Positions 1-64,000 of a stretch of 64,000 bases of DNA are shown piece by piece. The notes under the pieces are model-generated. The model was not told the DNA's origin and made no database searches. It saw nothing but the letters and a program-made list of their open reading frames with translations. The position numbers and the translations under genes are program-made. The first letter of the stretch is position 1, and every line of letters starts with the position of its first letter. This stretch comes from Anaerolineae bacterium (GTDB taxonomy: Bacteria > Chloroflexota > Anaerolineae > Caldilineales > Caldilineaceae), in the NCBI GenBank assembly GCA_030432295.1, contig JAUIHI010000010.1, positions 62,001 through 126,000 of the forward strand, read 5' to 3'.

Positions 1-1115
1 AGTGGGTCCTCTTCACAGATGGGTTCCATCTCGGCGTGAAGGGCGACCACTGGTTGTGCGTCATCCGCCTCTTCCAGTGTGACTAGCCACATGTGCTGGG
101 CGATGACCTGAATGGCCCCGGCAATGGGGATGGCGAAGAGCGCACCGACAATACCGTTCAGTGTGCCGCCTGCGATAATCGCAATGATCACCACCAGTGG
201 GTTGAGTCCCACATTGGCCGACATAATTTTGGGAACCAGAACGTTATTTTCCAGTATCTGAATAATTGCATAAAGGAGCACCACCAACAGAGCCGTGACC
301 GGTGAAATCAGCAGTCCAATCAGCACAGCGGGAATCGCACCCAGCAGCGGGCCAACCAGCGGTATCGCTTCCATCAGCCCAGCGATGACAGCGAGAGCCA
401 GCGCGTTGGGCACGTGCAGAAGGAGCAGACCGACATAGGAAATGGCTCCAACTATCAGCATCAGTATGACCTGGCCGCGCAGATAGGCCCCCAGGCGCGT
501 TTCGATGTCATTCCACAGCGCCCTCAATTGAAGGCGATTTCCCGAGGGTGTCAGCTTCAGGAACAGGTCCAGAGATTCGGCGCGGGCGGTTAGCCAGTAG
601 AATGCCAACACGAGAAGCAGACCGAATTTTCCCAGAAAAGCGGCCAACTGCTGGGTGAGGGGCCAGGCCTGTTTTCCTACTTCGTCACTGGTGGTGTTGA
701 TCGTTTCCACCAGCTCCGGTGTCACCCGGACCATCGGCAACAGGTTGCGGAACTGTCCCCATTTGATGATTGTCAAACGCAGGTCATAGATGATGGATGA
801 AAGCTGGGATGTCAGGAAATCCTTTTCCATTACCTGAGAGAGCAGATTCACCATTGGGGGCACCGAGACCACCAGCAATCCGATGACACTGAAGATAAGT
901 GCAATATATGTAAGCAGGATGGCTGCGGAACAGTTTACACCCCGCATTGTCAACTGGTTGACGATGGGCTGGATGGCCGAGGAGAAGATGATAGCGCCGA
1001 AGAGGATGAGCAAAATCTCGCTGAGGAGGTAGGCCCCGTAGAGGGTGAGCAGCGCGATGGCTACCACTAGGGTGGTCACGAAAGCATTCTTGGGTGAAAT
1101 GGATAGTTCGTGCAT
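1..1115 (-). CDS. AI-2E family transporter (PerM/UPF0118-like), 3' end cut by window
   Basis: I translated this from an ATG at 1115; the frame stays open to the window edge (about 371 codons), so the C-terminus is missing. The protein has clustered hydrophobic segments at the N-terminus, a soluble region with a helical stretch around residues 90-150, and then the family-typical C-terminal membrane block with a GxxEAIPLVGPLLGAIPA-type motif and an ILENNVLVPKIM-type motif. Members are polytopic inner-membrane exporters or exchangers; substrate cannot be told from sequence and quorum-signal export is only one historical annotation. It lies downstream of the PRC-barrel gene on the same strand, separated by a strong hairpin, so it is probably transcribed separately. 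Family assignment is firm, function is not. Confidence 0.85.
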   Translation of the reverse strand, partial: MHELSISPKNAFVTTLVVAIALLTLYGAYLLSEILLILFGAIIFSSAIQPIVNQLTMRGVNCSAAILLTYIALIFSVIGLLVVSVPPMVNLLSQVMEKDFLTSQLSSIIYDLRLTIIKWGQFRNLLPMVRVTPELVETINTTSDEVGKQAWPLTQQLAAFLGKFGLLLVLAFYWLTARAESLDLFLKLTPSGNRLQLRALWNDIETRLGAYLRGQVILMLIVGAISYVGLLLLHVPNALALAVIAGLMEAIPLVGPLLGAIPAVLIGLLISPVTALLVVLLYAIIQILENNVLVPKIMSANVGLNPLVVIIAIIAGGTLNGIVGALFAIPIAGAIQVIAQHMWLVTLEEADDAQPVVALHAEMEPICEEDP

Positions 1116-1160
1116 CTTTCTGATCCTTCTCGCTGGCTTCTGCAGGGCTGATACAAAGGG

Positions 1161-1193
1161 TCCCAGCGTCGAGCGGATAGCTCGACGCTGGGA
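1161..1193 (-). terminator. 13-bp perfect hairpin, likely terminator
   Basis: A 13-bp arm (1161-1173) pairs perfectly with 1181-1193 across a 7-nt loop. It lies between the stop of the PRC-barrel gene and the start of the AI-2E transporter gene. The flanking T-tract is short on either strand, so Rho-independent activity is plausible but not certain. Confidence 0.6.
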
Positions 1194-1261
1194 CTTTTAC
1201 AGAAGGGTGTAGTTCGGCCACACCCATCTGGGGTTTTGCAAATGGTTCGGAACAGTAGCCC

Positions 1262-1639
1262 TTATGCCATCATTGGCTCGTACCAGTAGGGGCCATATCC
1301 GTAGTGGCGGTAGACATCGGCCAGCCAAGTGTCGTCATCTTCGGTGGTCTCCGGCCAGTGGTCTTTGTCGAAGCCGGGAGCGTTTTCCAATGTCTCTTTG
1401 TCCACATTCAGAACCAGGGCGTGGTTTTCGGTGTCTACGCTGAAGGCTTGCCACGGGATGGCGAAGAGCTTGTCGCCCAGGCCCAGGAAGCCGCCAAAGG
1501 AAAGGACTGCATAGCTGATGGTTCCGCTGTTGACGTCCAGCATCAATTCCTTCAACTCGCCCAGATCTTCACCGGATGTGTTGTGGATCGGGTCACCGAT
1601 CAGTGTGGTTGCTGAGATAATTCGGGGATTCTTGTTCAT
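1262..1639 (-). CDS. PRC-barrel domain protein
   Basis: A 125-residue protein. Residues about 8-80 match a PRC-barrel: a strand-rich start (SATTLIGDPIHN), the GEDLGELKELMLD motif, then SGTISYAVLSFGG and GDKLFAIPW. This is the usual pattern of stress-associated stand-alone PRC-barrel proteins. The C-terminus is acidic and then rich in Tyr and Pro. PRC-barrels mediate protein-protein or RNA contacts; the partner is unknown. The gene sits in a minus-strand run of stress-type genes (CsbD, Dps) and is bounded on both sides by hairpins, suggesting its own transcript. The ATG at 1639 has a GGAG-type ribosome site just upstream. Confidence 0.85.
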   Translation of the reverse strand: MNKNPRIISATTLIGDPIHNTSGEDLGELKELMLDVNSGTISYAVLSFGGFLGLGDKLFAIPWQAFSVDTENHALVLNVDKETLENAPGFDKDHWPETTEDDDTWLADVYRHYGYGPYWYEPMMA

Positions 1640-1666
1640 ACAATTTACTCCTTTTGGGAATGCAGT

Positions 1667-1716
1667 ACGTGAAGCGTCAGTCTGGGTGTGAAGCCTATTG
1701 GACTAACGCTTCACGT
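1667..1716 (-). terminator. Long palindrome between CsbD and PRC-barrel genes
   Basis: An 11-bp arm (1667-1677) pairs perfectly with 1706-1716. After one mismatch the stem continues with a further 4 bp (1679-1682 with 1701-1704), leaving an 18-nt loop. It lies downstream of the CsbD-domain gene and is best read as a transcription terminator or mRNA-end stabiliser. Confidence 0.55.
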
Positions 1717-1773
1717 CTGCGTTCGATAGGTCACGCCAGAGGCGTGGACTTGTCACTATTGGTGGGGCTGGCT

Positions 1774-2232
1774 CTACCGGACTTTGCCAGCCATCGTGTG
1801 CACGAAGTCGTCGTACTCGGTCTGGGCCTTCTCACGGCTATAGCCATACTTCTCTTGCAGCTTGCCGATCATCTGCTCGCGCTCGCCGTCGATCTGGTCC
1901 AGTTCGTCGTTGGTGAGTTCGCCCCACCGCTCCTGGATGTTGCCTTTGAACTGCCGCCATTTGCCCTTCAATACGTCCTCGTTCATACTTGCTCCATTCT
2001 GGCCGTTGCCATTGTGTGTGCCGTTGGTGTTGTGGGATACCGAGTCCAGGTAGCTGTTCAGCTCTTTCTCGGCTTTGTCGCGTCCGTAGCCATACTTCTC
2101 CTGCAACTTGCCCAGGAACTGCTCCCGTTCGCCGTTGATCTGGTCCAGTTCGTCGTCGGTGAATTCACCCCACTTCTCCTGGATGCCGCCTTTGAACTGG
2201 CGCCATTTGCCCTTCAGAATATCCTCGTTCAT
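1774..2232 (-). CDS. Tandem double CsbD-domain stress protein
   Basis: A 152-residue protein made of two CsbD-like domains (residues 1-63 and 83-147) joined by an Asn/Gly-rich linker (about 64-82). Both halves begin MNED(I/V)LKGKWRQFKG and share the order WGE-(L/F)T(D/N)DELDQI, GERE and LQEKYGY. The similarity is also visible at DNA level, so this is an in-frame internal duplication of a normally single-domain protein of about 60-70 residues. CsbD proteins are small, charged, abundant general-stress proteins of unknown biochemical role (sigma-B regulon in Bacillus, YjbJ in E. coli). The second domain keeps its own internal Met, so it could also be made separately. Confidence 0.9.
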   Translation of the reverse strand: MNEDILKGKWRQFKGGIQEKWGEFTDDELDQINGEREQFLGKLQEKYGYGRDKAEKELNSYLDSVSHNTNGTHNGNGQNGASMNEDVLKGKWRQFKGNIQERWGELTNDELDQIDGEREQMIGKLQEKYGYSREKAQTEYDDFVHTMAGKVR

Positions 2233-2327
2233 AGTTTCTCCTTTTGCATTGTTTGGTAGGTCATGACCAAGTGGTCAAGACTGGCTGGTAACGACTACAC
2301 TTACATTTGCTTTCCGTTATCGACACG

Positions 2328-2744
2328 CTAGCCGACGGTTTCCAACTGTTGGGCGTCGACTCGGGTAAAAATCGATGTCACCAGGTCGGCATCGTCGTCG
2401 TCTACTTCCACGGCGACAAAAGTGCCACCTTCACTGACCTGGCGGGCGTAGAACTCCTGCTCTTCCTCGCTCAGATCAAACTCGTCCAACTCGTTCTTCA
2501 CATTCGAGTGTAGTACGCCTTCGTTGGTCTGATAGGGGGCAACGGCTACGCCCGGCTCCATCACCATTCCGGTGACCAGTGGGCCGCTGTCGGCGGCATT
2601 GGGCACAGGTGCGGCATAGATGCGCTCGTCACTGGTGGATTCCCGTTGGATCAGGCTGTAATTTTCGCCCCATCCATTGGCAATGAGTTGTTTTGTCAGC
2701 TCATCAATCCGGTTTTCTGGTACGATAGCAGCTACGGTTCTCAT
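2328..2744 (-). CDS. Hypothetical acidic protein in stress cluster
   Basis: The start is placed at ATG 2744 because an AGGAAA ribosome site precedes it and the upstream extension looks non-coding; this gives 138 residues. The N-terminus (MRTVAAIVPENRIDELTKQL) looks like a small alpha/beta fold. The middle is low in complexity, followed by an acidic helix (NELDEFDLSEEEQEFYARQV) and a strand-rich Asp cluster (VEVDDDDADLV). The layout resembles YflT/general stress protein 17M-like proteins, but I do not recognise the family with certainty. It sits among CsbD and Dps genes in the same orientation, so a stress-related role is a guess from context. Confidence 0.65.
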   Translation of the reverse strand: MRTVAAIVPENRIDELTKQLIANGWGENYSLIQRESTSDERIYAAPVPNAADSGPLVTGMVMEPGVAVAPYQTNEGVLHSNVKNELDEFDLSEEEQEFYARQVSEGGTFVAVEVDDDDADLVTSIFTRVDAQQLETVG

Positions 2745-2831
2745 GTTGAGTTTCCTTTCTGCGAAAATTCTGGTCTTCTGCGCCTTGCCCCGGAAGGGGT
2801 GACGCAGGCTTCTGTTGAGATGTGGGTGGAG

Positions 2832-2880
2832 CAGACCTGGCAAACTGTGTCCTTCCACAGGAGCACCCTTGCCAGGTTTG
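2832..2880 (-). terminator. 12-bp hairpin downstream of the small membrane-protein gene
   Basis: 2832-2843 pairs with 2869-2880 (one G-T wobble), with a 25-nt loop. It lies just past the stop of the 2935-3294 gene on the minus strand and before the next start, as expected for a terminator. Confidence 0.5.
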
Positions 2881-2934
2881 CCCCACCTCTATGGATACCA
2901 ACTACTGCAACGCTCCTTGGGTTAACGTTCGTTG

Positions 2935-3294
2935 TTAACTTTCGTCGCTGCTGTAGTTGAAGAACCAACGGGCCACTGCGATCACACCCATTGCGATAGT
3001 CAAGGCTGTAATCAGCTTCTTGTTGCGTGCCTGCTTCTTGCGCTTGACGGGCAGGTGGGTCTTCTCAGCGATCAGATTGAGAACGTCATCCCCGTAGGTG
3101 TCGAAAAGATTCTTCACGGATTGCACCGCATCCTCCTTGCTGTAACCAAAGTGGTTTTCCACACGATGCACCAGTTGATCCATGCTGTCGGAAACGCCAT
3201 CGGACTTCAGTGCTTCCAGTTGCTTGCGCATCAGATCCCGCATCTCTTCCATTGTGGTTGTTGCGCTTTCTGCCAGCGCCTGTTGCTTGATCAT
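2935..3294 (-). CDS. Small C-terminally anchored membrane protein, unknown
   Basis: A 119-residue protein. The first 80 residues are helical and charged and include HRVENHFGYSKEDAVQSVKN; a basic stretch (VKRKKQARNKK) precedes one hydrophobic helix (LITALTIAMGVIAVARWFF). This predicts a cytoplasmic helical domain tethered by a C-terminal transmembrane segment. I do not recognise a named family. It lies between the unknown stress gene and Dps on the same strand, 76 bp from the Dps stop, so it may be cotranscribed with dps. Confidence 0.7.
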   Translation of the reverse strand: MIKQQALAESATTTMEEMRDLMRKQLEALKSDGVSDSMDQLVHRVENHFGYSKEDAVQSVKNLFDTYGDDVLNLIAEKTHLPVKRKKQARNKKLITALTIAMGVIAVARWFFNYSSDES

Positions 3295-3370
3295 CGGTTT
3301 GCTCCTTGCAGTAGAGTAGGTGTCGGATGAAGTTATTCGTTCTCGATTGACCGCCCAGCGGTCGGCCTGT

Positions 3371-3898
3371 CTACGATTTGGGCAGAAAAGAGCGCAACAT
3401 CCACGCCATATCCTGATGTTTTTGCAACTGTCCGGTCAGCAGGTCTGCCGCGCCCTGGTCGCCATACTCCTCGTCACAGCTATCGATGTCCTTGCGCAGT
3501 TGGCGGATAATCGTCTCGTGATCCGCAACCAATTCGCCCAGGGCTTCGATGCCGACGGTCTGGCCGCCCGCCTTCTCTTTCAAGCGGGTCTGCTCCAGAA
3601 ACTCGCCCATACTGCCAATCACCGGCACGCCATAGCCCCGGATGCGTTCGGCCACTGCGTCGCCGTCTGCTTTGAGGGCGTTGTACTGCTCGTCCAGCAA
3701 GATGTGAATGCCGTAGAAACTGGGGTCCACAATGTTCCAGTGGACGTTCAATGTCTTCACATAGAGAACCTGAATATCGGCCAAAGCCTGGGTCAGCGTG
3801 GAAACTACATTCTCCACTGCGTCACCCGACAAGCCCATATCGGCTCGGGGCATTTCCATCGTCTTTGTATTGCCGTTTGTGTTATTTGCTTTGCTCAT
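3371..3898 (-). CDS. dps: Dps family DNA-protecting ferritin-like protein
   Basis: A 175-residue protein. The start at ATG 3898 has an AGGAGA site at ideal spacing; a longer open frame upstream is basic, Pro-rich and unlike Dps. The ferroxidase signature is complete: NVHWNIVDPSFYGIH, then LLDEQYNALKADGDAVAERIR, giving the His, His, Asp and Glu ligands shared between Dps subunits. Dps forms a dodecamer that oxidises and stores iron using peroxide and often binds DNA in starvation. The N-terminus is short and polar (Asn/Thr-rich) without an obvious Lys-rich DNA-binding tail. It sits directly downstream of a NarL-type regulator gene, with a 367-bp gap that likely holds its promoter. Confidence 0.95.
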   Translation of the reverse strand: MSKANNTNGNTKTMEMPRADMGLSGDAVENVVSTLTQALADIQVLYVKTLNVHWNIVDPSFYGIHILLDEQYNALKADGDAVAERIRGYGVPVIGSMGEFLEQTRLKEKAGGQTVGIEALGELVADHETIIRQLRKDIDSCDEEYGDQGAADLLTGQLQKHQDMAWMLRSFLPKS

Positions 3899-4265
3899 TC
3901 GATTCTCCTTGCACTTCCTCTGTTTTGATAGGCTGTGAGCAGTTCTGCGATCTCTGTCTGCTGTTCCTGCTCGGTTACAGTCTATCGGGAATCCGCCCCG
4001 GCTACAACGGTTTGGGCGACAGTTTCCCACTGGCGTCAGAGCAGGCGAATACCTGTCGACGACGACAGGGGACAGGGGTGAGAGGTGGTTTATTGGGTGG
4101 GTGGCTGGATGTGGCCGGGTTACTACCGGCAGGGGAAATGGGGACACAGCGCGCCGAAGAGACGGTTTTGTGACCGTATGACTTTCGTCTTATTTCTCTG
4201 TCGGGTGGGGAACTACCAATTGGAGGGAGGCGGAAGACCTGAGCGGGAGCAGCGCGCTAGACGGC
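3899..4265. promoter_or_regulatory. dps upstream region with candidate operator
   Basis: This 367-bp non-coding gap precedes dps on the minus strand. At 4014-4037 it holds a motif, read on the minus strand as ACGCCAGT-GG-ACTGTCGCC, that matches 19 of 22 positions of a site upstream of the GlsB-like gene (12045-12066). A 7-bp hairpin with a 4-nt loop lies at 4052-4069. No credible coding frame is seen. The motif is a candidate activator or repressor site for stress genes; this is inference from two copies. Confidence 0.4.
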
Positions 4266-4919
4266 CTAGTCGCTCTCTGCGGCCAGGCCGTCCCACTGCT
4301 TATGCGCCCAGGCGATTGTCTCCGAGCGGCTGGAGAGGTTGAGCTTCTGGTAGATATTTGTCAGATGATAGCGCACAGTGCGCTCGGTGATCACCAGATG
4401 ATCCGCGATCTGGTCGTTGGACCAGCCCTTTGCCAGGGCACGCAGAACCTCTTCCTCCCGCTCTGTCAGTTGGATAGGATCAGAGGTGGGCTGGCGGGTG
4501 AGCGCGCTCAGCCGGGCCGCGGCCCGACGGCTGAGCCAGCCTTCTTGCCCATCGGCCACACCCCGCACAGCCTCTACAATCGAATCCAGGGCCTCGTCTT
4601 TGGTCAAATAGCCGTAGGCCCCCGCGGCCAGCAGGCTGCGGATGTACTCCGGATCGTCGTAGGCGCTCAGCCCCAGCACCCGTACGGAACTGCCCTGGCT
4701 CTGCAACTGGCGCATCACATCCACGCCGGTCATATCGGGCATCTCCATATCCAGCAGCACCACATCCGGCTGCAAACCTTCGATCAGATCGATCCCTTTG
4801 CGGCCCCGATCCGCCTCGCCGACAATCTGTATTTCCGACGCCTGCTCCAACAGCATCCGAATGCCGGAACGCACAACCGGGTGATCGTCGATCAAAATGA
4901 CACGAATTGAGTCAGCCAT
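4266..4919 (-). CDS. NarL/FixJ-family response regulator
   Basis: A 217-residue two-domain regulator. The receiver domain (about 5-120) has the acidic pair DD at 11-12, the phospho-acceptor Asp57 in VVLLDMEMPD and the conserved Lys in GYLTKDE. The C-terminal LuxR-type helix-turn-helix (about 150-210) reads LTEREEEVLRALAKGWSNDQIA...ERTVRYHLTNIYQKL. Its start overlaps the end of the upstream receiver-kinase gene by 8 bp, indicating translational coupling and a cognate pair. It is the last gene of the signalling cassette and lies immediately upstream of dps, so stress genes are reasonable targets (inference). Confidence 0.93.
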   Translation of the reverse strand: MADSIRVILIDDHPVVRSGIRMLLEQASEIQIVGEADRGRKGIDLIEGLQPDVVLLDMEMPDMTGVDVMRQLQSQGSSVRVLGLSAYDDPEYIRSLLAAGAYGYLTKDEALDSIVEAVRGVADGQEGWLSRRAAARLSALTRQPTSDPIQLTEREEEVLRALAKGWSNDQIADHLVITERTVRYHLTNIYQKLNLSSRSETIAWAHKQWDGLAAESD

Positions 4920-6060
4920 TTGCTTCTCCTTTGCTTTCGCCTGTTTCTTCGCCTACTCTGGCCCATGCTCTTTCCAATAAAATTGGGACCACTGCCTGGT
5001 CCACAGGATGGCGGGGAGCCACCACAGCCAAAGTCGTTCCCCGGCCCGGCTCGGAGTGGACAGAGAGTCGCCCACCAATCGACTCGGCCCGTTCGGTTGC
5101 GCCCAGCAACCCGTAGTGGCCCTGCCGGGCCATATTCATCCAATTGTGGGGCACTTTAAATCCTTTGCCATCGTCTGAAATTTGTAGAAATATCTGGCGG
5201 CTGTCCACATGCAGTTCAATGCGTATACGGCTGGCCTGGGCGTGGTGGGCGATGTTCGCCATCGCGTTCTGAAAAATGCGATAGAGGGCCAACCGGGTGC
5301 TGGGGTCCAGAACTTCCCCGCCTTTGTCCAAGTCCATATCGATCTCAATCTCGCTATGCAGGCTGCGGAATTGTTGCAGATAAGAATTGATTGCCTTGTC
5401 CAGGCCAAAGTAGGGCAGGGAGGGAGGACGCAGCTCGCCGCAGAGCGTACGCAGGGTATCCACAACGTGCTGTATCTGTTCCTGCACCCGCACCACACGG
5501 GGGCCGACCTCGGGCACGGCGTTGACAAGCGCGCCCATATGCAGACGTATGCCCAACAGTTCCTGCAAGGGGCCGTCGTGCAATTCCCGGGCCAGGTGAA
5601 GCCGCTCACCCTCCTGACTGTCTGCCAGGCGGCGCTGCATCTCGGCCAATTCCATCTCGGCCCGTTTGCGATGGATCGCATAGCGAATGGCCCGCTCCAG
5701 GGTTTCTCCGTCGATATTTTCTTTGATCAGATAATCGGCCGCTCCGCTCTCCATTACCGCCAGGTCAATGGCCCGATCCCCTTGGCCAGTCAGGACAATC
5801 ACCGGTCCCCGGCAACCCATTTCCAGGGCCGCCTGGAGTAGTTCCAGACCAGTCTGGCCGCCCAGCCGGTAGTCGAGCAAATAGACGTCGTGGCGGTTTT
5901 CCAACAGCAGTGTCAGCCCGTCCGCGTAGTTGTCCACCCACTCCAAGGTGGCTTCGGCCCAGCGAAAGTCGTTGAGATAATCTTCGAGCAGAATGTAATC
6001 GTCCTCGTCGTCTTCGACCAGGGCAATTGCGATCTGCTGAAAAGGATTTTCCTGTGCCAT
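4912..6060 (-). CDS. Receiver-HisKA_3 hybrid histidine kinase
   Basis: The ATG at 6060 gives 382 residues and clears the preceding gene by 4 bp. Order: N-terminal receiver (about 8-125, phospho-acceptor Asp63 in LLDYRL, Lys in YLIKENI), a coiled linker, then a HisKA_3 dimerisation domain with phospho-acceptor His161 in ARELHDGP, and an HATPase domain with an N-box (FQNAMANIAHHA) and G-box (DDGKGF). The receiver-first order suggests the kinase is itself controlled by phosphorylation, as in branched phosphorelays. No transmembrane segment is present, so it is cytoplasmic. HisKA_3 kinases normally partner NarL-type regulators, matching the overlapping downstream gene. Confidence 0.93.
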   Translation of the reverse strand: MAQENPFQQIAIALVEDDEDDYILLEDYLNDFRWAEATLEWVDNYADGLTLLLENRHDVYLLDYRLGGQTGLELLQAALEMGCRGPVIVLTGQGDRAIDLAVMESGAADYLIKENIDGETLERAIRYAIHRKRAEMELAEMQRRLADSQEGERLHLARELHDGPLQELLGIRLHMGALVNAVPEVGPRVVRVQEQIQHVVDTLRTLCGELRPPSLPYFGLDKAINSYLQQFRSLHSEIEIDMDLDKGGEVLDPSTRLALYRIFQNAMANIAHHAQASRIRIELHVDSRQIFLQISDDGKGFKVPHNWMNMARQGHYGLLGATERAESIGGRLSVHSEPGRGTTLAVVAPRHPVDQAVVPILLERAWARVGEETGESKGEANG

Positions 6061-6064
6061 CGTT

Positions 6065-6532
6065 CTACACCACTCCCGATTCGTAATCCACGGGCAGGGC
6101 AACGATCTCAAACCAATAGAGACCGATGGTGCGCATCACTTCGACCAGCCCCTCAAAGGTGACGGGCTTGACAATAAAGGAATTGACGCCCAAATCATAG
6201 CTGCGCAGAATGTCCTCCTCGGCTTCGGAGGTGGTGAGAATGACGACAGGGATTTTGCGCAGATGGGGATCCCTTTTGATCTCGTCCAGGGCTTCCCGGC
6301 CATCCTTGCGGGGCATATTGAGATCGAGCAGAATCAGCCCTGGGCGGGGTGCAGTCTCTTTGCTGTAGTCGTTGCGCTGATAGAGAAAATCGAGCAACTC
6401 CTCCCCGTCTTCGACAAAATGGAGCTGGTTGGCCAGGCGGCTTTCGATCAGTGCTTCGCGTGCCAGCAGGCGGTCATCCGGGTCGTCGTCTGCGATCAGT
6501 AGGGTAATCGGTTTTGAATTGGGCATCTCCAC
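6065..6532 (-). CDS. Single-domain response regulator (CheY/Rcp1-like)
   Basis: A 155-residue stand-alone receiver without an output domain. The acidic cluster is at DDDPDD (15-20), the phospho-acceptor is Asp70 in LILLDLNMPRKDG, and the Lys sits in FIVKPVTFEGL. The insertion between strands and the RKDGREAL motif are typical of Rcp1-type regulators that partner phytochrome-like or PAS kinases. It starts 3 bp after the stop of the large PAS kinase gene and ends just before the hybrid kinase, so it probably shuttles phosphate between them (inference from order). Confidence 0.92.
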   Translation of the reverse strand: MEMPNSKPITLLIADDDPDDRLLAREALIESRLANQLHFVEDGEELLDFLYQRNDYSKETAPRPGLILLDLNMPRKDGREALDEIKRDPHLRKIPVVILTTSEAEEDILRSYDLGVNSFIVKPVTFEGLVEVMRTIGLYWFEIVALPVDYESGVV

Positions 6533-6534
6533 CT

Positions 6535-9474
6535 CTAATTTCCTTTCGCTCTTGTCTCATCCAACTGGGCAAGTGTATCTGAATCCCCGTTTTCTATATT
6601 CGGCCCTGGGGAATTCTTGGGTAAGGTCAGTATAAAACGTGTGCCCACGCCTAACTCGCTCTGGGCTGTGATGGAACCGCTGTGGCGTTCCACAATTTTG
6701 CGGGTGATGGCCAGGCCCATACCTGTGCCTTCGTAGGTGTTGCGGCCATGCAGCCGCTGAAATGGCTGGAAAATTTTGTCGTTGTAGCGGCTTTCAAAAC
6801 CTATGCCGTTGTCCTCCACAACAATTGAAACGGCCGACAGCGCAATGGCCTGACCCTTCTCTTTGGCCCCAGTCTCACTCTTCTGGCCCGACTGGCCCGG
6901 TGTTGCACTGCCGTTGGGGGCCGCTGCCCCGTTGGCTGGCTGGGCAAAGACACGCACAACCGGTGCGGTCTCCTGCCGGTGGAACTTCAGCCCGTTGCTG
7001 ATGAGATTCTGGAAAAGCTGTTGCATCTGCGCTGGGTCAGCCGCGATGGTGGGCAGGGGGCCAACTTCGACCCGTCCGCCCGTATTTTCAATCTGCGTCT
7101 CCAAATCCCGCAGCACGCCCTCGACCACACCGTTCAGATCGACAGACGAAAAGGGCCGGCCCCGTGTGGTGATGCGCGAGAGCGTCAGCAGGTCATTGAT
7201 CAGTGCCTGCATCCGGTGGGCCGCGTCCTGCATCCGGTTGAGATAGTCCAGGGATCGTTCATCCAGCCGCTCCTCGTTGAGATGCACCAGCCGATCTCCA
7301 AAGGCGGAGATTTTGCGCAGGGGTTCCTGCAGGTCGTGGGAGGCAATGTAGGCAAAGTCCTGCAACTCCCGGTTGCTGGCCTCCAACTGGACCGCATTGT
7401 GCTTCAACTGGGATTCCAGACGCAGCCGTTCAGTGATGTCCTGGCCGGTTCCCCACATACTGACGGGCGTGCCATCTTTGCCGAGCACAACTGTGCCGAT
7501 GCCCTCGATGCCCCGCTCTGTGCCATCGCCCAACAGGATGCGGAAGGTGCTATGCAGAAGCGAACGCTTTTCAACCGCTTCGTTCAGGGACTGTTGCACA
7601 GCACGCTGATCGTCCGGGTGGATCAGCGCAATAAACCCTGGGAATTGCAGGTGTGTGGCCTGGTTGCCCAGCCCCAGAATAGGGGCAAGTTCGGCGGATA
7701 TATCCACCCGATTGGAAGTCAGGTCCAAATCCCAATGGCCCATTCTGGAAAGGCTGAGGGCCTGAGCCAGTTTGACTTCGTTACGCCGACGGGCCTCTTC
7801 GGCCAGCCGCTGCTCTGTCACGTCCTGGTTTGTGCCCCACATCCGTTTGGGGCTAGGATTGCCCGACTCGTCCTCCTCCATCTCCACATAACCGCGGGTT
7901 TGGATGATACGGACTTTGCCCTCCCCATTCACAATGCGGTGATAGTAATTGAATAGTTCGCCATCGGCCAGCGCGTTCGCCACAACTGTCTTCACCAATT
8001 TCACATCATCCGGGTGGACGTATTGGAGGTATTCGTACAGCTTGAGTGACTGACTTGCAGGTTCCCGCCCAACCAGACGATACATCTCATCCGACCAGAC
8101 GACTATATCTTTTTCTATATTCCACCGCCAACTGCCTACGTGGGCCAGGGCCTGGGCTTCGTCCAGGTCTTGCTTGCTGGTGATCAGGTCCCGCTCGATC
8201 TGCTTGCGTTCGGTGATATTTTCAAAGATGGCTGCCAGGTGCTTTTCGTCCAGTGGGATAAACCAGACCTCAAAAAATGCCTCGTCTTTCTCCCCGTCCC
8301 CCGGATCGTGGATGTCGCCCATAAAGATGCGTTCCTGATGATCGAGGACGCGTTTGTAGATGGCGGGGAATTCGGTCTCCATCAATACAGGCACGGCCTG
8401 ATCAATGCGTTGGTGGAGGATCGGCTCGATGGGTTGGCCTGTGGCCCTTTCCGCGCCCCGGTTGCCCAGGATAAAGCGAAAGGAGCCGAGATCGTCCGGA
8501 TCGTCCAGGCGCATGACAGTGACGCCGTTGTGCATATTGTCCACAATGTCCCGGTAGATGCGGATGGTGGCCTCGGCTCTCTTGCGTTCGGCCACTTCGG
8601 CGGAAAGCTGGGCATTCTGCCGCCTGATCTCATCCCGGTTGCTGCGCAACTGGTCTATGATATCGGTCATACTGCTGGCCAGGCCGAAGAGCACAACAAA
8701 GTAGCTGAGAATTTTGGCAATGTGTGCCCAGTTGAAGGCAGCGTCGTAGAGTTGCTTTGACCAGGGAATAAAAAAGAGTTGGACAGCCAGATTGATAACA
8801 ATGCTGATCAGCACCCAGCGAAAGAGCGGGTCTTGCACCTGGGCGCGTTTGCGATAGTAGAGGGCAAAGGCCAGGCCCAGGGGGATCGCCACCACCAGTT
8901 CCTGGGGGCGGGGAATGGTCAAGCCCAAAAAGATGGCCTGGGGCAGGGGAACCAACACAAAAACGAGCAGGGCGCTGATGGCCAACACCCCAAGTAAGAT
9001 CAAATATTGGGGCAAACGTGCCCGCATTGCCGACTCACCTGAGCGATCTGACGAAAGAGTAGCTGCGTTGAGCAAAAAGAAACCGGCCAGCACCATCCGG
9101 GATGCCATCCAGCTCCAGGGCGTCACTTCGGTAGGCGGTGAAGGCAGAAAGAGAGAAAAGGCGGGTGATGTCAAGAAGAGATGGACCAGATCGAGCAATG
9201 TTGCGCCCAAAAAGCCAAAGGCCAGGAAGAAAAATTGGGCATCCCGTCGGCTGTGGCGGTGGTAGATCAGGCTGAGATGGGCGACAACCGCAGCCAGCAG
9301 CACGGCAATCACCTCGGAAATTGTATGCAGTTCTTCGTTTGCCTGCCAGCCGACCCGCAACAGAAAGGCCGCCGCGATTCCCAATGCGCCAAAGAGGAGC
9401 AGATAGTATACACCCTGGCCGTTGCCAAACTGCCCATCGGCGGAAGCAGGCACCTGTTTTGTGCGAATAGGCAT
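6535..9474 (-). CDS. Membrane multi-PAS sensor histidine kinase
   Basis: A 979-residue kinase. Residues about 25-275 hold roughly seven hydrophobic segments resembling MASE-type membrane sensors, followed by a coiled coil. Three PAS/PAC modules follow at about 305-425, 440-555 (VGSWRWN) and 575-690 (MGHWDLD). The HisKA domain carries His713 in YIASHDLQEPLRKI, the subtype shared with phytochrome-like kinases, and the HATPase domain occupies about 800-965 with NLISNGLKF, DNGIGF and GTGMGLAI motifs. A Gly/Ala/Ser-rich insertion lies inside the ATPase domain. It is the first gene of the cassette; the signal is unknown. Confidence 0.93.
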   Translation of the reverse strand: MPIRTKQVPASADGQFGNGQGVYYLLLFGALGIAAAFLLRVGWQANEELHTISEVIAVLLAAVVAHLSLIYHRHSRRDAQFFFLAFGFLGATLLDLVHLFLTSPAFSLFLPSPPTEVTPWSWMASRMVLAGFFLLNAATLSSDRSGESAMRARLPQYLILLGVLAISALLVFVLVPLPQAIFLGLTIPRPQELVVAIPLGLAFALYYRKRAQVQDPLFRWVLISIVINLAVQLFFIPWSKQLYDAAFNWAHIAKILSYFVVLFGLASSMTDIIDQLRSNRDEIRRQNAQLSAEVAERKRAEATIRIYRDIVDNMHNGVTVMRLDDPDDLGSFRFILGNRGAERATGQPIEPILHQRIDQAVPVLMETEFPAIYKRVLDHQERIFMGDIHDPGDGEKDEAFFEVWFIPLDEKHLAAIFENITERKQIERDLITSKQDLDEAQALAHVGSWRWNIEKDIVVWSDEMYRLVGREPASQSLKLYEYLQYVHPDDVKLVKTVVANALADGELFNYYHRIVNGEGKVRIIQTRGYVEMEEDESGNPSPKRMWGTNQDVTEQRLAEEARRRNEVKLAQALSLSRMGHWDLDLTSNRVDISAELAPILGLGNQATHLQFPGFIALIHPDDQRAVQQSLNEAVEKRSLLHSTFRILLGDGTERGIEGIGTVVLGKDGTPVSMWGTGQDITERLRLESQLKHNAVQLEASNRELQDFAYIASHDLQEPLRKISAFGDRLVHLNEERLDERSLDYLNRMQDAAHRMQALINDLLTLSRITTRGRPFSSVDLNGVVEGVLRDLETQIENTGGRVEVGPLPTIAADPAQMQQLFQNLISNGLKFHRQETAPVVRVFAQPANGAAAPNGSATPGQSGQKSETGAKEKGQAIALSAVSIVVEDNGIGFESRYNDKIFQPFQRLHGRNTYEGTGMGLAITRKIVERHSGSITAQSELGVGTRFILTLPKNSPGPNIENGDSDTLAQLDETRAKGN

Positions 9475-9666
9475 AAATTACGAAACTTTCTGGATAAGTT
9501 ACTACACCGATACCAGTCGATGTCGTCACAATTTGAAGAGAATATCAGGGAATATAAAGTGTCGGCGGTGGTTGTACAACCAGCGCCGGATAATCGAATG
9601 GAATGTGACCTGTATGCGTGTGCAGTATATCATTCCCATGGGAAAAAGTGGGAAGAACGTTATCCA

Positions 9667-10110
9667 TCACTCCAAGTCGGCGATGAGCGCCTTCATCTCG
9701 TCGATCTCCCGGCGCTGGGCTTCGATGATTTCATCGGCAAGCTGACGGACCCGGGGGTCTGAGATGTGGGCGCGTTCGCTGGTCAGGATAGCGATGGAGT
9801 GATGGGGAATCATCGCCTTCATCCACGAAACGTCGGCCACTGTGCGCTGGCTGCGCACCAGCCACAGGGCCAGGACGAATACCAGAATGCTGCTGGCATA
9901 GATGGCCAGATTGGCGCGGCGGTTGTCGTACATTCGCTGCATAAACGCCAGCATAATCACAGCCATCGCCGCTCCCATCACCAGCGCCATATAGAGCCGA
10001 GTTTCGCTGAAGAAGATGTGATCCAATTGGTAGGTATTCAGATACATCAACCCCAGCATCACCGCTGTGGATGTGCCGATCATTGCGCCAAATCGCAGAT
10101 ACTTTTTCAT
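9667..10110 (-). CDS. DUF305 family membrane protein
   Basis: A 147-residue protein from ATG 10110, which has a textbook AGGAGG site; an upstream in-frame extension is repeat-derived. Three hydrophobic segments lie at about 5-30, 37-60 and 68-90. The DUF305 hallmark follows: VSWMKAMIPHHSIAILTSERA, then LADEIIEAQRREIDEMKALI. The paired His in MIPHHS suggests metal binding, as proposed for the family, which is often linked to copper or other metal stress. It stands alone between the kinase operon and a repeat-filled gap. Confidence 0.9.
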   Translation of the reverse strand: MKKYLRFGAMIGTSTAVMLGLMYLNTYQLDHIFFSETRLYMALVMGAAMAVIMLAFMQRMYDNRRANLAIYASSILVFVLALWLVRSQRTVADVSWMKAMIPHHSIAILTSERAHISDPRVRQLADEIIEAQRREIDEMKALIADLE

Positions 10111-10616
10111 TTGTATTCCTCCTGATGTGAAAATAAGGACACGGATAAACACGGATGGAACAGATTCACACGGATTCAATCTGTGAAAATCTGTGTCATC
10201 TGTGGATGATTTTCGTCGTTACCGGTGTCAGCCGGTCGTGTGGCCTGTTCTGAAAATAGCTTTGTGTACACGGATCAAAAGGAACACGGATTTCTTCTGC
10301 GAAAATCTGTGCAATCTGCGTTCTGATTTTCGTTGTTATCGGTGTCAACCGGTCGTGTCGCCTGACCTGAAAATAGGAACACGGATGACACGGAAAGGAT
10401 GGATTCACACGGATTTGATCTGCGTTTATATGCGTGCATCAGCGTCCAATTCTCGACTCTGCTGCAAAAAGCCATTTGAGCCACTGATAAACGCTGATGA
10501 ACTCTGATAAAAATAGATTTCTCTCCTGAAGTTCTCTGCGTCTCCGCGGCTCTGCGGGAGAATTTGACCTTTCTGCTGTGGACTCATTCTCATTGCGGCA
10601 AAGTTTTGCGGCTGCT
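10111..10616. repeat. Intergenic degenerate repeats, including a 74-bp direct repeat
   Basis: A 506-bp gap without a credible gene. Two similar copies of a 74-75-bp unit lie at 10185-10258 and 10301-10375 (spacing 116 bp). Around them are many short words of the types ACACGGAT, ATCTGTGT, CGCTGATGA and CTCTGCG (10136-10180, 10376-10440, 10481-10512, 10533-10559). The same vocabulary recurs in other gaps of this window. It may act at transcript ends or be a mobile short repeat; no function is shown. Confidence 0.7.
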
Positions 10617-11486
10617 CTACTGAATTAGGCCATCGGGCACGCCATTGGGAAACTCTGCCTTAATGGCCTCTTGAATGCGTTCGCTGCGCCGTTCCGGGTT
10701 GGGATGGGTACTGAAGAATTCGGGAGGCGTCTGGCCCCCATTGGACTCAGCCAGAATCTCCATCACTGCCAGCAGGGATCGGGGATCGTAGCCAGCGTCG
10801 GCCATAAAACGCACGCCCAGCCGATCGGACTCCAATTCGTCGTCCCGGCCGTGCTTCATATTGACCACCTGGGCTACCACCGCGGCCATCTGCGCACTAC
10901 TCTGTGGGTTGTCCGGATCCGCCACCACAACACCAGCCGCGCCGGCCAGCCCTTCCATCAACCGGGCTTTTGCCATCTGTTCGGCGGAATGGCGACCGAC
11001 CACATGGCCGATCTCGTGGCCCAGCACACCCGCCAACTGGCCTTCAGTCTGAAAACGTTCGTAGAGGGCAGCGGTGATGAAAATCTGCCCGCCGGGCAGG
11101 GCAAAGGCGTTGATGGTTTTGTCGTCGGCCAGCAGATGAAACTCGAACTGATAGTCGGTCTCCCCGGCAGCCGATGCCTGGACAAGACGTTGGCCCACTT
11201 CATCCACCAGAGCCTGGGCACGGCTATCGGGATCCAACCCACCAAATTGCTGGGCCATCTGGGGTGCGGCTTGCAGGCCCAGTTGAATCTCCTGATCGAC
11301 TGTCATCGCCACCCGCTGATTCTCTTCGGTGATGGGGTTGTAGACATCCTGGGTTCCAAAGAAATAGGCTCCCACAGAAAAGAGGGCAATTACCAGACCA
11401 ATCAGCAGACGCCCCTTCAGACTGCCCCCAGAGGAGCGGGAGCCGCCATAGGCTCGACGGGGTTTGGTAAGAATCGACCTTCGCAT
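10617..11486 (-). CDS. M48 family zinc metalloprotease
   Basis: A 289-residue protein from ATG 11486 (AAGGAGC site). It has a basic N-terminus and one signal-anchor helix (LLIGLVIALFSVGAYFF, about 25-41), then the peptidase domain. The zinc motif HExxH appears in VLGHEIGHVVGRH, and the third ligand lies in the DELESDRLGVRFMADAGYD motif. STHPNPERRSERI near the C-terminus is typical of the M48 (BepA/YfgC/LoiP-like) group that degrades misfolded envelope proteins. The active site is expected outside the cytoplasmic membrane. A hairpin abuts its ribosome-binding site and may regulate translation. Confidence 0.93.
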   Translation of the reverse strand: MRRSILTKPRRAYGGSRSSGGSLKGRLLIGLVIALFSVGAYFFGTQDVYNPITEENQRVAMTVDQEIQLGLQAAPQMAQQFGGLDPDSRAQALVDEVGQRLVQASAAGETDYQFEFHLLADDKTINAFALPGGQIFITAALYERFQTEGQLAGVLGHEIGHVVGRHSAEQMAKARLMEGLAGAAGVVVADPDNPQSSAQMAAVVAQVVNMKHGRDDELESDRLGVRFMADAGYDPRSLLAVMEILAESNGGQTPPEFFSTHPNPERRSERIQEAIKAEFPNGVPDGLIQ

Positions 11487-11500
11487 AGTTGATGCTCCTT

Positions 11501-11526
11501 CTGTCAGCAGCATTGGCTGCTGACAG
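11501..11526 (-). promoter_or_regulatory. Hairpin abutting the M48 ribosome-binding site
   Basis: A perfect 10-bp stem (11501-11510 with 11517-11526, 6-nt loop) ends directly beside the AAGGAG site of the M48 protease gene on the minus strand. In the mRNA this stem would sit immediately 5' of the Shine-Dalgarno sequence. It could be an operator for a dimeric regulator or an mRNA element; neither is proven. Confidence 0.4.
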
Positions 11527-11545
11527 GCTTGACCGACTTTGGATA

Positions 11546-11581
11546 AAAAGACAGGGCAACCATTTGATCGCCCTGTCTTTT
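11546..11581. terminator. Bidirectional Rho-independent terminator
   Basis: A 12-bp perfect stem (11546-11557 with 11570-11581) with a 12-nt loop, flanked by A-run and T-run arms in both directions. It lies past the stop of the GlsB-like gene on the minus strand and upstream of the M48 gene. Confidence 0.8.
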
Positions 11582-11639
11582 CTGAAATTACGAAATTTTC
11601 TGGTCAGATTGAACGCTCTTTGCCCTGTCGGGCTTTATC

Positions 11640-11894
11640 TTATACTGCGGGTCTGCGCACAAGACCGATGACGAAGAGCAGCACCACCGCACCGACGACG
11701 GCTGTAATCAGCGAGCCGATAAAGCTGTAGCTGGGGTCCAGGCCAAAGATACCAAAGAGCCATCCACCCAGCAGCGCGCCCAACACACCGACGATCACAT
11801 TGCCCAGGAAACCGAAGCCATCGCCCCGCATCACCTCACCAGCGATCCAACCGGCCAATGCACCGACCAAAATCCAAACAATAAAGCTCCACAT
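11640..11894 (-). CDS. GlsB/YeaQ/YmgE family membrane protein
   Basis: An 84-residue protein from ATG 11894 (AGGAGG site); a longer in-frame extension upstream lacks family resemblance. Three hydrophobic segments and the Gly-rich motif VGALAGWIAGEVMRGDG...GNVIVGVLGALLGGWLFG are diagnostic of this transglycosylase-associated/GlsB family of small stress-induced inner-membrane proteins. Function is unknown in any organism I can name with certainty. On the minus strand a TATACT (986-991 of the 11 kb block) lies about 92 nt upstream of the start and may be its -10 element; a candidate operator shared with dps lies farther upstream. Confidence 0.92.
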   Translation of the reverse strand: MWSFIVWILVGALAGWIAGEVMRGDGFGFLGNVIVGVLGALLGGWLFGIFGLDPSYSFIGSLITAVVGAVVLLFVIGLVRRPAV

Positions 11895-12044
11895 TTGTTG
11901 CCTCCTTGATAGTTGATTGATTTCCGATACAGGCCAACTGTTTTGTGATTCATTCTTCTGTGTGGCCTGCTTGACTGCTGCATTGAGTATAGAGCCACTC
12001 GGATACACCTTCCACGACTCTGGCGACAGTTGTGCCGCGCCCGC

Positions 12045-12066
12045 GGCGACAGTCGCCAACTGGCGT
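12045..12066 (-). promoter_or_regulatory. Candidate operator shared with the dps upstream region
   Basis: This 22-bp site matches 19 of 22 positions of the site at 4014-4037 upstream of dps. It contains a 13-bp palindrome (GGCGAC-T-GTCGCC). A second GGCGACAGTT lies just downstream at 12022-12031. It sits about 150 bp from the start of the GlsB-like gene. The role as a regulator site is inferred from the recurrence alone. Confidence 0.4.
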
Positions 12067-12095
12067 TAACGACAGGCGCGCAATTCTGCCCAGAA

Positions 12096-12139
12096 AGTCA
12101 GAGCCACCGCCGGGTACTTCCACGGCGGTGGCTCTGACT
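12096..12139. terminator. 16-bp perfect hairpin
   Basis: 12096-12111 pairs with 12124-12139 without mismatch, with a 12-nt loop. It lies in the gap 11895-12297, downstream of the J-domain gene on the minus strand. No T-tract follows on that strand. The rest of the gap holds the operator-like site and a short repeat with ATCCGTGTATACAAA at about 12260-12276. Confidence 0.5.
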
Positions 12140-12297
12140 GACTTTATGCGTGACGCGTGTCGGGGGAGGGAACGGCGAGCAATTATTTCGTTCGACTACA
12201 CGGCTGGGCTGTTAGGGAGCGGATGCGGGTACAGAGTGGATAAAATCCGTGTTCCCTCCGATCCGTGTATACAAACGTATCTTCCGGGCAGGCAGCA

Positions 12298-12843
12298 TCA
12301 CAGAATCCTATGCACAAACAGGGCAGTCTCCGGCTTTACTACGGAGTGGAAGAGATATTCCATGGGCGAGGCCGCGCCGCTGGCAAAGCCAATAGTCATC
12401 CCTGCCTGGCAGGTAAAGCGCTGAACTTTGCTGGTGGTCATATCCAGCTTGAACTGTAGGGTATATTGACCCGGCTCGATCAAAAAGCGAATGCTCCCCC
12501 CCATCGGCAGGCTGCCGATCACTTCGCCGTCCAGAATCACATCCATCTTGCGGGTCACCCCGACCGACGCGCCGACCCGCTGCACCACCAGCCGGGATCT
12601 GTTGGGGATGGGCGCGAGCCGCATTTCGGGCTCTCTTGCGTCGTACTGCTTGCGCTTCTCCGCATTCCCCAGCACCGCATAGGCTTCGTTGAGCAGGGGC
12701 ATCCGCTCTTTGGCCTCGTCCGACGGATTCACGTCCGGGTGGAACTGCATGGCCAGCTTGCGGTAGGCGGTGGTGATCTCTTTGGGGGTGGCGTCCGGCA
12801 ACACGCCCAGGACGGCGTAATAGTCGTGTTCTACTCTACCCAT
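12298..12843 (-). CDS. J-domain protein with PEGA-like C-terminal region
   Basis: A 181-residue protein from ATG 12843. The J-domain is at about 6-72: DYYAVLGVLPDATPKEITTAYRKLA, the HPD motif in MQFHPDVNPSD, then LNEAYAVLGNAEKRKQYD. The second half (about 85-160) is strand-rich with DVILDGEVIGSLPMGG and IEPGQYTLQFKLD, a PEGA-like or binding beta-sandwich pattern. No Gly/Phe or zinc-finger region is present, so it is a class C co-chaperone that would stimulate a DnaK ATPase on a specific client. The start lies inside the 3' end of the Doc gene (8-nt overlap), so translation is coupled to the toxin gene. Confidence 0.88.
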   Translation of the reverse strand: MGRVEHDYYAVLGVLPDATPKEITTAYRKLAMQFHPDVNPSDEAKERMPLLNEAYAVLGNAEKRKQYDAREPEMRLAPIPNRSRLVVQRVGASVGVTRKMDVILDGEVIGSLPMGGSIRFLIEPGQYTLQFKLDMTTSKVQRFTCQAGMTIGFASGAASPMEYLFHSVVKPETALFVHRIL

Positions 12844-13231
12844 CGCTTGTCGTTGGCTTGATATGGGCAGCCACCCATTCGGTGAACTCGCTACGGCTGA
12901 ATTCACCGGCAGCCACCCGCAAAATCACCTGCTCCTGCTCGTCAACAGGTGCGATAAGTTCGCAGCCGTTCAGCAGCAGAAAAAGTTCCATTGCCGCGTG
13001 GCCGATGCGTTTGTTGCCGTCAACGAAGGGGTGGTTCATTATCAGCGAGAAGGCGAGCGCGGCTGCTTTGTCGGCCAGGGAGGGGTAGAGATCGTCGCCG
13101 CCAAAGGTAATTTGGGGTTGCGCCAGCGCGGACTCAATGCCGCCCCGTTCCCGGATACCAGCGGAGCCACCTGTGCGCTGCATCAACCGTGCGTAGAGAC
13201 GCAGAAGTTCGTCAAGGCTCAGATAACGCAT
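12836..13231 (-). CDS. Doc-like Fic-domain toxin (death-on-curing family)
   Basis: A 131-residue protein with the Fic/Doc core. The motif HPFVDGNKRIGHAA is a full HxFxDGNxR Fic active site, whereas classical phage P1 Doc has the degenerate HxFxDANKR form. The N-terminus YLSLDELLRLYARLM and GIRERGGIESALAQP are typical of chromosomal Doc homologues. Fic enzymes transfer AMP and Doc phosphorylates EF-Tu; the Gly at the variable position makes AMPylation conceivable. Its ATG overlaps the antitoxin stop by one base, a standard toxin-antitoxin arrangement. Confidence 0.92.
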   Translation of the reverse strand: MRYLSLDELLRLYARLMQRTGGSAGIRERGGIESALAQPQITFGGDDLYPSLADKAAALAFSLIMNHPFVDGNKRIGHAAMELFLLLNGCELIAPVDEQEQVILRVAAGEFSRSEFTEWVAAHIKPTTSDG

Positions 13232-13434
13232 CAGGCAAGACGCCTGTAGAGTTCCGCATTCTTTTCCAAAATGAGGTCGATCAGCGGGTCAATCGCCATC
13301 TCCGTAGCGGGACGGGCCAATAGTTCTTCAATTCCGCGCAGCACTAATTCTTCCGGCGTGACCTGATAGCGAACCGCTGTTTCGGCCAGTTTTTCGGCCT
13401 GCTGTTTTGTCAATGGAATCGTAATGGTTGTCAT
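13231..13434 (-). CDS. Antitoxin of Doc pair
   Basis: A 67-residue protein starting MTTITIPLTKQQAEKLAETA, a ribbon-helix-helix-like N-terminus, followed by a helical region (VTPEELVLRGIEELLARP) and a C-terminal tail that would thread into the toxin (LIDLILEKNAELYRRLA). The start at 13434 is chosen over an upstream in-frame Met because it begins directly at the family pattern. It precedes and overlaps the Doc gene (stop/start TGATG), so it is expected to neutralise Doc and autoregulate the operon. Confidence 0.85.
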   Translation of the reverse strand: MTTITIPLTKQQAEKLAETAVRYQVTPEELVLRGIEELLARPATEMAIDPLIDLILEKNAELYRRLA

Positions 13435-13521
13435 CGCTTCGCCACTTTCTACTGTCCACAAAGACTCACTTCGGCTATTCTACCACAAATCATTCCTTTC
13501 CATCTCCCTGCCCCGCCCGCT

Positions 13522-13565
13522 TGAGAGACGCGCCGGGTAAAACTCCGTACCCTGCCCGTCTCTCA
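13522..13565 (-). terminator. Imperfect hairpin at the end of the MFS gene
   Basis: A 9-bp outer stem (13522-13530 with 13557-13565) and an inner 5-bp stem (13535-13539 with 13548-13552) overlap the MFS stop codon. The GAGAC-GTCTC words resemble the small palindrome at 57472-57499. Confidence 0.5.
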
Positions 13566-14846
13566 GGTGTGTTTCTCCATCGCCGCGCTGAGCCGATACT
13601 CCCGAATGATGGGGGACAGAATATAGACCCCCACTGCGATCACCCCGGCGATGCTGCTGAGAATCAGTGTAATCAGCCGCGGCCCGAAGATGTCTGCACC
13701 GAAGCCAGCCACCAGTGCGCCCACGGGCATCAGCCCCGCATTGAGTGTGATGATGCCCGTCACCCGCCCGCGCAGTTCATCGGGAATGGAGAGTTGCAGG
13801 AGTGTCTGGTTGGTGGTCAGAAAGATCATCTCGAAGAAACCGGCCAGCCCCAGACAGAGCAGTGCCGTCCACAGGGCCGCGCTGAGTCCAAAGCCGATCA
13901 GGGAAAAGCTGAGCAGGAGCAACGCGCCCAACTGAATCGCGCCCCGCCGTTCCACCCGGCCCAGGGCTGTGGTGACAAAGCCACCGGCAATCCCGCCGAT
14001 GCCCACCGCCGAGAGCAACGCGCCCAGAGTATCCGGCCCGCCGCCAAAAATATCCTTGGCATAGATGGGGGTGAGCGCGGAAAAAGTGGGGATGATAAAG
14101 AGGGGCAGCACCCAGCCCATCAGCACAAAGGCCCGGGTCGTGGGTTCGGCGATGACATAGCGCAGCCCTTCGATCAGATTGCCTCGGGTATTGCCCGCGG
14201 GCAAAGCCGTGCGTTCGGGCGGGAAGCTCATTTTGAGAATGGTGAAGGCCACCAGCCCATAGGCCCCGGCCTGCACAAAAAAGTTCCCCTCCGGCCCCAC
14301 CCACAGAATCAGAAAGCCTCCCAGTGCCGGCCCCAGAGAGCGCATCACCGCCCAGCCCGTCTGCACCAGAGCCACCGCACTGGGCACATAGGCGCGCTGC
14401 ACCAGATCAAAGACGACTGTCTGGCGCAGGGGCTGACTCACAGCCTGGGCCACACCGCCCAGGAAAGAAAAGGCGAAGAGGGGCCAGATCAGGCCCGGAT
14501 TGAAGGAGAGGATCACCCCGAAGATGGCGCTGATGGCGAAGAGCCAACCGCTGGTGGCCAGCAGCAGCCCCCGGCGGGAGAAGCGGTCGATGGCAACACC
14601 GGCGATAGGGGCCAGCCCCAGTGTTGCCACCGAGCGCACCAGATTCAGTGTGCCCAGCATCGCGCCGGAACCGGTCAATTCGTAGATCAGCCAACTCAGG
14701 GTGACCTGCTGAATCCATTGGCCCGCGTTAGAAAGGGTTGTGCCCGACAGAAACCAGGCGAAGTTGCGCTGGCGCAGCACAGCAAAATTCCCCGCGGGGC
14801 GTGCCGGTGCAGTTGCGGTAGAGGCTGGGGGGGGAATCGACGCCAT
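13563..14846 (-). CDS. MFS transporter (EntS/MFS_3-like)
   Basis: A 427-residue protein from ATG 14846 (GGAG site). It has about 12 hydrophobic segments. NFAWFLSGTTLSNAGQWIQQVTLSWLIYELTGSG near the start is the signature of the MFS_3/enterobactin-exporter-like group, with IDRFSRRGLLL in the first cytoplasmic loop and DELRGRVTG in the C-terminal half. These proteins export siderophores, drugs or metabolites by proton antiport; the substrate here is unknown. No siderophore synthesis genes are nearby. It is a single-gene unit with a hairpin at its end. Confidence 0.9.
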   Translation of the reverse strand: MASIPPPASTATAPARPAGNFAVLRQRNFAWFLSGTTLSNAGQWIQQVTLSWLIYELTGSGAMLGTLNLVRSVATLGLAPIAGVAIDRFSRRGLLLATSGWLFAISAIFGVILSFNPGLIWPLFAFSFLGGVAQAVSQPLRQTVVFDLVQRAYVPSAVALVQTGWAVMRSLGPALGGFLILWVGPEGNFFVQAGAYGLVAFTILKMSFPPERTALPAGNTRGNLIEGLRYVIAEPTTRAFVLMGWVLPLFIIPTFSALTPIYAKDIFGGGPDTLGALLSAVGIGGIAGGFVTTALGRVERRGAIQLGALLLLSFSLIGFGLSAALWTALLCLGLAGFFEMIFLTTNQTLLQLSIPDELRGRVTGIITLNAGLMPVGALVAGFGADIFGPRLITLILSSIAGVIAVGVYILSPIIREYRLSAAMEKHT

Positions 14847-15217
14847 TGACCGGGGGTCTCCGTGGCTGAATTGGTTTAGACAACGTATTTTACCACAGCT
14901 ATTCGCCAACACTACCCTTCATTTTGGCGCGGATTTATCAGAAGCAGCGCCCACAAAAACTTGCGAAAAATGTGCTGGTCAGGAAGATATTGAATTTTAA
15001 CCCAGAGTCGCAGAGATGGGGAGACGCAGAGAACAGCTTTGCGTCTTTGCATTGAAAATCAACAGATCAAGATGTCGCTGACCTTTCTTCCCGCCCATCT
15101 GACCGGTGTGCAAACTGCGCGCCTGTCCAGTGGCGTTGGATGGAAAAATGGCGTAGACTGTATGGCGGACGTAATTGCGTATTTCGTATTCTGTATTGCA
15201 TAAGAGGAGAACCCAAC
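14847..15217. other. Divergent intergenic region between MFS and alanine dehydrogenase genes
   Basis: A 371-bp gap between divergent genes that should hold both promoters. A degenerate repeat of the CAGAG/GACGCAGAG type lies at 15000-15033. I see no gene. A tRNA-like word near 14862-14892 lacks a T-arm and was rejected. Confidence 0.6.
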
Positions 15218-16336
15218 GTGAACTTTGGAGTCCCACGAGAACTACGCCCCCGGGAGTATCGGGTGGGGCTGACACCAGCCGCGGTGGACGCACTGGTGAA
15301 GGCTGGCCACTCGGTCTTTGTGGAGCGGGAAGCTGGCAGCGGTGCTGGCTTTGAGGACGAGGCCTATAGCCGGGTGGGTGGTCAGATCGTCTATACAGCC
15401 AGCGAGGCCTACCGCCGGGCCGAAACAGTCGTCAAAGTCGCCCGGCCCACCAACGACGAGTACGCCCATTTCCGCACGGGCCAGACGATCCTCTCCTTCC
15501 TGCAACTGGCGGTGGCTTCGGCAGACCTGCTGGAAGCCTTCGAGGAGCGGGAGATCACAACCATCGCCTATGACACCATCCAGACCGATGGGGGGCGGCT
15601 GCCTGTGCTTCTGCCCACCAGCGAAGTGGCTGGACGCATGGCCCCTATCATTGCTGGCCAGATGTTGCAGAGTGTTGGGGGCGGGCGGGGTATTCTGCTC
15701 AGCGGCATCCCCGGCGTGGCTCCGGCCACCGTCGTGATTATCGGCGCGGGAATGGTCGGGCGCAATGCGGCGCGGGCCTTCCACGGCCTGGGCGCGGAGA
15801 TTACAATTCTCGACAAAGACCTGCATGCCCTGCAAGAGGTGGACAATATCTTCCAGGGCCGGGTTGCCACTCTGGTGGCCACGCCCTACAACATTGCCAA
15901 AGTTGTTGCCTTTGCCGATGTGCTGGTGGGCGCGAGCTCGGTGGCCGGTGAACGCGCGCCGATTCTCGTCACCCGTGATATGGTGAAAACGATGCGGCCG
16001 CGTACGGTCATCCTCGACTTTGCCATCGACAGCGGCGGCTGTGTGGAGACGAGCCGACCCACCAATCACGTCAACCCCACTTTTGTGGAGGAAGAGGTGA
16101 TCCACTACTGCGTGCCCAATGTGCCTGCACTGGTAGGGCGCACGGCCAGCTACGCGCTCGCCAATGCGGTCTTGCCCTATCTGCTGCGCATGGGTGAGCA
16201 GGGGCTGGACGGTGCGGTGGATGGGTGCGCTGAACTGCGGCGGGGCATCAACACCCGACACGGGCGATTGGTCCACCCGGCCATTGCCGCGGCGCTGGGA
16301 AAAGAAATAAGTGAAGAAATGGGGACCGCACAATGA
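15218..16336 (+). CDS. Alanine dehydrogenase/PNT-family protein (Gln at position 96)
   Basis: A 372-residue protein starting at GTG 15218, preceded by AGAGGAGA at good spacing; an ATG farther upstream adds a repeat-like stretch. The N-terminal substrate domain has FGVPRELRPREYRVGLTP with Arg15, and Lys73 in VVKVARP. The Rossmann domain has VIIGAGMVGRNAARAFHGLGA, and the family motif AIDSGGCVETSRPT is present. Alanine dehydrogenases interconvert alanine and pyruvate with NAD. The canonical His96 (YLHLA) is Gln here (FLQLA), so activity may differ. Its TGA overlaps the ATG of the CoA-transferase gene, so the two are coupled. Confidence 0.88.
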   Translation: MNFGVPRELRPREYRVGLTPAAVDALVKAGHSVFVEREAGSGAGFEDEAYSRVGGQIVYTASEAYRRAETVVKVARPTNDEYAHFRTGQTILSFLQLAVASADLLEAFEEREITTIAYDTIQTDGGRLPVLLPTSEVAGRMAPIIAGQMLQSVGGGRGILLSGIPGVAPATVVIIGAGMVGRNAARAFHGLGAEITILDKDLHALQEVDNIFQGRVATLVATPYNIAKVVAFADVLVGASSVAGERAPILVTRDMVKTMRPRTVILDFAIDSGGCVETSRPTNHVNPTFVEEEVIHYCVPNVPALVGRTASYALANAVLPYLLRMGEQGLDGAVDGCAELRRGINTRHGRLVHPAIAAALGKEISEEMGTAQ

Positions 16337-17628
16337 GATGGCCTGATGTTTTTCGAGAAAAAATGACCGACGCCGCGGGCGCGGTAGAGAAGGTGTGTTC
16401 GGGCAACCGGGTCTATCTGGGCGGTGGCGCGGGTGTGCCCCAGACGCTGGTGGATGCGCTGGTGGACCGGGCGAGCGAATTGCGGGATGTGGAAATTGTC
16501 CATATGCTCCACTTCGGCAGCGCGGCCTATGTACAGCCTGAATATGCCCAGAACTTCCGCCACAATGCGGTCTTCATCGGCCACAATGTGCGCAAGGCCG
16601 TACAGGCTGGGCTGGCCGATTTTACGCCAGTCTATCTGAGCGAGATTCCCCGCCTCTTTCAGCGACAGATTCTGGCTCTGGACTTCGCCTTTATTCAGGT
16701 CTCGCCGCCGGACGAGCACGGCTTTTGTTCCTATGGGGTGGAGGTGGGCTGCACAAAGCCCGCGGCTGATTCGGCCAAGTTTGTGATCGCCGAAGTCAAC
16801 CGGCAAATGCCCCGCAGTCTGGGCGACAGCTTCATCCACGTGCGCGACATCGACGTTTTCGTGGAGGCAGATTACGCCATACCCGAAGCGCCCCAGGGCG
16901 GTGCGTCGCCGGTGCACAAACGCATCGGCGAACTGGTGGCGGAGATGATCCCGGACGGCGCAACCCTGCAAATGGGCATCGGCAGCATCCCGGACGCGGT
17001 GCTGGAGAATCTGCGCAACCACAAGAATCTGGGCATCCACACAGAGCTATTCTCTGATGGGGTGGTGCATCTGGTGGAGGAGGGGATTATCACCGGCTCG
17101 GAGAAGACCCTGCATCCGGGCAAGCTGGTGGCGGGCTTCCTCTTCGGCACAAAGCGGCTCTACGAATTCATCGAAGACAACCCCTTTGTGGAGATGCACC
17201 CGACCGACTACGTAAACGACCCCTTTATCATCGCCCGCAACGACAAAATGGTGAGCATCAACAGCGCCATTGAGGTGGACCTGACCGGTCAGGTGGCCGC
17301 GGATTCCATCGGCCCGTCCTTCTACAGCGGCGTTGGCGGCCAGTTGGATTTCATCCGGGGTGCGGCCCGCTCGAAGGGTGGCAAGCCGATTATCGCCTTG
17401 CCCGCTTCGACCAAAGGGGGCAGCATTTCCCGCATCGTCTCCACCCTGAAACGGGGCGCGGGGGTCACGACGACCCGCAACGACGTCCATTACGTCGTCA
17501 CCGAATTTGGCGTGGCGGAACTCTACGGAAAGACAGTGCGCCAACGGGTACACGCCCTGATTGCCGTGGCGGACCCGGCCTTTCGGGATGAGTTGACCCA
17601 GTACGCAAAGGAAGTACACTACATTTAG
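16333..17628 (+). CDS. Acetyl-CoA hydrolase/4-hydroxybutyrate CoA-transferase-like protein
   Basis: A 431-residue CoA-transferase. The GNRVYLGGGAGVPQTLVDAL start, the QVSPPDEHGFCSYGVEVG motif, LQMGIGSIPDAVLENL and the catalytic-Glu region LGIHTELFSDGVVHLVEEG match the class I family containing 4-hydroxybutyrate and butyryl CoA-transferases. Near the C-terminus GKPIIALPASTKGG and VTEFGVAELYGKTVRQR are conserved. It would move CoA between acetate-type donors and a carboxylic acid. It overlaps the upstream alanine-dehydrogenase-like gene by 4 bp, suggesting fermentation or breakdown of an amino acid in which the two steps belong together (inference). Confidence 0.9.
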   Translation: MRWPDVFREKMTDAAGAVEKVCSGNRVYLGGGAGVPQTLVDALVDRASELRDVEIVHMLHFGSAAYVQPEYAQNFRHNAVFIGHNVRKAVQAGLADFTPVYLSEIPRLFQRQILALDFAFIQVSPPDEHGFCSYGVEVGCTKPAADSAKFVIAEVNRQMPRSLGDSFIHVRDIDVFVEADYAIPEAPQGGASPVHKRIGELVAEMIPDGATLQMGIGSIPDAVLENLRNHKNLGIHTELFSDGVVHLVEEGIITGSEKTLHPGKLVAGFLFGTKRLYEFIEDNPFVEMHPTDYVNDPFIIARNDKMVSINSAIEVDLTGQVAADSIGPSFYSGVGGQLDFIRGAARSKGGKPIIALPASTKGGSISRIVSTLKRGAGVTTTRNDVHYVVTEFGVAELYGKTVRQRVHALIAVADPAFRDELTQYAKEVHYI

Positions 17629-17655
17629 ACGGCGGACTGCTGACCGCTGTCCGCT

Positions 17656-17711
17656 GACCACAGACGAAAGACGAACTACGACGAGTGATCCGTCGTAGTT
17701 CGTCTGTGGTC
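17656..17711. terminator. 15-bp hairpin between convergent genes
   Basis: 17669-17683 pairs perfectly with 17691-17705 (7-nt loop). An alternative outer stem pairs 17656-17666 with 17701-17711. It lies between the stops of the convergent CoA-transferase and holin-family genes and probably terminates both. The neighbouring words (CCGCTGTCCGC) recur near 22180-22250. Confidence 0.7.
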
Positions 17712-17722
17712 CGCCGTCCGTT

Positions 17723-18067
17723 TTACCCCAAAATCCCCATCAACAGCGAACTGATCAGGCTCAACACAATCGGCCCGATCAGCGCGCTCAGACAGCCCCC
17801 TTTGATCTTGAAGCCGTCGACCAGCGCCGAGGCCAGCCAGAAGATGGCCGCGTTGATGACAAAGCTGAAGAGGCCAAAGGTGAGGATGATCAGCGGAAAG
17901 CTGAAAAAGCGCAGCACCGGCCCTAGCAGCGCGTTGAGAACGCCCAACACCAGTGCCACCACCAGCGCGGTGCCAAAGCTCTTGACTTCGATGCCAAAGA
18001 ATTCGATCTGAGAGATAATCAGCAGGCTGATGGATGTCACCAGCCAGATAGCGAGTAAGTCGCCCAC
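17723..18067 (-). CDS. Phage holin family 4-type membrane protein (PF04020-like)
   Basis: A 114-residue protein with four hydrophobic segments: LLAIWLVTSISLLIISQIEF, TALVVALVLGVLNALLGPVL, FPLIILTFGLFSFVINAAIFWLAS and LIGPIVLSLISSLLMGIL. The pattern ALVLGVLNALLGPVLRF...LTFGLFSFVINA is diagnostic of this widespread small membrane family, annotated as holin only by distant similarity. No phage genes are nearby, so lysis is unlikely and the true role is unknown. The ATG has an AGGAGC-type site. Confidence 0.88.
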   Translation of the reverse strand: MGDLLAIWLVTSISLLIISQIEFFGIEVKSFGTALVVALVLGVLNALLGPVLRFFSFPLIILTFGLFSFVINAAIFWLASALVDGFKIKGGCLSALIGPIVLSLISSLLMGILG

Positions 18068-18199
18068 AGGTTTGCTCCTTTTTATTCTGGGATACTGAAC
18101 GCCAGAACTGATAACAGCGCGTCCAAAAACAATACGGGGCGGGGGCTTTTAAGTTGCAGGAGAAGCGGCGATAGGCCGGTCTCAACGATTGTAAACGGG

Positions 18200-19213
18200 C
18201 TACTCCGCAACGTCCAGATAGTGATAATAATCCAGCCCCTGGGCCTGCATAGCCCGCCGATAGTTGACGGCGACCGCATCGAATTTGAGGTGCAGTTCAT
18301 CGGCCAGGTCAAAGGGGACCTGCTCCGGGCGCTGGGATTCCACAATGCGCTGGTCCTGGCCGAAGATCGTATCCTCGAAGGCCTGTAGCACCGAGTCGGG
18401 TTGGTCCAGGTCGTAGTTGCGTCCGATAATGCAGTAGCCGGTGCAGCGGTTATCGGAGAGCGGCTGGCTCACAAAAAAGTAGACCATCCCCTTCTCGCCG
18501 CCCCAGCCCAGACGCAGAACAATTGTATAGGGCAGGTGCAGTTCGTAACGGCTGCGACGCTCCGGCTTGACCACTTCCTCGTTGGCAAAGACGGGGAAGT
18601 CGTCGGAGTTGGGCGCTTCCGGGCGCACGACCGAATAGTGGAGGATGTGGCCGCTGGTCTCGACGCTGTATTCGGGGACGAGGGGCCGCTCCGGGTCGCC
18701 GAGCAGGCCGGGGTGAACCCAGGGAAAGTGGCCAAAATCAGTGAAGTTTTCCACCTGGCGCGAGGCGTCGCTCTGCCAGGGAAATGGCCCGGTCTCGACG
18801 ATCTTCCAGCCGTCGTTCTCCAATTCGGGGATTTCAGGCAGGGGATAGACCGGCTCATCCAGCGCCACCCAAATCAGGCCATAGCGTTCCTGGCAGGCGT
18901 AGGTGACTGTGCGGGCTTTGCTGGGGATGGAGAGCCGGGTCTGCTGGGGAATTTTGACGCAGGCTCCCTCCCCGTTGTATTCCCAGGCGTGGTAGGGGCA
19001 GACGATACAGTCGTTGCGTACCCAGCCCAGAGAGAGGGCCGTGCCCCGGTGAATGCACAAATCGCGCATGGCGTGGGGCGTGCCGTCTGCCGTGCGCCAG
19101 ATGACCAGATGTTCGTCGAGGAGTTTTGCGGCGAAGGGCGCGTCGGGCAGGAGAGCGCGTGCATAGGCGACGGGATGCCAGCAGTGGAAGAGTTTTTCGG
19201 TGAATTTGGACAT
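18200..19213 (-). CDS. Rieske non-heme iron oxygenase, large subunit type
   Basis: About 337 residues; ATG 19213 is preferred to ATG 19219 on spacing to a GGGA site. The Rieske centre CIHRGTALSLGW...CIVCPYHAWEY supplies the Cys/His ligands of the [2Fe-2S] cluster. The mononuclear iron site is DFGHFPWVH (Asp and two His). The overall shape matches pheophorbide a oxygenase/vanillate demethylase-type oxygenases. These need a separate reductase, not seen nearby. The substrate is unknown. A decayed fragment very similar to the Rieske segment lies at 29469-29605, evidence for duplication. Confidence 0.92.
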   Translation of the reverse strand: MSKFTEKLFHCWHPVAYARALLPDAPFAAKLLDEHLVIWRTADGTPHAMRDLCIHRGTALSLGWVRNDCIVCPYHAWEYNGEGACVKIPQQTRLSIPSKARTVTYACQERYGLIWVALDEPVYPLPEIPELENDGWKIVETGPFPWQSDASRQVENFTDFGHFPWVHPGLLGDPERPLVPEYSVETSGHILHYSVVRPEAPNSDDFPVFANEEVVKPERRSRYELHLPYTIVLRLGWGGEKGMVYFFVSQPLSDNRCTGYCIIGRNYDLDQPDSVLQAFEDTIFGQDQRIVESQRPEQVPFDLADELHLKFDAVAVNYRRAMQAQGLDYYHYLDVAE

Positions 19214-19231
19214 TGTCATTCCCGTTGGGTA

Positions 19232-20350
19232 TCAGCCGGTTGTCAGAAGTTCCGGTTGCCTGCTGCGGAAGTTGGGGATTCTGTGGAAGGTCAGATAGTT
19301 GGCGTCGTGTGCCCTGTGTGCACCGCCCAGGCCGTCGTCATAGGCGGTGCGGCTGATGAAAATGATGTCGTCTCCCTCGAATTGCCAGTCGATATACTGC
19401 CAGGCGTGCTTCTCCCGGTCGGGATGAAAAAGCAGCGGCGATTCAACCTGCCAATCCCGCAGGGTGGCGGACGAGGTTAGCACCAGATGGTTGCGGTAGG
19501 CGCTTGGGTTCGTCTGTTGGCTGACGATTGACCAGTAGCGGGCAGTGGCACTGTCGTAGCGAATGGTGAATTTCGACCCACCGCCGGGCATGTCGATGAG
19601 GTCCTGATCTGGATTGAACGAGAGCGTCTTGCCCTCATCCGCCACATGGACGATGGCGGCTCTGTCGTCGCCCTGGCCGTTTGTGCGCAGGACGTCGACA
19701 ATCTGGCCGTCGGTCGTCAATGCCATACAGCCCTCCAACCAGCTAAATCCCGCTTGCTTGGGCAACGGCGCGCTGAAATGCCAGTTCTCCGCCTTGAGCA
19801 GGTCCGAGTCAGCCGAGGCGGCCATCACCAGCGCGTCAAAATTGCCCCAGTCGCCGCCGGTGAAAAGCTCCATCGAGCGCCATATCTGGCCCTTGTGGAA
19901 GAGGGTCGGGCAGGGCGCGCAATGGTATCTGCCCTGGCGCAGCAGACCTGTAGTGGCGTCGCTTGGTTCTGTCCAGCTTCTTCCCTCATCCACAGAGCGC
20001 CGCAGCAGCACATCCCCGTATTCGTGGCGTGTGCCCAGAATATAGACCGCGTCCCGCCACACAAACAGCTTGCCCCAGAAGAGAGGCCCAATCTCTGCGA
20101 TCTTTTGCCACCGCTTTCCCCTGTCGCTGGACGAGAAGATGACGGATGTGGCGCTGGTTGTGTGGCCTGCCTTGGGGCCAAAGAAATCGTGGGATGCCAG
20201 ATAATCGCCGTTGGGCAGGATGGCGATGCTGGGGGAGCCGATGAACCGGCCAGATGAGGCTGGCGAATGAGTGATGACAACGCCGGGAACCTGGGCATCA
20301 TCCAGAGCAGGATGAGTTGGATTTTCGGCAGAGCCTTTTTGGTTGGACAA
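19232..20350 (-). CDS. Sialidase-like BNR/Asp-box beta-propeller protein
   Basis: A 372-residue protein starting at TTG 20350 behind an AGGAGA site. Asp-box-like elements (SSSDRGKRWQK, SVDEGRSWTEP) and a strand-rich layout indicate a six-bladed sialidase-type propeller, with PSIAILPNGDYLASHD near the start. No signal peptide is seen, so it is probably cytoplasmic or exported by another route. It may be a glycoside hydrolase or a binding propeller; the catalytic Arg triad cannot be assigned by eye. It lies 18 bp upstream of the Rieske oxygenase gene and is probably cotranscribed. Confidence 0.75.
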   Translation of the reverse strand: MSNQKGSAENPTHPALDDAQVPGVVITHSPASSGRFIGSPSIAILPNGDYLASHDFFGPKAGHTTSATSVIFSSSDRGKRWQKIAEIGPLFWGKLFVWRDAVYILGTRHEYGDVLLRRSVDEGRSWTEPSDATTGLLRQGRYHCAPCPTLFHKGQIWRSMELFTGGDWGNFDALVMAASADSDLLKAENWHFSAPLPKQAGFSWLEGCMALTTDGQIVDVLRTNGQGDDRAAIVHVADEGKTLSFNPDQDLIDMPGGGSKFTIRYDSATARYWSIVSQQTNPSAYRNHLVLTSSATLRDWQVESPLLFHPDREKHAWQYIDWQFEGDDIIFISRTAYDDGLGGAHRAHDANYLTFHRIPNFRSRQPELLTTG

Positions 20351-20411
20351 TTATTTCTCCTGTGTTCTGTGGCTATGCCTGAACTACTTCAAAGAATAAA
20401 CTCTCCAGGCG

Positions 20412-20489
20412 AAGTCCCCGGCACTTTCTGTCCAAGCGAGTCGATAGGCCACAATCACTCCGTTGTAGTGCGTGAAGTGCCGGGGACTT
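20412..20489. repeat. 15-bp inverted repeat with 48-nt loop
   Basis: 20412-20426 and 20475-20489 are perfect inverted copies. The region is between the transglutaminase-like gene stop and the start of the sialidase-like gene on the minus strand. It could terminate nothing obvious upstream, so it is more likely a palindromic repeat or an element in the 5' region of the TTG-started gene. Confidence 0.5.
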
Positions 20490-20505
20490 TGCATTCGTAC
20501 ACCAG

Positions 20506-21312
20506 CTACACCACTTCATCCGTCCAGACTTTGAAACTGGTCAGTGTATTGGGGCCAAAGGTCGTGGTGAGCGCGGCGTCCGCGGCATCCCGGCCCCGGG
20601 CCATCAACACCCGACCGATGCGCGGCACATTGTTGCGGGCGTCGAAAGTATACCACTGGCCGCCCAGGTAGACGTCGAACCAGGCCGAAAAGTCCATGGG
20701 GCCGTAGGGAGGCGGCACGCCGATATCGCCCAGATAGCCGGTACAATAGCGGGCAGGAATGTTCATACAGCGGCAGAAAGCGATGGCAAGATGCGCGTAA
20801 TCGCGGCAGACACCGACCCCTTCGTTGAAAGCCTCCCAGGCCGTGCGGGTGGGACGGGCGTGCTCGTAGCCAAAAGTGATGTGTTGATGGACGAAATCGC
20901 AGATGGCCTGGACCCGTCCCCAGCCGAGGGGCGAATTTCCGAAAAGGTCCCAGGCGGTTTGCGAAAGCCGGTCTGTATCGCAATAGCGGCTCCCCAGCAG
21001 GAAGACCAGCGTTTCTTCGGGTAGCTCTTGCACCAGATGCTGCTGGGCAAAAGGCGCGATGACATCCGTCTCCCCCGAATCGTTGACAACCGCATCGGTG
21101 GAAAGACGTAGTTGGCCCTGGGGCGCGACAATCCGGCTGCACCAGTTGCCGAAGCCATCCCGATAGGCCCGGATCGGAATCGAGGGCGAGGTGATCAGGT
21201 GGTCGGGCACGACGACATCGGAGACACGGGTGCAATGGATGTTCAGTGTCAGGATCATCGGTGTCGGTTGGGGGCAATCGTAGATCAGTTCGTAGCCAAC
21301 TCGGATTTGCAT
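20506..21312 (-). CDS. Transglutaminase-like protein with altered catalytic site
   Basis: A 268-residue protein; ATG 21312 is chosen because the extension upstream runs through a repeat. The core is a bacterial transglutaminase-like fold: AFNEGVGVCRDYAHLAIAFCRCMNIPARYCTGYLGDI carries the nucleophile Cys. The region that normally reads HAW reads FSAWFDVYLGG, followed by WYTFDARNNVPRIGR, so neither a His before AW nor the His of the frequent DARHN form is present. The N-terminal half resembles the bacterial transglutaminase N-terminal beta domain. It may be a protease-like or non-catalytic member. Confidence 0.85.
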   Translation of the reverse strand: MQIRVGYELIYDCPQPTPMILTLNIHCTRVSDVVVPDHLITSPSIPIRAYRDGFGNWCSRIVAPQGQLRLSTDAVVNDSGETDVIAPFAQQHLVQELPEETLVFLLGSRYCDTDRLSQTAWDLFGNSPLGWGRVQAICDFVHQHITFGYEHARPTRTAWEAFNEGVGVCRDYAHLAIAFCRCMNIPARYCTGYLGDIGVPPPYGPMDFSAWFDVYLGGQWYTFDARNNVPRIGRVLMARGRDAADAALTTTFGPNTLTSFKVWTDEVV

Positions 21313-21650
21313 GGGTAGACTCTTTCGGTGCATAGGATTCTGTGGTTGACAGAATACGCTTCGTGAACGACCAGTGATCTCATCCATACAGATCTTCCCG
21401 CCACTGATGAACGCTGATGAACGCTCTAGCGATCCGACAGTTCGTGACACTGGAGACGCAATCGGGTCAGCCCACTCTGAGAGCGTCGGTTGAGCTTGTC
21501 GAAACCAGCGGGTCAGAAGGCGATCTAACGTAGACCCGCTCCTAGGTTTCGACAGGCTCAACCGGCGTCGCTAGTCCAGATTGCAACTGTCGGGTAGCCA
21601 GATACACACTGATTAACGCTAATGTTTCCCTGAACTGCATCTCCCAGGAA
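21313..21650. repeat. Long composite palindrome, TTGAGC...GCTCAA family
   Basis: A 338-bp gap. 21487-21506 pairs with 21545-21563 (one bulge), continued inward by 8 bp (21507-21514 with 21533-21540); the arms contain GGTTGAGC and TGTCGAAACC. An outer CCGACAGT/ACTGTCGG pair (about 21437 and 21587) extends the structure. Short CGCTGATGA-type words lie at 21401-21426 and 21604-21627. No gene is seen. Confidence 0.65.
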
Positions 21651-22142
21651 TCAAATATCCGGGCCAGCCAGACCGTTCATCCCCAGAATCAGCGAGACTT
21701 CGCCGCCGTGGTAGAGGTCGTGTTCCAGCACGTGATAGATCACCCAACTGCGCGACACTTCGTACACCTGACCGTCCCACTCATCCGGGAAGGTCTGCGC
21801 GCACTCCTCCGGCGTCCAGCGCTGCAAGCGGGCTTCGATGAAGGCCCAGGTTTCGTCGAGACCGCGCATCAGTTCCGCGGCACTGCGCGGAGGGGAATCC
21901 CGTCGGCCCCACTCCATATACCCGTCCATCCCCGCGTCCGCATCCTGCAGTGTCCCGCTGAACCAGCCGGCCCGGACAGAGACGATGTGCTGCACAATCT
22001 GCCCCAGGGGCCACATATGCGGGGCGGGCTGCAGGGAGAGTTGGGCGTCGGTCAGGGGCGCGAGGCAGTCGCGTAGCTTTTCCTGATAACCCCGCCAGTT
22101 TTCATAGATTACATCGAGTGTTGAGCCGTCTTCCTGTTGCAT
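21651..22142 (-). CDS. DinB/YfiT-like superfamily protein
   Basis: A 163-residue four-helix protein from ATG 22142 (AGGAGA site). The metal-site His pattern is visible: WPLGQIVQHIVSVRAGW in helix 2 and WVIYHVLEHDLYHGGEVSLIL in helix 4, giving the usual three His ligands. Trp-rich loops (MEWGRRDS) are typical. DinB-family proteins are thiol S-transferases or related enzymes with a metal site; the substrate cannot be read. It stands alone between palindromes. Confidence 0.88.
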   Translation of the reverse strand: MQQEDGSTLDVIYENWRGYQEKLRDCLAPLTDAQLSLQPAPHMWPLGQIVQHIVSVRAGWFSGTLQDADAGMDGYMEWGRRDSPPRSAAELMRGLDETWAFIEARLQRWTPEECAQTFPDEWDGQVYEVSRSWVIYHVLEHDLYHGGEVSLILGMNGLAGPDI

Positions 22143-22174
22143 TTGCTTCTCCTGCTGCTTCAATCGTTTATCAA

Positions 22175-22246
22175 ACAGACCGCAGACCGCAGATGGCAGA
22201 CCGCCACAGATTCGTGGTAGCGAGCGGTCCGCGGTCCGCCGTCTGC
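22175..22246. repeat. Imperfect palindrome, GACCGC/GCGGTCC type
   Basis: Alternating CAGACCGC words (about 22176-22205) are answered by GCGGTCCGC and CCGCCGTCTGC (about 22222-22246), making an imperfect stem between the oligogalacturonate-lyase-like gene stop and the DinB gene start. The same words occur at 17630-17720. Confidence 0.45.
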
Positions 22247-22252
22247 ATCGTA

Positions 22253-23368
22253 TCACAAAGTCGCCTGAACCAAATCCGCCACAGGCACAATCGCCAGGTC
22301 AATTTGGCCCAGGAGTGTGGTGGTGAAGACGACGTAACGGTCGTTGGCGCAGAAGCGGGGGTGGGGGTCGATGTGGTAGTTGCGGCCCACATAATCCTTG
22401 CGCTCGGCGTGTTCGGCCAGGACGACAATTTTTCCGGTGTCCCGGTTCATAAAGTGGACGGTGGAGGCGCAGCCCCGGAAGAAGCCGTTGTTGGAATCGC
22501 CGACGATCAGCCGGGCGTCCCGGCTGCTGTGGGAGTGCCAGCACTGACGGGGGAAGGCGAATTTCTCGACTTCGCCGTCGGCGAGCCGCACCCGCCAGGT
22601 TTCGTGGTTGTTGGGCACATCCACACACCAGACGTGCTCCCCGTCCGCGTCCCACCACTCGTGGGAGACAAAGCGCGGCTCACGCAGAATCGGGCGAGGC
22701 TGGCCGCCCCGGGCCATCGTCCACAGCCGATTGGTGATGGGAAAGCGCAGGCCGGTGATCTGGTCGCTGTGAAACTCCTGGGCAAAGAGTACAGTGTCGG
22801 GATCGGTCGGGCTGAACTGGGCGTGGTTGTGATGGCGGTCGAAGCGCCACCACTGCTGAAAGGGGCTTCCGTCCAGGGGCAGGCTGCCGAAGATGTAGCC
22901 CAGCCCCACAGCGGCGTTGATGAAGAATTCGCTGCCGTCGGCAGAGCGGGTCAGATGGGTGGCCAGGCTGGAGACGCTCCGATTGCCGATCAGCTCGGCG
23001 GGGAGTTGATTGACGAGTGTGGGAACGTCCTGTGCGCCTGGCCCCCGCCGCCAGACTGCCGCGCCTTCGCACCAGTAGGCGTCGCCGGTCTCCGGGTCCA
23101 CATACGCGCCGGACGCGCTGGTCTCCGGGAAGTGGCGCACGGTCTGTTCGACAAAATCGATCACGCCCAGAGACTTGTGCAGCGCGGGGGGAAAGGCGCA
23201 GTAGAACCAGAGATAGCGGCCATCCGCGCTCATGGAGTCGTTGACGAAATAGAAGCCCTGCTGCAAGGGTGCAACCCGGTGGGTCAGCACGTAGCTCGTC
23301 ACGCCGGACTGGGGATGGGTGACAGGCGTGAAGAGGTCGCTGTCGGCAAAATCGAATGTGTTAGTCAT
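22253..23368 (-). CDS. Oligogalacturonate-lyase-like beta-propeller protein
   Basis: A 371-residue protein; ATG 23368 overlaps the end of the upstream gene by 8 bp. Characteristic family motifs are present: HHNHAQFSPTDPD, SHEWWDADGEHVW and CWHSHSSRDARLIVGDSN, which contain the His ligands of the metal-dependent seven-bladed propeller oligogalacturonide lyases (PL22). LTHRVAPLQQGFYFVNDSMSADGRY near the start also fits. Such enzymes cleave short pectin fragments in the cytoplasm. No other pectin genes lie nearby, so the real substrate may differ. Family is fairly sure, substrate is not. Confidence 0.82.
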   Translation of the reverse strand: MTNTFDFADSDLFTPVTHPQSGVTSYVLTHRVAPLQQGFYFVNDSMSADGRYLWFYCAFPPALHKSLGVIDFVEQTVRHFPETSASGAYVDPETGDAYWCEGAAVWRRGPGAQDVPTLVNQLPAELIGNRSVSSLATHLTRSADGSEFFINAAVGLGYIFGSLPLDGSPFQQWWRFDRHHNHAQFSPTDPDTVLFAQEFHSDQITGLRFPITNRLWTMARGGQPRPILREPRFVSHEWWDADGEHVWCVDVPNNHETWRVRLADGEVEKFAFPRQCWHSHSSRDARLIVGDSNNGFFRGCASTVHFMNRDTGKIVVLAEHAERKDYVGRNYHIDPHPRFCANDRYVVFTTTLLGQIDLAIVPVADLVQATL

Positions 23369-23948
23369 TGATTCCCTTTCCGTCAAGGATGTGGGGTACA
23401 TATTTTTCAATCCGCGACACCCGGGTTTTGGATTGTTTGGCTTTGGAAAAATAGAGAAGATAGCCTCGCTGCCTTCCGGGCGTCAATGCCTCAAAGGCGT
23501 CTTGCAGGCCGGGGACTTCCTCCAGCTTGTCGATAAATTCTTCGGGAAACGGGAAATCTTCAGGCTGCTTGAACTCCACCTTCAAACCGGCTTTTTCCAC
23601 CCTCACGGCGTCAGCCACATAGGCTTTCAGCGCGGTTTCCAACTCCACAATTTCAGGCAGAGCGGTGAAGCGAATCTGGCGAGCCGACTGCACATTCTCC
23701 GTCTGCTGGACGAGAATCCCATTGGGGTCCTGCATCAGCGCACCCTTCATAAAGAGCAGCGCACAATATTCCTTGAATCCGTGCATCAGAACGATATTGT
23801 TGCCCTCCAATGTGTAACAGGGATGACCCCACTTCAGTTCTTCGGTCAGATCGCAGTCGAGAATAATCGTTCTCAATTTCTCGAATTCTGCCTGCCACTG
23901 GTCGGCCTTGCGAAAGTAGAAGTCAACCTTTGGATTCATTCCACTCAT
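23361..23948 (-). CDS. YdeI/OmdA-type protein (DUF1801 plus C-terminal domain)
   Basis: A 195-residue protein; ATG 23948 overlaps the stop of the upstream DUF1801 gene (ATGA). The DUF1801 domain spans about 5-115 ([53 protein letters not shown]). The bacteriocin-protection-like C-terminal domain has [46 protein letters not shown], its diagnostic pattern. Family function is unclear. The overlap with a second DUF1801 gene suggests that the two act together or arose by duplication. Confidence 0.9.
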
Positions 23949-24412
23949 TCGCCCACCGCCTTCTGCACGAGGGCTGCAATTTGCGCCTCTGCGGCCGCGT
24001 TCAACTCCACCAGCGCGTAGGCGGTCGGCCACATCGCGCCGTCGTCCAGCTTCGCATCGTGCTGGAAGCCGAGGGTCGCGTATCTCGTGTTGAACTTGCT
24101 CGCAGCCTGAAAGAAGCAGATGACCTTGCCGTCCTGGTTGGCATAGGCGGGCATTCCATACCAGGTTTTTGGGAAAAGGTCTGGCGCGCTGGCTTTGATG
24201 AGCGCGTGCAGGCGGGTGGCCATAGAACGCTCTGTCTCTGGCATCTCGGCGATTTTCTCCATCAAATCATTTTCCCCAGCCGCCCTGTTTTTCTTTGCGC
24301 GCTCTTCGGCCTTCAGTTCCTTGGCGCGCTCCTTCATCGCGGCTTTTTCCTCTGCCGTGAATCCGGCGGATTTCTGCGTAGCCTTCTTTGTGGTGCTTTT
24401 GCCTCCGCTCAT
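23945..24412 (-). CDS. DUF1801 domain protein
   Basis: A 155-residue protein. A long charged helix (about 18-50, [24 protein letters not shown]) precedes the DUF1801 fold ([41 protein letters not shown], then [22 protein letters not shown]). The family has a ferrochelatase-like or YdhG fold and no known reaction. It is the first gene of the minus-strand run 24412 to 22253, with ATGA overlap to the YdeI-like gene. Confidence 0.9.
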
Positions 24413-24972
24413 TGCGATCTCCTCCTATTGTGGCATACATATGTGGGGCGCAAGACAATCGGGTGAAAATTGTAGCACATATGTTCGTGCGTTTCAACAT
24501 CCCCAAATCACAACCCCAGGGCAATCGCGAGTTGGGGAGTAAGGGAGTGAATCCGCCGATTGAGTAGGCGATAAGGCTATTTTCCCTGAGAACTCAGGTC
24601 CCATCGCCGTATCGAAATCCAGGATTTGCGACCGTTCGGCCCGACTGGGCTTCGATACACCGCCTGAAGGCGGCACTCAGCCGGCGTCGGTCCTCACTAC
24701 CACCTACTCGCGATTACCCTGATCACAACCCGTGCCCGTCGGTCGCCTGCCTACGGCCCACTGCCCAGAGGCCCCAATCCCGCTGTGTGCATTCTGCCCT
24801 CGTTTGCATTATCATACAGGACAACCCGCATAAATGGCGAAGGGGGAGAGAGCTAACAGCTTCCATCTGCCACGACAGGTAGAATAAATCGGTTATTCCG
24901 CCCACCAATTTGCCTGCCAGTCTATACAACCCCACATACGACTGTCACTTTCGGAATTTGGAGGTCAAGTCC
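24413..24972. repeat. 560-bp divergent gap with TTGAGTAG-family palindrome
   Basis: The gap separates divergent genes, so promoters lie here. From about 24557 to 24695 runs a composite inverted repeat with the words GATTGAGTAG, GTATCGAAAT, GCTTCGATAC and CAGCCGGCG, bracketed by AATCGCGAG and CTCGCGATTA. The rest shows no gene. Confidence 0.6.
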
Positions 24973-26040
24973 ATGTCCAAAATGGGTCCCATCGTACTAT
25001 TTGGCTCTGGGGAGACCGCGCCTCGGGTGCAGCGGATTCACCGCAGGGCTATGGAGCAACTTTCCTCGCCTGTGCGGGCGGCTATTGTGGAGACGCCAGC
25101 CGGTTTTGAGCCAAATTCCGAGGCAGTTGCCCGCAAGATCGCCGACTATCTGGAACACCGCCTGCGCAACTTTCAGCCCCAGATTACACTTGTCCCGGCC
25201 CGCCAGCGCACCACCGCCTTTGACCCGGACGACCCGGCGATAGCCGCGCCTCTCTTTCTGGCCAACTATCTCTTTATGGGGCCGGGCAGCCCCACCTATG
25301 CAGTGCGCCAGTTGCGAGACAGCTTCACCTGGCATGCCTTGCAGTTGCAACACCGGCGGGGCGCGGCCCTCTGTTTTTCCAGCGCCTCCACTCTGGCCAT
25401 CAGCCGCCATACCATTCCTGTCTACGAAATCTACAAAGTGGGCGAAGATCTGCACTGGAAAGAGGGGTTGGACTTCTTTGGGGCGTTTGGGCTGCGGTTG
25501 GTGGTCGTGCCCCATTGGAATAACAGCGACGGCGGCGCAGAGTTGGACACAAGCCACTGTTACATCGGCACAGCCCGCTACGACCGCCTGGTGGCTATGC
25601 TGCCCGAAAGGGGCGTGACGATCCTGGGCATCGATGAAAATACGGGGCTGGTCATTCGGCCTGACGAGGCCATCTGCGAAGTCATCGGTGCTGGGAGGGT
25701 GACAGTCATCCGTGATGGAAATGTGCAGCAGTTTAGGGCAAAGTGCGAGTTTTCTGCCCATGAATTGGGCGACTGGCGTCTGCCCTCATCGAGCCTGGGC
25801 ATCCCTCAGGCTGTTATGGCGGCAGCAGAAGCGGCAGCCAAGCAAGCCGCGTTGAATGCGTCAGGAGACGCTGGCGAGCAGAATGTTCCCGACGACCTGC
25901 GCCGGTTGGCCCAGAGCCGGGAAGAAGCACGCCAGCAGCGCGACTGGCAAAAAGCGGACCAGATACGGGACCAGATTTTGGACCGCGGCTGGCAGATCAT
26001 CGACACACCCGAAGGTCCAGTTCTTGAACCGGCAAAGTGA
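24973..26040 (+). CDS. Peptidase S51-like (class I GATase fold) protein with CysRS-like C-terminal tail
   Basis: A 355-residue protein from ATG 24973 (GGAGG site). The N-terminal domain (about 1-230) begins MGPIVLFGSGET and has the ETPAGFEPNS and LANYLFMGPGSPTYAVRQL motifs, with a putative nucleophile elbow ALCFSSAST, a pattern of the cyanophycinase/peptidase S51 superfamily. The last 60 residues (RRLAQSREEARQQRDWQKADQIRDQILDRGWQIIDTPEGP) copy the C-terminal helix and strand of cysteinyl-tRNA synthetase; there is no synthetase catalytic domain, so the common label cysteinyl-tRNA synthetase would be wrong. It is 8 bp upstream of the hydrolase gene. Confidence 0.8.
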   Translation: MSKMGPIVLFGSGETAPRVQRIHRRAMEQLSSPVRAAIVETPAGFEPNSEAVARKIADYLEHRLRNFQPQITLVPARQRTTAFDPDDPAIAAPLFLANYLFMGPGSPTYAVRQLRDSFTWHALQLQHRRGAALCFSSASTLAISRHTIPVYEIYKVGEDLHWKEGLDFFGAFGLRLVVVPHWNNSDGGAELDTSHCYIGTARYDRLVAMLPERGVTILGIDENTGLVIRPDEAICEVIGAGRVTVIRDGNVQQFRAKCEFSAHELGDWRLPSSSLGIPQAVMAAAEAAAKQAALNASGDAGEQNVPDDLRRLAQSREEARQQRDWQKADQIRDQILDRGWQIIDTPEGPVLEPAK

Positions 26041-26047
26041 GAACTCT

Positions 26048-26920
26048 ATGTCCCCAGAGAAGCATATCCCCCAGGATATAAATGTGCCCGTGGCCGAAGA
26101 CCTCTCCCTGCACGTGCGCCAGTGGGAAGGGGCCGATCCGGCTTTTGTCCTCGTCCACGGCCTCGCCAGCAACTGTCGCACCTGGGACGGGGTAGCCGAA
26201 ATTTTGTCGGCCGCGGGACATCGGGTTGTCAGTGTGGACCAGCGGGGCCACGGGCTGAGCGACAAGCCCGCAGGTGGCTACGATTTTCCCACAGTCACCG
26301 CCGATCTGGCGGCCCTGCTCGATGTTTTGGGGCTGGCGCGCCCCATCCTCGTGGGCCAATCCTGGGGTGGAAATGTCGTCATGGCCTTTGCCGCCCGCTA
26401 TCCTGGGCGCAGCCGGGGCATTGCTTTCGTCGATGGCGGCTTTCTGGATATTCAATCCCGCCCCAACAGCAGTTGGGAAACCGTCTCCCAGGAGCTACGG
26501 CCCCCATCCCTGGCGGGTATGCTCCTCACCGATCTGCGCGGGCGTATGCGTTTCCATCACCCCGACTGGACGGAGAGTGCCATTGAGGGGGCGCTGGGCA
26601 ACTTTCAGACATTCGACGACGGCACTGTCCGGCCCTGGCTGGATTTGGATCGCCACATGCAGATTCTGCGTGCCCTGTGGGAGCAGCGCCCTGGGGAACT
26701 CTACCCACACGTCAAGGAGCCGGTCCTGATCTGCCCGGCTATCAGCGCCGACAATCCAGAGCGAAGTGCCCTCAAACGCGCCGAAGTGGCCGCGGCAGAG
26801 GCCGGGCTGGGCCAGGTCTCGGTCCGCTGGTTCCCCGATACCGACCACGACATCCACCTGCATCGCCCAGCGGCGCTGGCAGAGAGCTTTCTGGCCGCGC
26901 TTCAGACCGGGATTTGGTAG
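26048..26920 (+). CDS. Alpha/beta-fold hydrolase
   Basis: A 290-residue protein. The oxyanion segment is VLVHGLASNCRTWDGVA, followed by VVSVDQRGHGLSDKP; the nucleophile elbow is GQSWGG and the catalytic His lies in DTDHDIHLHRP near the C-terminus. A lid region with FHHPDWTESAIEGALGN sits between. This is the epoxide hydrolase/lactonase/esterase-like superfamily, and the substrate cannot be told. It starts 8 bp after the S51-like gene and is probably cotranscribed; it ends convergently with the next gene. Confidence 0.9.
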   Translation: MSPEKHIPQDINVPVAEDLSLHVRQWEGADPAFVLVHGLASNCRTWDGVAEILSAAGHRVVSVDQRGHGLSDKPAGGYDFPTVTADLAALLDVLGLARPILVGQSWGGNVVMAFAARYPGRSRGIAFVDGGFLDIQSRPNSSWETVSQELRPPSLAGMLLTDLRGRMRFHHPDWTESAIEGALGNFQTFDDGTVRPWLDLDRHMQILRALWEQRPGELYPHVKEPVLICPAISADNPERSALKRAEVAAAEAGLGQVSVRWFPDTDHDIHLHRPAALAESFLAALQTGIW

Positions 26921-26962
26921 AGGAAGCCGCCCCTGTCGGCACGGGGGCAACCCGGCAATCAA

Positions 26963-27649
26963 TCAGACTTCCTCGATCCACGGAAAGCCATCCGGGTTGG
27001 CGTGTGCCCGCTGCCGTAGGAGTTGGTCGTCGTGGCCCCGCATCTGGTCAAGAAATGGAAAATCAGCCGGAGCCACGCTGAGCTTCGCCAGGGGTGTGAC
27101 CGGCTTGCGACTGGCCCATTGCATGCCGTGAATGAGTCTGTTGCCGGATGCGCCCGGTGTTTCTTGTTCGAAGGTCGTGCGCGGCAGAATATAGATTGTT
27201 CCTGTGCGCCAGGGCCGATGCAACAGGGCGGTCTGGCTGATGGAGAAGAAGTAGAATGGCTCGCCTGGCTCTCCCGGCGGTGTGGACAGCCGGATACAGG
27301 CGTTGTTCAACATCATTGGGTATTGGTCGCGGTCGAGAATGGCATAATAGATGGGCCAGATGCCATCCGACGCGGCGTAGACCGCAGCGCGATTGCCAAA
27401 TGCCATAATATCCACCGCCTGTCGCGGCTCGAAAACGGGTATATTTGGATTGCCAGACCCATGCATCAGGATGGGCTTGTTGTCGGCCAGGTAGCAGAGG
27501 AATTGCCACCGGGCTATGGGCAGGGAATAGGATATCTCACCCGCTTCAGGAGCCGATGTAATCTCTGTCCACAGAGCCTCATAGGCTGCGACGGTCGCAG
27601 CATCTAACTGGAGCGGCGGCCGCGGGAGATAGTAAGCAGGCAGTTGCAT
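26963..27649 (-). CDS. Hypothetical protein, NAD/ART-like beta-rich family
   Basis: A 228-residue protein with an AGGAG site before ATG 27649. Visible motifs are RWQFLCYLADNKPILMHGSGNPNIPVFEPRQAVD, FGNRAAVYAASDGIWPIYYAILDRD and GTIYILPRTTFEQE. These recur in an uncharacterised bacterial family that I can recognise but not name; the LMHGSG and AVYAASDG pattern recalls ADP-ribosyl-transferase-like folds, without proof. Cytoplasmic, no membrane segment. It is convergent with the hydrolase gene and 29 bp downstream of the membrane-sensor gene's stop. Confidence 0.7.
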   Translation of the reverse strand: MQLPAYYLPRPPLQLDAATVAAYEALWTEITSAPEAGEISYSLPIARWQFLCYLADNKPILMHGSGNPNIPVFEPRQAVDIMAFGNRAAVYAASDGIWPIYYAILDRDQYPMMLNNACIRLSTPPGEPGEPFYFFSISQTALLHRPWRTGTIYILPRTTFEQETPGASGNRLIHGMQWASRKPVTPLAKLSVAPADFPFLDQMRGHDDQLLRQRAHANPDGFPWIEEV

Positions 27650-27677
27650 AGGGGTCTCCTCGTATATATGGATTCGT

Positions 27678-29255
27678 TTATGTGGATTCGTTCAGTGCCA
27701 GCGCATGGACCCGCATCTGTTCCATCCCATTGCGCTCGGCAATGTGCGGGTCTGGCAGATACGTGAGACCGTTTACAGGCCCTGTTTTTCCGATGGCGGG
27801 ATCGGTCAGACGCAGCACCTGGGCCACCCGGTCAATGGTGCAGCGCAGGGCCTGCCGTTCGCGTATGTTATAGACCGTCCCGTCCTCCTGGCGGCCCAGG
27901 AAGAGAAAACCGATGGTTTCACCCTCTTTCTCTTTGAGCGGCAACTGAATGGCGCTGTTTTCATCCTGCCACTCTGGAGTGGCAAAGACAAGCTGCAACA
28001 CGCCGTGGCGACACAGATAGACCGCGCCACCCCTGGCCCCGTAGGCCAGAATCGCACTCTCCACCAGACGTCGGGAGATTTTGAGCGGATCGATCACATC
28101 GGCCACCTGTTGCACCTGGGCATCGAAGGCCAGCAATTGTTTCATCGGGTCCGGCTTCTCTTTGAACTGCTTGTCTACAAAGCTCTGCAGGCTGCTCTTC
28201 AACGGCGTGTAGGTCACCGTCAAAATGAATCCGGTTAGTACCACCGCGGCGTCGGACTTCTGACCGGTGACGCCCACAAACAATTTCTGTGAAAGAGTCA
28301 TCACCACAGAATAGAGACCGGCCAAAAGAGTTGTCAGCGGCACATAGACAAGGGTGCGGTTGAGGAACAGATTGATGTCCCACAGCCGGTAGCGCAGGAT
28401 GGAGGCCGCGATGGTGACGGGCACAAGCATCAGCGAGAGCGCTTCCACCAGAGTCGTCAGCAGATGGGGCAGGGTCCCCGCCATTTCCATGGCCGGGAAC
28501 CAGATGGAACCGCTAAAGCCGACCACACAGATCACCAGCACCAGTTGCAGCAGGCCAATCGTCACCCAGCGGGATTGGAGCCGTTGGATAGGCGAGGAAG
28601 CGCGCCGGTAACGATATATCTGCAAACCCGCGCAGGCGACCAGCAGAAAGACAAAAATCAGCCCCAGGAGCAAAGCCCCCGGCGCGTCCATATCCCATTC
28701 CGGATTGACCAGCGCATAGTAGGGAATAATGATGACCGCCCACAGCCCGACAGGCCAGCGCGTCCAGCGGGGCACGAAGCGGCCATCGGGAAAGGTGCAG
28801 CAGACGACCAGAAAGAGGACATACCCGACGACGGACATCAGATCGACGAGGATTCGGCCCGCGGGGTGAAGCTCGCGCAGGGCCTCCATAAAATCGGTCA
28901 TAAAAACGCCGACGAGCAGCAGTGTCAGAGAGACAAGCAGCGCGCCCCTATCCCGCGGGCGGGCCCAAAAGATGAGCGCGGCCACGCCCAGATAGATCAG
29001 CGCGATTGCCACCACCAGTGCGGTGTTGTAGGCCGCGTAGAAGTGGGCCGACAGCCCCAGGGCTTCCAGCGCGGCCACGCCCTGTGGCGTCAGCCGGTCT
29101 ACACTGCACACTTCCTCCACGCAAACGGTTACCAGGCGGGTGTATCCGTTCCAGGAGCCGCTGATCAGTGCGTTGATCGCCAGCAGCGCCGACAGATACC
29201 AGAAGATCCGCAAGGCTGGTATCCAGCGCTGGCTGGGCGGGGAAACACTTTTCAT
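27678..29255 (-). CDS. Membrane sensory protein with GAF-like C-terminus, no kinase domain
   Basis: A 525-residue protein with a GGAGGGAAAAGAGG leader before the ATG. Residues about 10-330 contain nine or ten hydrophobic segments, including LIYLGVAALIFWARPRDRGALLVSL and ILRYRLWDINLFLNRTLVYV. The latter pattern is common to 7TM-type bacterial sensor kinases (ComP-like). After about 370 comes a GAF-like domain (SRRLVESAILAYGARGGAVYLCRHGVLQLVFA ... IGFLFLGRQEDG). The protein ends there, without HisKA or ATPase domains. It may feed a separate kinase or regulator; none is adjacent. Confidence 0.78.
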   Translation of the reverse strand: MKSVSPPSQRWIPALRIFWYLSALLAINALISGSWNGYTRLVTVCVEEVCSVDRLTPQGVAALEALGLSAHFYAAYNTALVVAIALIYLGVAALIFWARPRDRGALLVSLTLLLVGVFMTDFMEALRELHPAGRILVDLMSVVGYVLFLVVCCTFPDGRFVPRWTRWPVGLWAVIIIPYYALVNPEWDMDAPGALLLGLIFVFLLVACAGLQIYRYRRASSPIQRLQSRWVTIGLLQLVLVICVVGFSGSIWFPAMEMAGTLPHLLTTLVEALSLMLVPVTIAASILRYRLWDINLFLNRTLVYVPLTTLLAGLYSVVMTLSQKLFVGVTGQKSDAAVVLTGFILTVTYTPLKSSLQSFVDKQFKEKPDPMKQLLAFDAQVQQVADVIDPLKISRRLVESAILAYGARGGAVYLCRHGVLQLVFATPEWQDENSAIQLPLKEKEGETIGFLFLGRQEDGTVYNIRERQALRCTIDRVAQVLRLTDPAIGKTGPVNGLTYLPDPHIAERNGMEQMRVHALALNEST

Positions 29256-29468
29256 CCTCTTTTCCCTCCTCTGCTGTCACCGGGACAGAGCCCTTTGCCC
29301 TGGGCCGAAGCAACTGCCCCAGGGCGTACCACTGCGCCGCTGGCTGTACAATAGCAGGCAAAGAGTTTGGCAAGCGTTTCACCGCCCGTTTGGTTTGTGT
29401 GGTGTCATAGGAACTGGCTGGAATTGGGATTAGACAATCGGAAGAAATGGGAGGACGTGAGGGAGGCA

Positions 29469-29605
29469 GTGGGTCTTCACCCTGCCCAGGGAGAGGGCCG
29501 TGCCCCGGTGAATGCACTGTTCGCGCAGGGCGTGGGGTGCGCCGCCGGCAGTCGCGCCAGATGATTGGGTGTTTGTCGAGGAGTTTGGTGGGGGTGGGGG
29601 TGGCG
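29469..29605 (-). pseudogene. Decayed fragment of a Rieske oxygenase gene
   Basis: About 135 bp closely resemble 19014-19138 within the intact Rieske gene, in the same orientation, including the segment encoding CIHRGTALSLG. Upstream and downstream the similarity stops, and the residual reading frame shifts around the GGG/CCC runs. Only part of the Rieske [2Fe-2S] segment remains, so it cannot be functional. It lies in the 29256-29707 gap between the membrane sensor and the AT-rich ATPase, at the edge of a possible insertion. Confidence 0.75.
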
Positions 29606-29650
29606 GGGAAGTACAGTGTAGTTGTGTGGAGTATCCCTTACTTCTACAAT

Positions 29651-29684
29651 GCAATGGCCTATCTCACTGACGAAAGGCCATTGC
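29651..29684 (-). terminator. 10-bp hairpin after the AT-rich ATPase gene
   Basis: 29651-29660 pairs perfectly with 29675-29684 (14-nt loop), 24 nt past the stop of the ATPase gene on the minus strand. Position supports a terminator. Confidence 0.55.
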
Positions 29685-29707
29685 GCATCAACCATATTGC
29701 TTGCTTG

Positions 29708-31189
29708 TCATTTGTCGATATCTAAACCATTTCTTAGGGCATATCTAACTTTTGGGTCACGTATTTCATAGATAACCCCACCACCTGCCGATTTTTCATT
29801 TGTTTTCCTAATCAATCCCATGTTTTCCATGGCAACCACATAGTTATTTGTTGAGCCACCGGTTTGTGCATAATTACTGAGTTTGTCTTTTGTGAATTTC
29901 ACATCATCGAGCTTGAGCAAGTGCTTTATGTAAGAATAAATATCCATAGTGTTTGCTCTGGCGTTAGATTTTCGTGGATAGTACTCGTAATAATTAAAGT
30001 TAGTAACGAACTCCCGAATTCCATTTTCTATGGCTTGATAAGTAATTTTTTTCTCTGAGTCTGCTTCGAATTGTAACTTAATGCTCTTGTCCAATAGATG
30101 CCAAAGATCTCTTGGATTCTCATTACTCATGTCATATAAAGACAATATCTCTTGCGCACATTCGGGCTCAAATATATCTTCAATGCTACTAATTCTGTTT
30201 TGTGAATAGACTTTGATCCTTTTGTTTGCAGCCTCTTTTAAACTTTGGTGATCCCAGCTAAGAGGTTGCAAAATCAGTTTTTGTGTTCGTATATTTGACT
30301 TAACAAAATTAAACGGCGTAGTCCAAGCAAACAACATAATTTTAAAATTATCATTGATCATGACCTTATTATTCGATGCAATTCCTTCGATAAACTTAGA
30401 GATCAAATCAGCATCATTATTAAATCTTGGGTCCTCATCTATTTTATCTATGATAATAACGATATCATTGATATCAGATTTTAGTATTAGCTTACTAAGC
30501 TTGTTTAGATAAAAATAACCTTTTTCATCGACTGTAAAGCTTTCATCGACCTCAGATTCAATACGTCCGAAATATTCCGAATCACCTAAATCAATCTCAG
30601 GAAGAGATGAAAAGTGCTTTGTTAGTGCATCACTAGTTACTTTGGTTGCAGCTTTTAGACCGTAATTGAGAGCTACCCTAATAAAATTATAGAGTCCGAT
30701 GGCGATTTTTTTGAATCGACTATTTTGTATATCCTTAATTTTTTCCGTCAACAAAGCCTTACTTGAAGCTCGCACAAACGTGTGCAAATACATTGACAAA
30801 TCTACTCGCTCTTCTTTTGAATACGTCCAAAACTTATTAGGCGTTGAGCTCATCCTTGCAAAAAAGGCACCAGCGATAGCTTCTGTCAAAAATTTATACA
30901 GGTTTTCTGGATCAAATTGCTGTTCAAGATTGGAAAACTCATCTATTTTCACTAGCAAAATGTCATCTGTCTCCATGCTTCTACAGACATCCAAGTTAAG
31001 GGCAGTTTTTCCTGTCCCTCTCTCCCCGGTAATGATGACAGAGCTATTAGTTAACCCCTCCCTAATAATAGAATAGTTTTGTGGTTTTTTGTATATACTT
31101 TCACCTTTATCAGTCTCACCTTCTGAGTTGTAAATTGAAAAAGGATAGCTCTCAAAACCTAAAAATTTGTAGTATGCTTCAAAGTCCAA
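29708..31189 (-). CDS. AT-rich P-loop ATPase with C-terminal winged-helix-like region
   Basis: A 493-residue protein starting at TTG 31189 (AGGAA site 7 nt before). Walker A is GERGTGKT at 55-62, Walker B is IVIIIDKIDE at 243-252, and a sensor-like segment FKIMLFAWTTPFNF follows. The start FYPFSIY-type region and the wHTH-like end (about 420-485, SNYAQTGGSTNNYVVAMENMGLIRK) suggest an AAA/STAND-type ATPase resembling Sll1717-family or ORC/Cdc6-like proteins. Codon use is strongly AT-rich, unlike all neighbours, indicating recent transfer. Such single ATPases are often defence or conflict genes, but no partner gene is present. Function is unknown. Confidence 0.75.
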   Translation of the reverse strand: MDFEAYYKFLGFESYPFSIYNSEGETDKGESIYKKPQNYSIIREGLTNSSVIITGERGTGKTALNLDVCRSMETDDILLVKIDEFSNLEQQFDPENLYKFLTEAIAGAFFARMSSTPNKFWTYSKEERVDLSMYLHTFVRASSKALLTEKIKDIQNSRFKKIAIGLYNFIRVALNYGLKAATKVTSDALTKHFSSLPEIDLGDSEYFGRIESEVDESFTVDEKGYFYLNKLSKLILKSDINDIVIIIDKIDEDPRFNNDADLISKFIEGIASNNKVMINDNFKIMLFAWTTPFNFVKSNIRTQKLILQPLSWDHQSLKEAANKRIKVYSQNRISSIEDIFEPECAQEILSLYDMSNENPRDLWHLLDKSIKLQFEADSEKKITYQAIENGIREFVTNFNYYEYYPRKSNARANTMDIYSYIKHLLKLDDVKFTKDKLSNYAQTGGSTNNYVVAMENMGLIRKTNEKSAGGGVIYEIRDPKVRYALRNGLDIDK

Positions 31190-31576
31190 TTGTGAGTTCC
31201 TATTATTATTGTTGGAAGTGGCCGACGCCCGAAGGGGGGAGATCGGTTACATTGCCATTTATTCTACGGTAAAGCTTACACTCCGTCAAACACACCCTCT
31301 CATCTGGACTAGAATTGATGACATGGTCAGCCGGAACATATGTGTCCTTCCCCCATTCCCCGCCACCTGACCAGCCCCAACGCCCCCCACGCGTGGGGCG
31401 AAGAATTCCCCTGCCGGGTCTATCCTAAATACGTAACAGACTGCGCGCCAGCGTGCGCGCGGACGGACAAGAGATGAACCGGATGTAAGCGGAGTGGCCC
31501 GCATACGGCGTCCGTATGCCCTATGCCCCATTCCGCACTCCGCATTCACAATTCCGCATTCCCTAAGGAGTCGAAG
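31190..31576. promoter_or_regulatory. Divergent region between ATPase and nifJ genes
   Basis: A 387-bp gap. The left third is AT-rich and belongs with the ATPase; the right part is GC-rich and ends with low-complexity words of the ATTCCGCA type (about 31525-31565) before the TAAGGAG site of nifJ. The composition break near 31210-31290 may mark the island edge. No gene is seen. Confidence 0.5.
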
Positions 31577-34500
31577 ATGACCCGCCAAAAAGTAACCCTT
31601 GACGGCAACGAGGCAGCGGCCTACATTGCCTACAAGACCAACGAAGTCGTAGCCATCTACCCCATCACCCCCGCCTCGCCTATGGGCGAACTGGCCGACG
31701 CCTGGGCCGCGGTGGGTGATTACAACATCTGGGGCAGCAAACCCCTGGTGGTGGAGATGCAGTCGGAAGGAGGCGCGGCCGGTGCAGTCCACGGCGCGCT
31801 GCAGACCGGCTCCCTCACCACTACCTTCACGGCCAGCCAGGGCCTGCTGCTGATGATCCCCAATATGTACAAGATCGCCGGGGAACTGACCAGCACCGTC
31901 TTTCACATCGCGGCCCGCTCTCTGGCCGCGCAGGGACTCTCCATTTTCGGCGATCACAGCGATGTGATGGCGGCCCGCAGCACGGGCTGGGGGATGCTCT
32001 TTGCCAACTCCGTCCAGGAGTGCCAGGATTTCTCCCTGATTTCCCAGGCCGCCACCCTGAAGAGCCGGGTTCCCTTCCTGCACATCTTCGACGGCTTCCG
32101 CACCAGCCACGAGATCAACAAATACGAGCAACTGGACGACGACGATATCCGCGCCCTCATCGACGACGACGCGGTGCGTGCCCATCGCTCACGGGGACTC
32201 ACCCCGGACCGCCCCTTCATTCGGGGCACGGCCCAGAATCCGGACGTCTACTTCCAGGCCCGCGAGACGGTCAACCCCTTCTACTCGGCCCTGCCCGGCA
32301 TCGTCGAGGAAGTGATGGAGCAGTTTGAAGAACAGACCGGACGGCGCTATCGCCTCTTCGAATACGTGGGTGCGCCCGACGCCGAACGGGTGATGGTGAT
32401 GATGGGTTCCGGCGCAGAGGCCGCGGAAGAGACGGTCAACTGGCTGGTGGCACAGGGCGAAAAGGTAGGGCTGATCAAAGTGCGCCTCTTCCGCCCCTTC
32501 TCGGTGGAACATCTGCTGGCTGCCCTGCCCGCGACCGTCCGTGCCATCGCCGTGCTGGATCGCACCAAAGAGCCGGGCAGCGCGGGCGAACCCCTCTACC
32601 AGGACATTGTGACCGCCCTGGCCGAAGGCTGGGAAGGACAAATGCCGAAGGTCTTTGGCGGACGCTACGGGCTTTCGTCGAAGGAATTTACGCCGGCGAT
32701 GGTCAAGGCTGTGTTTGATGAGGCGGCCAAAGCCAAACCCAAGAATCACTTCACCATCGGCATCTTCGACGACGTATCCTACACCAGCCTGGACTTCGAC
32801 CCGGACTTCGACATCGAGCCGGACAATGTAGTGCGGGCGGTCTTCTGGGGTCTCGGCTCCGACGGCACCGTCAGCGCCAACAAAAATTCCATCAAAATCA
32901 TCGGCGAAGAGACCGAGAACTTTGCCCAGGGCTACTTCGTCTACGACTCCAAGAAGTCTGGGGCGCGCACAGTCTCCCACCTGCGCTTTGGGCCGAAACC
33001 GATTCAAAGCACCTATCTCATCCGCAAAGCCAACTTTGTGGCCGTCCATCAGTTCGGCTTCCTGCGCCGCTACGATGTGCTGGCCCAGGCCGAAGAGGGC
33101 GCGACGGTTCTGCTCAACGCCCCCTATCCGCCGGAAGAGGTCTGGGAGCAACTGCCCCGGATGGTGCAGGAGCAGATCATCCGCAAGAAGCTGAAACTCT
33201 ACAACATCGACGCCTACGCCCTGGCCGCGGATCTGAACCTGGGCGTGCGCATCAACACAATTATGCAGGCCGGTTTCTTCGCTATCAGCGGCGTGCTGCC
33301 CCAGGACGAGGCCATCGAGCGCATCAAATACGCCATCCGCAAGAGCTATGGCAAGCGGGGCGAGTCGATTGTCCAGCGCAATTTCGAGGCTGTGGACGCG
33401 GCTGTGGCCCATCTGCATCTCATTCCTGTGCCCGACCTGGCCGAGAGCCGGATGGAAATGCTGCCCCCGGTCCCCGGCACTGCGCCCGCCTTTGTGCAGA
33501 ATGTGACGGCCCAGATTATCGCGGGCAACGGCGATCTGCTGCCCGTCTCCGCCCTACCCAACGACGGAACCTGGCCCAGCGCCACCACCCAATGGGAGAA
33601 GCGCAACATCGCCCTGGAAGTGCCGGTCTGGGACCCGGATGTCTGCATCCAGTGTGGCAAGTGTGTGATGGTCTGCCCCCACGCGGTCATCCGCAGCAAA
33701 GTGGGCACACCCGAAGCCTTTGCCCACGCACCGGAAGGTTTCGAGACTGCCCCGGCCCGCTGGCGGGAGATGAGCGATCTGCAATACACTCTGCAAGTGG
33801 CTATGGAAGACTGCACCGGCTGCACCCTCTGCGTGGAGGTCTGCCCGGCCAAGAACAAATCTGCGGTGGGGCGCAAGGCCATCAATATGGAACCCCAGCC
33901 GCCTATTCTTGAAAAGGGTGTGCGGGATTGGGATTTCTTTATGAGCCTGCCGGACTTTGACCGCACGGGCGCGGTCTTTGGCAACGGCAACGGCCACGTC
34001 ACAGTTGACACGCCGCCTGCCGACCACCCATCCATCAATTTCACGAATGTCAAGAACATTCAACTGCTCCAGCCTCTCTTCGAGTTTTCCGGGGCCTGTG
34101 CGGGCTGTGGCGAGACCCCCTATCTGAAGCTGATCAGCCAGCTCTACGGTGACCGCACGATTATCGCCAACGCCACCGGCTGTTCCAGCATCTACGGCGG
34201 CAACCTGCCCACCACTCCCTGGGCCACCAACGCGGACGGCCGCGGCCCGGCTTGGAGCAACAGTCTCTTTGAGGACAATGCGGAGTTTGGTCTGGGTATG
34301 CGGCTGACCCTGGAGAAGCAGCGGGGCTACGCCATCGAACTGGTGGAGCGGCTGCGCTCCTACATCGGCGACGACCTGTCCGGCGATCTCATCGCCGGGG
34401 TGACAGCCACCGACGAGATCGGTGTCCAGGCCCAGCGCTTGCGGGTGGAGGAGTTGAAGGGCACGCTCCACGGCCTGCTCTCCCTGACTCCTTCGCCGGC

Positions 34501-35245
34501 GGTTTCGGCGGCAGAATGGAAGCGCATCGAATTCGCAGCCAAAGACCTGCTCTCCCTGGCCGATGTGCTGGTGGACAAGATCGTCTGGATTATCGGCGGC
34601 GACGGCTGGGCCTACGACATCGGCTACGGCGGTCTGGACCACGTGCTGGCCAGCGGGCGCAACATCAACATTCTGGTGATGGACACGGAAGTCTACTCCA
34701 ACACCGGCGGCCAATCCTCCAAAGCCACGCCTCTGGGCGCGGTGGCCAAATTCGCGGCAGGTGGCAAGCCCACCCCCAAGAAGGATTTGGGGATGATGGC
34801 CATGAGCTACGGCAATGTCTATGTGGCCGAGATTGCGATGGGCGCCAGCGACAGCCAGACGGTCAAGGCGATTGAGGAGGCGGTCTCCTACGACGGCCCG
34901 TCGATTATTGTGGCCTATGCCCACTGCATCGCCCACGGCATCGATATGGCCAAGGGGATGGAGCAGCAGAATCTGGCCACCCAATCCGGCTACTGGCCCC
35001 TCTACCGCTACGACCCCCGGCTGAAGGAAGCGGGCAAGAATCCCCTGCAACTGGACAGCCGAGCGCCGAAGATTCCGCTGCAAACCTACGCCTACAACGA
35101 GAATCGCTATCGGATGCTCGCCAAGAGCAACCCGGAAGTAGCCAAAGAACTTCTCGCCGACGCCCAGGAAGCGGTCAACGAACGCTGGCAGCGCTATGTG
35201 GAATTGGCAAAACCGAAAGTGGCAGCTACAGACAAGACGGCATAA
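31577..35245 (+). CDS. nifJ: Pyruvate:ferredoxin (flavodoxin) oxidoreductase
   Basis: A 1222-residue single-chain PFOR from ATG 31577 (AAGGAG site). Domain I begins with AYIAYKTNEVVAIYPITPASPMGEL, the pyruvate/thiamine contact segment. Two ferredoxin-type [4Fe-4S] motifs follow: CIQCGKCVMVCP (about 693) and CTGCTLCVEVCP (about 757). The TPP domain has FSGACAGCGETPYLKL and ATGCSSIYGG, supplying the proximal cluster and TPP-binding residues, and GDGWAYDIGYGGLDH with NTGGQSSKATPLGAVAKFA. It oxidises pyruvate to acetyl-CoA and CO2 with reduced ferredoxin. The length equals family standard, with no truncation. Confidence 0.97.
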   Translation: MTRQKVTLDGNEAAAYIAYKTNEVVAIYPITPASPMGELADAWAAVGDYNIWGSKPLVVEMQSEGGAAGAVHGALQTGSLTTTFTASQGLLLMIPNMYKIAGELTSTVFHIAARSLAAQGLSIFGDHSDVMAARSTGWGMLFANSVQECQDFSLISQAATLKSRVPFLHIFDGFRTSHEINKYEQLDDDDIRALIDDDAVRAHRSRGLTPDRPFIRGTAQNPDVYFQARETVNPFYSALPGIVEEVMEQFEEQTGRRYRLFEYVGAPDAERVMVMMGSGAEAAEETVNWLVAQGEKVGLIKVRLFRPFSVEHLLAALPATVRAIAVLDRTKEPGSAGEPLYQDIVTALAEGWEGQMPKVFGGRYGLSSKEFTPAMVKAVFDEAAKAKPKNHFTIGIFDDVSYTSLDFDPDFDIEPDNVVRAVFWGLGSDGTVSANKNSIKIIGEETENFAQGYFVYDSKKSGARTVSHLRFGPKPIQSTYLIRKANFVAVHQFGFLRRYDVLAQAEEGATVLLNAPYPPEEVWEQLPRMVQEQIIRKKLKLYNIDAYALAADLNLGVRINTIMQAGFFAISGVLPQDEAIERIKYAIRKSYGKRGESIVQRNFEAVDAAVAHLHLIPVPDLAESRMEMLPPVPGTAPAFVQNVTAQIIAGNGDLLPVSALPNDGTWPSATTQWEKRNIALEVPVWDPDVCIQCGKCVMVCPHAVIRSKVGTPEAFAHAPEGFETAPARWREMSDLQYTLQVAMEDCTGCTLCVEVCPAKNKSAVGRKAINMEPQPPILEKGVRDWDFFMSLPDFDRTGAVFGNGNGHVTVDTPPADHPSINFTNVKNIQLLQPLFEFSGACAGCGETPYLKLISQLYGDRTIIANATGCSSIYGGNLPTTPWATNADGRGPAWSNSLFEDNAEFGLGMRLTLEKQRGYAIELVERLRSYIGDDLSGDLIAGVTATDEIGVQAQRLRVEELKGTLHGLLSLTPSPAVSAAEWKRIEFAAKDLLSLADVLVDKIVWIIGGDGWAYDIGYGGLDHVLASGRNINILVMDTEVYSNTGGQSSKATPLGAVAKFAAGGKPTPKKDLGMMAMSYGNVYVAEIAMGASDSQTVKAIEEAVSYDGPSIIVAYAHCIAHGIDMAKGMEQQNLATQSGYWPLYRYDPRLKEAGKNPLQLDSRAPKIPLQTYAYNENRYRMLAKSNPEVAKELLADAQEAVNERWQRYVELAKPKVAATDKTA

Positions 35246-35277
35246 ACGGCTAAATACTGCGTACTGCGTACTGCGTG

Positions 35278-35316
35278 CTGCGTGATTCGTCGGGATGATC
35301 TCAACGAATCACGCAG
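35278..35316. repeat. 13-bp hairpin between nifJ and the DHOD-like gene
   Basis: 35278-35290 pairs perfectly with 35304-35316 (13-nt loop), inside repeated TACTGCG/CACGCAG words at 35256-35345. It could attenuate transcription into the next gene. Confidence 0.5.
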
Positions 35317-35355
35317 TACGGAGCACGGAGCACGCTTCACGCAGGAGCAAACCCA

Positions 35356-36369
35356 ATGGACCTCTCAACTACTTATCTCGGATTACAACTCTCCAACCCG
35401 ATTGTGCCGTCGGCCTCGCCCCTCTCCCAGACGCTGGACGGCATCCGCCGGATGGAGGACGCGGGCGCGGGCGCGGTGGTGATGTATTCGCTCTTCGAAG
35501 AGCAGATCGAATACGAAAGCCACAATCTGGACCACTACCTGAGCTACGGCACAGAGAGCTACGGCGAAGCCCTCAGCTACTTCCCGGACCTGGACAACTA
35601 CAATGTGGGGCCGGATGAATACCTGAATCTGATCGCCGCGGCCAAACGGGCCACGGACATTCCCATCATCGGCAGCCTCAACGGCGTCTCCACCGGCGGC
35701 TGGATCGACTACGCCACCAAAATTCAGGAAGCCGGGGCCGACGCTCTGGAACTGAATATGTACTACGTGGCCGCGGACCCGGACGTGACCGGCGCTGAGG
35801 TCAACGAAATGTATCTGGACGTGCTGCGGGAGGTGCGCAAGCACATTACGATTCCTCTGGCTGTGAAGATCGGGCCATATTTTGCCTCCATCGCCAATAT
35901 GTCCAAGCGCTTTGCCGAAGAAGGGGCCAACGGTCTCGTCTTCTTCAACCGCTTCTACCAGCCCGACTACGACCTGGAACGGCTGGAAGTTGTCCCCCAT
36001 CTGGTGTTGAGCACCCAATTCGCCATGCGTCTGCCCATGCGCTGGGTCGCCATCCTCTACGGCCGCGTGCCCGTGGACTTCGCCATTACCAGCGGCGTGC
36101 ATACCCACGAGGATGTGTTGAAGGGGCTGATGGCTGGCGCGAAAGTCACAATGCTGGCTGGCGAACTGCTGCGCAACGGTGTGGGGCGCATCGGGGAGAT
36201 CAAAGCCGAGATGACCCGCTGGATGGAAGAGCGGGAGTACGTTTCGGTAGAGCAGATGCAGGGCAGTATGAGCCAGATCAATGTGGCCGACCCGGCCACC
36301 TTCGAGCGGGCCAACTATATGAAAGTGCTGCAATCCTGGCGCAACGACCCGACGGGTGTGTTGCTGTAG
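35356..36369 (+). CDS. Dihydroorotate dehydrogenase-like (PreA-like) FMN-barrel protein
   Basis: A 337-residue TIM barrel behind an AGGAG site. It opens [24 protein letters not shown], with [23 protein letters not shown], the phosphate/FMN-contact motif [34 protein letters not shown] and, late, [28 protein letters not shown]. The match is to the DHODH-like proteins that recur next to nifJ; it lacks the fused ferredoxin domain of PreA. Its position 110 bp after nifJ suggests it uses or produces reduced ferredoxin-coupled equivalents (inference). The natural substrate is unknown. Confidence 0.85.
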
Positions 36370-36440
36370 GAATAGAACGCGGATGACGCGGATTGGGCGG
36401 ATGTCAGCGGATTTTGTTTGAGTCGAACCGTAAGGCCAGT

Positions 36441-36574
36441 GAGTGCTGATTGAGTAGCCCGGATTCTTCGGAGGGCGTATCGAAATCAAGCGAACGGGTA
36501 GACGAATATTGGGATTAACCCGCTGAGTTTCGATACGGCTGGAAACAGCCCCAGCCTACTCAACCGGCGCTAGT
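36441..36574. repeat. TTGAGTAG/GTATCGAAA composite palindrome, copy 2
   Basis: The 134-bp element starts GCTGATTGAGTAG and ends CTACTCAACCGGCGCTAGT, with an inner GTATCGAAATC / GTTTCGATACGG pair. It is closely related to 42345-42498 and more distantly to 24557-24695 and 21484-21575. Flanking ACGCGGATG- and ATCCGTG-type words lie at 36371-36415 and 36578-36605. Confidence 0.75.
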
Positions 36575-36624
36575 CCTCTGTGAATCCGTGCAAATCCGTG
36601 TCCTTTGTTTCAGGAGGTAATTCG

Positions 36625-37080
36625 ATGACTTCTCAAGTGGCTCGACACCGAATGGAAGTGCGGGATTGGATGACGGCCGACCCGGTATCGGTTGCGCCGG
36701 ATGCTCTGTTGGCCGAAGCGTATAAGCTGATGGAAGAGAACGAAGTGCGCCGCTTGCCGGTGGTCAACAAAAGCCGGGAACTGGTGGGCATCCTCACCCG
36801 CAGCGATCTGCTCCAACACGTCCCCTTCTTCCCAGACGAGGATGAACTGGAAGATGAACTGCCCTACATCAATATGACTGTGGAAGAGGCAATGAGCTAC
36901 GATCCCATCTCCATCGAATCGACGGATACAGTGCAGGACGCCGCCGAGTTGATGCTGGAATCGAAGGTCAGCGGTCTGCCCGTGCGCGCTGGCAACCGGC
37001 TGGTAGGGATCATCACCGAATCGGATATTTTTCGGTTGGTCGTGGCGGAGTGGGGAGAAGATGAAGGGGTGACAGGGTGA
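36625..37080 (+). CDS. Tandem CBS-domain protein
   Basis: A 151-residue protein from ATG 36625 with an AGGAGG site. CBS1 is about 9-65 (VRDWMTADPVSVAPDALLAEAYKLMEENEVRRLPVV, LVGILTRSDLL), and CBS2 is about 85-143 (VEEAMSYDPISIESTDTVQDAAELMLESKVSGLPV, LVGIITESDIF). Such stand-alone Bateman modules bind adenine nucleotides and regulate partner enzymes. An acidic linker (FFPDEDELEDELP) joins the domains. No obvious partner sits beside it except nifJ and the DHOD-like gene upstream. Confidence 0.93.
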   Translation: MTSQVARHRMEVRDWMTADPVSVAPDALLAEAYKLMEENEVRRLPVVNKSRELVGILTRSDLLQHVPFFPDEDELEDELPYINMTVEEAMSYDPISIESTDTVQDAAELMLESKVSGLPVRAGNRLVGIITESDIFRLVVAEWGEDEGVTG

Positions 37081-37099
37081 AAAGGTGATGTCTCACCGG

Positions 37100-37486
37100 C
37101 TACTGATAGAGTTTGACCGGGTACTCTCGAAAGATGCTATCTGCTGTTAGTATGACCGGGTCCTCAGTGATTGCCTGGGCAATGAGTAGACGGTCAAATG
37201 GATCGCGGTGATGGAGTGGCAGATTTCCAATCTCCCAGACGTGGCTCTCTGTCACTGGCAGCACCTGCATCATTCCTTCGCGTTGGGCGTAGGTTACAAA
37301 TTGTCTGGCAGGTAGTGGCAGATGGAGCTTGCCAATCTGTTCTTTGATCGTCATTTCCCACATTGTCACAACACTGACGAATAGCGCGTGTGCTGGGTCG
37401 GCCAGTAATTCGGCGGTCGCGGGTGTAAGTTGCCTTGATTGGCTGTAGGCCCAGATGAGTATCTGCGTATCCAGGAGCAGTCTCAT
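37100..37486 (-). CDS. VapC-type PIN-domain toxin
   Basis: A 128-residue PIN protein from ATG 37486. The catalytic acids are visible: LLLDTQILIWAYS (first Asp), VVTMWEMTIKEQIGKL (Glu) and HHRDPFDRLLIAQA (Asp pair), with VILTADSIF near the end. This is the PIN subgroup common in chromosomal toxin-antitoxin loci; it cleaves RNA. Its start overlaps the antitoxin stop by one base. It is convergent with the CBS gene (19-bp gap). Confidence 0.93.
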   Translation of the reverse strand: MRLLLDTQILIWAYSQSRQLTPATAELLADPAHALFVSVVTMWEMTIKEQIGKLHLPLPARQFVTYAQREGMMQVLPVTESHVWEIGNLPLHHRDPFDRLLIAQAITEDPVILTADSIFREYPVKLYQ

Positions 37487-37878
37487 TATTCGATACTCAT
37501 TCCGTATTCGTCTGTTAGGGATCCCCAATAGATTTCTTCATCAGGCAAGGGATCATTGAAGTCGTCGGAAATTTCGACCAGTCCATCAAAGATTCCCAAT
37601 CGGCGGGGTGCGCCTGGTTGGGGTTTCTCGGCCAGCAACGCCAGTGTACGTTCCCGCGCTGCGCTCTGTTCGTCGCTCATTTGGCTCGTATCCAACGCCT
37701 GTATAGCCCGGATAGTCTGCTCGGTAGTCGCTTCTACTGATGCCTGCCCGCCATTTGCATCCCACTTCGTCCCATTGGAAGGCAGCACAATTACTTCCGC
37801 ATATTCAGATGGGAAATCGGATAAGTCCAGTACGATTTTGTTGTCTGAAATCCGCACCACTTGACGAACAGCGTACAT
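37486..37878 (-). CDS. Antitoxin of the PIN-domain toxin (VapB/DUF2281-like)
   Basis: A 130-residue protein. The start (MYAVRQVVRISDNKIVLDLSDF) looks like a AbrB-like strand-rich DNA-binding fold, and the C-terminal motif GIFDGLVEISDDFNDPLPDEEIYWG is the toxin-wrapping tail seen in antitoxins of this PIN subgroup. It is longer than most VapB proteins because of a middle Gln/Thr-rich helical insert. Upstream gene of the pair, so translation of toxin depends on it. Confidence 0.85.
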   Translation of the reverse strand: MYAVRQVVRISDNKIVLDLSDFPSEYAEVIVLPSNGTKWDANGGQASVEATTEQTIRAIQALDTSQMSDEQSAARERTLALLAEKPQPGAPRRLGIFDGLVEISDDFNDPLPDEEIYWGSLTDEYGMSIE

Positions 37879-37956
37879 CTTTTACCCCCTATCGACTACG
37901 CCTGTCACAGACAGACAACCGACATTATATCACACTCCGGTTTCCAAATTCGGCGA

Positions 37957-37992
37957 TAGAAGGTCGACTTTTTCCGAAAAGTCGACCTTCTA
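37957..37992. terminator. 16-bp hairpin followed by T-run
   Basis: 37957-37972 pairs perfectly with 37977-37992 (TCCG loop), followed on the plus strand by TTTTTATT. It sits four bases past the FGGY kinase stop on the minus strand and, read there, ends in A/T-rich arms. It is a strong intrinsic-terminator shape in both orientations. Confidence 0.75.
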
Positions 37993-37995
37993 TTT

Positions 37996-39504
37996 TTATT
38001 GCGCATCCCCCAAAATGATTTCGTATAGCCTGTTCTGTTCCTCGGCTGCGGCGGCATAGCGGTCGCTGGTGGCTGCCTGGGGCTGAGCCGTCTCCACCAC
38101 ATCCGGCAGGGCAATGTTGTCGGCCAGCCCTAACGCCTGAAATGCCAGAATCGCCGCGCCCCGGCTGGTCACTTCATCGATATTCGTCAAGTGTACCGGG
38201 CGTCCCAGCGCGTCTGCCAGAATCTGCCGCCACAGAGGATTCTCCTGCAGGCCGCCACCGCCCGCCATCACCGGACTCTTCGCGGGGATGTGGGGGGCCA
38301 GCCGCTGGTTGATCAGCCGGAAACGCAGGGCCACGGCTTCCAGCACAGCCCGCACAATGTGGGCAGGCGTCGTGTTGGCGGTAATGCCGCTGATGGTCAT
38401 CTGGGCGTCGTTGGCCCAGCCGGGGCTGCGCTCGCTGCGCAAAAAGGGCAGAATCGTCAGCCCGTGGTTGTTGGCTTCGATGGCCGCGGCTTCGGCCAAC
38501 AGGGCGGAAGGATTCGCATAGCGAAGAGTGTCCAGCAGCCAGTGGAAGAGGGAGCCGCCGTCGGTGAGGGAGCCGCCCACCAGCCAGCGGCGACTGTCCA
38601 CCGGATAGGCCCAGAGACCCGCAGGCACAGGCGGCAGTGATTCTCCTTCTGCCTGGTGGATCACCGCCCGCAGCGCGCCACTGGTCCCAATCGTCAGTGC
38701 CAGCCGGGAGGCATCCACGCCACCGCTGCCGATGTTGGCCGCGGCGCCGTCGCCCACCGCCAGACAGAAATGGGCATCGCTCAGTTCAGGCCAGCGTCGC
38801 CGGTATTCGGCGGAAAGTCCGGTCGGCCCATTCGCATAGTCAACCACGAGGGGCAATTGGGCGCGCTCAATCGGCAGAAGGGCCAGGAGATCTTCGTTCC
38901 AATCCAGGCGGCTGCGATCGAGCAGGCCTGTCCAGCCAGCCTCGGAGGAACTGACAGGGGCGAAGGGCTGACCCCGCCAGCAGGCCAGCAGATGGGCCGA
39001 AGCCGTCTGGAAGTGGGCGACCCCGGCCAGCCGTTCCGGTTCCTCGGCGGCCAGGCGCAGGAGTTGAGCCGGGGCATAGGCCACGTGGATCGGTGTGCCC
39101 GTATGCTGGTGGATCTCTTCCAGGCGACCGGCTCCGGCCAATTCGGCCCGCAATTTGTCCGCGTAGGCGCCACTGGTGGCGTCGGCGTAGGTGTAGACCG
39201 GCGTGACGGGCACACCTGTCTTATCCACTCCCAGCCAACTCATGGCAAAGCCAGTCCACCCCACAACGGCGATGGGGCCGATGCCTGCCGCGCTCTCCCG
39301 ATAGCGGGTCAGACATTCGTCGATCACCTCTTCGGTGCGGGCGCGCAGCACATCCACCCGGGCTGTGCCATCCTCTTCAAAGGCAAAGGGGCGGCGGGCG
39401 GCTGTGCCCGGCAGGACCGCGGCATTGGGCCGGTAAACTGCACAGCGCACGGAGGATGTGCCGATGTCGAGTACGAGGGCGAGGGGTTGTTGGGTATGTG
39501 GCAT
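37996..39504 (-). CDS. FGGY-family carbohydrate kinase (gluconokinase-like)
   Basis: A 502-residue kinase from ATG 39504; no clear Shine-Dalgarno is visible. The N-terminal ATPase motif LVLDIGTSSVRCAVY, the AVVGWTGFAMSWLGVD segment, the DGAAANIGSGG phosphate loop, LTIGTSGALRAV and the adenosine motif MAGGGGLQENPLWRQILADALG are all present. Substrate-site acidic residues lie in YADATS. Closest in feel to gluconokinase/xylulokinase. It would phosphorylate a pentose, hexose or sugar acid in the cytoplasm; no transporter or dehydrogenase is adjacent to tell which. Confidence 0.9.
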   Translation of the reverse strand: MPHTQQPLALVLDIGTSSVRCAVYRPNAAVLPGTAARRPFAFEEDGTARVDVLRARTEEVIDECLTRYRESAAGIGPIAVVGWTGFAMSWLGVDKTGVPVTPVYTYADATSGAYADKLRAELAGAGRLEEIHQHTGTPIHVAYAPAQLLRLAAEEPERLAGVAHFQTASAHLLACWRGQPFAPVSSSEAGWTGLLDRSRLDWNEDLLALLPIERAQLPLVVDYANGPTGLSAEYRRRWPELSDAHFCLAVGDGAAANIGSGGVDASRLALTIGTSGALRAVIHQAEGESLPPVPAGLWAYPVDSRRWLVGGSLTDGGSLFHWLLDTLRYANPSALLAEAAAIEANNHGLTILPFLRSERSPGWANDAQMTISGITANTTPAHIVRAVLEAVALRFRLINQRLAPHIPAKSPVMAGGGGLQENPLWRQILADALGRPVHLTNIDEVTSRGAAILAFQALGLADNIALPDVVETAQPQAATSDRYAAAAEEQNRLYEIILGDAQ

Positions 39505-39559
39505 AGTTGGGTATTGGTGACTGGATATTGGATATTGTGTGCGACAGCAATTGGGTTGT

Positions 39560-39634
39560 TTGTATACACGGATGGAAAAGAACACGGATAGTATTGGGTT
39601 TTTTATCCGTGTTCTTTTTCATCCGTGTATACAA
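39560..39634. terminator. 31-bp near-perfect hairpin of the ATCCGTGT repeat family
   Basis: 39560-39590 pairs with 39604-39634 over 31 bp with a single G-U/T wobble, leaving a 13-nt loop that is followed by T-rich sequence. It lies between the channel-like gene stop (39640) and the FGGY kinase start. The arms are built from the words ACACGGAT and ATCCGTGTATACAA that also appear at 12260-12276. Confidence 0.75.
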
Positions 39635-39639
39635 AACTC

Positions 39640-40701
39640 TTAGCGGATGGGTGAGCGATCCGACGACCAGATGGCATAGGGAGCCATTGTCATGCGGGCC
39701 AGGGCCAGCAGCACCTGGTCGTAGTTGACCCGCCAGCCCGCGAAATCCTGCCAGGCCAGGTCCCGATCCGCTTTGACAGGCACGCCAGCCGCGGCCAGCC
39801 TGTCATATGCCTCGTCAAACTCTACCCGGCTGATGCTGATCGGGTCCGCCGGAAAGGTAGCGTCCTTATTGTATTCCACCCGGAAGAAGTCGGCAATCCG
39901 GCGCAGGGCGATGAAACCGGCTCGGATGCAAAGATTGACCCGGGGATTGGGCGGCACGTCCAGGAGAGAGGCGCTGAGACTGGCCGCGTCGAGCACCGTC
40001 CCCGCCGCGGTGATCCAGGAATGATCGGATTGGGGCGAGCGAAAGAAGACCAGCGCGGCCAGGGATGTGTGGCTCTCCTCCAATTCGGAAAACCAGATTT
40101 CCCAGTCGATCCAAACTTCGTCCATCAAGTCCTGCCGTTTGAGGTCCCGCAACCGATTGAAGCGCAGCAGCATCTCGACCGCAGAGGGTGGCTCCCCGGC
40201 GCGCACGGCCAGCCGGGTCACCGCGTTTTCCCGGCGGGAGAAGGCGGTGTACATTGTGGGCAGATAGGCGATGAGCAGGGCCACCAGAATCAGGCCGGTC
40301 GTTGCCTCTTCAAAGGCGACAAGGGTATGCAGGAAAGTTGTGCCCTGGGCGAAGCCGAGGGTGAGTAGAGATGAGCCGCTCAGAATGAAGGCCTGTTCCA
40401 AGCTGCTAACGCCCAATCCATAGAAGATAAAGGCGTGGCCGATGTCGATGAGCATCAGCCAGGTGGGGAGTAGGGAGAGCAGGGCCACCGGCGCATAGTA
40501 GGCCATTAGCTGATCCCGCGCTTCGTAGGTCGATAGACGGCTCACCCGCAGGTTGAAGATCCAACGGATGGAACGAAAGACCGCATTCGTCACGCCATCG
40601 GACGCGCTGCGGGGCAGCACGAAAGTGCGCACCGCCGATTTCACGGCCAGCGCGCTGATATATGTGCCGAGAATTGTGGAGAGAATGCGCAGAATAATCA
40701 C
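39640..40701 (-). CDS. Potassium-channel-like membrane protein with TLGFA filter
   Basis: A 353-residue protein. Hydrophobic segments lie at about 5-25, 70-95 and 133-153. The middle carries a channel-pore pattern: a pore helix (YGLGVSSLEQAFILSGSSLL), the filter-like TLGFA (114-118) in place of T(V/L)GYG, then an inner helix (GLILVALLIAYLPTMY). The cytoplasmic C-terminal half (about 160-350) is helical and unfamiliar. I think it is an ion channel or relative; the altered filter leaves ion choice open. It overlaps the FkbM-like gene by 4 bp, so it is translationally coupled to it. Confidence 0.65.
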   Translation of the reverse strand: MIILRILSTILGTYISALAVKSAVRTFVLPRSASDGVTNAVFRSIRWIFNLRVSRLSTYEARDQLMAYYAPVALLSLLPTWLMLIDIGHAFIFYGLGVSSLEQAFILSGSSLLTLGFAQGTTFLHTLVAFEEATTGLILVALLIAYLPTMYTAFSRRENAVTRLAVRAGEPPSAVEMLLRFNRLRDLKRQDLMDEVWIDWEIWFSELEESHTSLAALVFFRSPQSDHSWITAAGTVLDAASLSASLLDVPPNPRVNLCIRAGFIALRRIADFFRVEYNKDATFPADPISISRVEFDEAYDRLAAAGVPVKADRDLAWQDFAGWRVNYDQVLLALARMTMAPYAIWSSDRSPIR

Positions 40702-41453
40702 AGACGGACTTCTTGTCGCGCGTACAAATCCCCCGACCGTTCGTTAACCCCCATCTCACCCAATCGCGCCGCCATCTCAACCCCACCCAGCCACACATCC
40801 GACGCCAGCCGCTGCTCTTCGCCCACAGACCAGTTGTAGCGATAGTCGCCCAGGGCTTGCAGGCGGTCGATGCAGGCAAGGGCCATCTCGCGGGTGGCCG
40901 GGATATACTCGAAGGAGAGCAGGGGCAAGGGCACAGATAGCCCTTCCAGCACGGCCAACTCGGAGCCTTCCACATCGATTTTGCAGAAGTCGGGCGTGCC
41001 GTGGCGGGCGATGAGCGCGTCCAGTGTCGTGACCGGCACAGTCACTGTCTCCTCCCAGCGCACGTCGGCGAAGGAGTCGGCCTGCTGCACCGCATCCATC
41101 CAGCCCGCGGAGATCGTCGTCACTGTCGGCGTGCGTCGGGAGATGTGGAGTGTCGCCTCCCCGACCTGCGCACCGATGGCCTCCCGCACCAGCACCACCT
41201 GTTCGTCCCGTCCGTAGAAGCGTTCGAGAAAATCAGCGAAGAGGGGCTGGGGTTCCACGGCTACACAACGCGCCCCCAACTGACGCAGCACCCGCAGCCG
41301 GTTGCCCACGTGCGCGCCGATGTCGAAGACCAGCCCACCGGGCTGCACAAATTGTCGGTAGAAAGCCCGGTCTTTGGCCGCGCGGCCGGGCAGTCCGTAG
41401 TAGATGGCGAGAGAGCGGAGCAGTCCCCAGCCGCGGGCAAGCCGGGCCAGCAT
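40698..41453 (-). CDS. FkbM-family methyltransferase
   Basis: A 251-residue protein; ATG 41453 overlaps the upstream stop (TGATG). The AdoMet motif VFDIGAHVGNRLRVLRQLGA and the acidic motif VAVEPQP are followed by the FkbM hallmark TLDALIARHGTPDFCKIDVEGSELAVLEGL. These enzymes O-methylate small molecules, sugars or glycans. The last 50 residues carry YNWSVGEEQRLASDVW. It is the middle gene of a tight three-gene operon with a spermidine-synthase-like protein and a channel-like protein. Confidence 0.92.
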   Translation of the reverse strand: MLARLARGWGLLRSLAIYYGLPGRAAKDRAFYRQFVQPGGLVFDIGAHVGNRLRVLRQLGARCVAVEPQPLFADFLERFYGRDEQVVLVREAIGAQVGEATLHISRRTPTVTTISAGWMDAVQQADSFADVRWEETVTVPVTTLDALIARHGTPDFCKIDVEGSELAVLEGLSVPLPLLSFEYIPATREMALACIDRLQALGDYRYNWSVGEEQRLASDVWLGGVEMAARLGEMGVNERSGDLYARQEVRL

Positions 41454-42328
41454 CAGGCTGGCTCCGGTATGGGCCGTTGTTGAATCAAGCGGGAAACCCA
41501 CGGCACGTAAGGAAAGGTGAAATTGTGTTCCTGTTGGATGGCGGCGGCCTGCTGGGTGAGGGCAAAGGCGGAGATGGGCGGGCGCTCGGTGGCAAAGACC
41601 ACCTGTGTGGAGCCGTGGCCCCGGCAGGTGTAGACTGTCGGGAAGCTGGCTCCAATGGTCTCCAGCCGCTGGGCGAAGTCCGGCCCCTTTGCGCCCAGAT
41701 TCATTGTGAGCAGCCCACCGGGACGCAGGCGGCTGTAGCAGAGGCGGAAGAAATCGTCGGTGACCAGATGTTCCGGTGTCTCCCCGTTGTCGAAAAAGAG
41801 GTCGAGAAAGAGAATATCGTAACTTTTGGGGCGGGCTGCCTTCAGCGCTTCCAGGGCATCGCCGGTGGTCAGGGACATTCGCTCGTCCGGGGCAAAGCCG
41901 AAGCAACCGATGGCCGCGGCCACCACCGGCGGGGACAGCTCCACACAGTCGATGCGGCTCTGCCAGAGGTAGTGATGCAGCACATTGGCCAGCCCACCCC
42001 CGCCCAGCCCGGTCACAAAAATCTGTTTCGGGTCGGGATGCCAGATGAGGGCCAGCATCATCGCCTGGGTGTAGCTCATCGGCAGAGTCAGGGGCGCGCT
42101 CAAGTACAGGATGCTCTGTACCCAGTCCGTGTCGTCTGCCTTCTGATCGATGAGCCAGAGACGCAGGCTATTCTCTTCCTTCGTCACTGCCACAAAATGG
42201 CCGTTCCACTCCTGTGTAAAGAGGGTGTCGTCTTCTGCTTTCAGGGCAAAATCCAACCGGGCTGCCAGGGCTGCTCGGTTGGATTCTTGCCATGCGAGTC
42301 TTTCGGGGTCTTGACTGTTCACAGGCAC
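41453..42328 (-). CDS. Spermidine-synthase-like AdoMet-fold protein
   Basis: About 291 residues from a GTG at 42328; a second GTG six bases later (42322) has a better GGAAG spacing and may be the real start. The Rossmann core is FVTGLGGGGLANVLHHYLWQSRIDCVELSPPVVAAA, then YDILFLDLFFDNGETPEHL. The acidic residue pattern is that of spermidine-synthase-like proteins, but a canonical polyamine-binding N-terminal hairpin is not evident. It may be a related methyltransferase or aminopropyltransferase. First gene of the operon ending in the channel-like gene. Confidence 0.75.
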   Translation of the reverse strand: MPVNSQDPERLAWQESNRAALAARLDFALKAEDDTLFTQEWNGHFVAVTKEENSLRLWLIDQKADDTDWVQSILYLSAPLTLPMSYTQAMMLALIWHPDPKQIFVTGLGGGGLANVLHHYLWQSRIDCVELSPPVVAAAIGCFGFAPDERMSLTTGDALEALKAARPKSYDILFLDLFFDNGETPEHLVTDDFFRLCYSRLRPGGLLTMNLGAKGPDFAQRLETIGASFPTVYTCRGHGSTQVVFATERPPISAFALTQQAAAIQQEHNFTFPYVPWVSRLIQQRPIPEPA

Positions 42329-42344
42329 TTCCAGAGTCAGATTA

Positions 42345-42498
42345 GTGAGCGCTGATTGAGTAGCCGCCAGAATCCTTTGGATTCTGCGTCTTCGAGGCGT
42401 ATCGAAATCAAGCGAACGGGTGAGCCACCGATACGATTCTACCCGCTTGGTTTCGATACGGCTGGAAAAAGCACCAGCCTACTCAACCGGCGCTAGTG
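42345..42498. repeat. TTGAGTAG/GTATCGAAA composite palindrome, copy 3
   Basis: About 154 bp, beginning GCTGATTGAGTAGCC and ending CTACTCAACCGGCGCTAGT, with an inner GTATCGAAATCAAGCG / GGTTTCGATACGGC pair. Most of the element matches 36441-36574, so the family is dispersed. Confidence 0.75.
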
Positions 42499-42525
42499 AT
42501 TCTTCGCATTCCCACTTCCGCATTC

Positions 42526-43488
42526 CTACAGTTCCATCATCCACTCAAAGATGCGGTCTTGGAAGTCGGGCAGATTTTCGTGGCCGAAATCGGGATAGTG
42601 GACCGCGGTTTTGGGCGATGTGATTTTGTTGAAGGCCGCGTATTGGCTGGACGGCGGGCAAATCTGGTCCATTTCGCCCACACCCATCATCACCTCGGCC
42701 CGGATACGGGGGGCCAGGAATTGGATGTCCACATAGCCCAGCCGGGTGAAGACCTCCTCCTCCCGCTCGTGCCGGGGGTCAAACTTGCGGAACCACTCCC
42801 GCAGCTCTGCGTAGGCGTCTTTGTCCATATCGATCTCCCAGACCCGTTTGTAGTCGGAGAGGAAAGGGTAGATGGGCGCGGCCCGTTTGACACGGGGTTC
42901 CAGGGAGACACAGGCCAGTGTTAGTGCGCCGCCCTGGCTGCCGCCGGTCGCGCCCACCCGGGTCTCGTCCACATCGGGCATCTCCATCACAATCTGGGCC
43001 ATGCGCGCACAGTCCAGGAAAATGTGGCGGAAGAGCAGGTCCTCCGGTGCGCCGTCCAGCCCGCGCACAATGTGACCGCGCAGGGTCCAGCCCGGCACGC
43101 CCCCCACATCCTCGGAAAGTCCACCCTGACCCCGGCAGTCCAGCGCGGCCACTGTGTAGCCCGCGGCGACATAGCCCAGCTTGCTCTGCCAGTCGCCGCT
43201 GTCCCCGGAATAGCCGTGGAACATCAGAATCGCCGGATGGGGTTCGGGCGCGTTCTTGGGGCGCAGGAGTTTGGCGTGGACCCGCGCGCCGCCTGTGCCG
43301 GTGAAATACATGTGGAAGCAGTCGGCATAGGGAGACTGGAATTTGGCCGGGATCAACTCCACCGCGGGCGCGATGCTGGCCAGTTCATCCAGTGATTTGT
43401 CCCAATACTCGTCAAAATCCGCGGGCCGGGGGTTGCGTCCTTCATAGGTTCGCAGACGATCCACAGGCATATCAAACAGTAAAGGCAT
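42526..43488 (-). CDS. Acetyl xylan esterase-like (AXE1/cephalosporin-C deacetylase) hydrolase
   Basis: A 320-residue alpha/beta hydrolase. MPLLFDMPVDRLRTYEGRNPRPADFDEYWD is the family opening. The oxyanion region is ILMFHGYSGDSGDW, the nucleophile lies in VGATGGSQGGALTLACVSLEPRV, the Asp in MGVGEMDQICPPSS and the His in PDFGHENLPDFQ. Carbohydrate esterase family 7 enzymes remove acetyl groups from xylooligosaccharides and cephalosporins and are cytoplasmic hexamers. The absence of a signal peptide agrees. It starts divergently from the large Asp-box gene. Confidence 0.92.
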   Translation of the reverse strand: MPLLFDMPVDRLRTYEGRNPRPADFDEYWDKSLDELASIAPAVELIPAKFQSPYADCFHMYFTGTGGARVHAKLLRPKNAPEPHPAILMFHGYSGDSGDWQSKLGYVAAGYTVAALDCRGQGGLSEDVGGVPGWTLRGHIVRGLDGAPEDLLFRHIFLDCARMAQIVMEMPDVDETRVGATGGSQGGALTLACVSLEPRVKRAAPIYPFLSDYKRVWEIDMDKDAYAELREWFRKFDPRHEREEEVFTRLGYVDIQFLAPRIRAEVMMGVGEMDQICPPSSQYAAFNKITSPKTAVHYPDFGHENLPDFQDRIFEWMMEL

Positions 43489-43712
43489 GGGAAGATTCCT
43501 TTGTGAGAGAAGAGTGGCAAGAAGATGGTGTGAGGTTAAAAACGCTCAACTATTTTACCCTACCTTTTTCCGTTGGAAAAGTGGTGCATTAGCTCACCGC
43601 TCCACTTGACCTCCCGCGCCCTTTCCGCTACAGTCAAGATACGGAAACCGGTGCGACCTACCCCAGCATCACAACATCCTACAATCCCACCATTTTACAC
43701 GGAGCAAACCGA

Positions 43713-46700
43713 ATGACAACCCAAATCGATCCCACCTTCTGGTCTGCTATGCCCTGGCGCAATATCGGCCCCGCCCGCGGCGGACGGGTCATCGCTGTGG
43801 CCGGCGACCCCAACGACATCGCCACCTTCTACTTCGGCGCGGTGGCCGGCGGCGTCTGGAAGACCACCGACGCTGGCGTCACCTGGCGCAACGTCTCCGA
43901 CGGTTTCTTCAAGACCGCCTCGGTCAGCGATCTCTGCGTCTCCCCCTCTGACCCGAATGTCATCTACGCCGGGATGGGCGAGTCCACCATCCGCACGGAC
44001 GTCACCCACGGCGATGGCGTCTACAAATCTACCGACGCGGGGAACACCTGGCAGCACTGCGGCCTGGCCGACACCCGCCACATCGGCAAAGTGCGGGTAC
44101 ACCCCCGCAACCCGGACCGGGTTTTCGTGGCCGCGCTGGGCCATGCCTTTGGCCCCAACGAGGAGCGGGGCGTCTTTCGCTCGCTGGATGGCGGCAAAAG
44201 CTGGGAGAAGATTTTGTACGTCAGTGAGAAGGCGGGCGCGGTGGATTTGAGCATCGACCCCCAGAACCCGGAGATCCTCTACGCCAGTTTCTGGGAGACC
44301 CATCGCCACTTCTGGGAGCTGAGCAGCGGCGGCCCTGGCAGCGGCCTCTGGAAATCCATCGACGGCGGCGACACTTGGACAGACATCAGCCGGGCCAAAG
44401 GGTTGCCCAAAGAAGGATTGCTGGGCAAAATCGGTGTGAGTGCATCGCCTGCCCAGGCGGGCCGGGTCTGGGCGCTGGTGGAGAGCCAGAATGACCCCGG
44501 CCTCTACCGCTCCGACGACTTCGGGGGAAGCTGGCAACTGGTCAGCGACAACCCGGACCTGCGCCAGCGTCCCTGGTATTATATGCACGTCTTCGCCGAC
44601 CCCCAGGACAGCGAAAGCGTCTACGTCCTCAATCTGAACCTTTGGAAGAGCGTGGACGGGGGCAAAAACTTCACAGAAATCGCCACGGCCCACGGCGACA
44701 ACCACGGCCTTTGGATCGACCCGAAAAACAACCGGCGGATGATCGAAGGCCACGACGGCGGCGCGGGGGTCAGTTTCAACGGCGGCGAGAGCTTCAGCAG
44801 CGTCTATAACCAGCTCACTGCCCAGTTCTACCGGATGGATGTGGACGACGCCTTCCCCTTCCGGGTCTACGGGACCCAGCAGGACAACTCCAGCGTGCGG
44901 GTCCCCACCGACACCTCCGACGGCGGCATCGGCTGGCGGGATTGTCAGATCACCGGCACAGGCGAGAGCGGCTTCATCGCCGTGGACCCGAAGGACAGCG
45001 ATATTGTCTACGTCGGCGCGATTGGCTCGTCGCCGGGTGGCCAGGGCAGTTTGCAGCGGGCGGATTTGCGCAGCGGCCAGATTCGGCTGGTCAACGTCTG
45101 GCCCGAAGCCACCGGCGGCGACATCGCGCCCAAAGATATGCGCTATCGCTTCCCCTGGACCTTCCCCCTCGTTTTCTCTCCCCACGACCCGAATGTGCTC
45201 TACGCCTGCGGCAATCACGTCTGGCGCAGCAGCGACGACGGCCAGAATTGGGAGCAGATCAGCCCGGACCTGACCCGCAACGATCCCTCCAAACAGGGCG
45301 CATCTGGAGGCCAAATCACCTGGGACACCAGCGGCGCGGAGACCTACTGCACCCTGGCCTGCTTCCGGGAATCCGCTCACGAAGCGGGCGTCTTCTGGGC
45401 CAGCAGCGACGACGGGCTGGTTCACCTCAGCCGGGACGGGGGCAAAAGCTGGGATAATGTCACCCCCGCTGGGCTGCCAGAGTGGATTTACTGGCAGACA
45501 ATCGAACCCTCCCCCCACGACCCGGCCACGGCCTATCTGGCCGGGACCCGCTACAAGCTGGACGACAATACGCCCTATCTCTTCAAGACCAGCGACTACG
45601 GCCAAAGCTGGACGGCCATCAGCGACGGCATCCCCGCCGACGATTTCACCCGTGTCATCCGCTGCGACCCGACAACGCCTGGCCTGCTCTTTGCCGGCAC
45701 AGAGACCGGCCTGTACATCTCTCAGGACGACGGCGCAAGCTGGCAGCGCTGGGAGACCGGTCTGCCCGTCGTGCCCTTCTACGATCTGCGGGTGAAGGGG
45801 GGCGCGCTGGTCGCCGCCACCCACGGGCGCTCGTTTTGGGTGCTGGACGATCTGACGCCGCTGCGAGGCAGTGATCAGTCAGCAGTTCGGCTTTTCCGCC
45901 CGTTGGACGCGGTGCGTGTCCTGCCCGATCTTTTCGCGGACTGGCTGCCCGGTGAAGGAAAGGTCTACTCGATGGCGTCTAACGCCACGTATATCGCCAA
46001 GACCGACGAGGAGACCGGTGTGCAGGTGCGCACTTATCTGGACAGCGGCCAGGGCGCGCCGCGGGGGGCGATTGTGCATTACACCCTTCCGGAAGGGGCA
46101 ACGCCCAAACTGGAGATTCTCGACACCTCCGGCCAGGTCATCCGCACATTCGGCCCCAAGCCCGCGGGCTGGGACAAACTCGACGACACTGAAAAGGCGA
46201 TGCAGCCGGGGCCGTGGATTCCCGTGCGGGCAGGTCTCAACCGCTTCGTTTGGGACCTGCGGGAGGAGGGTGCTACCCGCATCAAAGGCAACAAAACGGG
46301 CGGTACAGCAGCCAAAGGGCCGTTCGTTCTCCCTGGCGAGTATACTGCGCGGCTGACCGTTGGCGAGGAGGCATTCAGCCAGCCTTTGCGTGTAGTGAAA
46401 GACCCCCGGGTCCCAGTCAGCGATGAAGCCCTGCGCGAGCAGTACGACGCACTGGTGGCCGTGCGCGGCCAGTTGAACACCCTCTACGAAAATGTGGAAA
46501 ACCTGCGCCGGGTGCAGTCCCAGGTGACGGGCTGGAAGGAGCGGCTGGCGGGCAACGAATCCGCAGTCGCAGCCGCAGACGATCTGCTGGCGAAGCTGGC
46601 AGTGGTGGAGGATGCGCTGATTCTGCCCGGCGAGCAGAAGAATGTCTACGGCCTGCTGGTTCGCCCGCGGCTGAACGCCAAACTGGCGACAGTCATCTCC

Positions 46701-46868
46701 AACATCAACAGCGCGGATGGCCGTCCCACCGCCTCCGCCGCTGCGCTGGTCGCCGAGTACAGCGACGCCATCAACCAGCAACTGGGCGAGCTGCACCAGA
46801 TTCTCAGCGAGGACGTGGGCGAGTTCAACGAACTGGTGCGGGGCGCGGATCTGCCCGCGGTGGCCTAA
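43713..46868 (+). CDS. Large Asp-box (VPS10/sortilin-like) propeller protein
   Basis: A 1051-residue protein (GGAGC site). It holds about ten Asp-box motifs (S-x-D-x-G-x-(T/S)-W), for example STDAGNTWQH, SLDGGKSWEK, SIDGGDTWTD, SRDGGKSWDN and SQDDGASWQR, spread over residues 50-690, fitting a two-propeller layout like VPS10/oligoxyloglucan-reducing-end cellobiohydrolase-type proteins. The last 350 residues have an Ig-like piece (GLNRFVWDLREEG, LPGEYTARLTVGEEAFSQPLRVVKDPR) and a helical end. No signal peptide is seen. Labelled glycosyl hydrolase in many genomes; substrate unknown. Confidence 0.88.
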   Translation: MTTQIDPTFWSAMPWRNIGPARGGRVIAVAGDPNDIATFYFGAVAGGVWKTTDAGVTWRNVSDGFFKTASVSDLCVSPSDPNVIYAGMGESTIRTDVTHGDGVYKSTDAGNTWQHCGLADTRHIGKVRVHPRNPDRVFVAALGHAFGPNEERGVFRSLDGGKSWEKILYVSEKAGAVDLSIDPQNPEILYASFWETHRHFWELSSGGPGSGLWKSIDGGDTWTDISRAKGLPKEGLLGKIGVSASPAQAGRVWALVESQNDPGLYRSDDFGGSWQLVSDNPDLRQRPWYYMHVFADPQDSESVYVLNLNLWKSVDGGKNFTEIATAHGDNHGLWIDPKNNRRMIEGHDGGAGVSFNGGESFSSVYNQLTAQFYRMDVDDAFPFRVYGTQQDNSSVRVPTDTSDGGIGWRDCQITGTGESGFIAVDPKDSDIVYVGAIGSSPGGQGSLQRADLRSGQIRLVNVWPEATGGDIAPKDMRYRFPWTFPLVFSPHDPNVLYACGNHVWRSSDDGQNWEQISPDLTRNDPSKQGASGGQITWDTSGAETYCTLACFRESAHEAGVFWASSDDGLVHLSRDGGKSWDNVTPAGLPEWIYWQTIEPSPHDPATAYLAGTRYKLDDNTPYLFKTSDYGQSWTAISDGIPADDFTRVIRCDPTTPGLLFAGTETGLYISQDDGASWQRWETGLPVVPFYDLRVKGGALVAATHGRSFWVLDDLTPLRGSDQSAVRLFRPLDAVRVLPDLFADWLPGEGKVYSMASNATYIAKTDEETGVQVRTYLDSGQGAPRGAIVHYTLPEGATPKLEILDTSGQVIRTFGPKPAGWDKLDDTEKAMQPGPWIPVRAGLNRFVWDLREEGATRIKGNKTGGTAAKGPFVLPGEYTARLTVGEEAFSQPLRVVKDPRVPVSDEALREQYDALVAVRGQLNTLYENVENLRRVQSQVTGWKERLAGNESAVAAADDLLAKLAVVEDALILPGEQKNVYGLLVRPRLNAKLATVISNINSADGRPTASAAALVAEYSDAINQQLGELHQILSEDVGEFNELVRGADLPAVA

Positions 46869-46877
46869 TAATCGTAT

Positions 46878-46930
46878 TGTAACGCAAGCTGTCAGCTTGC
46901 GCTCTTGGAAAGCTGACAGCTTGCGTTACA
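46878..46930. repeat. 21-bp perfect palindrome, GCAAGCTGTCAGCTTGC family
   Basis: 46878-46898 pairs perfectly with 46910-46930 (11-nt loop), and each arm is itself palindromic around CGCAAGCT-GTC-AGCTTGCG, so several folds are possible. It lies 9 bp past the Asp-box protein stop and just upstream of the GAAAGGAG site of the next gene. A diverged half copy is at 49175-49193. Confidence 0.75.
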
Positions 46931-46950
46931 GAGAAAGGAGTATATCTGAG

Positions 46951-49059
46951 ATGGGAAATATCGAGCGACGTTTTCAACGAATGAGTTTGGAGGAAATCCA
47001 GAGCCAGCCGCCGGGCAAGTGGTCGAGCGCTGATCTGCTGGATGTACTGGGCGAACTATCTGACGCAGAACGCAACGAGGAGACCTGGGCACGGGAGAGA
47101 GCCGTGCGTTGGCTGATTCTGCACGACCCGTATGCATCGGATATGGTGGAGTATGACACCCTCTATTTGGAACAGGCCCTGGGGCTGGCGGCGAGGGATA
47201 TCGATGCTGCGCTTGCTACTGCCTATGCCGGGCTGGTCTATAATCTGCAACGGAATGAGCAGTTCAATGCCAAAGGCTGGCCGGTCGAGATTGCAGAGTT
47301 TTGGACAACCTATGCCGATACTTCGGTAGGCATTGCCCAATTCGCCCGCATTTTGCGCGGGGAGCCGACAACTCCCCACTATTACTACCGGCTGGTCTAC
47401 AGCTTGCAGGATGCTGAACTCTACGCACTGGCCCAGGAAGCCCTGGAGACGATTCTGGCCGCTCTGCCAGCGGAAGCCAACGAGGGGGATGTCCAACGCC
47501 TACAAATGCAGCAGGCCGAGGCGGAAGAGTCAGGCTGGGCAGAACACGCGGACGATTTGAGCGCCATCGATCCCCAAGCACTGGCCGATCTGCGCGCCGC
47601 CTTTGCCCTGACCCGAGCCGGGCAGGCAGACGAAACCGAGTATCTGCCGCCTATTCGCAGTCTGCTGGATCTGCCGGACCCAGCAGTGGACGAAACCTAT
47701 CGGGAAGTCCTGGCCCAGGGGCCGGTGTTGATTCCCGAACTGCTCACTCTGGCCTGGGATGACACTCTCTACGATACCCCCGCAACCGGACACGCGCTGG
47801 AACTGCTGCGCCGTCTACGCCAGGCCCAGCCCGCCCACTTCGTCGAGATCGACCACTGGCTGGACCAGGCCAAAGGCGACTGGCAGGATCTGCTCTACAA
47901 TGACTTCGGGTTGGTGGGTGGCTACACGCCAGCAGGGTTGCGCGATTGGGCAACGAACGCTGGATGCGATTGGGCGCTCCGATCCGGTGCGACCGACGCA
48001 TTGGTTGAGCGGGCCAAAAGACACCCGGAAGAACGGGCCGAAGTCGTGGCCTTTCTGACCGAACTGCTCGACCGGCCCGGTGCCGATGCGACTGTGGAAG
48101 AGGAGACCTTCACCGCCACCGTCATCGGGGACCTGTGCGATCTGGGCGCGACTGAAGTCTATCCGGCCATCGAAGCGGCTTTCCAGGCAGATCGGGTCGA
48201 TCTGATGATGCTCGATCTGGATTACGTACAGGGCGAATTGGGATTAGAGCGCACAACGCCGCCCCCGCGGGAGGATGGCGTTATCCTGAATCTAACCTGC
48301 AAACGCTGTGGCCGTGCCCGGCCCCACTTTGTCCAGCACGTGACCCAGGACATCGGAACCCAGCGCCGCAAGGCCGAGGGCCAACCCGTCCGCTACGATT
48401 CGTATGTGATGGACCGGGAGATTATCTGTCCCAAGTGTGGGGCCAAGGATAGCTATGAATTGCGAGGACTTGATGCCCTGCGGCTGATGCTCCCCCTGCA
48501 TGGGGAGGATAGCTATATGGGGCTGGTGAAAGGTGAGAGAGATCGTCCGCTCTTTGGGCCAGGTCGCTTTCTCAGCCGCTTCCACTCGACAGTCTTCGAC
48601 CGTTCTATGCACCCCCTGGAAGGACTGGCCGAATACCGGCGGCGTATTCAGCGGGACCCGAAGAATGCAGATTTGCGGGTGCGGATGAGTCTGCTCCTGC
48701 GCACGCTGCACCGTTTTGAGGAATCCCTGGAGGCCGTGCGCGGGGCCTACGACATCCGACCGACCGACCCGGAGGTGCTGATGTTCCGCGCCTTTGCCGA
48801 GCACGACTTCGGCGACAGGGCCATCGCCGAGAAACTGTACAACGAGGCCCTGCCCATCCTGCAACGATTGATGCACAGTTCGGAGCAGATGGCCGATTTG
48901 GCCGGAATGGCCGCGGATAGTCTGGTCTCATTAGAGGAAGGCGGGCCAAGCGCCTGGCAAACCATGCGCGAGGAGGATCTGTCATCGATTGCATCTGCAT
49001 CTGCGCCGGTTGAACGGGAAAAGAAAGGGAAAAAGATCAAAAAGAAGCAGCGCAGATAG
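46951..49059 (+). CDS. Zinc-ribbon and TPR-repeat protein, unknown
   Basis: A 702-residue protein from ATG 46951. The first 420 residues are alpha-helical and carry no family I recognise. About residues 445-500 hold two CxxC pairs (CKRCGRARPHF and CPKCGAKDSYEL) that likely bind one zinc ion, with a conserved HVTQD between. The last 180 residues look like TPR repeats (LAEYRRRIQRDPKNADLRVRMSLLLRT, SLEAVRGAYDIRPTDPEVLMFRAFAEHD). The tail is Lys-rich (EKKGKKIKKKQRR). Cytoplasmic, possibly a scaffold or nucleic-acid-linked protein. It sits just upstream of the NACHT-HEAT remnant. Confidence 0.7.
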   Translation: MGNIERRFQRMSLEEIQSQPPGKWSSADLLDVLGELSDAERNEETWARERAVRWLILHDPYASDMVEYDTLYLEQALGLAARDIDAALATAYAGLVYNLQRNEQFNAKGWPVEIAEFWTTYADTSVGIAQFARILRGEPTTPHYYYRLVYSLQDAELYALAQEALETILAALPAEANEGDVQRLQMQQAEAEESGWAEHADDLSAIDPQALADLRAAFALTRAGQADETEYLPPIRSLLDLPDPAVDETYREVLAQGPVLIPELLTLAWDDTLYDTPATGHALELLRRLRQAQPAHFVEIDHWLDQAKGDWQDLLYNDFGLVGGYTPAGLRDWATNAGCDWALRSGATDALVERAKRHPEERAEVVAFLTELLDRPGADATVEEETFTATVIGDLCDLGATEVYPAIEAAFQADRVDLMMLDLDYVQGELGLERTTPPPREDGVILNLTCKRCGRARPHFVQHVTQDIGTQRRKAEGQPVRYDSYVMDREIICPKCGAKDSYELRGLDALRLMLPLHGEDSYMGLVKGERDRPLFGPGRFLSRFHSTVFDRSMHPLEGLAEYRRRIQRDPKNADLRVRMSLLLRTLHRFEESLEAVRGAYDIRPTDPEVLMFRAFAEHDFGDRAIAEKLYNEALPILQRLMHSSEQMADLAGMAADSLVSLEEGGPSAWQTMREEDLSSIASASAPVEREKKGKKIKKKQRR

Positions 49060-49098
49060 GGGTTGTTGAGCAGCTCAGATGTTGGGATCGCGTTCGCC

Positions 49099-49193
49099 GC
49101 CCGGCCTAAAGAGGCCGGGCTATCGAGCTACGCCCGCTAAACGGGGCTTTCAGGCTGTGGCAGCTATCCTGTGGCGCAAGATGTCAGCTTGCG
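49099..49193. repeat. Cluster of short palindromes
   Basis: 49099-49106 pairs with 49113-49120 (GCCCGGCC/GGCCGGGC), a common REP-like word, and 49175-49193 is a diverged copy of the CGCAAGCTGTCAGCTTGCG element at 46878-46930. Nothing coding is seen here. Confidence 0.6.
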
Positions 49194-49230
49194 ATAGAAT
49201 GTCGCGAAAGTGGGAATGGCTGTCTGCGAG

Positions 49231-49291
49231 CTTCCCGGAAGCGGCCAAGCGAATGAGGGCATAGCTGATTGGTCTGGCCGCTTCCGGGAAG
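49231..49291. repeat. 17-bp inverted repeat, CGGAAGCGGCCA family
   Basis: 49231-49247 pairs perfectly with 49275-49291 (27-nt loop). It lies just upstream of the NACHT-HEAT remnant start. A similar element with the same CGG(G)AA-CGGCCA order lies at 62101-62165. Confidence 0.65.
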
Positions 49292-49321
49292 GCGAGTTGC
49301 CGCAATAAGGAGCAGTTGCGT

Positions 49322-49510
49322 ATGTCAGATGGGGAACGTATCGGCAATGTCAATGTAACCGGCGGAGATTTTGTGGGCCGGGACAAAGTGACGAATATCT
49401 ACCCACCCGGCTCAGCCCCGGCAGAACTGACGCCGGAGCAACTGGACGCGGCCGAAAAACGCTACCGGGCGCAGGTGATCGAACGCTATAAGAGCCTGTT
49501 TAAATATTAC
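49322..49510 (+). pseudogene. 5' piece of a NACHT-HEAT gene (core lost)
   Basis: An AAGGAG site precedes ATG 49322, followed by a frame encoding NVNVTGGDFVGRDKVTNIY, the leader typical of bacterial NACHT and effector-associated proteins, and a helical segment ending RYRAQVIERYKSLFKYY. The frame then moves: the continuation that makes sense resumes in another frame at 49512, in the sequence at the C-terminal end of a NACHT module. The NACHT P-loop ATPase itself is missing, so a deletion of roughly one domain is likely. The piece is not expected to work alone. Confidence 0.72.
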
Positions 49511-49511
49511 T

Positions 49512-51914
49512 GGCTCTTACGGCTTCCCCCACCTGACTTTCCAGGAATACCTGACCGCCCGCCACATTGCTGCCCAGCCCGACCCGGACTATATCGATTT
49601 GGTGATGGTCGATCTGCACAAGGCCTGGTGGCGGGAGGTGCATCTGCTGGTGATTGGGCAACTTGCATATTGCGATAAAAGTGGTGGCGTTTCAAAACTC
49701 TTCCTCAACATTCTGAGTCTTCGTCAACCGCCTTCTTTACTATGTACATTACCTGTCAGAGGATGGACTGACTATCATCTACGTCATCACTATTCAAGGT
49801 ATCCTTTTGCTGTCTTCTTAATGTATATACACATTCTGATAATATGGCTTCCGGAATTCCTACTTGCGGAGATCATAAATTACCTTGCACAGGCCGCCCA
49901 TTGGCAATATATGGATCAATTGATTTGGCTAATAGACCGAGAATTGTACCTTATAGCGACAAGTTGCATGGAAAATAGAGATTTGCATAATAGTTCTCGA
50001 GTTAGGCGTATTATATCGGCGAATGTAAATGCGAAACTTCTGCATATCGTTCGTGATCCTGGGTTGTATGGGATTCAGTTGCTAGGCGTTCAATATAACA
50101 ATTTTCTTACGGAAGTTGAGAGAATTCAGCCCTTTTTATCTCTAATCACGTCAAAAATGGTGGAAGCAGTCGTCGATAAAATCCCCATTAGCATATGGAC
50201 TGGAATGAGCGAAGCCGCTGTGGCTGTCGTTGGTGCAAGCGGGATTCCAACACCGAAAGTGGTATCGATTCTATCGAAGAACATGAACAATGGACACTGG
50301 CCGTTCCAACTGAACGTAGCAATAAGCCTAGTTCAACTACAGCAGGCTTCGCTACAGACTACGATCGCGCTAGTACAAGGTCTGCGAAGTAGTGCAGTCG
50401 GAATTGAGGAATATGCGGTCTTGAGCTTAAGACAATTGAAGCAGAGGTGGCCACACTTCGCTGATGACTTACTCCTAATGCTGCACCATACAGATTCCGA
50501 AGTTAGACTGTTCGCGGTTATGAGTTTGGGCCTATTAGGGAAGACCTCTTCTGAAGTGGAGGCCAGTTTAGCTGCCGCGCTGAGTGATAATAATCCCAGC
50601 GTTTGCTTTGAGGCTGTGTCTAGTCTGGAAAAGCTCGGCTATATGTCAAGAAATCCAGAGAAGATACTCGTGCAGGCTATGAATGCGTCTAGTCAACAGA
50701 AATACAGTTTGGCTTTTGTTTTGGCAAAACTTGGACAGAGGTTAAGGGTCCATGAAAACCTACTAATTGACCTTTTAATAACAGACCCTTCATTCATTAG
50801 GCAAGACATAGTAAGGGCATTGAGAGGCTTAACATCCATATCTCCTGAAGGAGCTAATGTTTTAGAAAGATACCTGAGTGACGATGATCCTTCGGTGAAG
50901 TTGGTTGCAGCAGTTACTCTTGCTAAACTGGGCCTTGCATCTGACGATGCAATATTGATATTGATAGATTTCCTTAGTGATTCCGAGTGGTACAGAAGGC
51001 GAGAGGCGGCGTATGGCCTAGGGAAATGTGGTCAGGCATCAAGGTGGATTATACCGGCTTTGCTAGGAGCGTTACACGATTCTGATTTGCACGTGCGGTC
51101 AGCAGCAGCGAAGAGTCTGGGAGAGTCACGACAGGCAACGGAAGAAGTGGTGTCAGCGCTGGTAGGTGCGTTGGGCGATTCTGATTATTATGTGCGGGAA
51201 GCAGCGGCTGGCAGTCTGGTTCAGTTATGGCAAGCATCGTCTGAGGTGATACTTGTGCTGTTGAGAGCGTTGGGCGATTCTTCCTGGCTAGTGCGGCAGG
51301 CGGCAGCGGGCAGTCTGGGCCAGTTGGGGCAGGCATCGGTGGAGGTGATGCCGCAGATAGCGACGGCGCTGGTGGCGGCGTTGGGCGATTCTTCCTGGCT
51401 AGTGCGGCAGGCAGCAGCGGGCAGTCTGGGCCAACTAGGGAATGCGTCGGAGCAGGTTGTATCGGCGCTGGTGGGAGTGTTGTCTGATTCTGAGTGGCGA
51501 GTGCGACAAGAGGCGGCCAGCAGTCTGGGCCAACTGGAGATCGAAGACGAAGCTCAACTCCGCACCGTCCTCATCGCCCTCAACCGCCGCCTGCACGACC
51601 GGGACGATGACGTGCGCCGGGCCGCCTTGACCGCCATCCGCCGTCTGCTGGACGGGCGGCAAATCCCCGGCTATCGCTGGGTTCCCATTCGGGAACAGCA
51701 ACGCCGGGCGCGGCTACGCAAGCGCATCGGTTGGGCGGTCTTAGGTTTGGGGTTGGTGGTGTTGCCCCTGTGCAGCGACGGGGTCGTCAATGGACAATTG
51801 GACTTTGCCGCTGGGTGGGTGCGGGTTGTGGGTGGGCTGGCCGGGTTGGCGTCCCTTGCCGCGGGCGTCGATCTGTGGCTTGCCCATCGCCGCCGCCCGC
51901 CCTGGGATCGGTGA
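49512..51914 (+). CDS. C-terminal NACHT end plus HEAT-repeat array and two membrane helices (remnant)
   Basis: The frame resumes with YGFPHLTFQEYLTARHIAAQPDPDYIDLVM, a typical NACHT C-terminal winged-helix end, and runs about 800 codons to 51914. Residues after about 200 form HEAT repeats (for example GDSSWLVRQAAAGSLGQLGQA, repeated several times). Two membrane helices close the protein (LGLGLVVLPLC and VVGGLAGLASLAAGVDLW). The middle (49.7-51.0 kb) is AT-rich; the 51.07-51.53 kb repeats are nearly identical at DNA level. No start codon with an obvious site is seen for this frame, so it may be untranslated unless a frameshift occurs. Confidence 0.7.
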   Translation, partial: GSYGFPHLTFQEYLTARHIAAQPDPDYIDLVMVDLHKAWWREVHLLVIGQLAYCDKSGGVSKLFLNILSLRQPPSLLCTLPVRGWTDYHLRHHYSRYPFAVFLMYIHILIIWLPEFLLAEIINYLAQAAHWQYMDQLIWLIDRELYLIATSCMENRDLHNSSRVRRIISANVNAKLLHIVRDPGLYGIQLLGVQYNNFLTEVERIQPFLSLITSKMVEAVVDKIPISIWTGMSEAAVAVVGASGIPTPKVVSILSKNMNNGHWPFQLNVAISLVQLQQASLQTTIALVQGLRSSAVGIEEYAVLSLRQLKQRWPHFADDLLLMLHHTDSEVRLFAVMSLGLLGKTSSEVEASLAAALSDNNPSVCFEAVSSLEKLGYMSRNPEKILVQAMNASSQQKYSLAFVLAKLGQRLRVHENLLIDLLITDPSFIRQDIVRALRGLTSISPEGANVLERYLSDDDPSVKLVAAVTLAKLGLASDDAILILIDFLSDSEWYRRREAAYGLGKCGQASRWIIPALLGALHDSDLHVRSAAAKSLGESRQATEEVVSALVGALGDSDYYVREAAAGSLVQLWQASSEVILVLLRALGDSSWLVRQAAAGSLGQLGQASVEVMPQIATALVAALGDSSWLVRQAAAGSLGQLGNASEQVVSALVGVLSDSEWRVRQEAASSLGQLEIEDEAQLRTVLIALNRRLHDRDDDVRRAALTAIRRLLDGRQIPGYRWVPIREQQRRARLRKRIGWAVLGLGLVVLPLCSDGVVNGQLDFAAGWVRVVGGLAGLASLAAGVDLWLAHRRRPPWDR

Positions 51915-51929
51915 CGCAAATTCGTGCTT

Positions 51930-52700
51930 ACTTGCCCTCACTCCAGCGCCTTCGGCGCCCCCCTCTCCCAGCCGTGGCGATTGGGGGTGGGGCGTGTTGG
52001 TTGGACTGAGAGAGGGGAGTCTACGCCGACGATTTCTGCGTCACAGAACCACCACTCGTCGGCACGAACGCACAAATCGCCGTCCTTCCCCCGCCTCTCC
52101 CAGAGCAGCCAACAGCACAGACGAGACGGCGCTATCTCTGGGAGAGGCGGGGGCGTCCCGCAAACAGTCGACCTTCCCTTCACTGGCTAGGGGGTGGTGA
52201 GGGCGGGGAATGCTGGTCGGACGGGGGAGGGGAGTCTACGCCGACGATTTCTACGCCACAGAACCACCAATCGTCGGGGGGAACGCACAAATCGCCGACC
52301 TTCCCCGCCTCTCCCAGAGCAGCCAACAGCACAGACGAACCCGCGCTATCTCTGGGAGAGGTGGGGGCGTCCGACAATCAGCCGACCTTCCCTTCACTGG
52401 CTAGGGGGTGGTGAGGGTACGAGAGGGGCGCTACGCCGACGATTTCTGCGCCACAGAACCACCATCCGTCGGGGGGAATGCACGAATCGCCGACCTTCCC
52501 CGCCTCTCCCAGAGCAGCTAACAGCACAGACGAACCCGCTCCATCTCTGGGAGAGGTGGGGGCGTCCCTCAATCAGCCGACCTTCCGTTCACTGACTAGG
52601 GGGTGGTGAGGGTAGAGCGTTTTGGTCAGACTGGGAGAGGCGGGGGCGACCCGCCAACTGCACCTAACCCGTCAACGGGTAGGGGGCGGTGAGGGATGGC
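51930..52700. repeat. Tandem array of about 195-215-bp hairpin-containing units
   Basis: Three units start at 52021, 52236 and 52431 (lengths 215, 195 and about 190 bp), with partial units on both sides (from about 51938, and 52630-52700). Each unit contains a 15-bp perfect stem, for example 52091-52105 with 52136-52150, around a loop of about 30 nt with a CAGCCAACAGCACAGACGA word. Both strands stay open by chance, so apparent reading frames are discounted. The array directly follows the NACHT-HEAT remnant and fills the 932-bp gap to the GH4 gene. Confidence 0.8.
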
Positions 52701-52794
52701 CGCCGCGTCCCTAACACTGACAGTACGCATAGTCCCCCCAGCACAGAGCGCCAGACAGCCATTCCCACGCGGAGCGATGGGAACGAGCAAAACA

Positions 52795-52832
52795 GGTGAA
52801 TGGGTGATTCGGAATTCCATCACCCATTCACC
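52795..52832 (-). terminator. 14-bp hairpin after the GH4 gene
   Basis: 52795-52808 pairs perfectly with 52819-52832 (10-nt loop), 15 nt past the GH4 stop on the minus strand. Position supports a terminator. Confidence 0.6.
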
Positions 52833-52846
52833 CAACTACCCAATCC

Positions 52847-54247
52847 CTATTGATACTTCGGTAGCCAATCGCCGTGGGCCTCAATCAGATCGTCCACCAG
52901 ATTGACAATCAGATCCAAATCCAACTCGGCCGCGGTGTGGGGATCGAGCATGGCCGCGTGGTAGATGTGATCCCGCTTGCCGGTCAGCGCGGCTTCGACG
53001 GTCAACGACTGCACATTGATATTCGTCTGCATCAGCGCGGCCAGTTGGGGCGGCAATGCGCCGATTTTGGTGGGCTGGACGCCGTTGCGATCCACCAGAC
53101 AGGGGACTTCCACACAGCAGCCCGCGGGCAGGTTGTCGATGAGGCCCCGGTTGGGCACATTGCCGTAGATGACCTGGGGCGTGCCGCTCTCCATCGAATG
53201 GATAATCTGGGAGCCGTATTCCAGGCTGCGCTTGACGCGGGTCACCCGCTGGATTTCCATCTCCTCGACGGTCAATTTCTTCTCTTCGTAGCCCGCCACC
53301 TCTGCGGCCGCGTCCACAACCCCTTCGCGTACGGCTTGGAACTTCACATTCTCGTCTTCCAGAATGTGGCGCAGGGAATGCCATTCAGCGATCTGTCGCT
53401 CGCAGCGGGTGATGTACTCGTCCAGGGGTACATTGAATTCTTCCAGCAGGTCGGGCCGGTCCCGTTTGATAAACCAGGGCACATATTCGGCGAAATGCTC
53501 GCTGGATTCGGTGACCGAATAACCGAACTTTTCCAGGAGTTTGTAGCGGGTGCGATTCCAGTCCGGGATGCGATCCTCTTCGATGACCCGGCGAATCTCC
53601 GGGTAGAGGTCTCGCCCGTCCTGCTCAAACTTCAGGTAGAAGGCCATGTGGTTGATGCCCGCGCAGATGTAGTCGATCTCCTCGATGGGCACGGAAATGT
53701 CCCTGGCCAACTGGCGGGCTGTCCCCTGCACGCTGTGGCAGAGGCCGACGGTATTAATACTGCTGGCCCGGTCGATGGCCCAGCAGTTCATCGCCATCGG
53801 GTTGACGTATTGGAGTAGGGTGGCGTCCGGGCAGAGGGCTTCCATATCTTTGCACATGGAAAGCAGCACCGGAATTGTGCGCAGGCCCCGCATAATGCCG
53901 CCGATGCCCAGGGTGTCGGCAATCGTCTGGCGCAGGCCGTATTTCTTGGGAATCTCGAAATCGACGACAGTGCCCGGTTTGTAGCCGCCCACCTGAATCA
54001 TTGTGATCGCATAGTCAGCGCCCTTCAGCGCTTCTCGGCGGGAAAGGGTGGCCTCGATTGTAGGTGTCACGGCCAGGGCTTCGGCCACTTTGTGGGCCAC
54101 CACTTCGGATGTGCGCAGCCGTTCCGGTTCGATGTCGTGCAGGACCAGATGACAGTCCTCGGCCAGTTCGGGGTAGCTGAGGATGTCGCCCATCAGATTT
54201 TTGGCGAAGACGGTACTGCCCGCGCCGATGAAAACGATTTTTGCCAT
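52847..54247 (-). CDS. GH4 alpha-galactosidase/6-phospho-glycosidase-type enzyme
   Basis: A 466-residue protein (GGAG site). The Rossmann start MAKIVFIGAGSTVFAKNLMGD binds NAD. Family motifs follow: GADYAITMIQVGG, DTLGIGGIMRGLRTIPVLL, LLQYVNPMAMNCW, the metal-site Cys-His in GLCHSVQGT and the GINHMAFYLKF segment. Family 4 enzymes use NAD and a divalent metal to oxidise C3 and eliminate the aglycone. The lack of the phospho-binding motif differences cannot be judged by eye; MelA-type alpha-galactosidase is the best guess. Stand-alone, no transporter adjacent. Confidence 0.93.
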   Translation of the reverse strand: MAKIVFIGAGSTVFAKNLMGDILSYPELAEDCHLVLHDIEPERLRTSEVVAHKVAEALAVTPTIEATLSRREALKGADYAITMIQVGGYKPGTVVDFEIPKKYGLRQTIADTLGIGGIMRGLRTIPVLLSMCKDMEALCPDATLLQYVNPMAMNCWAIDRASSINTVGLCHSVQGTARQLARDISVPIEEIDYICAGINHMAFYLKFEQDGRDLYPEIRRVIEEDRIPDWNRTRYKLLEKFGYSVTESSEHFAEYVPWFIKRDRPDLLEEFNVPLDEYITRCERQIAEWHSLRHILEDENVKFQAVREGVVDAAAEVAGYEEKKLTVEEMEIQRVTRVKRSLEYGSQIIHSMESGTPQVIYGNVPNRGLIDNLPAGCCVEVPCLVDRNGVQPTKIGALPPQLAALMQTNINVQSLTVEAALTGKRDHIYHAAMLDPHTAAELDLDLIVNLVDDLIEAHGDWLPKYQ

Positions 54248-54315
54248 AGGTGAGATTCTCCAGAATGATGGACAGAAGGTATCAGATGTTTAATGTTACA
54301 TATGAAGAGGCTGGT

Positions 54316-55002
54316 CTACTGAAGCCAATCTCCTATGAGATTAATAAAATCTCTGATTGTGATTAGTGCACTCATGAATGCCAGCAAGGTTATGCCAATA
54401 TATTTAATGCTAAAATAAATTTTTGGTGAATAATTGTCAACATCATTATCCTTTGACTGTAGGTTAATAATCACTCTACTCATTAGTTGGAATGTTGCTA
54501 CTGCAAAACTCAAAATAACGACTATTCTGAGGAAAAGGATGAAACTATTTGAAATATCCAAACTATAGGTTTTTATTATGTATTGAATAGTTCCCGCCAT
54601 GACGATGTATGTTAATCCTACGCCAAATTTATGGGTCCAGGCAATCAATATACTAGAAAGAGTGACGCATATGAAAAGTACAATGCCTACTAGTCTAAAA
54701 ACGATCGTTACCCAGTCGTTCGTTTTTAGATATATCGGGGCAATCACACCAAGAAAAATCCCAATCACGCCCCAAAAAATCGCACGACGCAAATAGACTT
54801 GTCTTTCACGATCTTCAAGATCAACTTTTTTTGATAGGAAGGTCCTACTAAACCAATCCCATTTTTCTTTCCCTAAGTATGCATTGTCATACGATCGTTT
54901 GATATTGAATGGTAATACAAAGGGGAGAATCAACAGATATATTGCTACTAAAAAGACTAATTCCATAGCTTTTTCAACTGCCTCCCCTTTTTTTTGCTTC
55001 AT
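54316..55002 (-). CDS. AT-rich multi-pass membrane protein, unknown
   Basis: About 228 residues from ATG 55002, overlapping the 3' end of the acyltransferase gene by 29 bp; the internal ATG at 54966 is an alternative. About six hydrophobic segments are seen (for example AMELVFLVAIYLLILPFVLPF and SNSFILFLRIVVILSFAVATFQL), with a charged loop KKVDLEDRERQVYLRR. No family is recognised. The base composition is far more AT-rich than neighbours on both sides, so horizontal transfer is likely. Nothing links it to a known system. Confidence 0.7.
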   Translation of the reverse strand: MKQKKGEAVEKAMELVFLVAIYLLILPFVLPFNIKRSYDNAYLGKEKWDWFSRTFLSKKVDLEDRERQVYLRRAIFWGVIGIFLGVIAPIYLKTNDWVTIVFRLVGIVLFICVTLSSILIAWTHKFGVGLTYIVMAGTIQYIIKTYSLDISNSFILFLRIVVILSFAVATFQLMSRVIINLQSKDNDVDNYSPKIYFSIKYIGITLLAFMSALITIRDFINLIGDWLQ

Positions 55003-56629
55003 GCAAATAACAGTATTCTGATTCCCTATCCCTCTGATTCTTACACCTCGTCCCTCTCTTTGTTAAGGCCGCGCAGCGATGGGGTTCGGGATCGGCCTGG
55101 GCTGTGCGTAGCTGACCCAATAATTCGGCAATGGCATCTTCCGGCGATTGTTCGCTTTGGATGGGAATCTCTTGGACACCCGTCTGTGCTTTTTGCTGAG
55201 TCCGTTTGGCTGTCTCCTCCGTTTCGGGTAGACGGGCCAGCGCCAGCAACCGGTTGAATTCGTCCACAAAGCCCTGAACGATGCGGTCCGGATCGGGGAC
55301 CCGCTTCTCGTCGGTGATGACGCCGATGGTCACCTCGCCCGCATAGGAGTAGATGCTCAGCCCCATCCCGATACTGCCCGATTGGGGAACCCAGAAGACC
55401 ATCTGTTCAAAGCGCTTGCCCGCAAAATATAGCTTCTGCTGGGGGCCAGGCACATTTGTCAGCACCGCGCTGGCTTTGCTGGCAAAATAACGCGAAATCA
55501 GTGTGGCCAGTTCGCCCGGCGTGCGTCCCACGCCAGAAAGAATCTGATAGGTGATCAGCGCCTCCGGGGACGCTTTGATTTCGTCCATGCGCTGTTTCAC
55601 CGCAAAGAGCCGATCCAGCGGGTCTTTCACACCCACGGGCAGGGCCAGATAGACCAGCGCGAATTTGTTGCCCAATTCGACCCCAGCATCCATCCCCCGG
55701 ATGTTGACCGGGACCATCGCCCGGATTTCCTTGCCGTCGGTCTCTTCACCCCGGCCCAGCAGATAGGCGCGCAGGCTGGCGGTCAGCGCGGCCACCAGCA
55801 CATCGTTGACCGTCGCGCCCATCACATTTTTCACCAGTTTCACATCGTCCAGGCTGATGGGTGCGGACCAGGCCACCCGTTTGGCGACGCCCAATTCGCC
55901 CTGGAAAAGGGTCTTCTCATCCGTAGGCATCAGGGCCAGTTTCGCCAACACACCGGCTGCCTGCCCGGCCAGACGCCCGCCTTCCCCAAGCGCGGCCAAC
56001 AATTGCTCTGGGTTGCCCAGCATTTCCAGCCCGCCTGCCACCAGTCCACCGCCCAACTGCACTGCCGTATTCACCACTTTCTCCGCACCTTTGAGCAGGG
56101 GACGCAGAGGATTCCAGCCCCGGCTACGCCGCCGTTTTGGGCCGCCGTCGAATGTGCCGTCCGGCTCTGAATCTGTGAGGGAGAGCAGCACCTGCACAAG
56201 CGCCGCGCCGTCGCCCACGCAGTGGTGGATGCGCCCAAAGAGTACATTGCCGTTCCCGTAGCCGTCGATGAGGTAGAAATCCCAGAGGGGGCGGGAGCGG
56301 TCCAGGGGTTGGACAATCAGCTCGGCCATCAACTCTTGCATCGCGGCTTTGTTGCCCGGCGCGGGCAGGCCGATGTGATGGAGATGGGCGCGAATGTCGA
56401 AGTGGGGGTCCGTCTCCCAATAGGTCCGGCCCAGGGGTCCGGTCGTCTCGATGATGCGCTGGCGGAAGCGATTGTAGACCAGCAGCCGTTCCTGCAGGAC
56501 AGCCAGCACCCGCTCGTATTCCACCGGCTCGTCGAAGACCCAGAAGCCGTTGATAATTGTGCGGTTGGTGGGGTTGTCCATAATCAGCCAGGAACGGTCG
56601 ACGCTGGACATTTGCTCGCGCTGGGGCAT
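54974..56629 (-). CDS. Wax ester synthase/diacylglycerol acyltransferase with zinc-knuckle-like tail
   Basis: A 551-residue protein (GGAG site). The WS/DGAT catalytic motif HHxxxDG is present at 135-141 (HHCVGDG), with PLWDFYLIDGYG before it and the C-terminal domain motifs ALTASLRAYLLGRG and ISRYFASKASAVLTNVPGPQQKLYFAGK. It esterifies acyl-CoA with fatty alcohol or diacylglycerol for storage lipid. Unusual: residues about 515-551 form a CxxxTKxGxxC...CxxH motif (CAALTKRGTRC, YCYLH), as in small zinc-binding tails of unrelated proteins. The last codons overlap the AT-rich gene by 29 bp. Confidence 0.9.
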   Translation of the reverse strand: MPQREQMSSVDRSWLIMDNPTNRTIINGFWVFDEPVEYERVLAVLQERLLVYNRFRQRIIETTGPLGRTYWETDPHFDIRAHLHHIGLPAPGNKAAMQELMAELIVQPLDRSRPLWDFYLIDGYGNGNVLFGRIHHCVGDGAALVQVLLSLTDSEPDGTFDGGPKRRRSRGWNPLRPLLKGAEKVVNTAVQLGGGLVAGGLEMLGNPEQLLAALGEGGRLAGQAAGVLAKLALMPTDEKTLFQGELGVAKRVAWSAPISLDDVKLVKNVMGATVNDVLVAALTASLRAYLLGRGEETDGKEIRAMVPVNIRGMDAGVELGNKFALVYLALPVGVKDPLDRLFAVKQRMDEIKASPEALITYQILSGVGRTPGELATLISRYFASKASAVLTNVPGPQQKLYFAGKRFEQMVFWVPQSGSIGMGLSIYSYAGEVTIGVITDEKRVPDPDRIVQGFVDEFNRLLALARLPETEETAKRTQQKAQTGVQEIPIQSEQSPEDAIAELLGQLRTAQADPEPHRCAALTKRGTRCKNQRDRESEYCYLHEAKKRGGS

Positions 56630-56805
56630 GGGATTGGCTCCGAAAGGGATGGGGCGCAGATGACGCGGATCGAGCGGATTGGCGCAGATGGGAATGCACG
56701 CTTGAAAGAGAAGGGCGCAGCAACGCTACGCCCGTTCTTCTTTCGCTATAGGATACCGCTTGACGCAACCGCGCGCAACTCTCTGGCAGACCGGGCAAAG
56801 TTCAG

Positions 56806-57159
56806 CTACGTATTCCCTTCTCGAATTCGCAAGCGGTCCGTCTCAACAGTGATAATCGCCCCGTTTTGTAGTAAATGGCCGTGGGAAGCGAGTACTCTTG
56901 CGCACATCTCCCCTTGAATCTGCGCCCGGAGATTGACCAGCCGCATAATTCCCGAATGGGGCTGGTTATGCACAACCGCCAGTTCACCGAAATCTTTGTC
57001 GAGGGTGACCAAGACTCTGCCAGACCGATGTGCATAGGCAAGGATTTCGCTATCGCCGGGGTCTTCCGGCCAGTCGCCGCTCCATTCGGTATCGTGTCCG
57101 GCCTGTTCCAGAGTGATTTGTGCCCCACCCCAAACACAAGTGTCCAGCAGAACTTTCAT
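56806..57159 (-). CDS. DUF5615 PIN-like toxin
   Basis: A 117-residue protein. KVLLDTCVWGGAQITLEQAGHDTEWSGDW opens the PIN-like fold and VLVTLDKDFGELAVVH is the second acidic motif of DUF5615, a branch of PIN-like nucleases found with DUF433 antitoxins. Its start overlaps the DUF433 gene stop by 4 bp, which supports the pair. The C-terminal segment GAIITVETDRLRIRE is family-typical. Predicted RNase-type toxin or nuclease; activity untested. Confidence 0.9.
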   Translation of the reverse strand: MKVLLDTCVWGGAQITLEQAGHDTEWSGDWPEDPGDSEILAYAHRSGRVLVTLDKDFGELAVVHNQPHSGIMRLVNLRAQIQGEMCARVLASHGHLLQNGAIITVETDRLRIREGNT

Positions 57160-57404
57160 GCCAAGACTCTGGGTGTGAGTTCAATGCGTTCGTGCTGGAC
57201 CATTCGATGGGCATAGACCAGACACGCCTGAATGTCCTGCGCTTCCAGCCAGGGATACCCGGCCAGCAGAGTCTCTGCTGTGTCACCTGCAGCTAGCATT
57301 CCCAGGATGTGTTCCACAGCCAATCGTCGCCCACGAATGATCGGCTTGCCACCGAAAATCGCTGGATCGATTGTAATGCGTTCGAGAAGGTTCTGTTCCT
57401 GCAT
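57156..57404 (-). CDS. DUF433 antitoxin
   Basis: An 82-residue protein. RITIDPAIFGGKPIIRGRRLAVEHILGMLAAGDTAETLLAGYPWL is the DUF433 helix-turn-helix signature. It is the upstream member of a DUF433/DUF5615 toxin-antitoxin pair with ATGA overlap and is expected to bind the operon's promoter. This is the third independent toxin-antitoxin type in the window. Confidence 0.92.
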   Translation of the reverse strand: MQEQNLLERITIDPAIFGGKPIIRGRRLAVEHILGMLAAGDTAETLLAGYPWLEAQDIQACLVYAHRMVQHERIELTPRVLA

Positions 57405-57471
57405 AAACCTGACTCCATTTCTCCATCTGGCAATTTATCACACTATTCTGGACAGTATACCACAAGCAAAA

Positions 57472-57499
57472 GTAGAGACACGCCGTCGCATGTCTCTAC
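57472..57499. repeat. 9-bp palindrome, GTAGAGACA type
   Basis: 57472-57480 pairs perfectly with 57491-57499 (10-nt loop). GTAGAGAC...GTCTCTAC palindromes are common in Chloroflexota and cyanobacteria. Short ATCCGCG-type words follow to 57556. Confidence 0.55.
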
Positions 57500-57557
57500 C
57501 CGTCGAACAAATATCCACGCAAATCCATCCCTTCCGTGCCATCCGCGTTCTATCCTT

Positions 57558-59279
57558 TTAGAACAGCCCCACCACCTGACCGGTCTCGAAGTCGATGTCC
57601 ACTTTCTCCGCGGCGGGGCTGCTGGAAAGACCGGGCATTGTGCGCATCTGCCCCAGCAGGGGATAGATGAAGCCAGCGCCCACGCTGGCCCGCACCTCCC
57701 GGATGGGGACGGTGAATCCGGTCGGCGCGCCTTTCAGCGCGGGGTCGTGGCTCAGGCTCAGATGGGTCTTGGCCATACAGATGGGCAGTTTGCCAAAGCC
57801 CGCGGACTCGTACTGGCGAATCTGTCGCTCGGCCTCGGCCTCGTAGGAGACCCCATCCGCGCCGTAGATTGTCGTGGCGATCTTCTCGATTTTGGCTTTG
57901 ATGGGCTGGTCCAGCTCGTAGAGGAAGCTGAAATCGGTCGGCTCCTCAGCGGCTTCTACCACAGCCTTTGCCAGTTCCACCGCGCCCGCGCCGCCCTCGG
58001 CCCAATGTTTGGAGACCGCGCAGCGTGCGCCCTCTTCCTTGGCCACCCGCTGAATCGCCTCCACTTCGCTGTCAAAATCGCTGGAGAAGTGGTTGACGCA
58101 GACTACCGGGCTGACCCCGTGGGCGCGGATGTTTTGGATGTGCTTGCGCAGATTGGCCGCGCCCTCATAGACTTCGTCCGGGTTCTCTTGCAGCATTGCA
58201 TCGGGCAGGGGGCGGCCCGGAATGACCCGATGCTTGCCCGTGTGCAGTTTCATCGCCCGCACCGTCGCCACCAGCACCGCCGCGTCCGGGCGCAGACCGC
58301 TGTAGCGGCATTTGATGTTGAAGAATTTCTCCGCGCCGATGTCCGCGCCAAAGCCCGCTTCGGTCAGCAGATATTCGGAGGTTTTGATGCCGATGAGATC
58401 GGCCAGAACCGAACTGTTGCCGTGGGCGATGTTGGCAAAGGGTCCGGCGTGGACCAGTGCGGGGGTGTTTTCCAGTGTCTGGAAAAGGTTCGGTTTGATG
58501 GCCTCTTTCATCAGCACAGTCATCGCGCCGGCGGCCTGCAACTGCTCGGCGGTGACGGGCACCTGATCCTTGCGTCGTCCCGCGGTCATCCCGATTGTAA
58601 TGCGCCCGAAGCGCTCCCGCATATCCCGCAGGCTGGTGGTCAGGGCCAGAATCGCCATCACTTCGCTGGCTACGGAGATGTCAAAGCCGGTGGCGCGGGG
58701 TCGCCCGTCCCCCCGTTCGCCCAGGCCGCTGACGATATTGCGCAGGTCCCGATCGTTCACATCCAACACCCGTCGCCAGGTGATGCCGTAGGGGTCGATG
58801 TTCAGGCTGTTGCCCTGGTAGATGTGGTTGTCGATCATCGCGGCCAGCAGGTTGTTGGCCGCGGTCACCGCGTGGATGTCGCCGGTCATGTGCAGGTTGA
58901 ACTGCTCCATCGGCACCACCTGGCTATAGCCGCCCCCAGCCGCGCCCCCTTTGATGCCAAAGGTCGGTCCCTGGCTGGGCTGGCGGATGGCAATGTTGGC
59001 CCGCTTGCCGATGTGGTACAGCCCCTGGCCCAGGCCGACAGTCGTCGTCGATTTGCCCTCGCCCAGTGGGGTGGGCGTGACAGCCGTGACCAGAATATAT
59101 TTGGCGTTGGGACGGTCCTTTAGCTTTTCTAACACTTCCAGACGAATCTTCGCCATAGACTTGCCGTACAGTTCGATGTCGTCCCGCTCCAACCCCATCT
59201 TTTCGGCGATGGCTTCAATGGGTAACAGTTTGGCGGCTTGGGCAATATCCAAATCGCTGGGGACAGGTTTGCTTGGCAT
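57558..59279 (-). CDS. fhs: Formate-tetrahydrofolate ligase
   Basis: A 573-residue protein (AAAGGAG site). TPLGEGKSTTTVGLGQGL is the P-loop of the FTHFS family, followed by IRQPSQGPTFGIKGGAAGGGYSQVVPM and FNLHMTGDIHAVTAANNLLAAMIDNH, both diagnostic. Later CVNHFSSDFDSEVEA and MAKTHLSLSHDP are conserved. It makes 10-formyl-THF from formate, ATP and THF. Slightly longer than the 557-residue clostridial form. Alone in this window among one-carbon genes; in a PFOR-containing organism it may feed biosynthesis or reductive acetogenic steps. Confidence 0.97.
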   Translation of the reverse strand: MPSKPVPSDLDIAQAAKLLPIEAIAEKMGLERDDIELYGKSMAKIRLEVLEKLKDRPNAKYILVTAVTPTPLGEGKSTTTVGLGQGLYHIGKRANIAIRQPSQGPTFGIKGGAAGGGYSQVVPMEQFNLHMTGDIHAVTAANNLLAAMIDNHIYQGNSLNIDPYGITWRRVLDVNDRDLRNIVSGLGERGDGRPRATGFDISVASEVMAILALTTSLRDMRERFGRITIGMTAGRRKDQVPVTAEQLQAAGAMTVLMKEAIKPNLFQTLENTPALVHAGPFANIAHGNSSVLADLIGIKTSEYLLTEAGFGADIGAEKFFNIKCRYSGLRPDAAVLVATVRAMKLHTGKHRVIPGRPLPDAMLQENPDEVYEGAANLRKHIQNIRAHGVSPVVCVNHFSSDFDSEVEAIQRVAKEEGARCAVSKHWAEGGAGAVELAKAVVEAAEEPTDFSFLYELDQPIKAKIEKIATTIYGADGVSYEAEAERQIRQYESAGFGKLPICMAKTHLSLSHDPALKGAPTGFTVPIREVRASVGAGFIYPLLGQMRTMPGLSSSPAAEKVDIDFETGQVVGLF

Positions 59280-59386
59280 AGATCACATACTCCTTTGTAT
59301 GAGGTGGCGAGAGGACGAAAAGCTATTGTCAGTATAGACGAAAGGTTGGGGAAGTTCAAAGGTGGCAGGGTGAAATCCAGCGTGGA

Positions 59387-59764
59387 CTAGGCCACCAGCC
59401 GCGCCAGCCACATCCCTGCCAGCGCGCATCCCAGCCCCAGCAGATTGTTGGCGAAGATGTTGAGCAGCCCGTGCCAGTTGCCGCTGTTCTGGGCCAGGCT
59501 CAGGCTTTCGACGGCAAAGGAGGAGAATGTGGTATATGCGCCCAGAAAGCCCACGGCAAGAAGCAGGCGCACCTCCGGTGTGATGGGGATGCGTTCGCTG
59601 GTCAGGCTGACCAGAAAGCCCAAAGCCAGACTGCCGGTGACATTGACGAAAAATGTGCCATAGGGGAAGGCCACGCCCAGATGTTTGGCTGTCCAGACGC
59701 CGATCCAATAGCGGGCGTTGGCGCCCAGGGCCGCGCCGAGGGAAATGAGGAGGATGCGGTTCAC
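59387..59764 (-). CDS. crcB: CrcB/Fluc fluoride channel
   Basis: A 125-residue four-helix protein. ISLGAALGANARYWIGVW, GTFFVNVTGSLALGFLV (the Asn in this helix faces the pore), LLAVGFLGAYTTFSSFAVE and NIFANNLLGLGCALAGMWLA are the Fluc motifs, including the Phe-box TTFSSF. It exports toxic fluoride as a dual-topology dimer. The start overlaps the stop of the upstream unknown gene by 4 bp. No fluoride riboswitch was recognised upstream of either gene. Confidence 0.95.
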   Translation of the reverse strand: MNRILLISLGAALGANARYWIGVWTAKHLGVAFPYGTFFVNVTGSLALGFLVSLTSERIPITPEVRLLLAVGFLGAYTTFSSFAVESLSLAQNSGNWHGLLNIFANNLLGLGCALAGMWLARLVA

Positions 59765-60471
59765 ACGGTTTGCCTGTGGGTTTGTGAGGGGTCGAAATCT
59801 GTCGAATCATTCGGTACGAGTAGCTCTTCCAGCGCAGTGCCCTCCTCGCCGGGAATGGCCCAATCGGTGGTCCACTGCTGCAGGGTGCTGCCAAAAAAGG
59901 GGTACTCTTGAAAGAGCATTGGGGTTTCATTTTCGGCGTGGTGAATGGCTCCAACCAACGCTTGAAAGAGTTGTCTGGAATCCGTCTGGATGAGGCGTCG
60001 GGCAAAGCCTGTGTCGTCCCGGCCCCACTCCGCATGAATTTTTGCCAGCTCGGCCTCGCTTTCCGCGGCCAACAGATTCTGGAAATCGGCCTCATCTTCC
60101 CCCAATTCCAGAATCGGCGCAGACGATTGCAGCACAAAGACGATCTTTCCATCTTCTTGCTGGCAGTACAAAGTTCCGCCAAAGGAGTAGAATACCACCT
60201 GTTTGCCCAACCGATCCATCAGATGCACGGGGCCGGGACGGACCTTCACCTCCTGAGCCAAAGGCAAATGGCGGGTCAGCTTTCTCTCTTGCACATTGCC
60301 TTCCGCCGTAAGCAGAGAGAGTCGCAGAGATTCGGGGTCGTAATGCTCTTCCGTTGGCTTGTCGCGTATGGCGACAGCCAAAGAATAGAGAGAATTCTCC
60401 GTTCCTTCACCTTCTTGGCTCAAGTGATAGCCACTATTCTCAATCTCAGGTGGAATTGTGTGCTCTGTCAT
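59761..60471 (-). CDS. Hypothetical protein coupled to crcB
   Basis: A 236-residue protein; ATG 60471 with AAAGG at good spacing is chosen over a TTG six codons upstream. Visible: an N-terminal Glu/Pro-rich segment, a strand-rich region with LYSLAVAIRDKP, VKVRPGPVHLMDRLGKQVVFYSFGGTLYC and VFVLQSSAPIL, and a helical C-terminal region ending in a Thr/Asp-rich tail. No family is recognised. Its stop overlaps crcB's start by 4 bp, so the two are translationally coupled, which is not usual for crcB. Confidence 0.65.
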   Translation of the reverse strand: MTEHTIPPEIENSGYHLSQEGEGTENSLYSLAVAIRDKPTEEHYDPESLRLSLLTAEGNVQERKLTRHLPLAQEVKVRPGPVHLMDRLGKQVVFYSFGGTLYCQQEDGKIVFVLQSSAPILELGEDEADFQNLLAAESEAELAKIHAEWGRDDTGFARRLIQTDSRQLFQALVGAIHHAENETPMLFQEYPFFGSTLQQWTTDWAIPGEEGTALEELLVPNDSTDFDPSQTHRQTV

Positions 60472-60506
60472 TGCTACCTTTCTCTTCAAATTGGAGAATT
60501 CCAGGA

Positions 60507-61274
60507 TTAGCGCGGGGCCATACGGATGCCGCCGTCCAGCCGGATGACTTCGCCGTTGAGATAGGCATTGCTGAAAATGTGTTGCACCAGCGCTGCGTAT
60601 TCGTCCGGGCTGCCCAGCCGGGCCGGGAAGGGGACCTGATCGCCCAGAGATTTGCGCGCTGCTTCGGGAAGACCGGCCAGCATCGGCGTGTCCATAATCC
60701 CCGGCGCAATTGTGCAGACCCGAATACCGCTGCGGGCCAGTTCCCGGGCGATGGGCAGAGTCATCCCCACCACGCCCCCTTTGGAGGCTGAATAGGCGGC
60801 CTGGCCGATCTGCCCGTCGAAGGCGGCTACGGATGCGGTGTTGACAATCACACCCCGCTCGCCATCGTCGTTCGGCTCGTTCCGGGCCATCGCGGCCGCG
60901 GCCAGGCGGATGCAGTTGAATGTGCCGGTCAGATTCACGGCAATCACTGCGGCGAAGTGGCCCAGGTCGTGGACGCTATTCCGTCCCGTTACCCGCTCGG
61001 CGATGGCGATGCCCGCACAGTTGACCAGCCCGTGCAGGCCGCCAAACTCCGCTACCGCCAAGTCGATGGCTGCCTGCACCTGCTCTTCGTTGACCACATC
61101 CACCGGCGCAAAGCGAGCCGCCGGACCGATAGCCGCCGCGGTCTGTTCTCCGGCCTCCCGGTTCATATCGGCCAGGACGACGTTTGCGCCCGCGCTGGCC
61201 AAAAGGCGCGCCGTAGCAGCGCCCAGCCCAGAGCCGCCGCCAGTGATGAGAATCGTTCGATTGTGGAGGTTCAT
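60507..61274 (-). CDS. SDR-family oxidoreductase
   Basis: A 255-residue classical [27 protein letters not shown] is the NAD(P) motif and NCAGIA is present; the catalytic Ser lies in [11 protein letters not shown] and the Tyr-Lys pair in [11 protein letters not shown]. The 3-hydroxyacyl-CoA dehydrogenase (type II, FabG/HSD17B10-like) pattern is the best fit, judged from [25 protein letters not shown]. It is transcribed alone between the unknown gene and a palindrome. Confidence 0.9.
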
Positions 61275-61353
61275 TGCCTGGCTCCCGGTAGAGTGAAGAT
61301 ACTACGAGAATTCTACCGGTCTGTGTGGAGAACTGTCAATTGAAAGGAGTCGA

Positions 61354-61404
61354 GGACGCTGATAAACGCTGATTTTTCCTCTGGATCAGCGTTCATCTGC
61401 GTCC
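61354..61404 (-). terminator. Imperfect hairpin of the CGCTGAT/ATCAGCG type at the isochorismatase stop
   Basis: A 9-bp stem (61365-61373 with 61385-61393) with an outer GGACGC/GCGTCC pair, overlapping the last codons of the isochorismatase gene. Probably a terminator; its words belong to the dispersed degenerate repeats. Confidence 0.5.
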
Positions 61405-62075
61405 AAGTTTTCTAGTCCAGCCAACAGCGCTGCCGAGTCACTGACCCAGCCGAAGATGCCGCCCTGCGCGACGATTGTCTCCAACGCCGCTGTGTGGCGT
61501 TCCGGGCTGTAGGAGGCGACGCAATCTTCCAGCACCAGCGCATTGAAGCCCCGGTCGTTGGCCGCGATGACAGTGGCAAAGCAGCAGACATCCGTCGTCA
61601 CCCCCGCGACGAGCAGATTCTGGATGCCCCGCTCCCGCAGCATTTCGTCCAGGGGTGTGCGGTAAAAGGCGTTCTTGCCCGGCTTGTCCAGCACAATCTC
61701 GCCGGGCAGGGGAGCCACTTCGTCGATGATGCCGTGGCCCCACTCGCCCTGGACCAGAATGCGCCCCATCGGTCCGGGATCGCCGATGCGGTTGCCCGGG
61801 GGCCAGCGGGTCAGCTTCGTGGGCGGGCAGTCGGAGAGGTCCGCTGGATGGCCTTCGCGCGTATGGACGACGAACATTCCCAGCTTTCGCGCAGCGGCCA
61901 ATACCGCCTGAATCGGCGCAACCGTGCGCAGGAGCAGCTCCGTGTCGTTGCCCAGCAGCGCGCCGTAGCCATCCGGGTAGAGGAAATCTTTCTGCATATC
62001 GATGACGATCAGCGCTGTCTGGCCGAGTTCCCACGTCACCGGATGGGGGCGGGCGGGGATTGTGATTTCTGGCAC
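61386..62075 (-). CDS. Isochorismatase-family cysteine hydrolase
   Basis: A 229-residue protein; GTG 62075 is chosen because AGGAGA lies 7 nt before it and the upstream frame is repeat-like. The catalytic triad is visible: Asp in LIVIDMQKDFLYPDGYGA, Lys in VLDKPGKNAFYRTPL and Cys in VAGVTTDVCCFATV. The cis-peptide motif VAGVTTD also fits. Close relatives hydrolyse biuret, ureidoacrylate (RutB), N-carbamoylsarcosine or nicotinamide. Given UreG and UrtE just upstream, biuret or ureido substrates feeding urea/ammonia are attractive, but this is inference. Confidence 0.9.
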   Translation of the reverse strand: MPEITIPARPHPVTWELGQTALIVIDMQKDFLYPDGYGALLGNDTELLLRTVAPIQAVLAAARKLGMFVVHTREGHPADLSDCPPTKLTRWPPGNRIGDPGPMGRILVQGEWGHGIIDEVAPLPGEIVLDKPGKNAFYRTPLDEMLRERGIQNLLVAGVTTDVCCFATVIAANDRGFNALVLEDCVASYSPERHTAALETIVAQGGIFGWVSDSAALLAGLENLDADER

Positions 62076-62100
62076 GCTTTGCTTCTCCTCTCGAACGCGT

Positions 62101-62165
62101 GATTCCGGGAATCGGCCACAAACTGCATCGGACTTTCCCCGATCGTCTGGCCGATTCCCGGAATC
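62101..62165. repeat. 18-bp inverted repeat, GGAATCGGCCA family
   Basis: 62101-62118 pairs perfectly with 62148-62165 (29-nt loop). It lies between the ureG stop and the isochorismatase start. It resembles 49231-49291 in arm order and length, so these are two members of one family. Confidence 0.65.
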
Positions 62166-62179
62166 AGTAGTGCGGATTT

Positions 62180-62908
62180 CTACAGCACAAACACTTTTTC
62201 TTCGCTGTGATTGTGGCTGTGTTCGTGAATATCCGGCTCCCGGCTCTCGACGATGACAATCCGCCCGTCCCAGTGGGTGCGGGGCAACCGCTCGCGCCGG
62301 GCCAGATGGCTTTCCACCCATTCCACAACCGCGGCGAAACCCGTGCCATCTTTTAGATTTGTAAAGACAAAAGGCTGCTCGCCGCGCATCCGCAGGGTGT
62401 CCCGTCCCATCACTTCCAGAGACGCGCCCACCAGCGGGGCCAGGTCAATTTTGTTGATGACCAGCAGGTCGGAGCGGGTAATACCCGGCCCGCCTTTGCG
62501 GGGCAGTTTGTCCCCCGCTGCCACATCGATGACGTAAATCCAGGCGTCCACTAGTTCTGGGCTGAAGGAGGCGGCCAGATTGTCGCCGCCACTTTCCAGA
62601 AAGATCATATCCAGACCGGGCAGGTTCTGCTCCAATTCCAGAATCGCTTCCAGATTCATCGACGCGTCGTCGCGGATGGCGGAGTGAGGACAGCCGCCGG
62701 TCTCTACGCCCCGGATGCGTTCAGCGGGCAGGACGCCCTGGCGCATCAAAAACTCGGCATCTTCCTTCGTGTAGATGTCGTTCGTGACCGCGGCCACACT
62801 CATCCGCTGGCTGAATTCCTGGCTGAGCAGGTGGACCAGCGCGGTCTTGCCGCTGCCCACCGGCCCGGCCACGCCCATGCGGAGCGCGCGATGTGGGAAT
62901 GTTTTCAA
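62180..62908 (-). CDS. ureG: Urease accessory GTPase UreG
   Basis: A 242-residue SIMIBI GTPase. TTG 62908 is chosen: GGGGAGA precedes it and the alternative longer frame runs into the CBM48-like gene. GPVGSGKT (about 14-21) is Walker [12 protein letters not shown] and [23 protein letters not shown] are UreG hallmarks with the nickel-site Cys-Pro-His, then [15 protein letters not shown] and INKIDLA. It loads nickel into urease using GTP. The C-terminus is His-rich ([11 protein letters not shown]), an extra metal reservoir not usual at this end. No urease structural gene is in the window. Confidence 0.95.
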
Positions 62909-62933
62909 AGGGCTTCTCCCCAATGCAATAGAA

Positions 62934-63257
62934 TTAGGCGGTTGTCGTTTCCACAACCGAATTGTGGGTCCCGAAACCGTTGGGCACATAGGCCGATGCT
63001 TCGCTGTCATTGTACCAGCGATCGCCGTCGAGCAGATAGCGGAACTCGTAGCTCGTCTCTGGCTCCAGATCGAGCACGGCTTTGAAGGCCCCGGTTGACT
63101 TGACCCAACTCATCGGCGTGGCCTCGGTATCCCAGTCGTTGAAGTCTCCCACCAGACAGACCGCCTCAGGGGAAATCTCCTCCGGCAACTCTTCTTTGGG
63201 AATCTCGAAGGTGACTTTGCACGTGTTGCGTGACTTCACATATCGTTTTTTCAGCAT
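62934..63257 (-). CDS. CBM48/isoamylase-N-like glycogen-binding protein
   Basis: A 107-residue protein. [35 protein letters not shown] is the beta-sandwich start with the FNDW loop, and [41 protein letters not shown] completes a CBM48-type early-set domain. Such stand-alone modules bind alpha-glucans or regulate glycogen enzymes. It sits between the urea ATPase gene urtE and ureG on the same strand, an odd place with no nearby starch genes. Start ATG 63257 has a GGAG site. Confidence 0.9.
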
Positions 63258-63279
63258 TTGACATCTCCTCTTTCATCAA

Positions 63280-63981
63280 CTAAACGGCCAGATACTCCTT
63301 CGCCTTTGCCTCATCGAAGTGAGCCACTGACCCATCCATCACAATTGCACCGGTCTCCATAATATAGAAATAGCTGCCCACCTTCAGCGCAAAATCGAGA
63401 AATTGCTCGACCAGCAGAATGGACATGGCGGCTTCTTCCCGCAAGAGCAGAATAATATCCTCAATCTCCTGCATAATCGACGGCTGAATGCCTTCGGTCG
63501 GCTCGTCCAGCAGGAGCAGTTTGGGGTCGCGCAGAAGCACCCGACCAATCGCCAATTGCTGCTGCTGGCCGCCACTCAACTGACCGGCCACCCGCTTGCC
63601 CATCTGTTTCAGGACCGGGAACAGAGCGTAGACCCGGCCCAGCGCCGCCTCGTCCGGCTTGCGGCTGGGGGTGGATTCAAAACCCATCAGCAGATTTTCA
63701 TAGACGCTGAGATAGGGGAAAATGCCCCGGCCCTGGGGCACATAGCCGATACCGGCCCGTGCCCGGCGGCTGCTGGGCCAGCGGGTCATCTCCTCGTCGC
63801 CGAAGTGGATGCTGCCACTTTTGGGTTTGAGCAGCCCCATTACTGTCTTCATCAGCGTCGTCTTGCCCACGCCGTTGCGCCCCATCAGACAGACCACCTG
63901 TCCGGGGGGAACGGCGAGGGTCACATCGTTCAGCACATTGCTTTCGCCGTAATTGACGAAGGCGTTCTGGATTTTCAGCAT
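63280..63981 (-). CDS. urtE: Urea ABC transporter ATP-binding subunit UrtE
   Basis: A 233-residue ATPase. GRNGVGKTTLMKTVMGLL is Walker A; the Urt/Liv-type features are IGYVPQGRGIFPYLSVYENLLMG, YALFPVLKQMGKRVAGQLSGGQQQQLAIGRVLL (signature) and LLLLDEPTEGIQPSIMQEIEDII. The GIQPSIM stretch separates UrtE from LivF. It powers high-affinity urea uptake with the membrane and binding subunits, which should lie upstream beyond the window's right edge. Together with UreG it marks a urea-utilisation region. Confidence 0.93.
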   Translation of the reverse strand: MLKIQNAFVNYGESNVLNDVTLAVPPGQVVCLMGRNGVGKTTLMKTVMGLLKPKSGSIHFGDEEMTRWPSSRRARAGIGYVPQGRGIFPYLSVYENLLMGFESTPSRKPDEAALGRVYALFPVLKQMGKRVAGQLSGGQQQQLAIGRVLLRDPKLLLLDEPTEGIQPSIMQEIEDIILLLREEAAMSILLVEQFLDFALKVGSYFYIMETGAIVMDGSVAHFDEAKAKEYLAV

Positions 63982-64000
63982 TGCATTGCCTCCTTCTCAG

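Follow-up and report, generated by a model that had tools for sequence, protein, structure and literature searches.

A putative DS-41-family anti-phage ATPase in a small variable slot beside the pyruvate:ferredoxin oxidoreductase gene of an Anaerolineae bacterium

In the present study, a 64-kb stretch of DNA from an Anaerolineae bacterium (hereafter, the window) was found to carry an AT-rich gene for a P-loop ATPase that belongs by profile to the DS-41/Sll1717 family, is foreign in composition, was found in none of the 60 relatives searched, and lies between borders common to congeners, three of which hold other genes in the same slot. From these comparisons it is likely that the gene encodes a single-gene anti-phage ATPase and that it reached the genome by horizontal transfer from an AT-rich donor. 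It would have entered a variable slot, specific to the genus, that is bounded by an old Rieske remnant and the gene for pyruvate:ferredoxin oxidoreductase (PFOR), at a point just downstream of a promoter-like element. By its sequence the protein is a further member of a published family; the novelty lies in its place in the genome, together with a small variable slot that has a possible fixed promoter. A very recently described anti-phage family is thereby recorded from a genome of high GC content, into which the gene shows clear signs of having been transferred from a distant group; a small site is also pointed out where close relatives have different defence or toxin-antitoxin genes.

Results

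An AT-rich ATPase gene between GC-rich neighbours

The ATPase gene and its two native neighbours are as follows.

27678-29255, minus strand: 525-aa gene, native left-hand neighbour; no Pfam or NCBIfam match; its orthologue in congener G005 is 89% identical.
29708-31189, minus strand: DS-41-family P-loop (STAND/ORC-like AAA+) ATPase, 493 aa, TTG start.
31577-35245, plus strand: PFOR, pyruvate:ferredoxin (flavodoxin) oxidoreductase, native right-hand neighbour; the listed open reading frame opens at 31523.

The 493-residue, TTG-started reading frame at 29708-31189 had been proposed in an initial annotation made from the sequence, which gave no strand; the frame is present on the minus strand, with an AGGA a few bases ahead of its start codon, and transcription of the PFOR gene points away from it. 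The same annotation described the gene as strongly AT-rich between GC-rich neighbours, and base composition bore this out. Of all 1480-bp stretches in the window, the one with the lowest GC fraction (0.351) begins at 29729, within the ATPase gene; segments of this length clear of the gene have a mean of 0.588 (sd 0.038, minimum 0.443). Third-position GC of the ATPase gene is 34%. In five genes nearby, read in frame, it is 74-80%, with an overall GC of 60-64%; these are the genes for PFOR, a DHOdh-like protein, the 525-aa protein, a hydrolase, and the Rieske protein. Along the window, GC drops at about 29600-29700 and recovers at about 31325-31350, roughly where composition breaks had been placed before (near 29640 and 31210-31290), and homology comparison delimited the block not common to congeners to about 29653-31346. 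After the ATPase, the second AT-richest 1480-bp stretch of the window is 49639-51118 (GC 0.44).

Family membership of the ATPase

When the protein was compared with the NCBIfam models, it matched NF053860 (DS41_1_antiphage) at 415.1 bits (cut-off 370), over profile positions 1-448 of 448, and the Sll1717-family P-loop ATPase subfamily NF047389 at 129 bits (cut-off 75). NF053860 is an equivalog model named for anti-phage function and, judging from that name, was probably called after DS-41 of DefensePredictor. DS-41 is among the DefensePredictor systems validated against E. coli phages, its homologues reach even Halobacteria, and it is named once in the main text of that paper (PMC13092281). 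The window ATPase resembles the DS-41 family in its full-length match above the curated cut-off, in being a P-loop ATPase of about 490-500 aa, and in having a gene of lower GC than its surroundings. It differs in that it shares 23% identity with the E. coli conjugative-plasmid member examined (QMR33199.1, 414.7 bits in NF053860), and in its rarity in the sampled class, where 2 of 396 genomes exceed the cut-off, its own included. The activity of DS-41 need not extend to the window ATPase, a member 23% identical or more distant. NF047389, whose cut-off is likewise passed, is a broader family than NF053860, and membership in it gives no function because the name Sll1717 was not found in the literature searched.

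Other searches were less specific. No Pfam STAND or ORC-CDC6-like model exceeded its cut-off, and two fell just short, namely PF24389 (ORC-CDC6-like, 25.2 bits against 27) and PF20720 (nSTAND3, 25.2 against 27.2); for this reason, the protein is called STAND-like only. PADLOC 2.0.0 returned a chance-level match alone (typeIV_Cas11, E 0.024), PHROGs gave two weak clamp-loader matches, and a PDB sequence search with the ATPase alignment gave weak P-loop matches only (best E 0.0018, VirB11). No nuclease domain was recognised in the Pfam, NCBIfam, or PADLOC searches. A membrane-acting effector helix was also considered and set aside: the top 19-residue hydropathy of the ATPase is 0.97 (the usual threshold for a membrane span is about 1.6), and the maxima lie elsewhere in its relatives. 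No partner gene was seen beside the ATPase in the window, and inspection by eye of the open reading frame lists of loci L045, L046, L048, L082, and L086 revealed no common partner.

Motifs and predicted fold

The P-loop motifs of the protein are intact. Walker A reads GERGTGKT (residues 55-62) and the Walker B-like motif reads IIIDKIDED, in which D248, D251, E252, and D253 are invariant; GxRGxGKT and DxxDED are invariant in six sequences (the window ATPase and five relatives). Across the same alignment, NPRDL (358-362) is invariant, as is FNYYEYYPR within the near-invariant FNYYEYYPRK (398-407).

An AlphaFold2 model built from the six sequences was of middling quality (mean pLDDT 70.4, pTM 0.58, residues 141-210 below 50). 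A P-loop core was recognised in it, with a helical insert (about residues 94-236, partly of low confidence) separating Walker A from Walker B, along with a lid-like region of helices and, at the C-terminus, a part that resembles a winged helix (about residues 417-486). The top fold matches in the PDB were archaeal Orc/Cdc6 proteins (1w5t, Orc2, Z 14.4, rmsd 4.5, 325 residues aligned; 2qby, Z 14.2), and Z scores up to 14 can be attained by mostly helical models through common arrangement alone. The next matches included a Pyrococcus Walker-type ATPase and CED-4 (4m9s, Z 13.1, 307 residues), followed at lower scores by TnsC, plant NLRs, RdrA, and a chain of the BrxC/BrxB/PglZ complex. When the model was searched with Foldseek, the top match had an E value of 1.9e-6, and the query-normalised TM scores were low, at most 0.37 among the matches listed. 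The model resembles the STAND/ORC-Cdc6 clade of AAA+ proteins (CED-4, plant NLRs, archaeal Orc1/Cdc6, the BrxC/BrxB/PglZ chain) at Z 10.6-14.4 among the best 50 matches, with alignments that cover the whole model in some matches and the ATPase part alone in others, and a winged-helix-like end is predicted in it, as in that clade. It differs from the clade in its low identity (8-17% among the matches listed), in the helical insert, and in that no fused sensor or effector domain was recognised. The predicted fold agrees with the earlier description of the protein as STAND/AAA-like, without proving it.

Distribution, relatives, and probable origin

When 6 congeners, 30 other members of the family, and 24 of the class were searched with the ATPase protein, none of the 60 relatives carried it, and its own genome was the sole carrier among the 61. 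In a wider sample of 396 class genomes, the two that exceeded the NF053860 cut-off were its own (G000) and G399, whose protein is 22% identical to the window ATPase. Some NF053860 match at E ≤ 0.001 was obtained in at least 76 of the 396, including other loci of G000, G001, and G005; this count is a lower bound, as at most four candidates per genome were scored.

The best relative found is that of the gammaproteobacterium IMCC1989 (Alteromonadales; 64% identity), and a relative on an IMG/VR contig is 58% identical; the genes for both are also AT-rich (GC 37% and 33%, respectively). Because these two resemble the window ATPase far more closely than does the G399 protein, and are both AT-rich, the gene was most likely acquired from beyond this lineage. 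Some relatives adjoin genes of a defence or phage type. Directly downstream of the G399 relative are an N6/N4 methyltransferase and a CfrBI-type restriction endonuclease, directly upstream of the L048 relative are a Schlafen-group-3 helicase and a C5 methyltransferase, and the IMG/VR relative has S24/HTH and M78/HTH regulators as neighbours. By eye, the IMCC1989 relative is surrounded by ordinary-looking genes. Plasmid and phage collections gave no match at 1e-5 with the window ATPase as query. With the IMG/VR relative as query, five E. coli plasmids were matched at about 25%, no phage record was matched, and no E. coli genome was matched by DNA; the L048 relative retrieved the same five plasmids at 23%.

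Borders of the insertion

The borders of the block, and a hairpin at its left edge, are as follows.

29463-29652, no strand assigned: left border, decayed Rieske remnant and flank; common to G006 (83%) and partly to G005 (29463-29601, 81%).
29651-29684, minus strand: strong hairpin just past the ATPase stop codon, GCAATGGCCT/AGGCCATTGC, a plain 10-bp stem.
31345-31420, plus strand: right border, short intergenic repeat by the PFOR gene; also found in G001, in G006, and in the slot of G005.

At the left border, 29479-29552 is 85% identical to 19020-19093 in the Rieske gene of the window, and 29554-29607 is 76% identical to 19094-19147 of the same gene; CIHRGTALSLG is still legible, and the reading frame is broken by frameshift. 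The window and G005 are 87.5% identical across 27474-29601. The initial annotation had described a decayed Rieske duplicate at the edge of an AT-rich island. The remnant is real and lies 3′ of the ATPase gene; however, it is native flank rather than a piece of the insertion, and it is older than the insertion, because both G005 and G006 have the remnant and no ATPase. Around the ATPase stop codon, the region 29630-29710 folded as DNA with a z score of -5.1. The hairpin there was found to have no terminator-like T-run, and 29645-29710 had no match in the six congeners searched.

At the right border, homology restarts at 31347-31353 (G006 and G001; G006 from 31347) and spans the PFOR gene. The border repeat occurs in two copies each in G001 and G005, with partial matches elsewhere in the ATPase-bearing genome (contig C56) and in G004. 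The copies lie at 7520-7574 and 8400-8466 of locus L042 (G005) and at 6452-6519 and 7333-7381 of locus L043 (G001); the two copies of each pair, about 880 bp apart, enclose a 126-aa gene and a neighbour without a Pfam match.

A variable slot beside the PFOR gene in congeners

The distance from border to border is 1694 bases in the ATPase-bearing genome, 2127 in G006, and 3156 in G005. In the first of these, the slot holds the ATPase gene. In G006 it holds RelE and HTH_3 genes, a gene for a 175-aa protein without a Pfam match, and an integron-integrase N-terminal fragment; in G005, a PIN_3 protein, an adjoining 91-aa open reading frame, and further frames without a Pfam match. The contig of G001 ends inside the slot, such that only the right border is seen, and the part present holds two genes without a Pfam match and a type III methyltransferase (536 bits). 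The slots of G001 and G005 share a 932-bp block, 89% identical, with the 126-aa gene, and their contents are therefore not wholly different. The contigs of G002 and G003 end within the PFOR gene. A candidate MazF-like remnant in the G006 slot was weak (PemK_toxin, 14.6 bits, cut-off 23.1, E 0.038) and carries no weight here. The slot genes of the congeners have 44-58% GC. The PFOR and 525-aa genes have 60-63%, and from this level the congener slot genes depart less strongly than the ATPase gene does. With regard to the PFOR gene itself, the single-chain form is 89-92% identical in other congeners, and no close copy was found in G004 or G005; G005 retains short PFOR matches near the slot.

Comparison with sister genomes had been suggested earlier as a search for an empty site. 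Among the four genomes with any readable slot, none showed an empty site; in the sisters other genes take up the slot, and the main genes differ. A sister with the ATPase gene at the same place in native composition, the finding that would have spoken against insertion, was encountered in no congener searched.

PFOR genes of other genera were also surveyed. Fifteen genomes had a close PFOR, and upstream DNA was obtained from 11 of them (9 genera), with open reading frames listed for all. Ten chosen upstream proteins, from 9 of the 11 genomes, were assigned by Pfam to alanine dehydrogenase, an AIR-synthase-related (HypE-like) protein, a HypF-type protein, CBS proteins (three), TetR, PEPCK, a PD40 protein, and a regulator with nSTAND1 and Trans_reg_C. 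None of these ten is a restriction-modification or toxin-antitoxin gene product, and we therefore limit the claim for the slot to the genus; a family-wide hotspot by the PFOR gene was not supported by the 11 genomes. Defence hotspots occur at fixed chromosomal sites. The slot is like them in having common borders that enclose different defence or toxin-antitoxin genes, and unlike them in being small (about 1.7-3.2 kb in G000, G006, and G005) and in having been recognised in a single genus. No paper on defence hotspots in Chloroflexota was found in the literature searched. The evidence for the slot comes from four genomes.

A promoter-like element upstream of the ATPase gene

One further feature lies between the ATPase gene and the right border.

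31261-31289, minus strand: promoter-like element, TTGACG, 17 bp, TAGAAT, about 70 bp upstream of the ATPase start.

The 33-bp piece 31260-31292 is identical at 28 of 33 positions to 7537-7569 of L043 in G001, a score that 0 of 1000 shuffles reached. In the ATPase-bearing genome the element (TTGACG-17-TAGAAT) reads towards the ATPase gene, and in G001 its counterpart (TTGACG-17-TAAAAT) reads towards the methyltransferase gene. When 12 genomes were searched with the 33-bp pattern, allowing up to 3 mismatches, one copy was found in G000, one in G001, and none in the 10 others; a reversed control gave no occurrence. Because the pattern was derived from both G000 and G001, these two copies match by construction, and the absence elsewhere is the informative part. 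Against a promoter, promoter-like matches in the AT-rich region numbered 10, versus 4.8 expected, and one of the others, inside the gene, scores as high as the element. On the simplest reading of these two genomes, the element would belong to the locus and the genes behind it would have been exchanged; the element is probably older than the ATPase insertion.

A more far-reaching possibility is that the site is a miniature slot for cargo, equipped with a promoter that stays fixed. Unrelated defence genes (the DS-41 ATPase in G000, the type III methyltransferase in G001) that bring no transposase or integrase would have been swapped next to a housekeeping gene, each behind the one conserved promoter-like element, such that a newcomer would be expressed at once. 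We regard this only as a tentative and rather doubtful reading. The distance from the element to the PFOR start is 285 bp in G000 versus 1281 bp in G001, and in G001 the block shared with G005, framed by border repeats, sits between the element and the PFOR gene; both observations weigh against it. Should the shared element prove real, the site would illustrate how defence genes that arrive without a promoter of their own come to be expressed.

Proposed action of the ATPase and alternative explanations

The defence reading of the ATPase is well supported. The initial annotation had proposed an acquired, single-gene STAND/AAA-like ATPase with a winged helix as a putative phage-defence gene, and this proposal is favoured by the NF053860 match, the lack of a match in the 60 relatives, the nearest relatives found, which belong to another phylum, and the fold matches to archaeal ORC/Cdc6 chains and CED-4 (Z 12-14). 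Also counted in its favour are the borders common to G005 and G006, the right border in G001, and the type III methyltransferase, PIN_3, RelE, HTH_3, and integrase fragment in the slot. In the model that we propose, the protein would most likely be a sensor of the STAND/ORC-like type that is kept autoinhibited and has its ATP-binding site at the Walker motifs; it would detect an infection signal and would then rearrange or oligomerise; its C-terminal winged helix would act on DNA or on a host process, such that phage replication stops. Of these elements, the ATPase motifs are read from the sequence, and the predicted structure points to the winged helix; the trigger, the oligomerisation, and any effect on phage are inferred. 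Because no nuclease or transmembrane effector was recognised, the model is weakest at the effector step.

The same protein could instead be a STAND-type regulator or a DNA-binding AAA+ protein whose role lies outside defence (for example, in transcription or replication control), carried as a neutral imported passenger, with a family name that reflects one tested member. Its fold is common to Orc1/Cdc6 initiators and TnsC ATPases as well as to immune STANDs, its predicted winged-helix-like part suggests DNA binding, and the ordinary-looking genes around the IMCC1989 relative fit such a role. However, the protein scores 45 bits above the cut-off of an equivalog model that is named for anti-phage function, some relatives adjoin restriction-modification genes or phage-type regulators, and the congener slots carry defence or toxin-antitoxin genes, such that a non-defence role appears unlikely. 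As for the route of entry, the ATPase gene might be a cassette put in by an integron-type integrase, with a decayed cassette array at the locus. The cargoes are small, the integrase fragment in the G006 slot scores 102 bits (C46:7272-7532, L079), and G006 has a full-length integron integrase elsewhere (467 bits, cut-off 265, C111:18597-19535, L072). Against this, the ATPase-bearing genome has no integron-integrase match above the cut-off (best 55.3 bits against 265), and by eye the hairpin past the ATPase stop codon lacks the attC core sites; we judge a cassette origin to be quite improbable. More improbable still is an assembly artefact in which a foreign piece was joined into the contig. Such an error could account for a compositionally foreign gene that is in no congener, but both flanks match congeners right up to the edges of the block, an element 71 bp from the start codon is common to G001 at the same locus, and the genome is listed as 100% complete with 2.3% contamination.

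Repeats around the insertion and elsewhere in the window

No transposase, integrase, or target-site duplication was found to mark the ATPase insertion, and the sole match of an Rfam scan was at chance level. Within 29400-31600 there are 10 inverted repeat pairs, three of which join both flanks and are not collinear; the best inverted flank-to-flank alignment is G-rich and was reached by 6 of 1000 shuffles, and terminal inverted repeats of a mobile element are therefore suggestive at most. Direct repeats of the flanks were at chance level (813 of 1000 shuffles). An inverted repeat in G006 (L044, about 6234-6340) was rejected as an attC site: its core sites face the wrong way, and its fold (z -0.98) is no better than that of shuffles.

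Elsewhere in the window, scattered repeats of the ACACGGAT and GCGGAT types occur in direct and inverted orientation (10139-10435; 10243-10293 with 12243-12293; 36372-36415 with 57510-57553). Tandem related repeats with a spacing of about 99-214 bp were also seen at 51093-52614, possibly within a repeat-protein gene.
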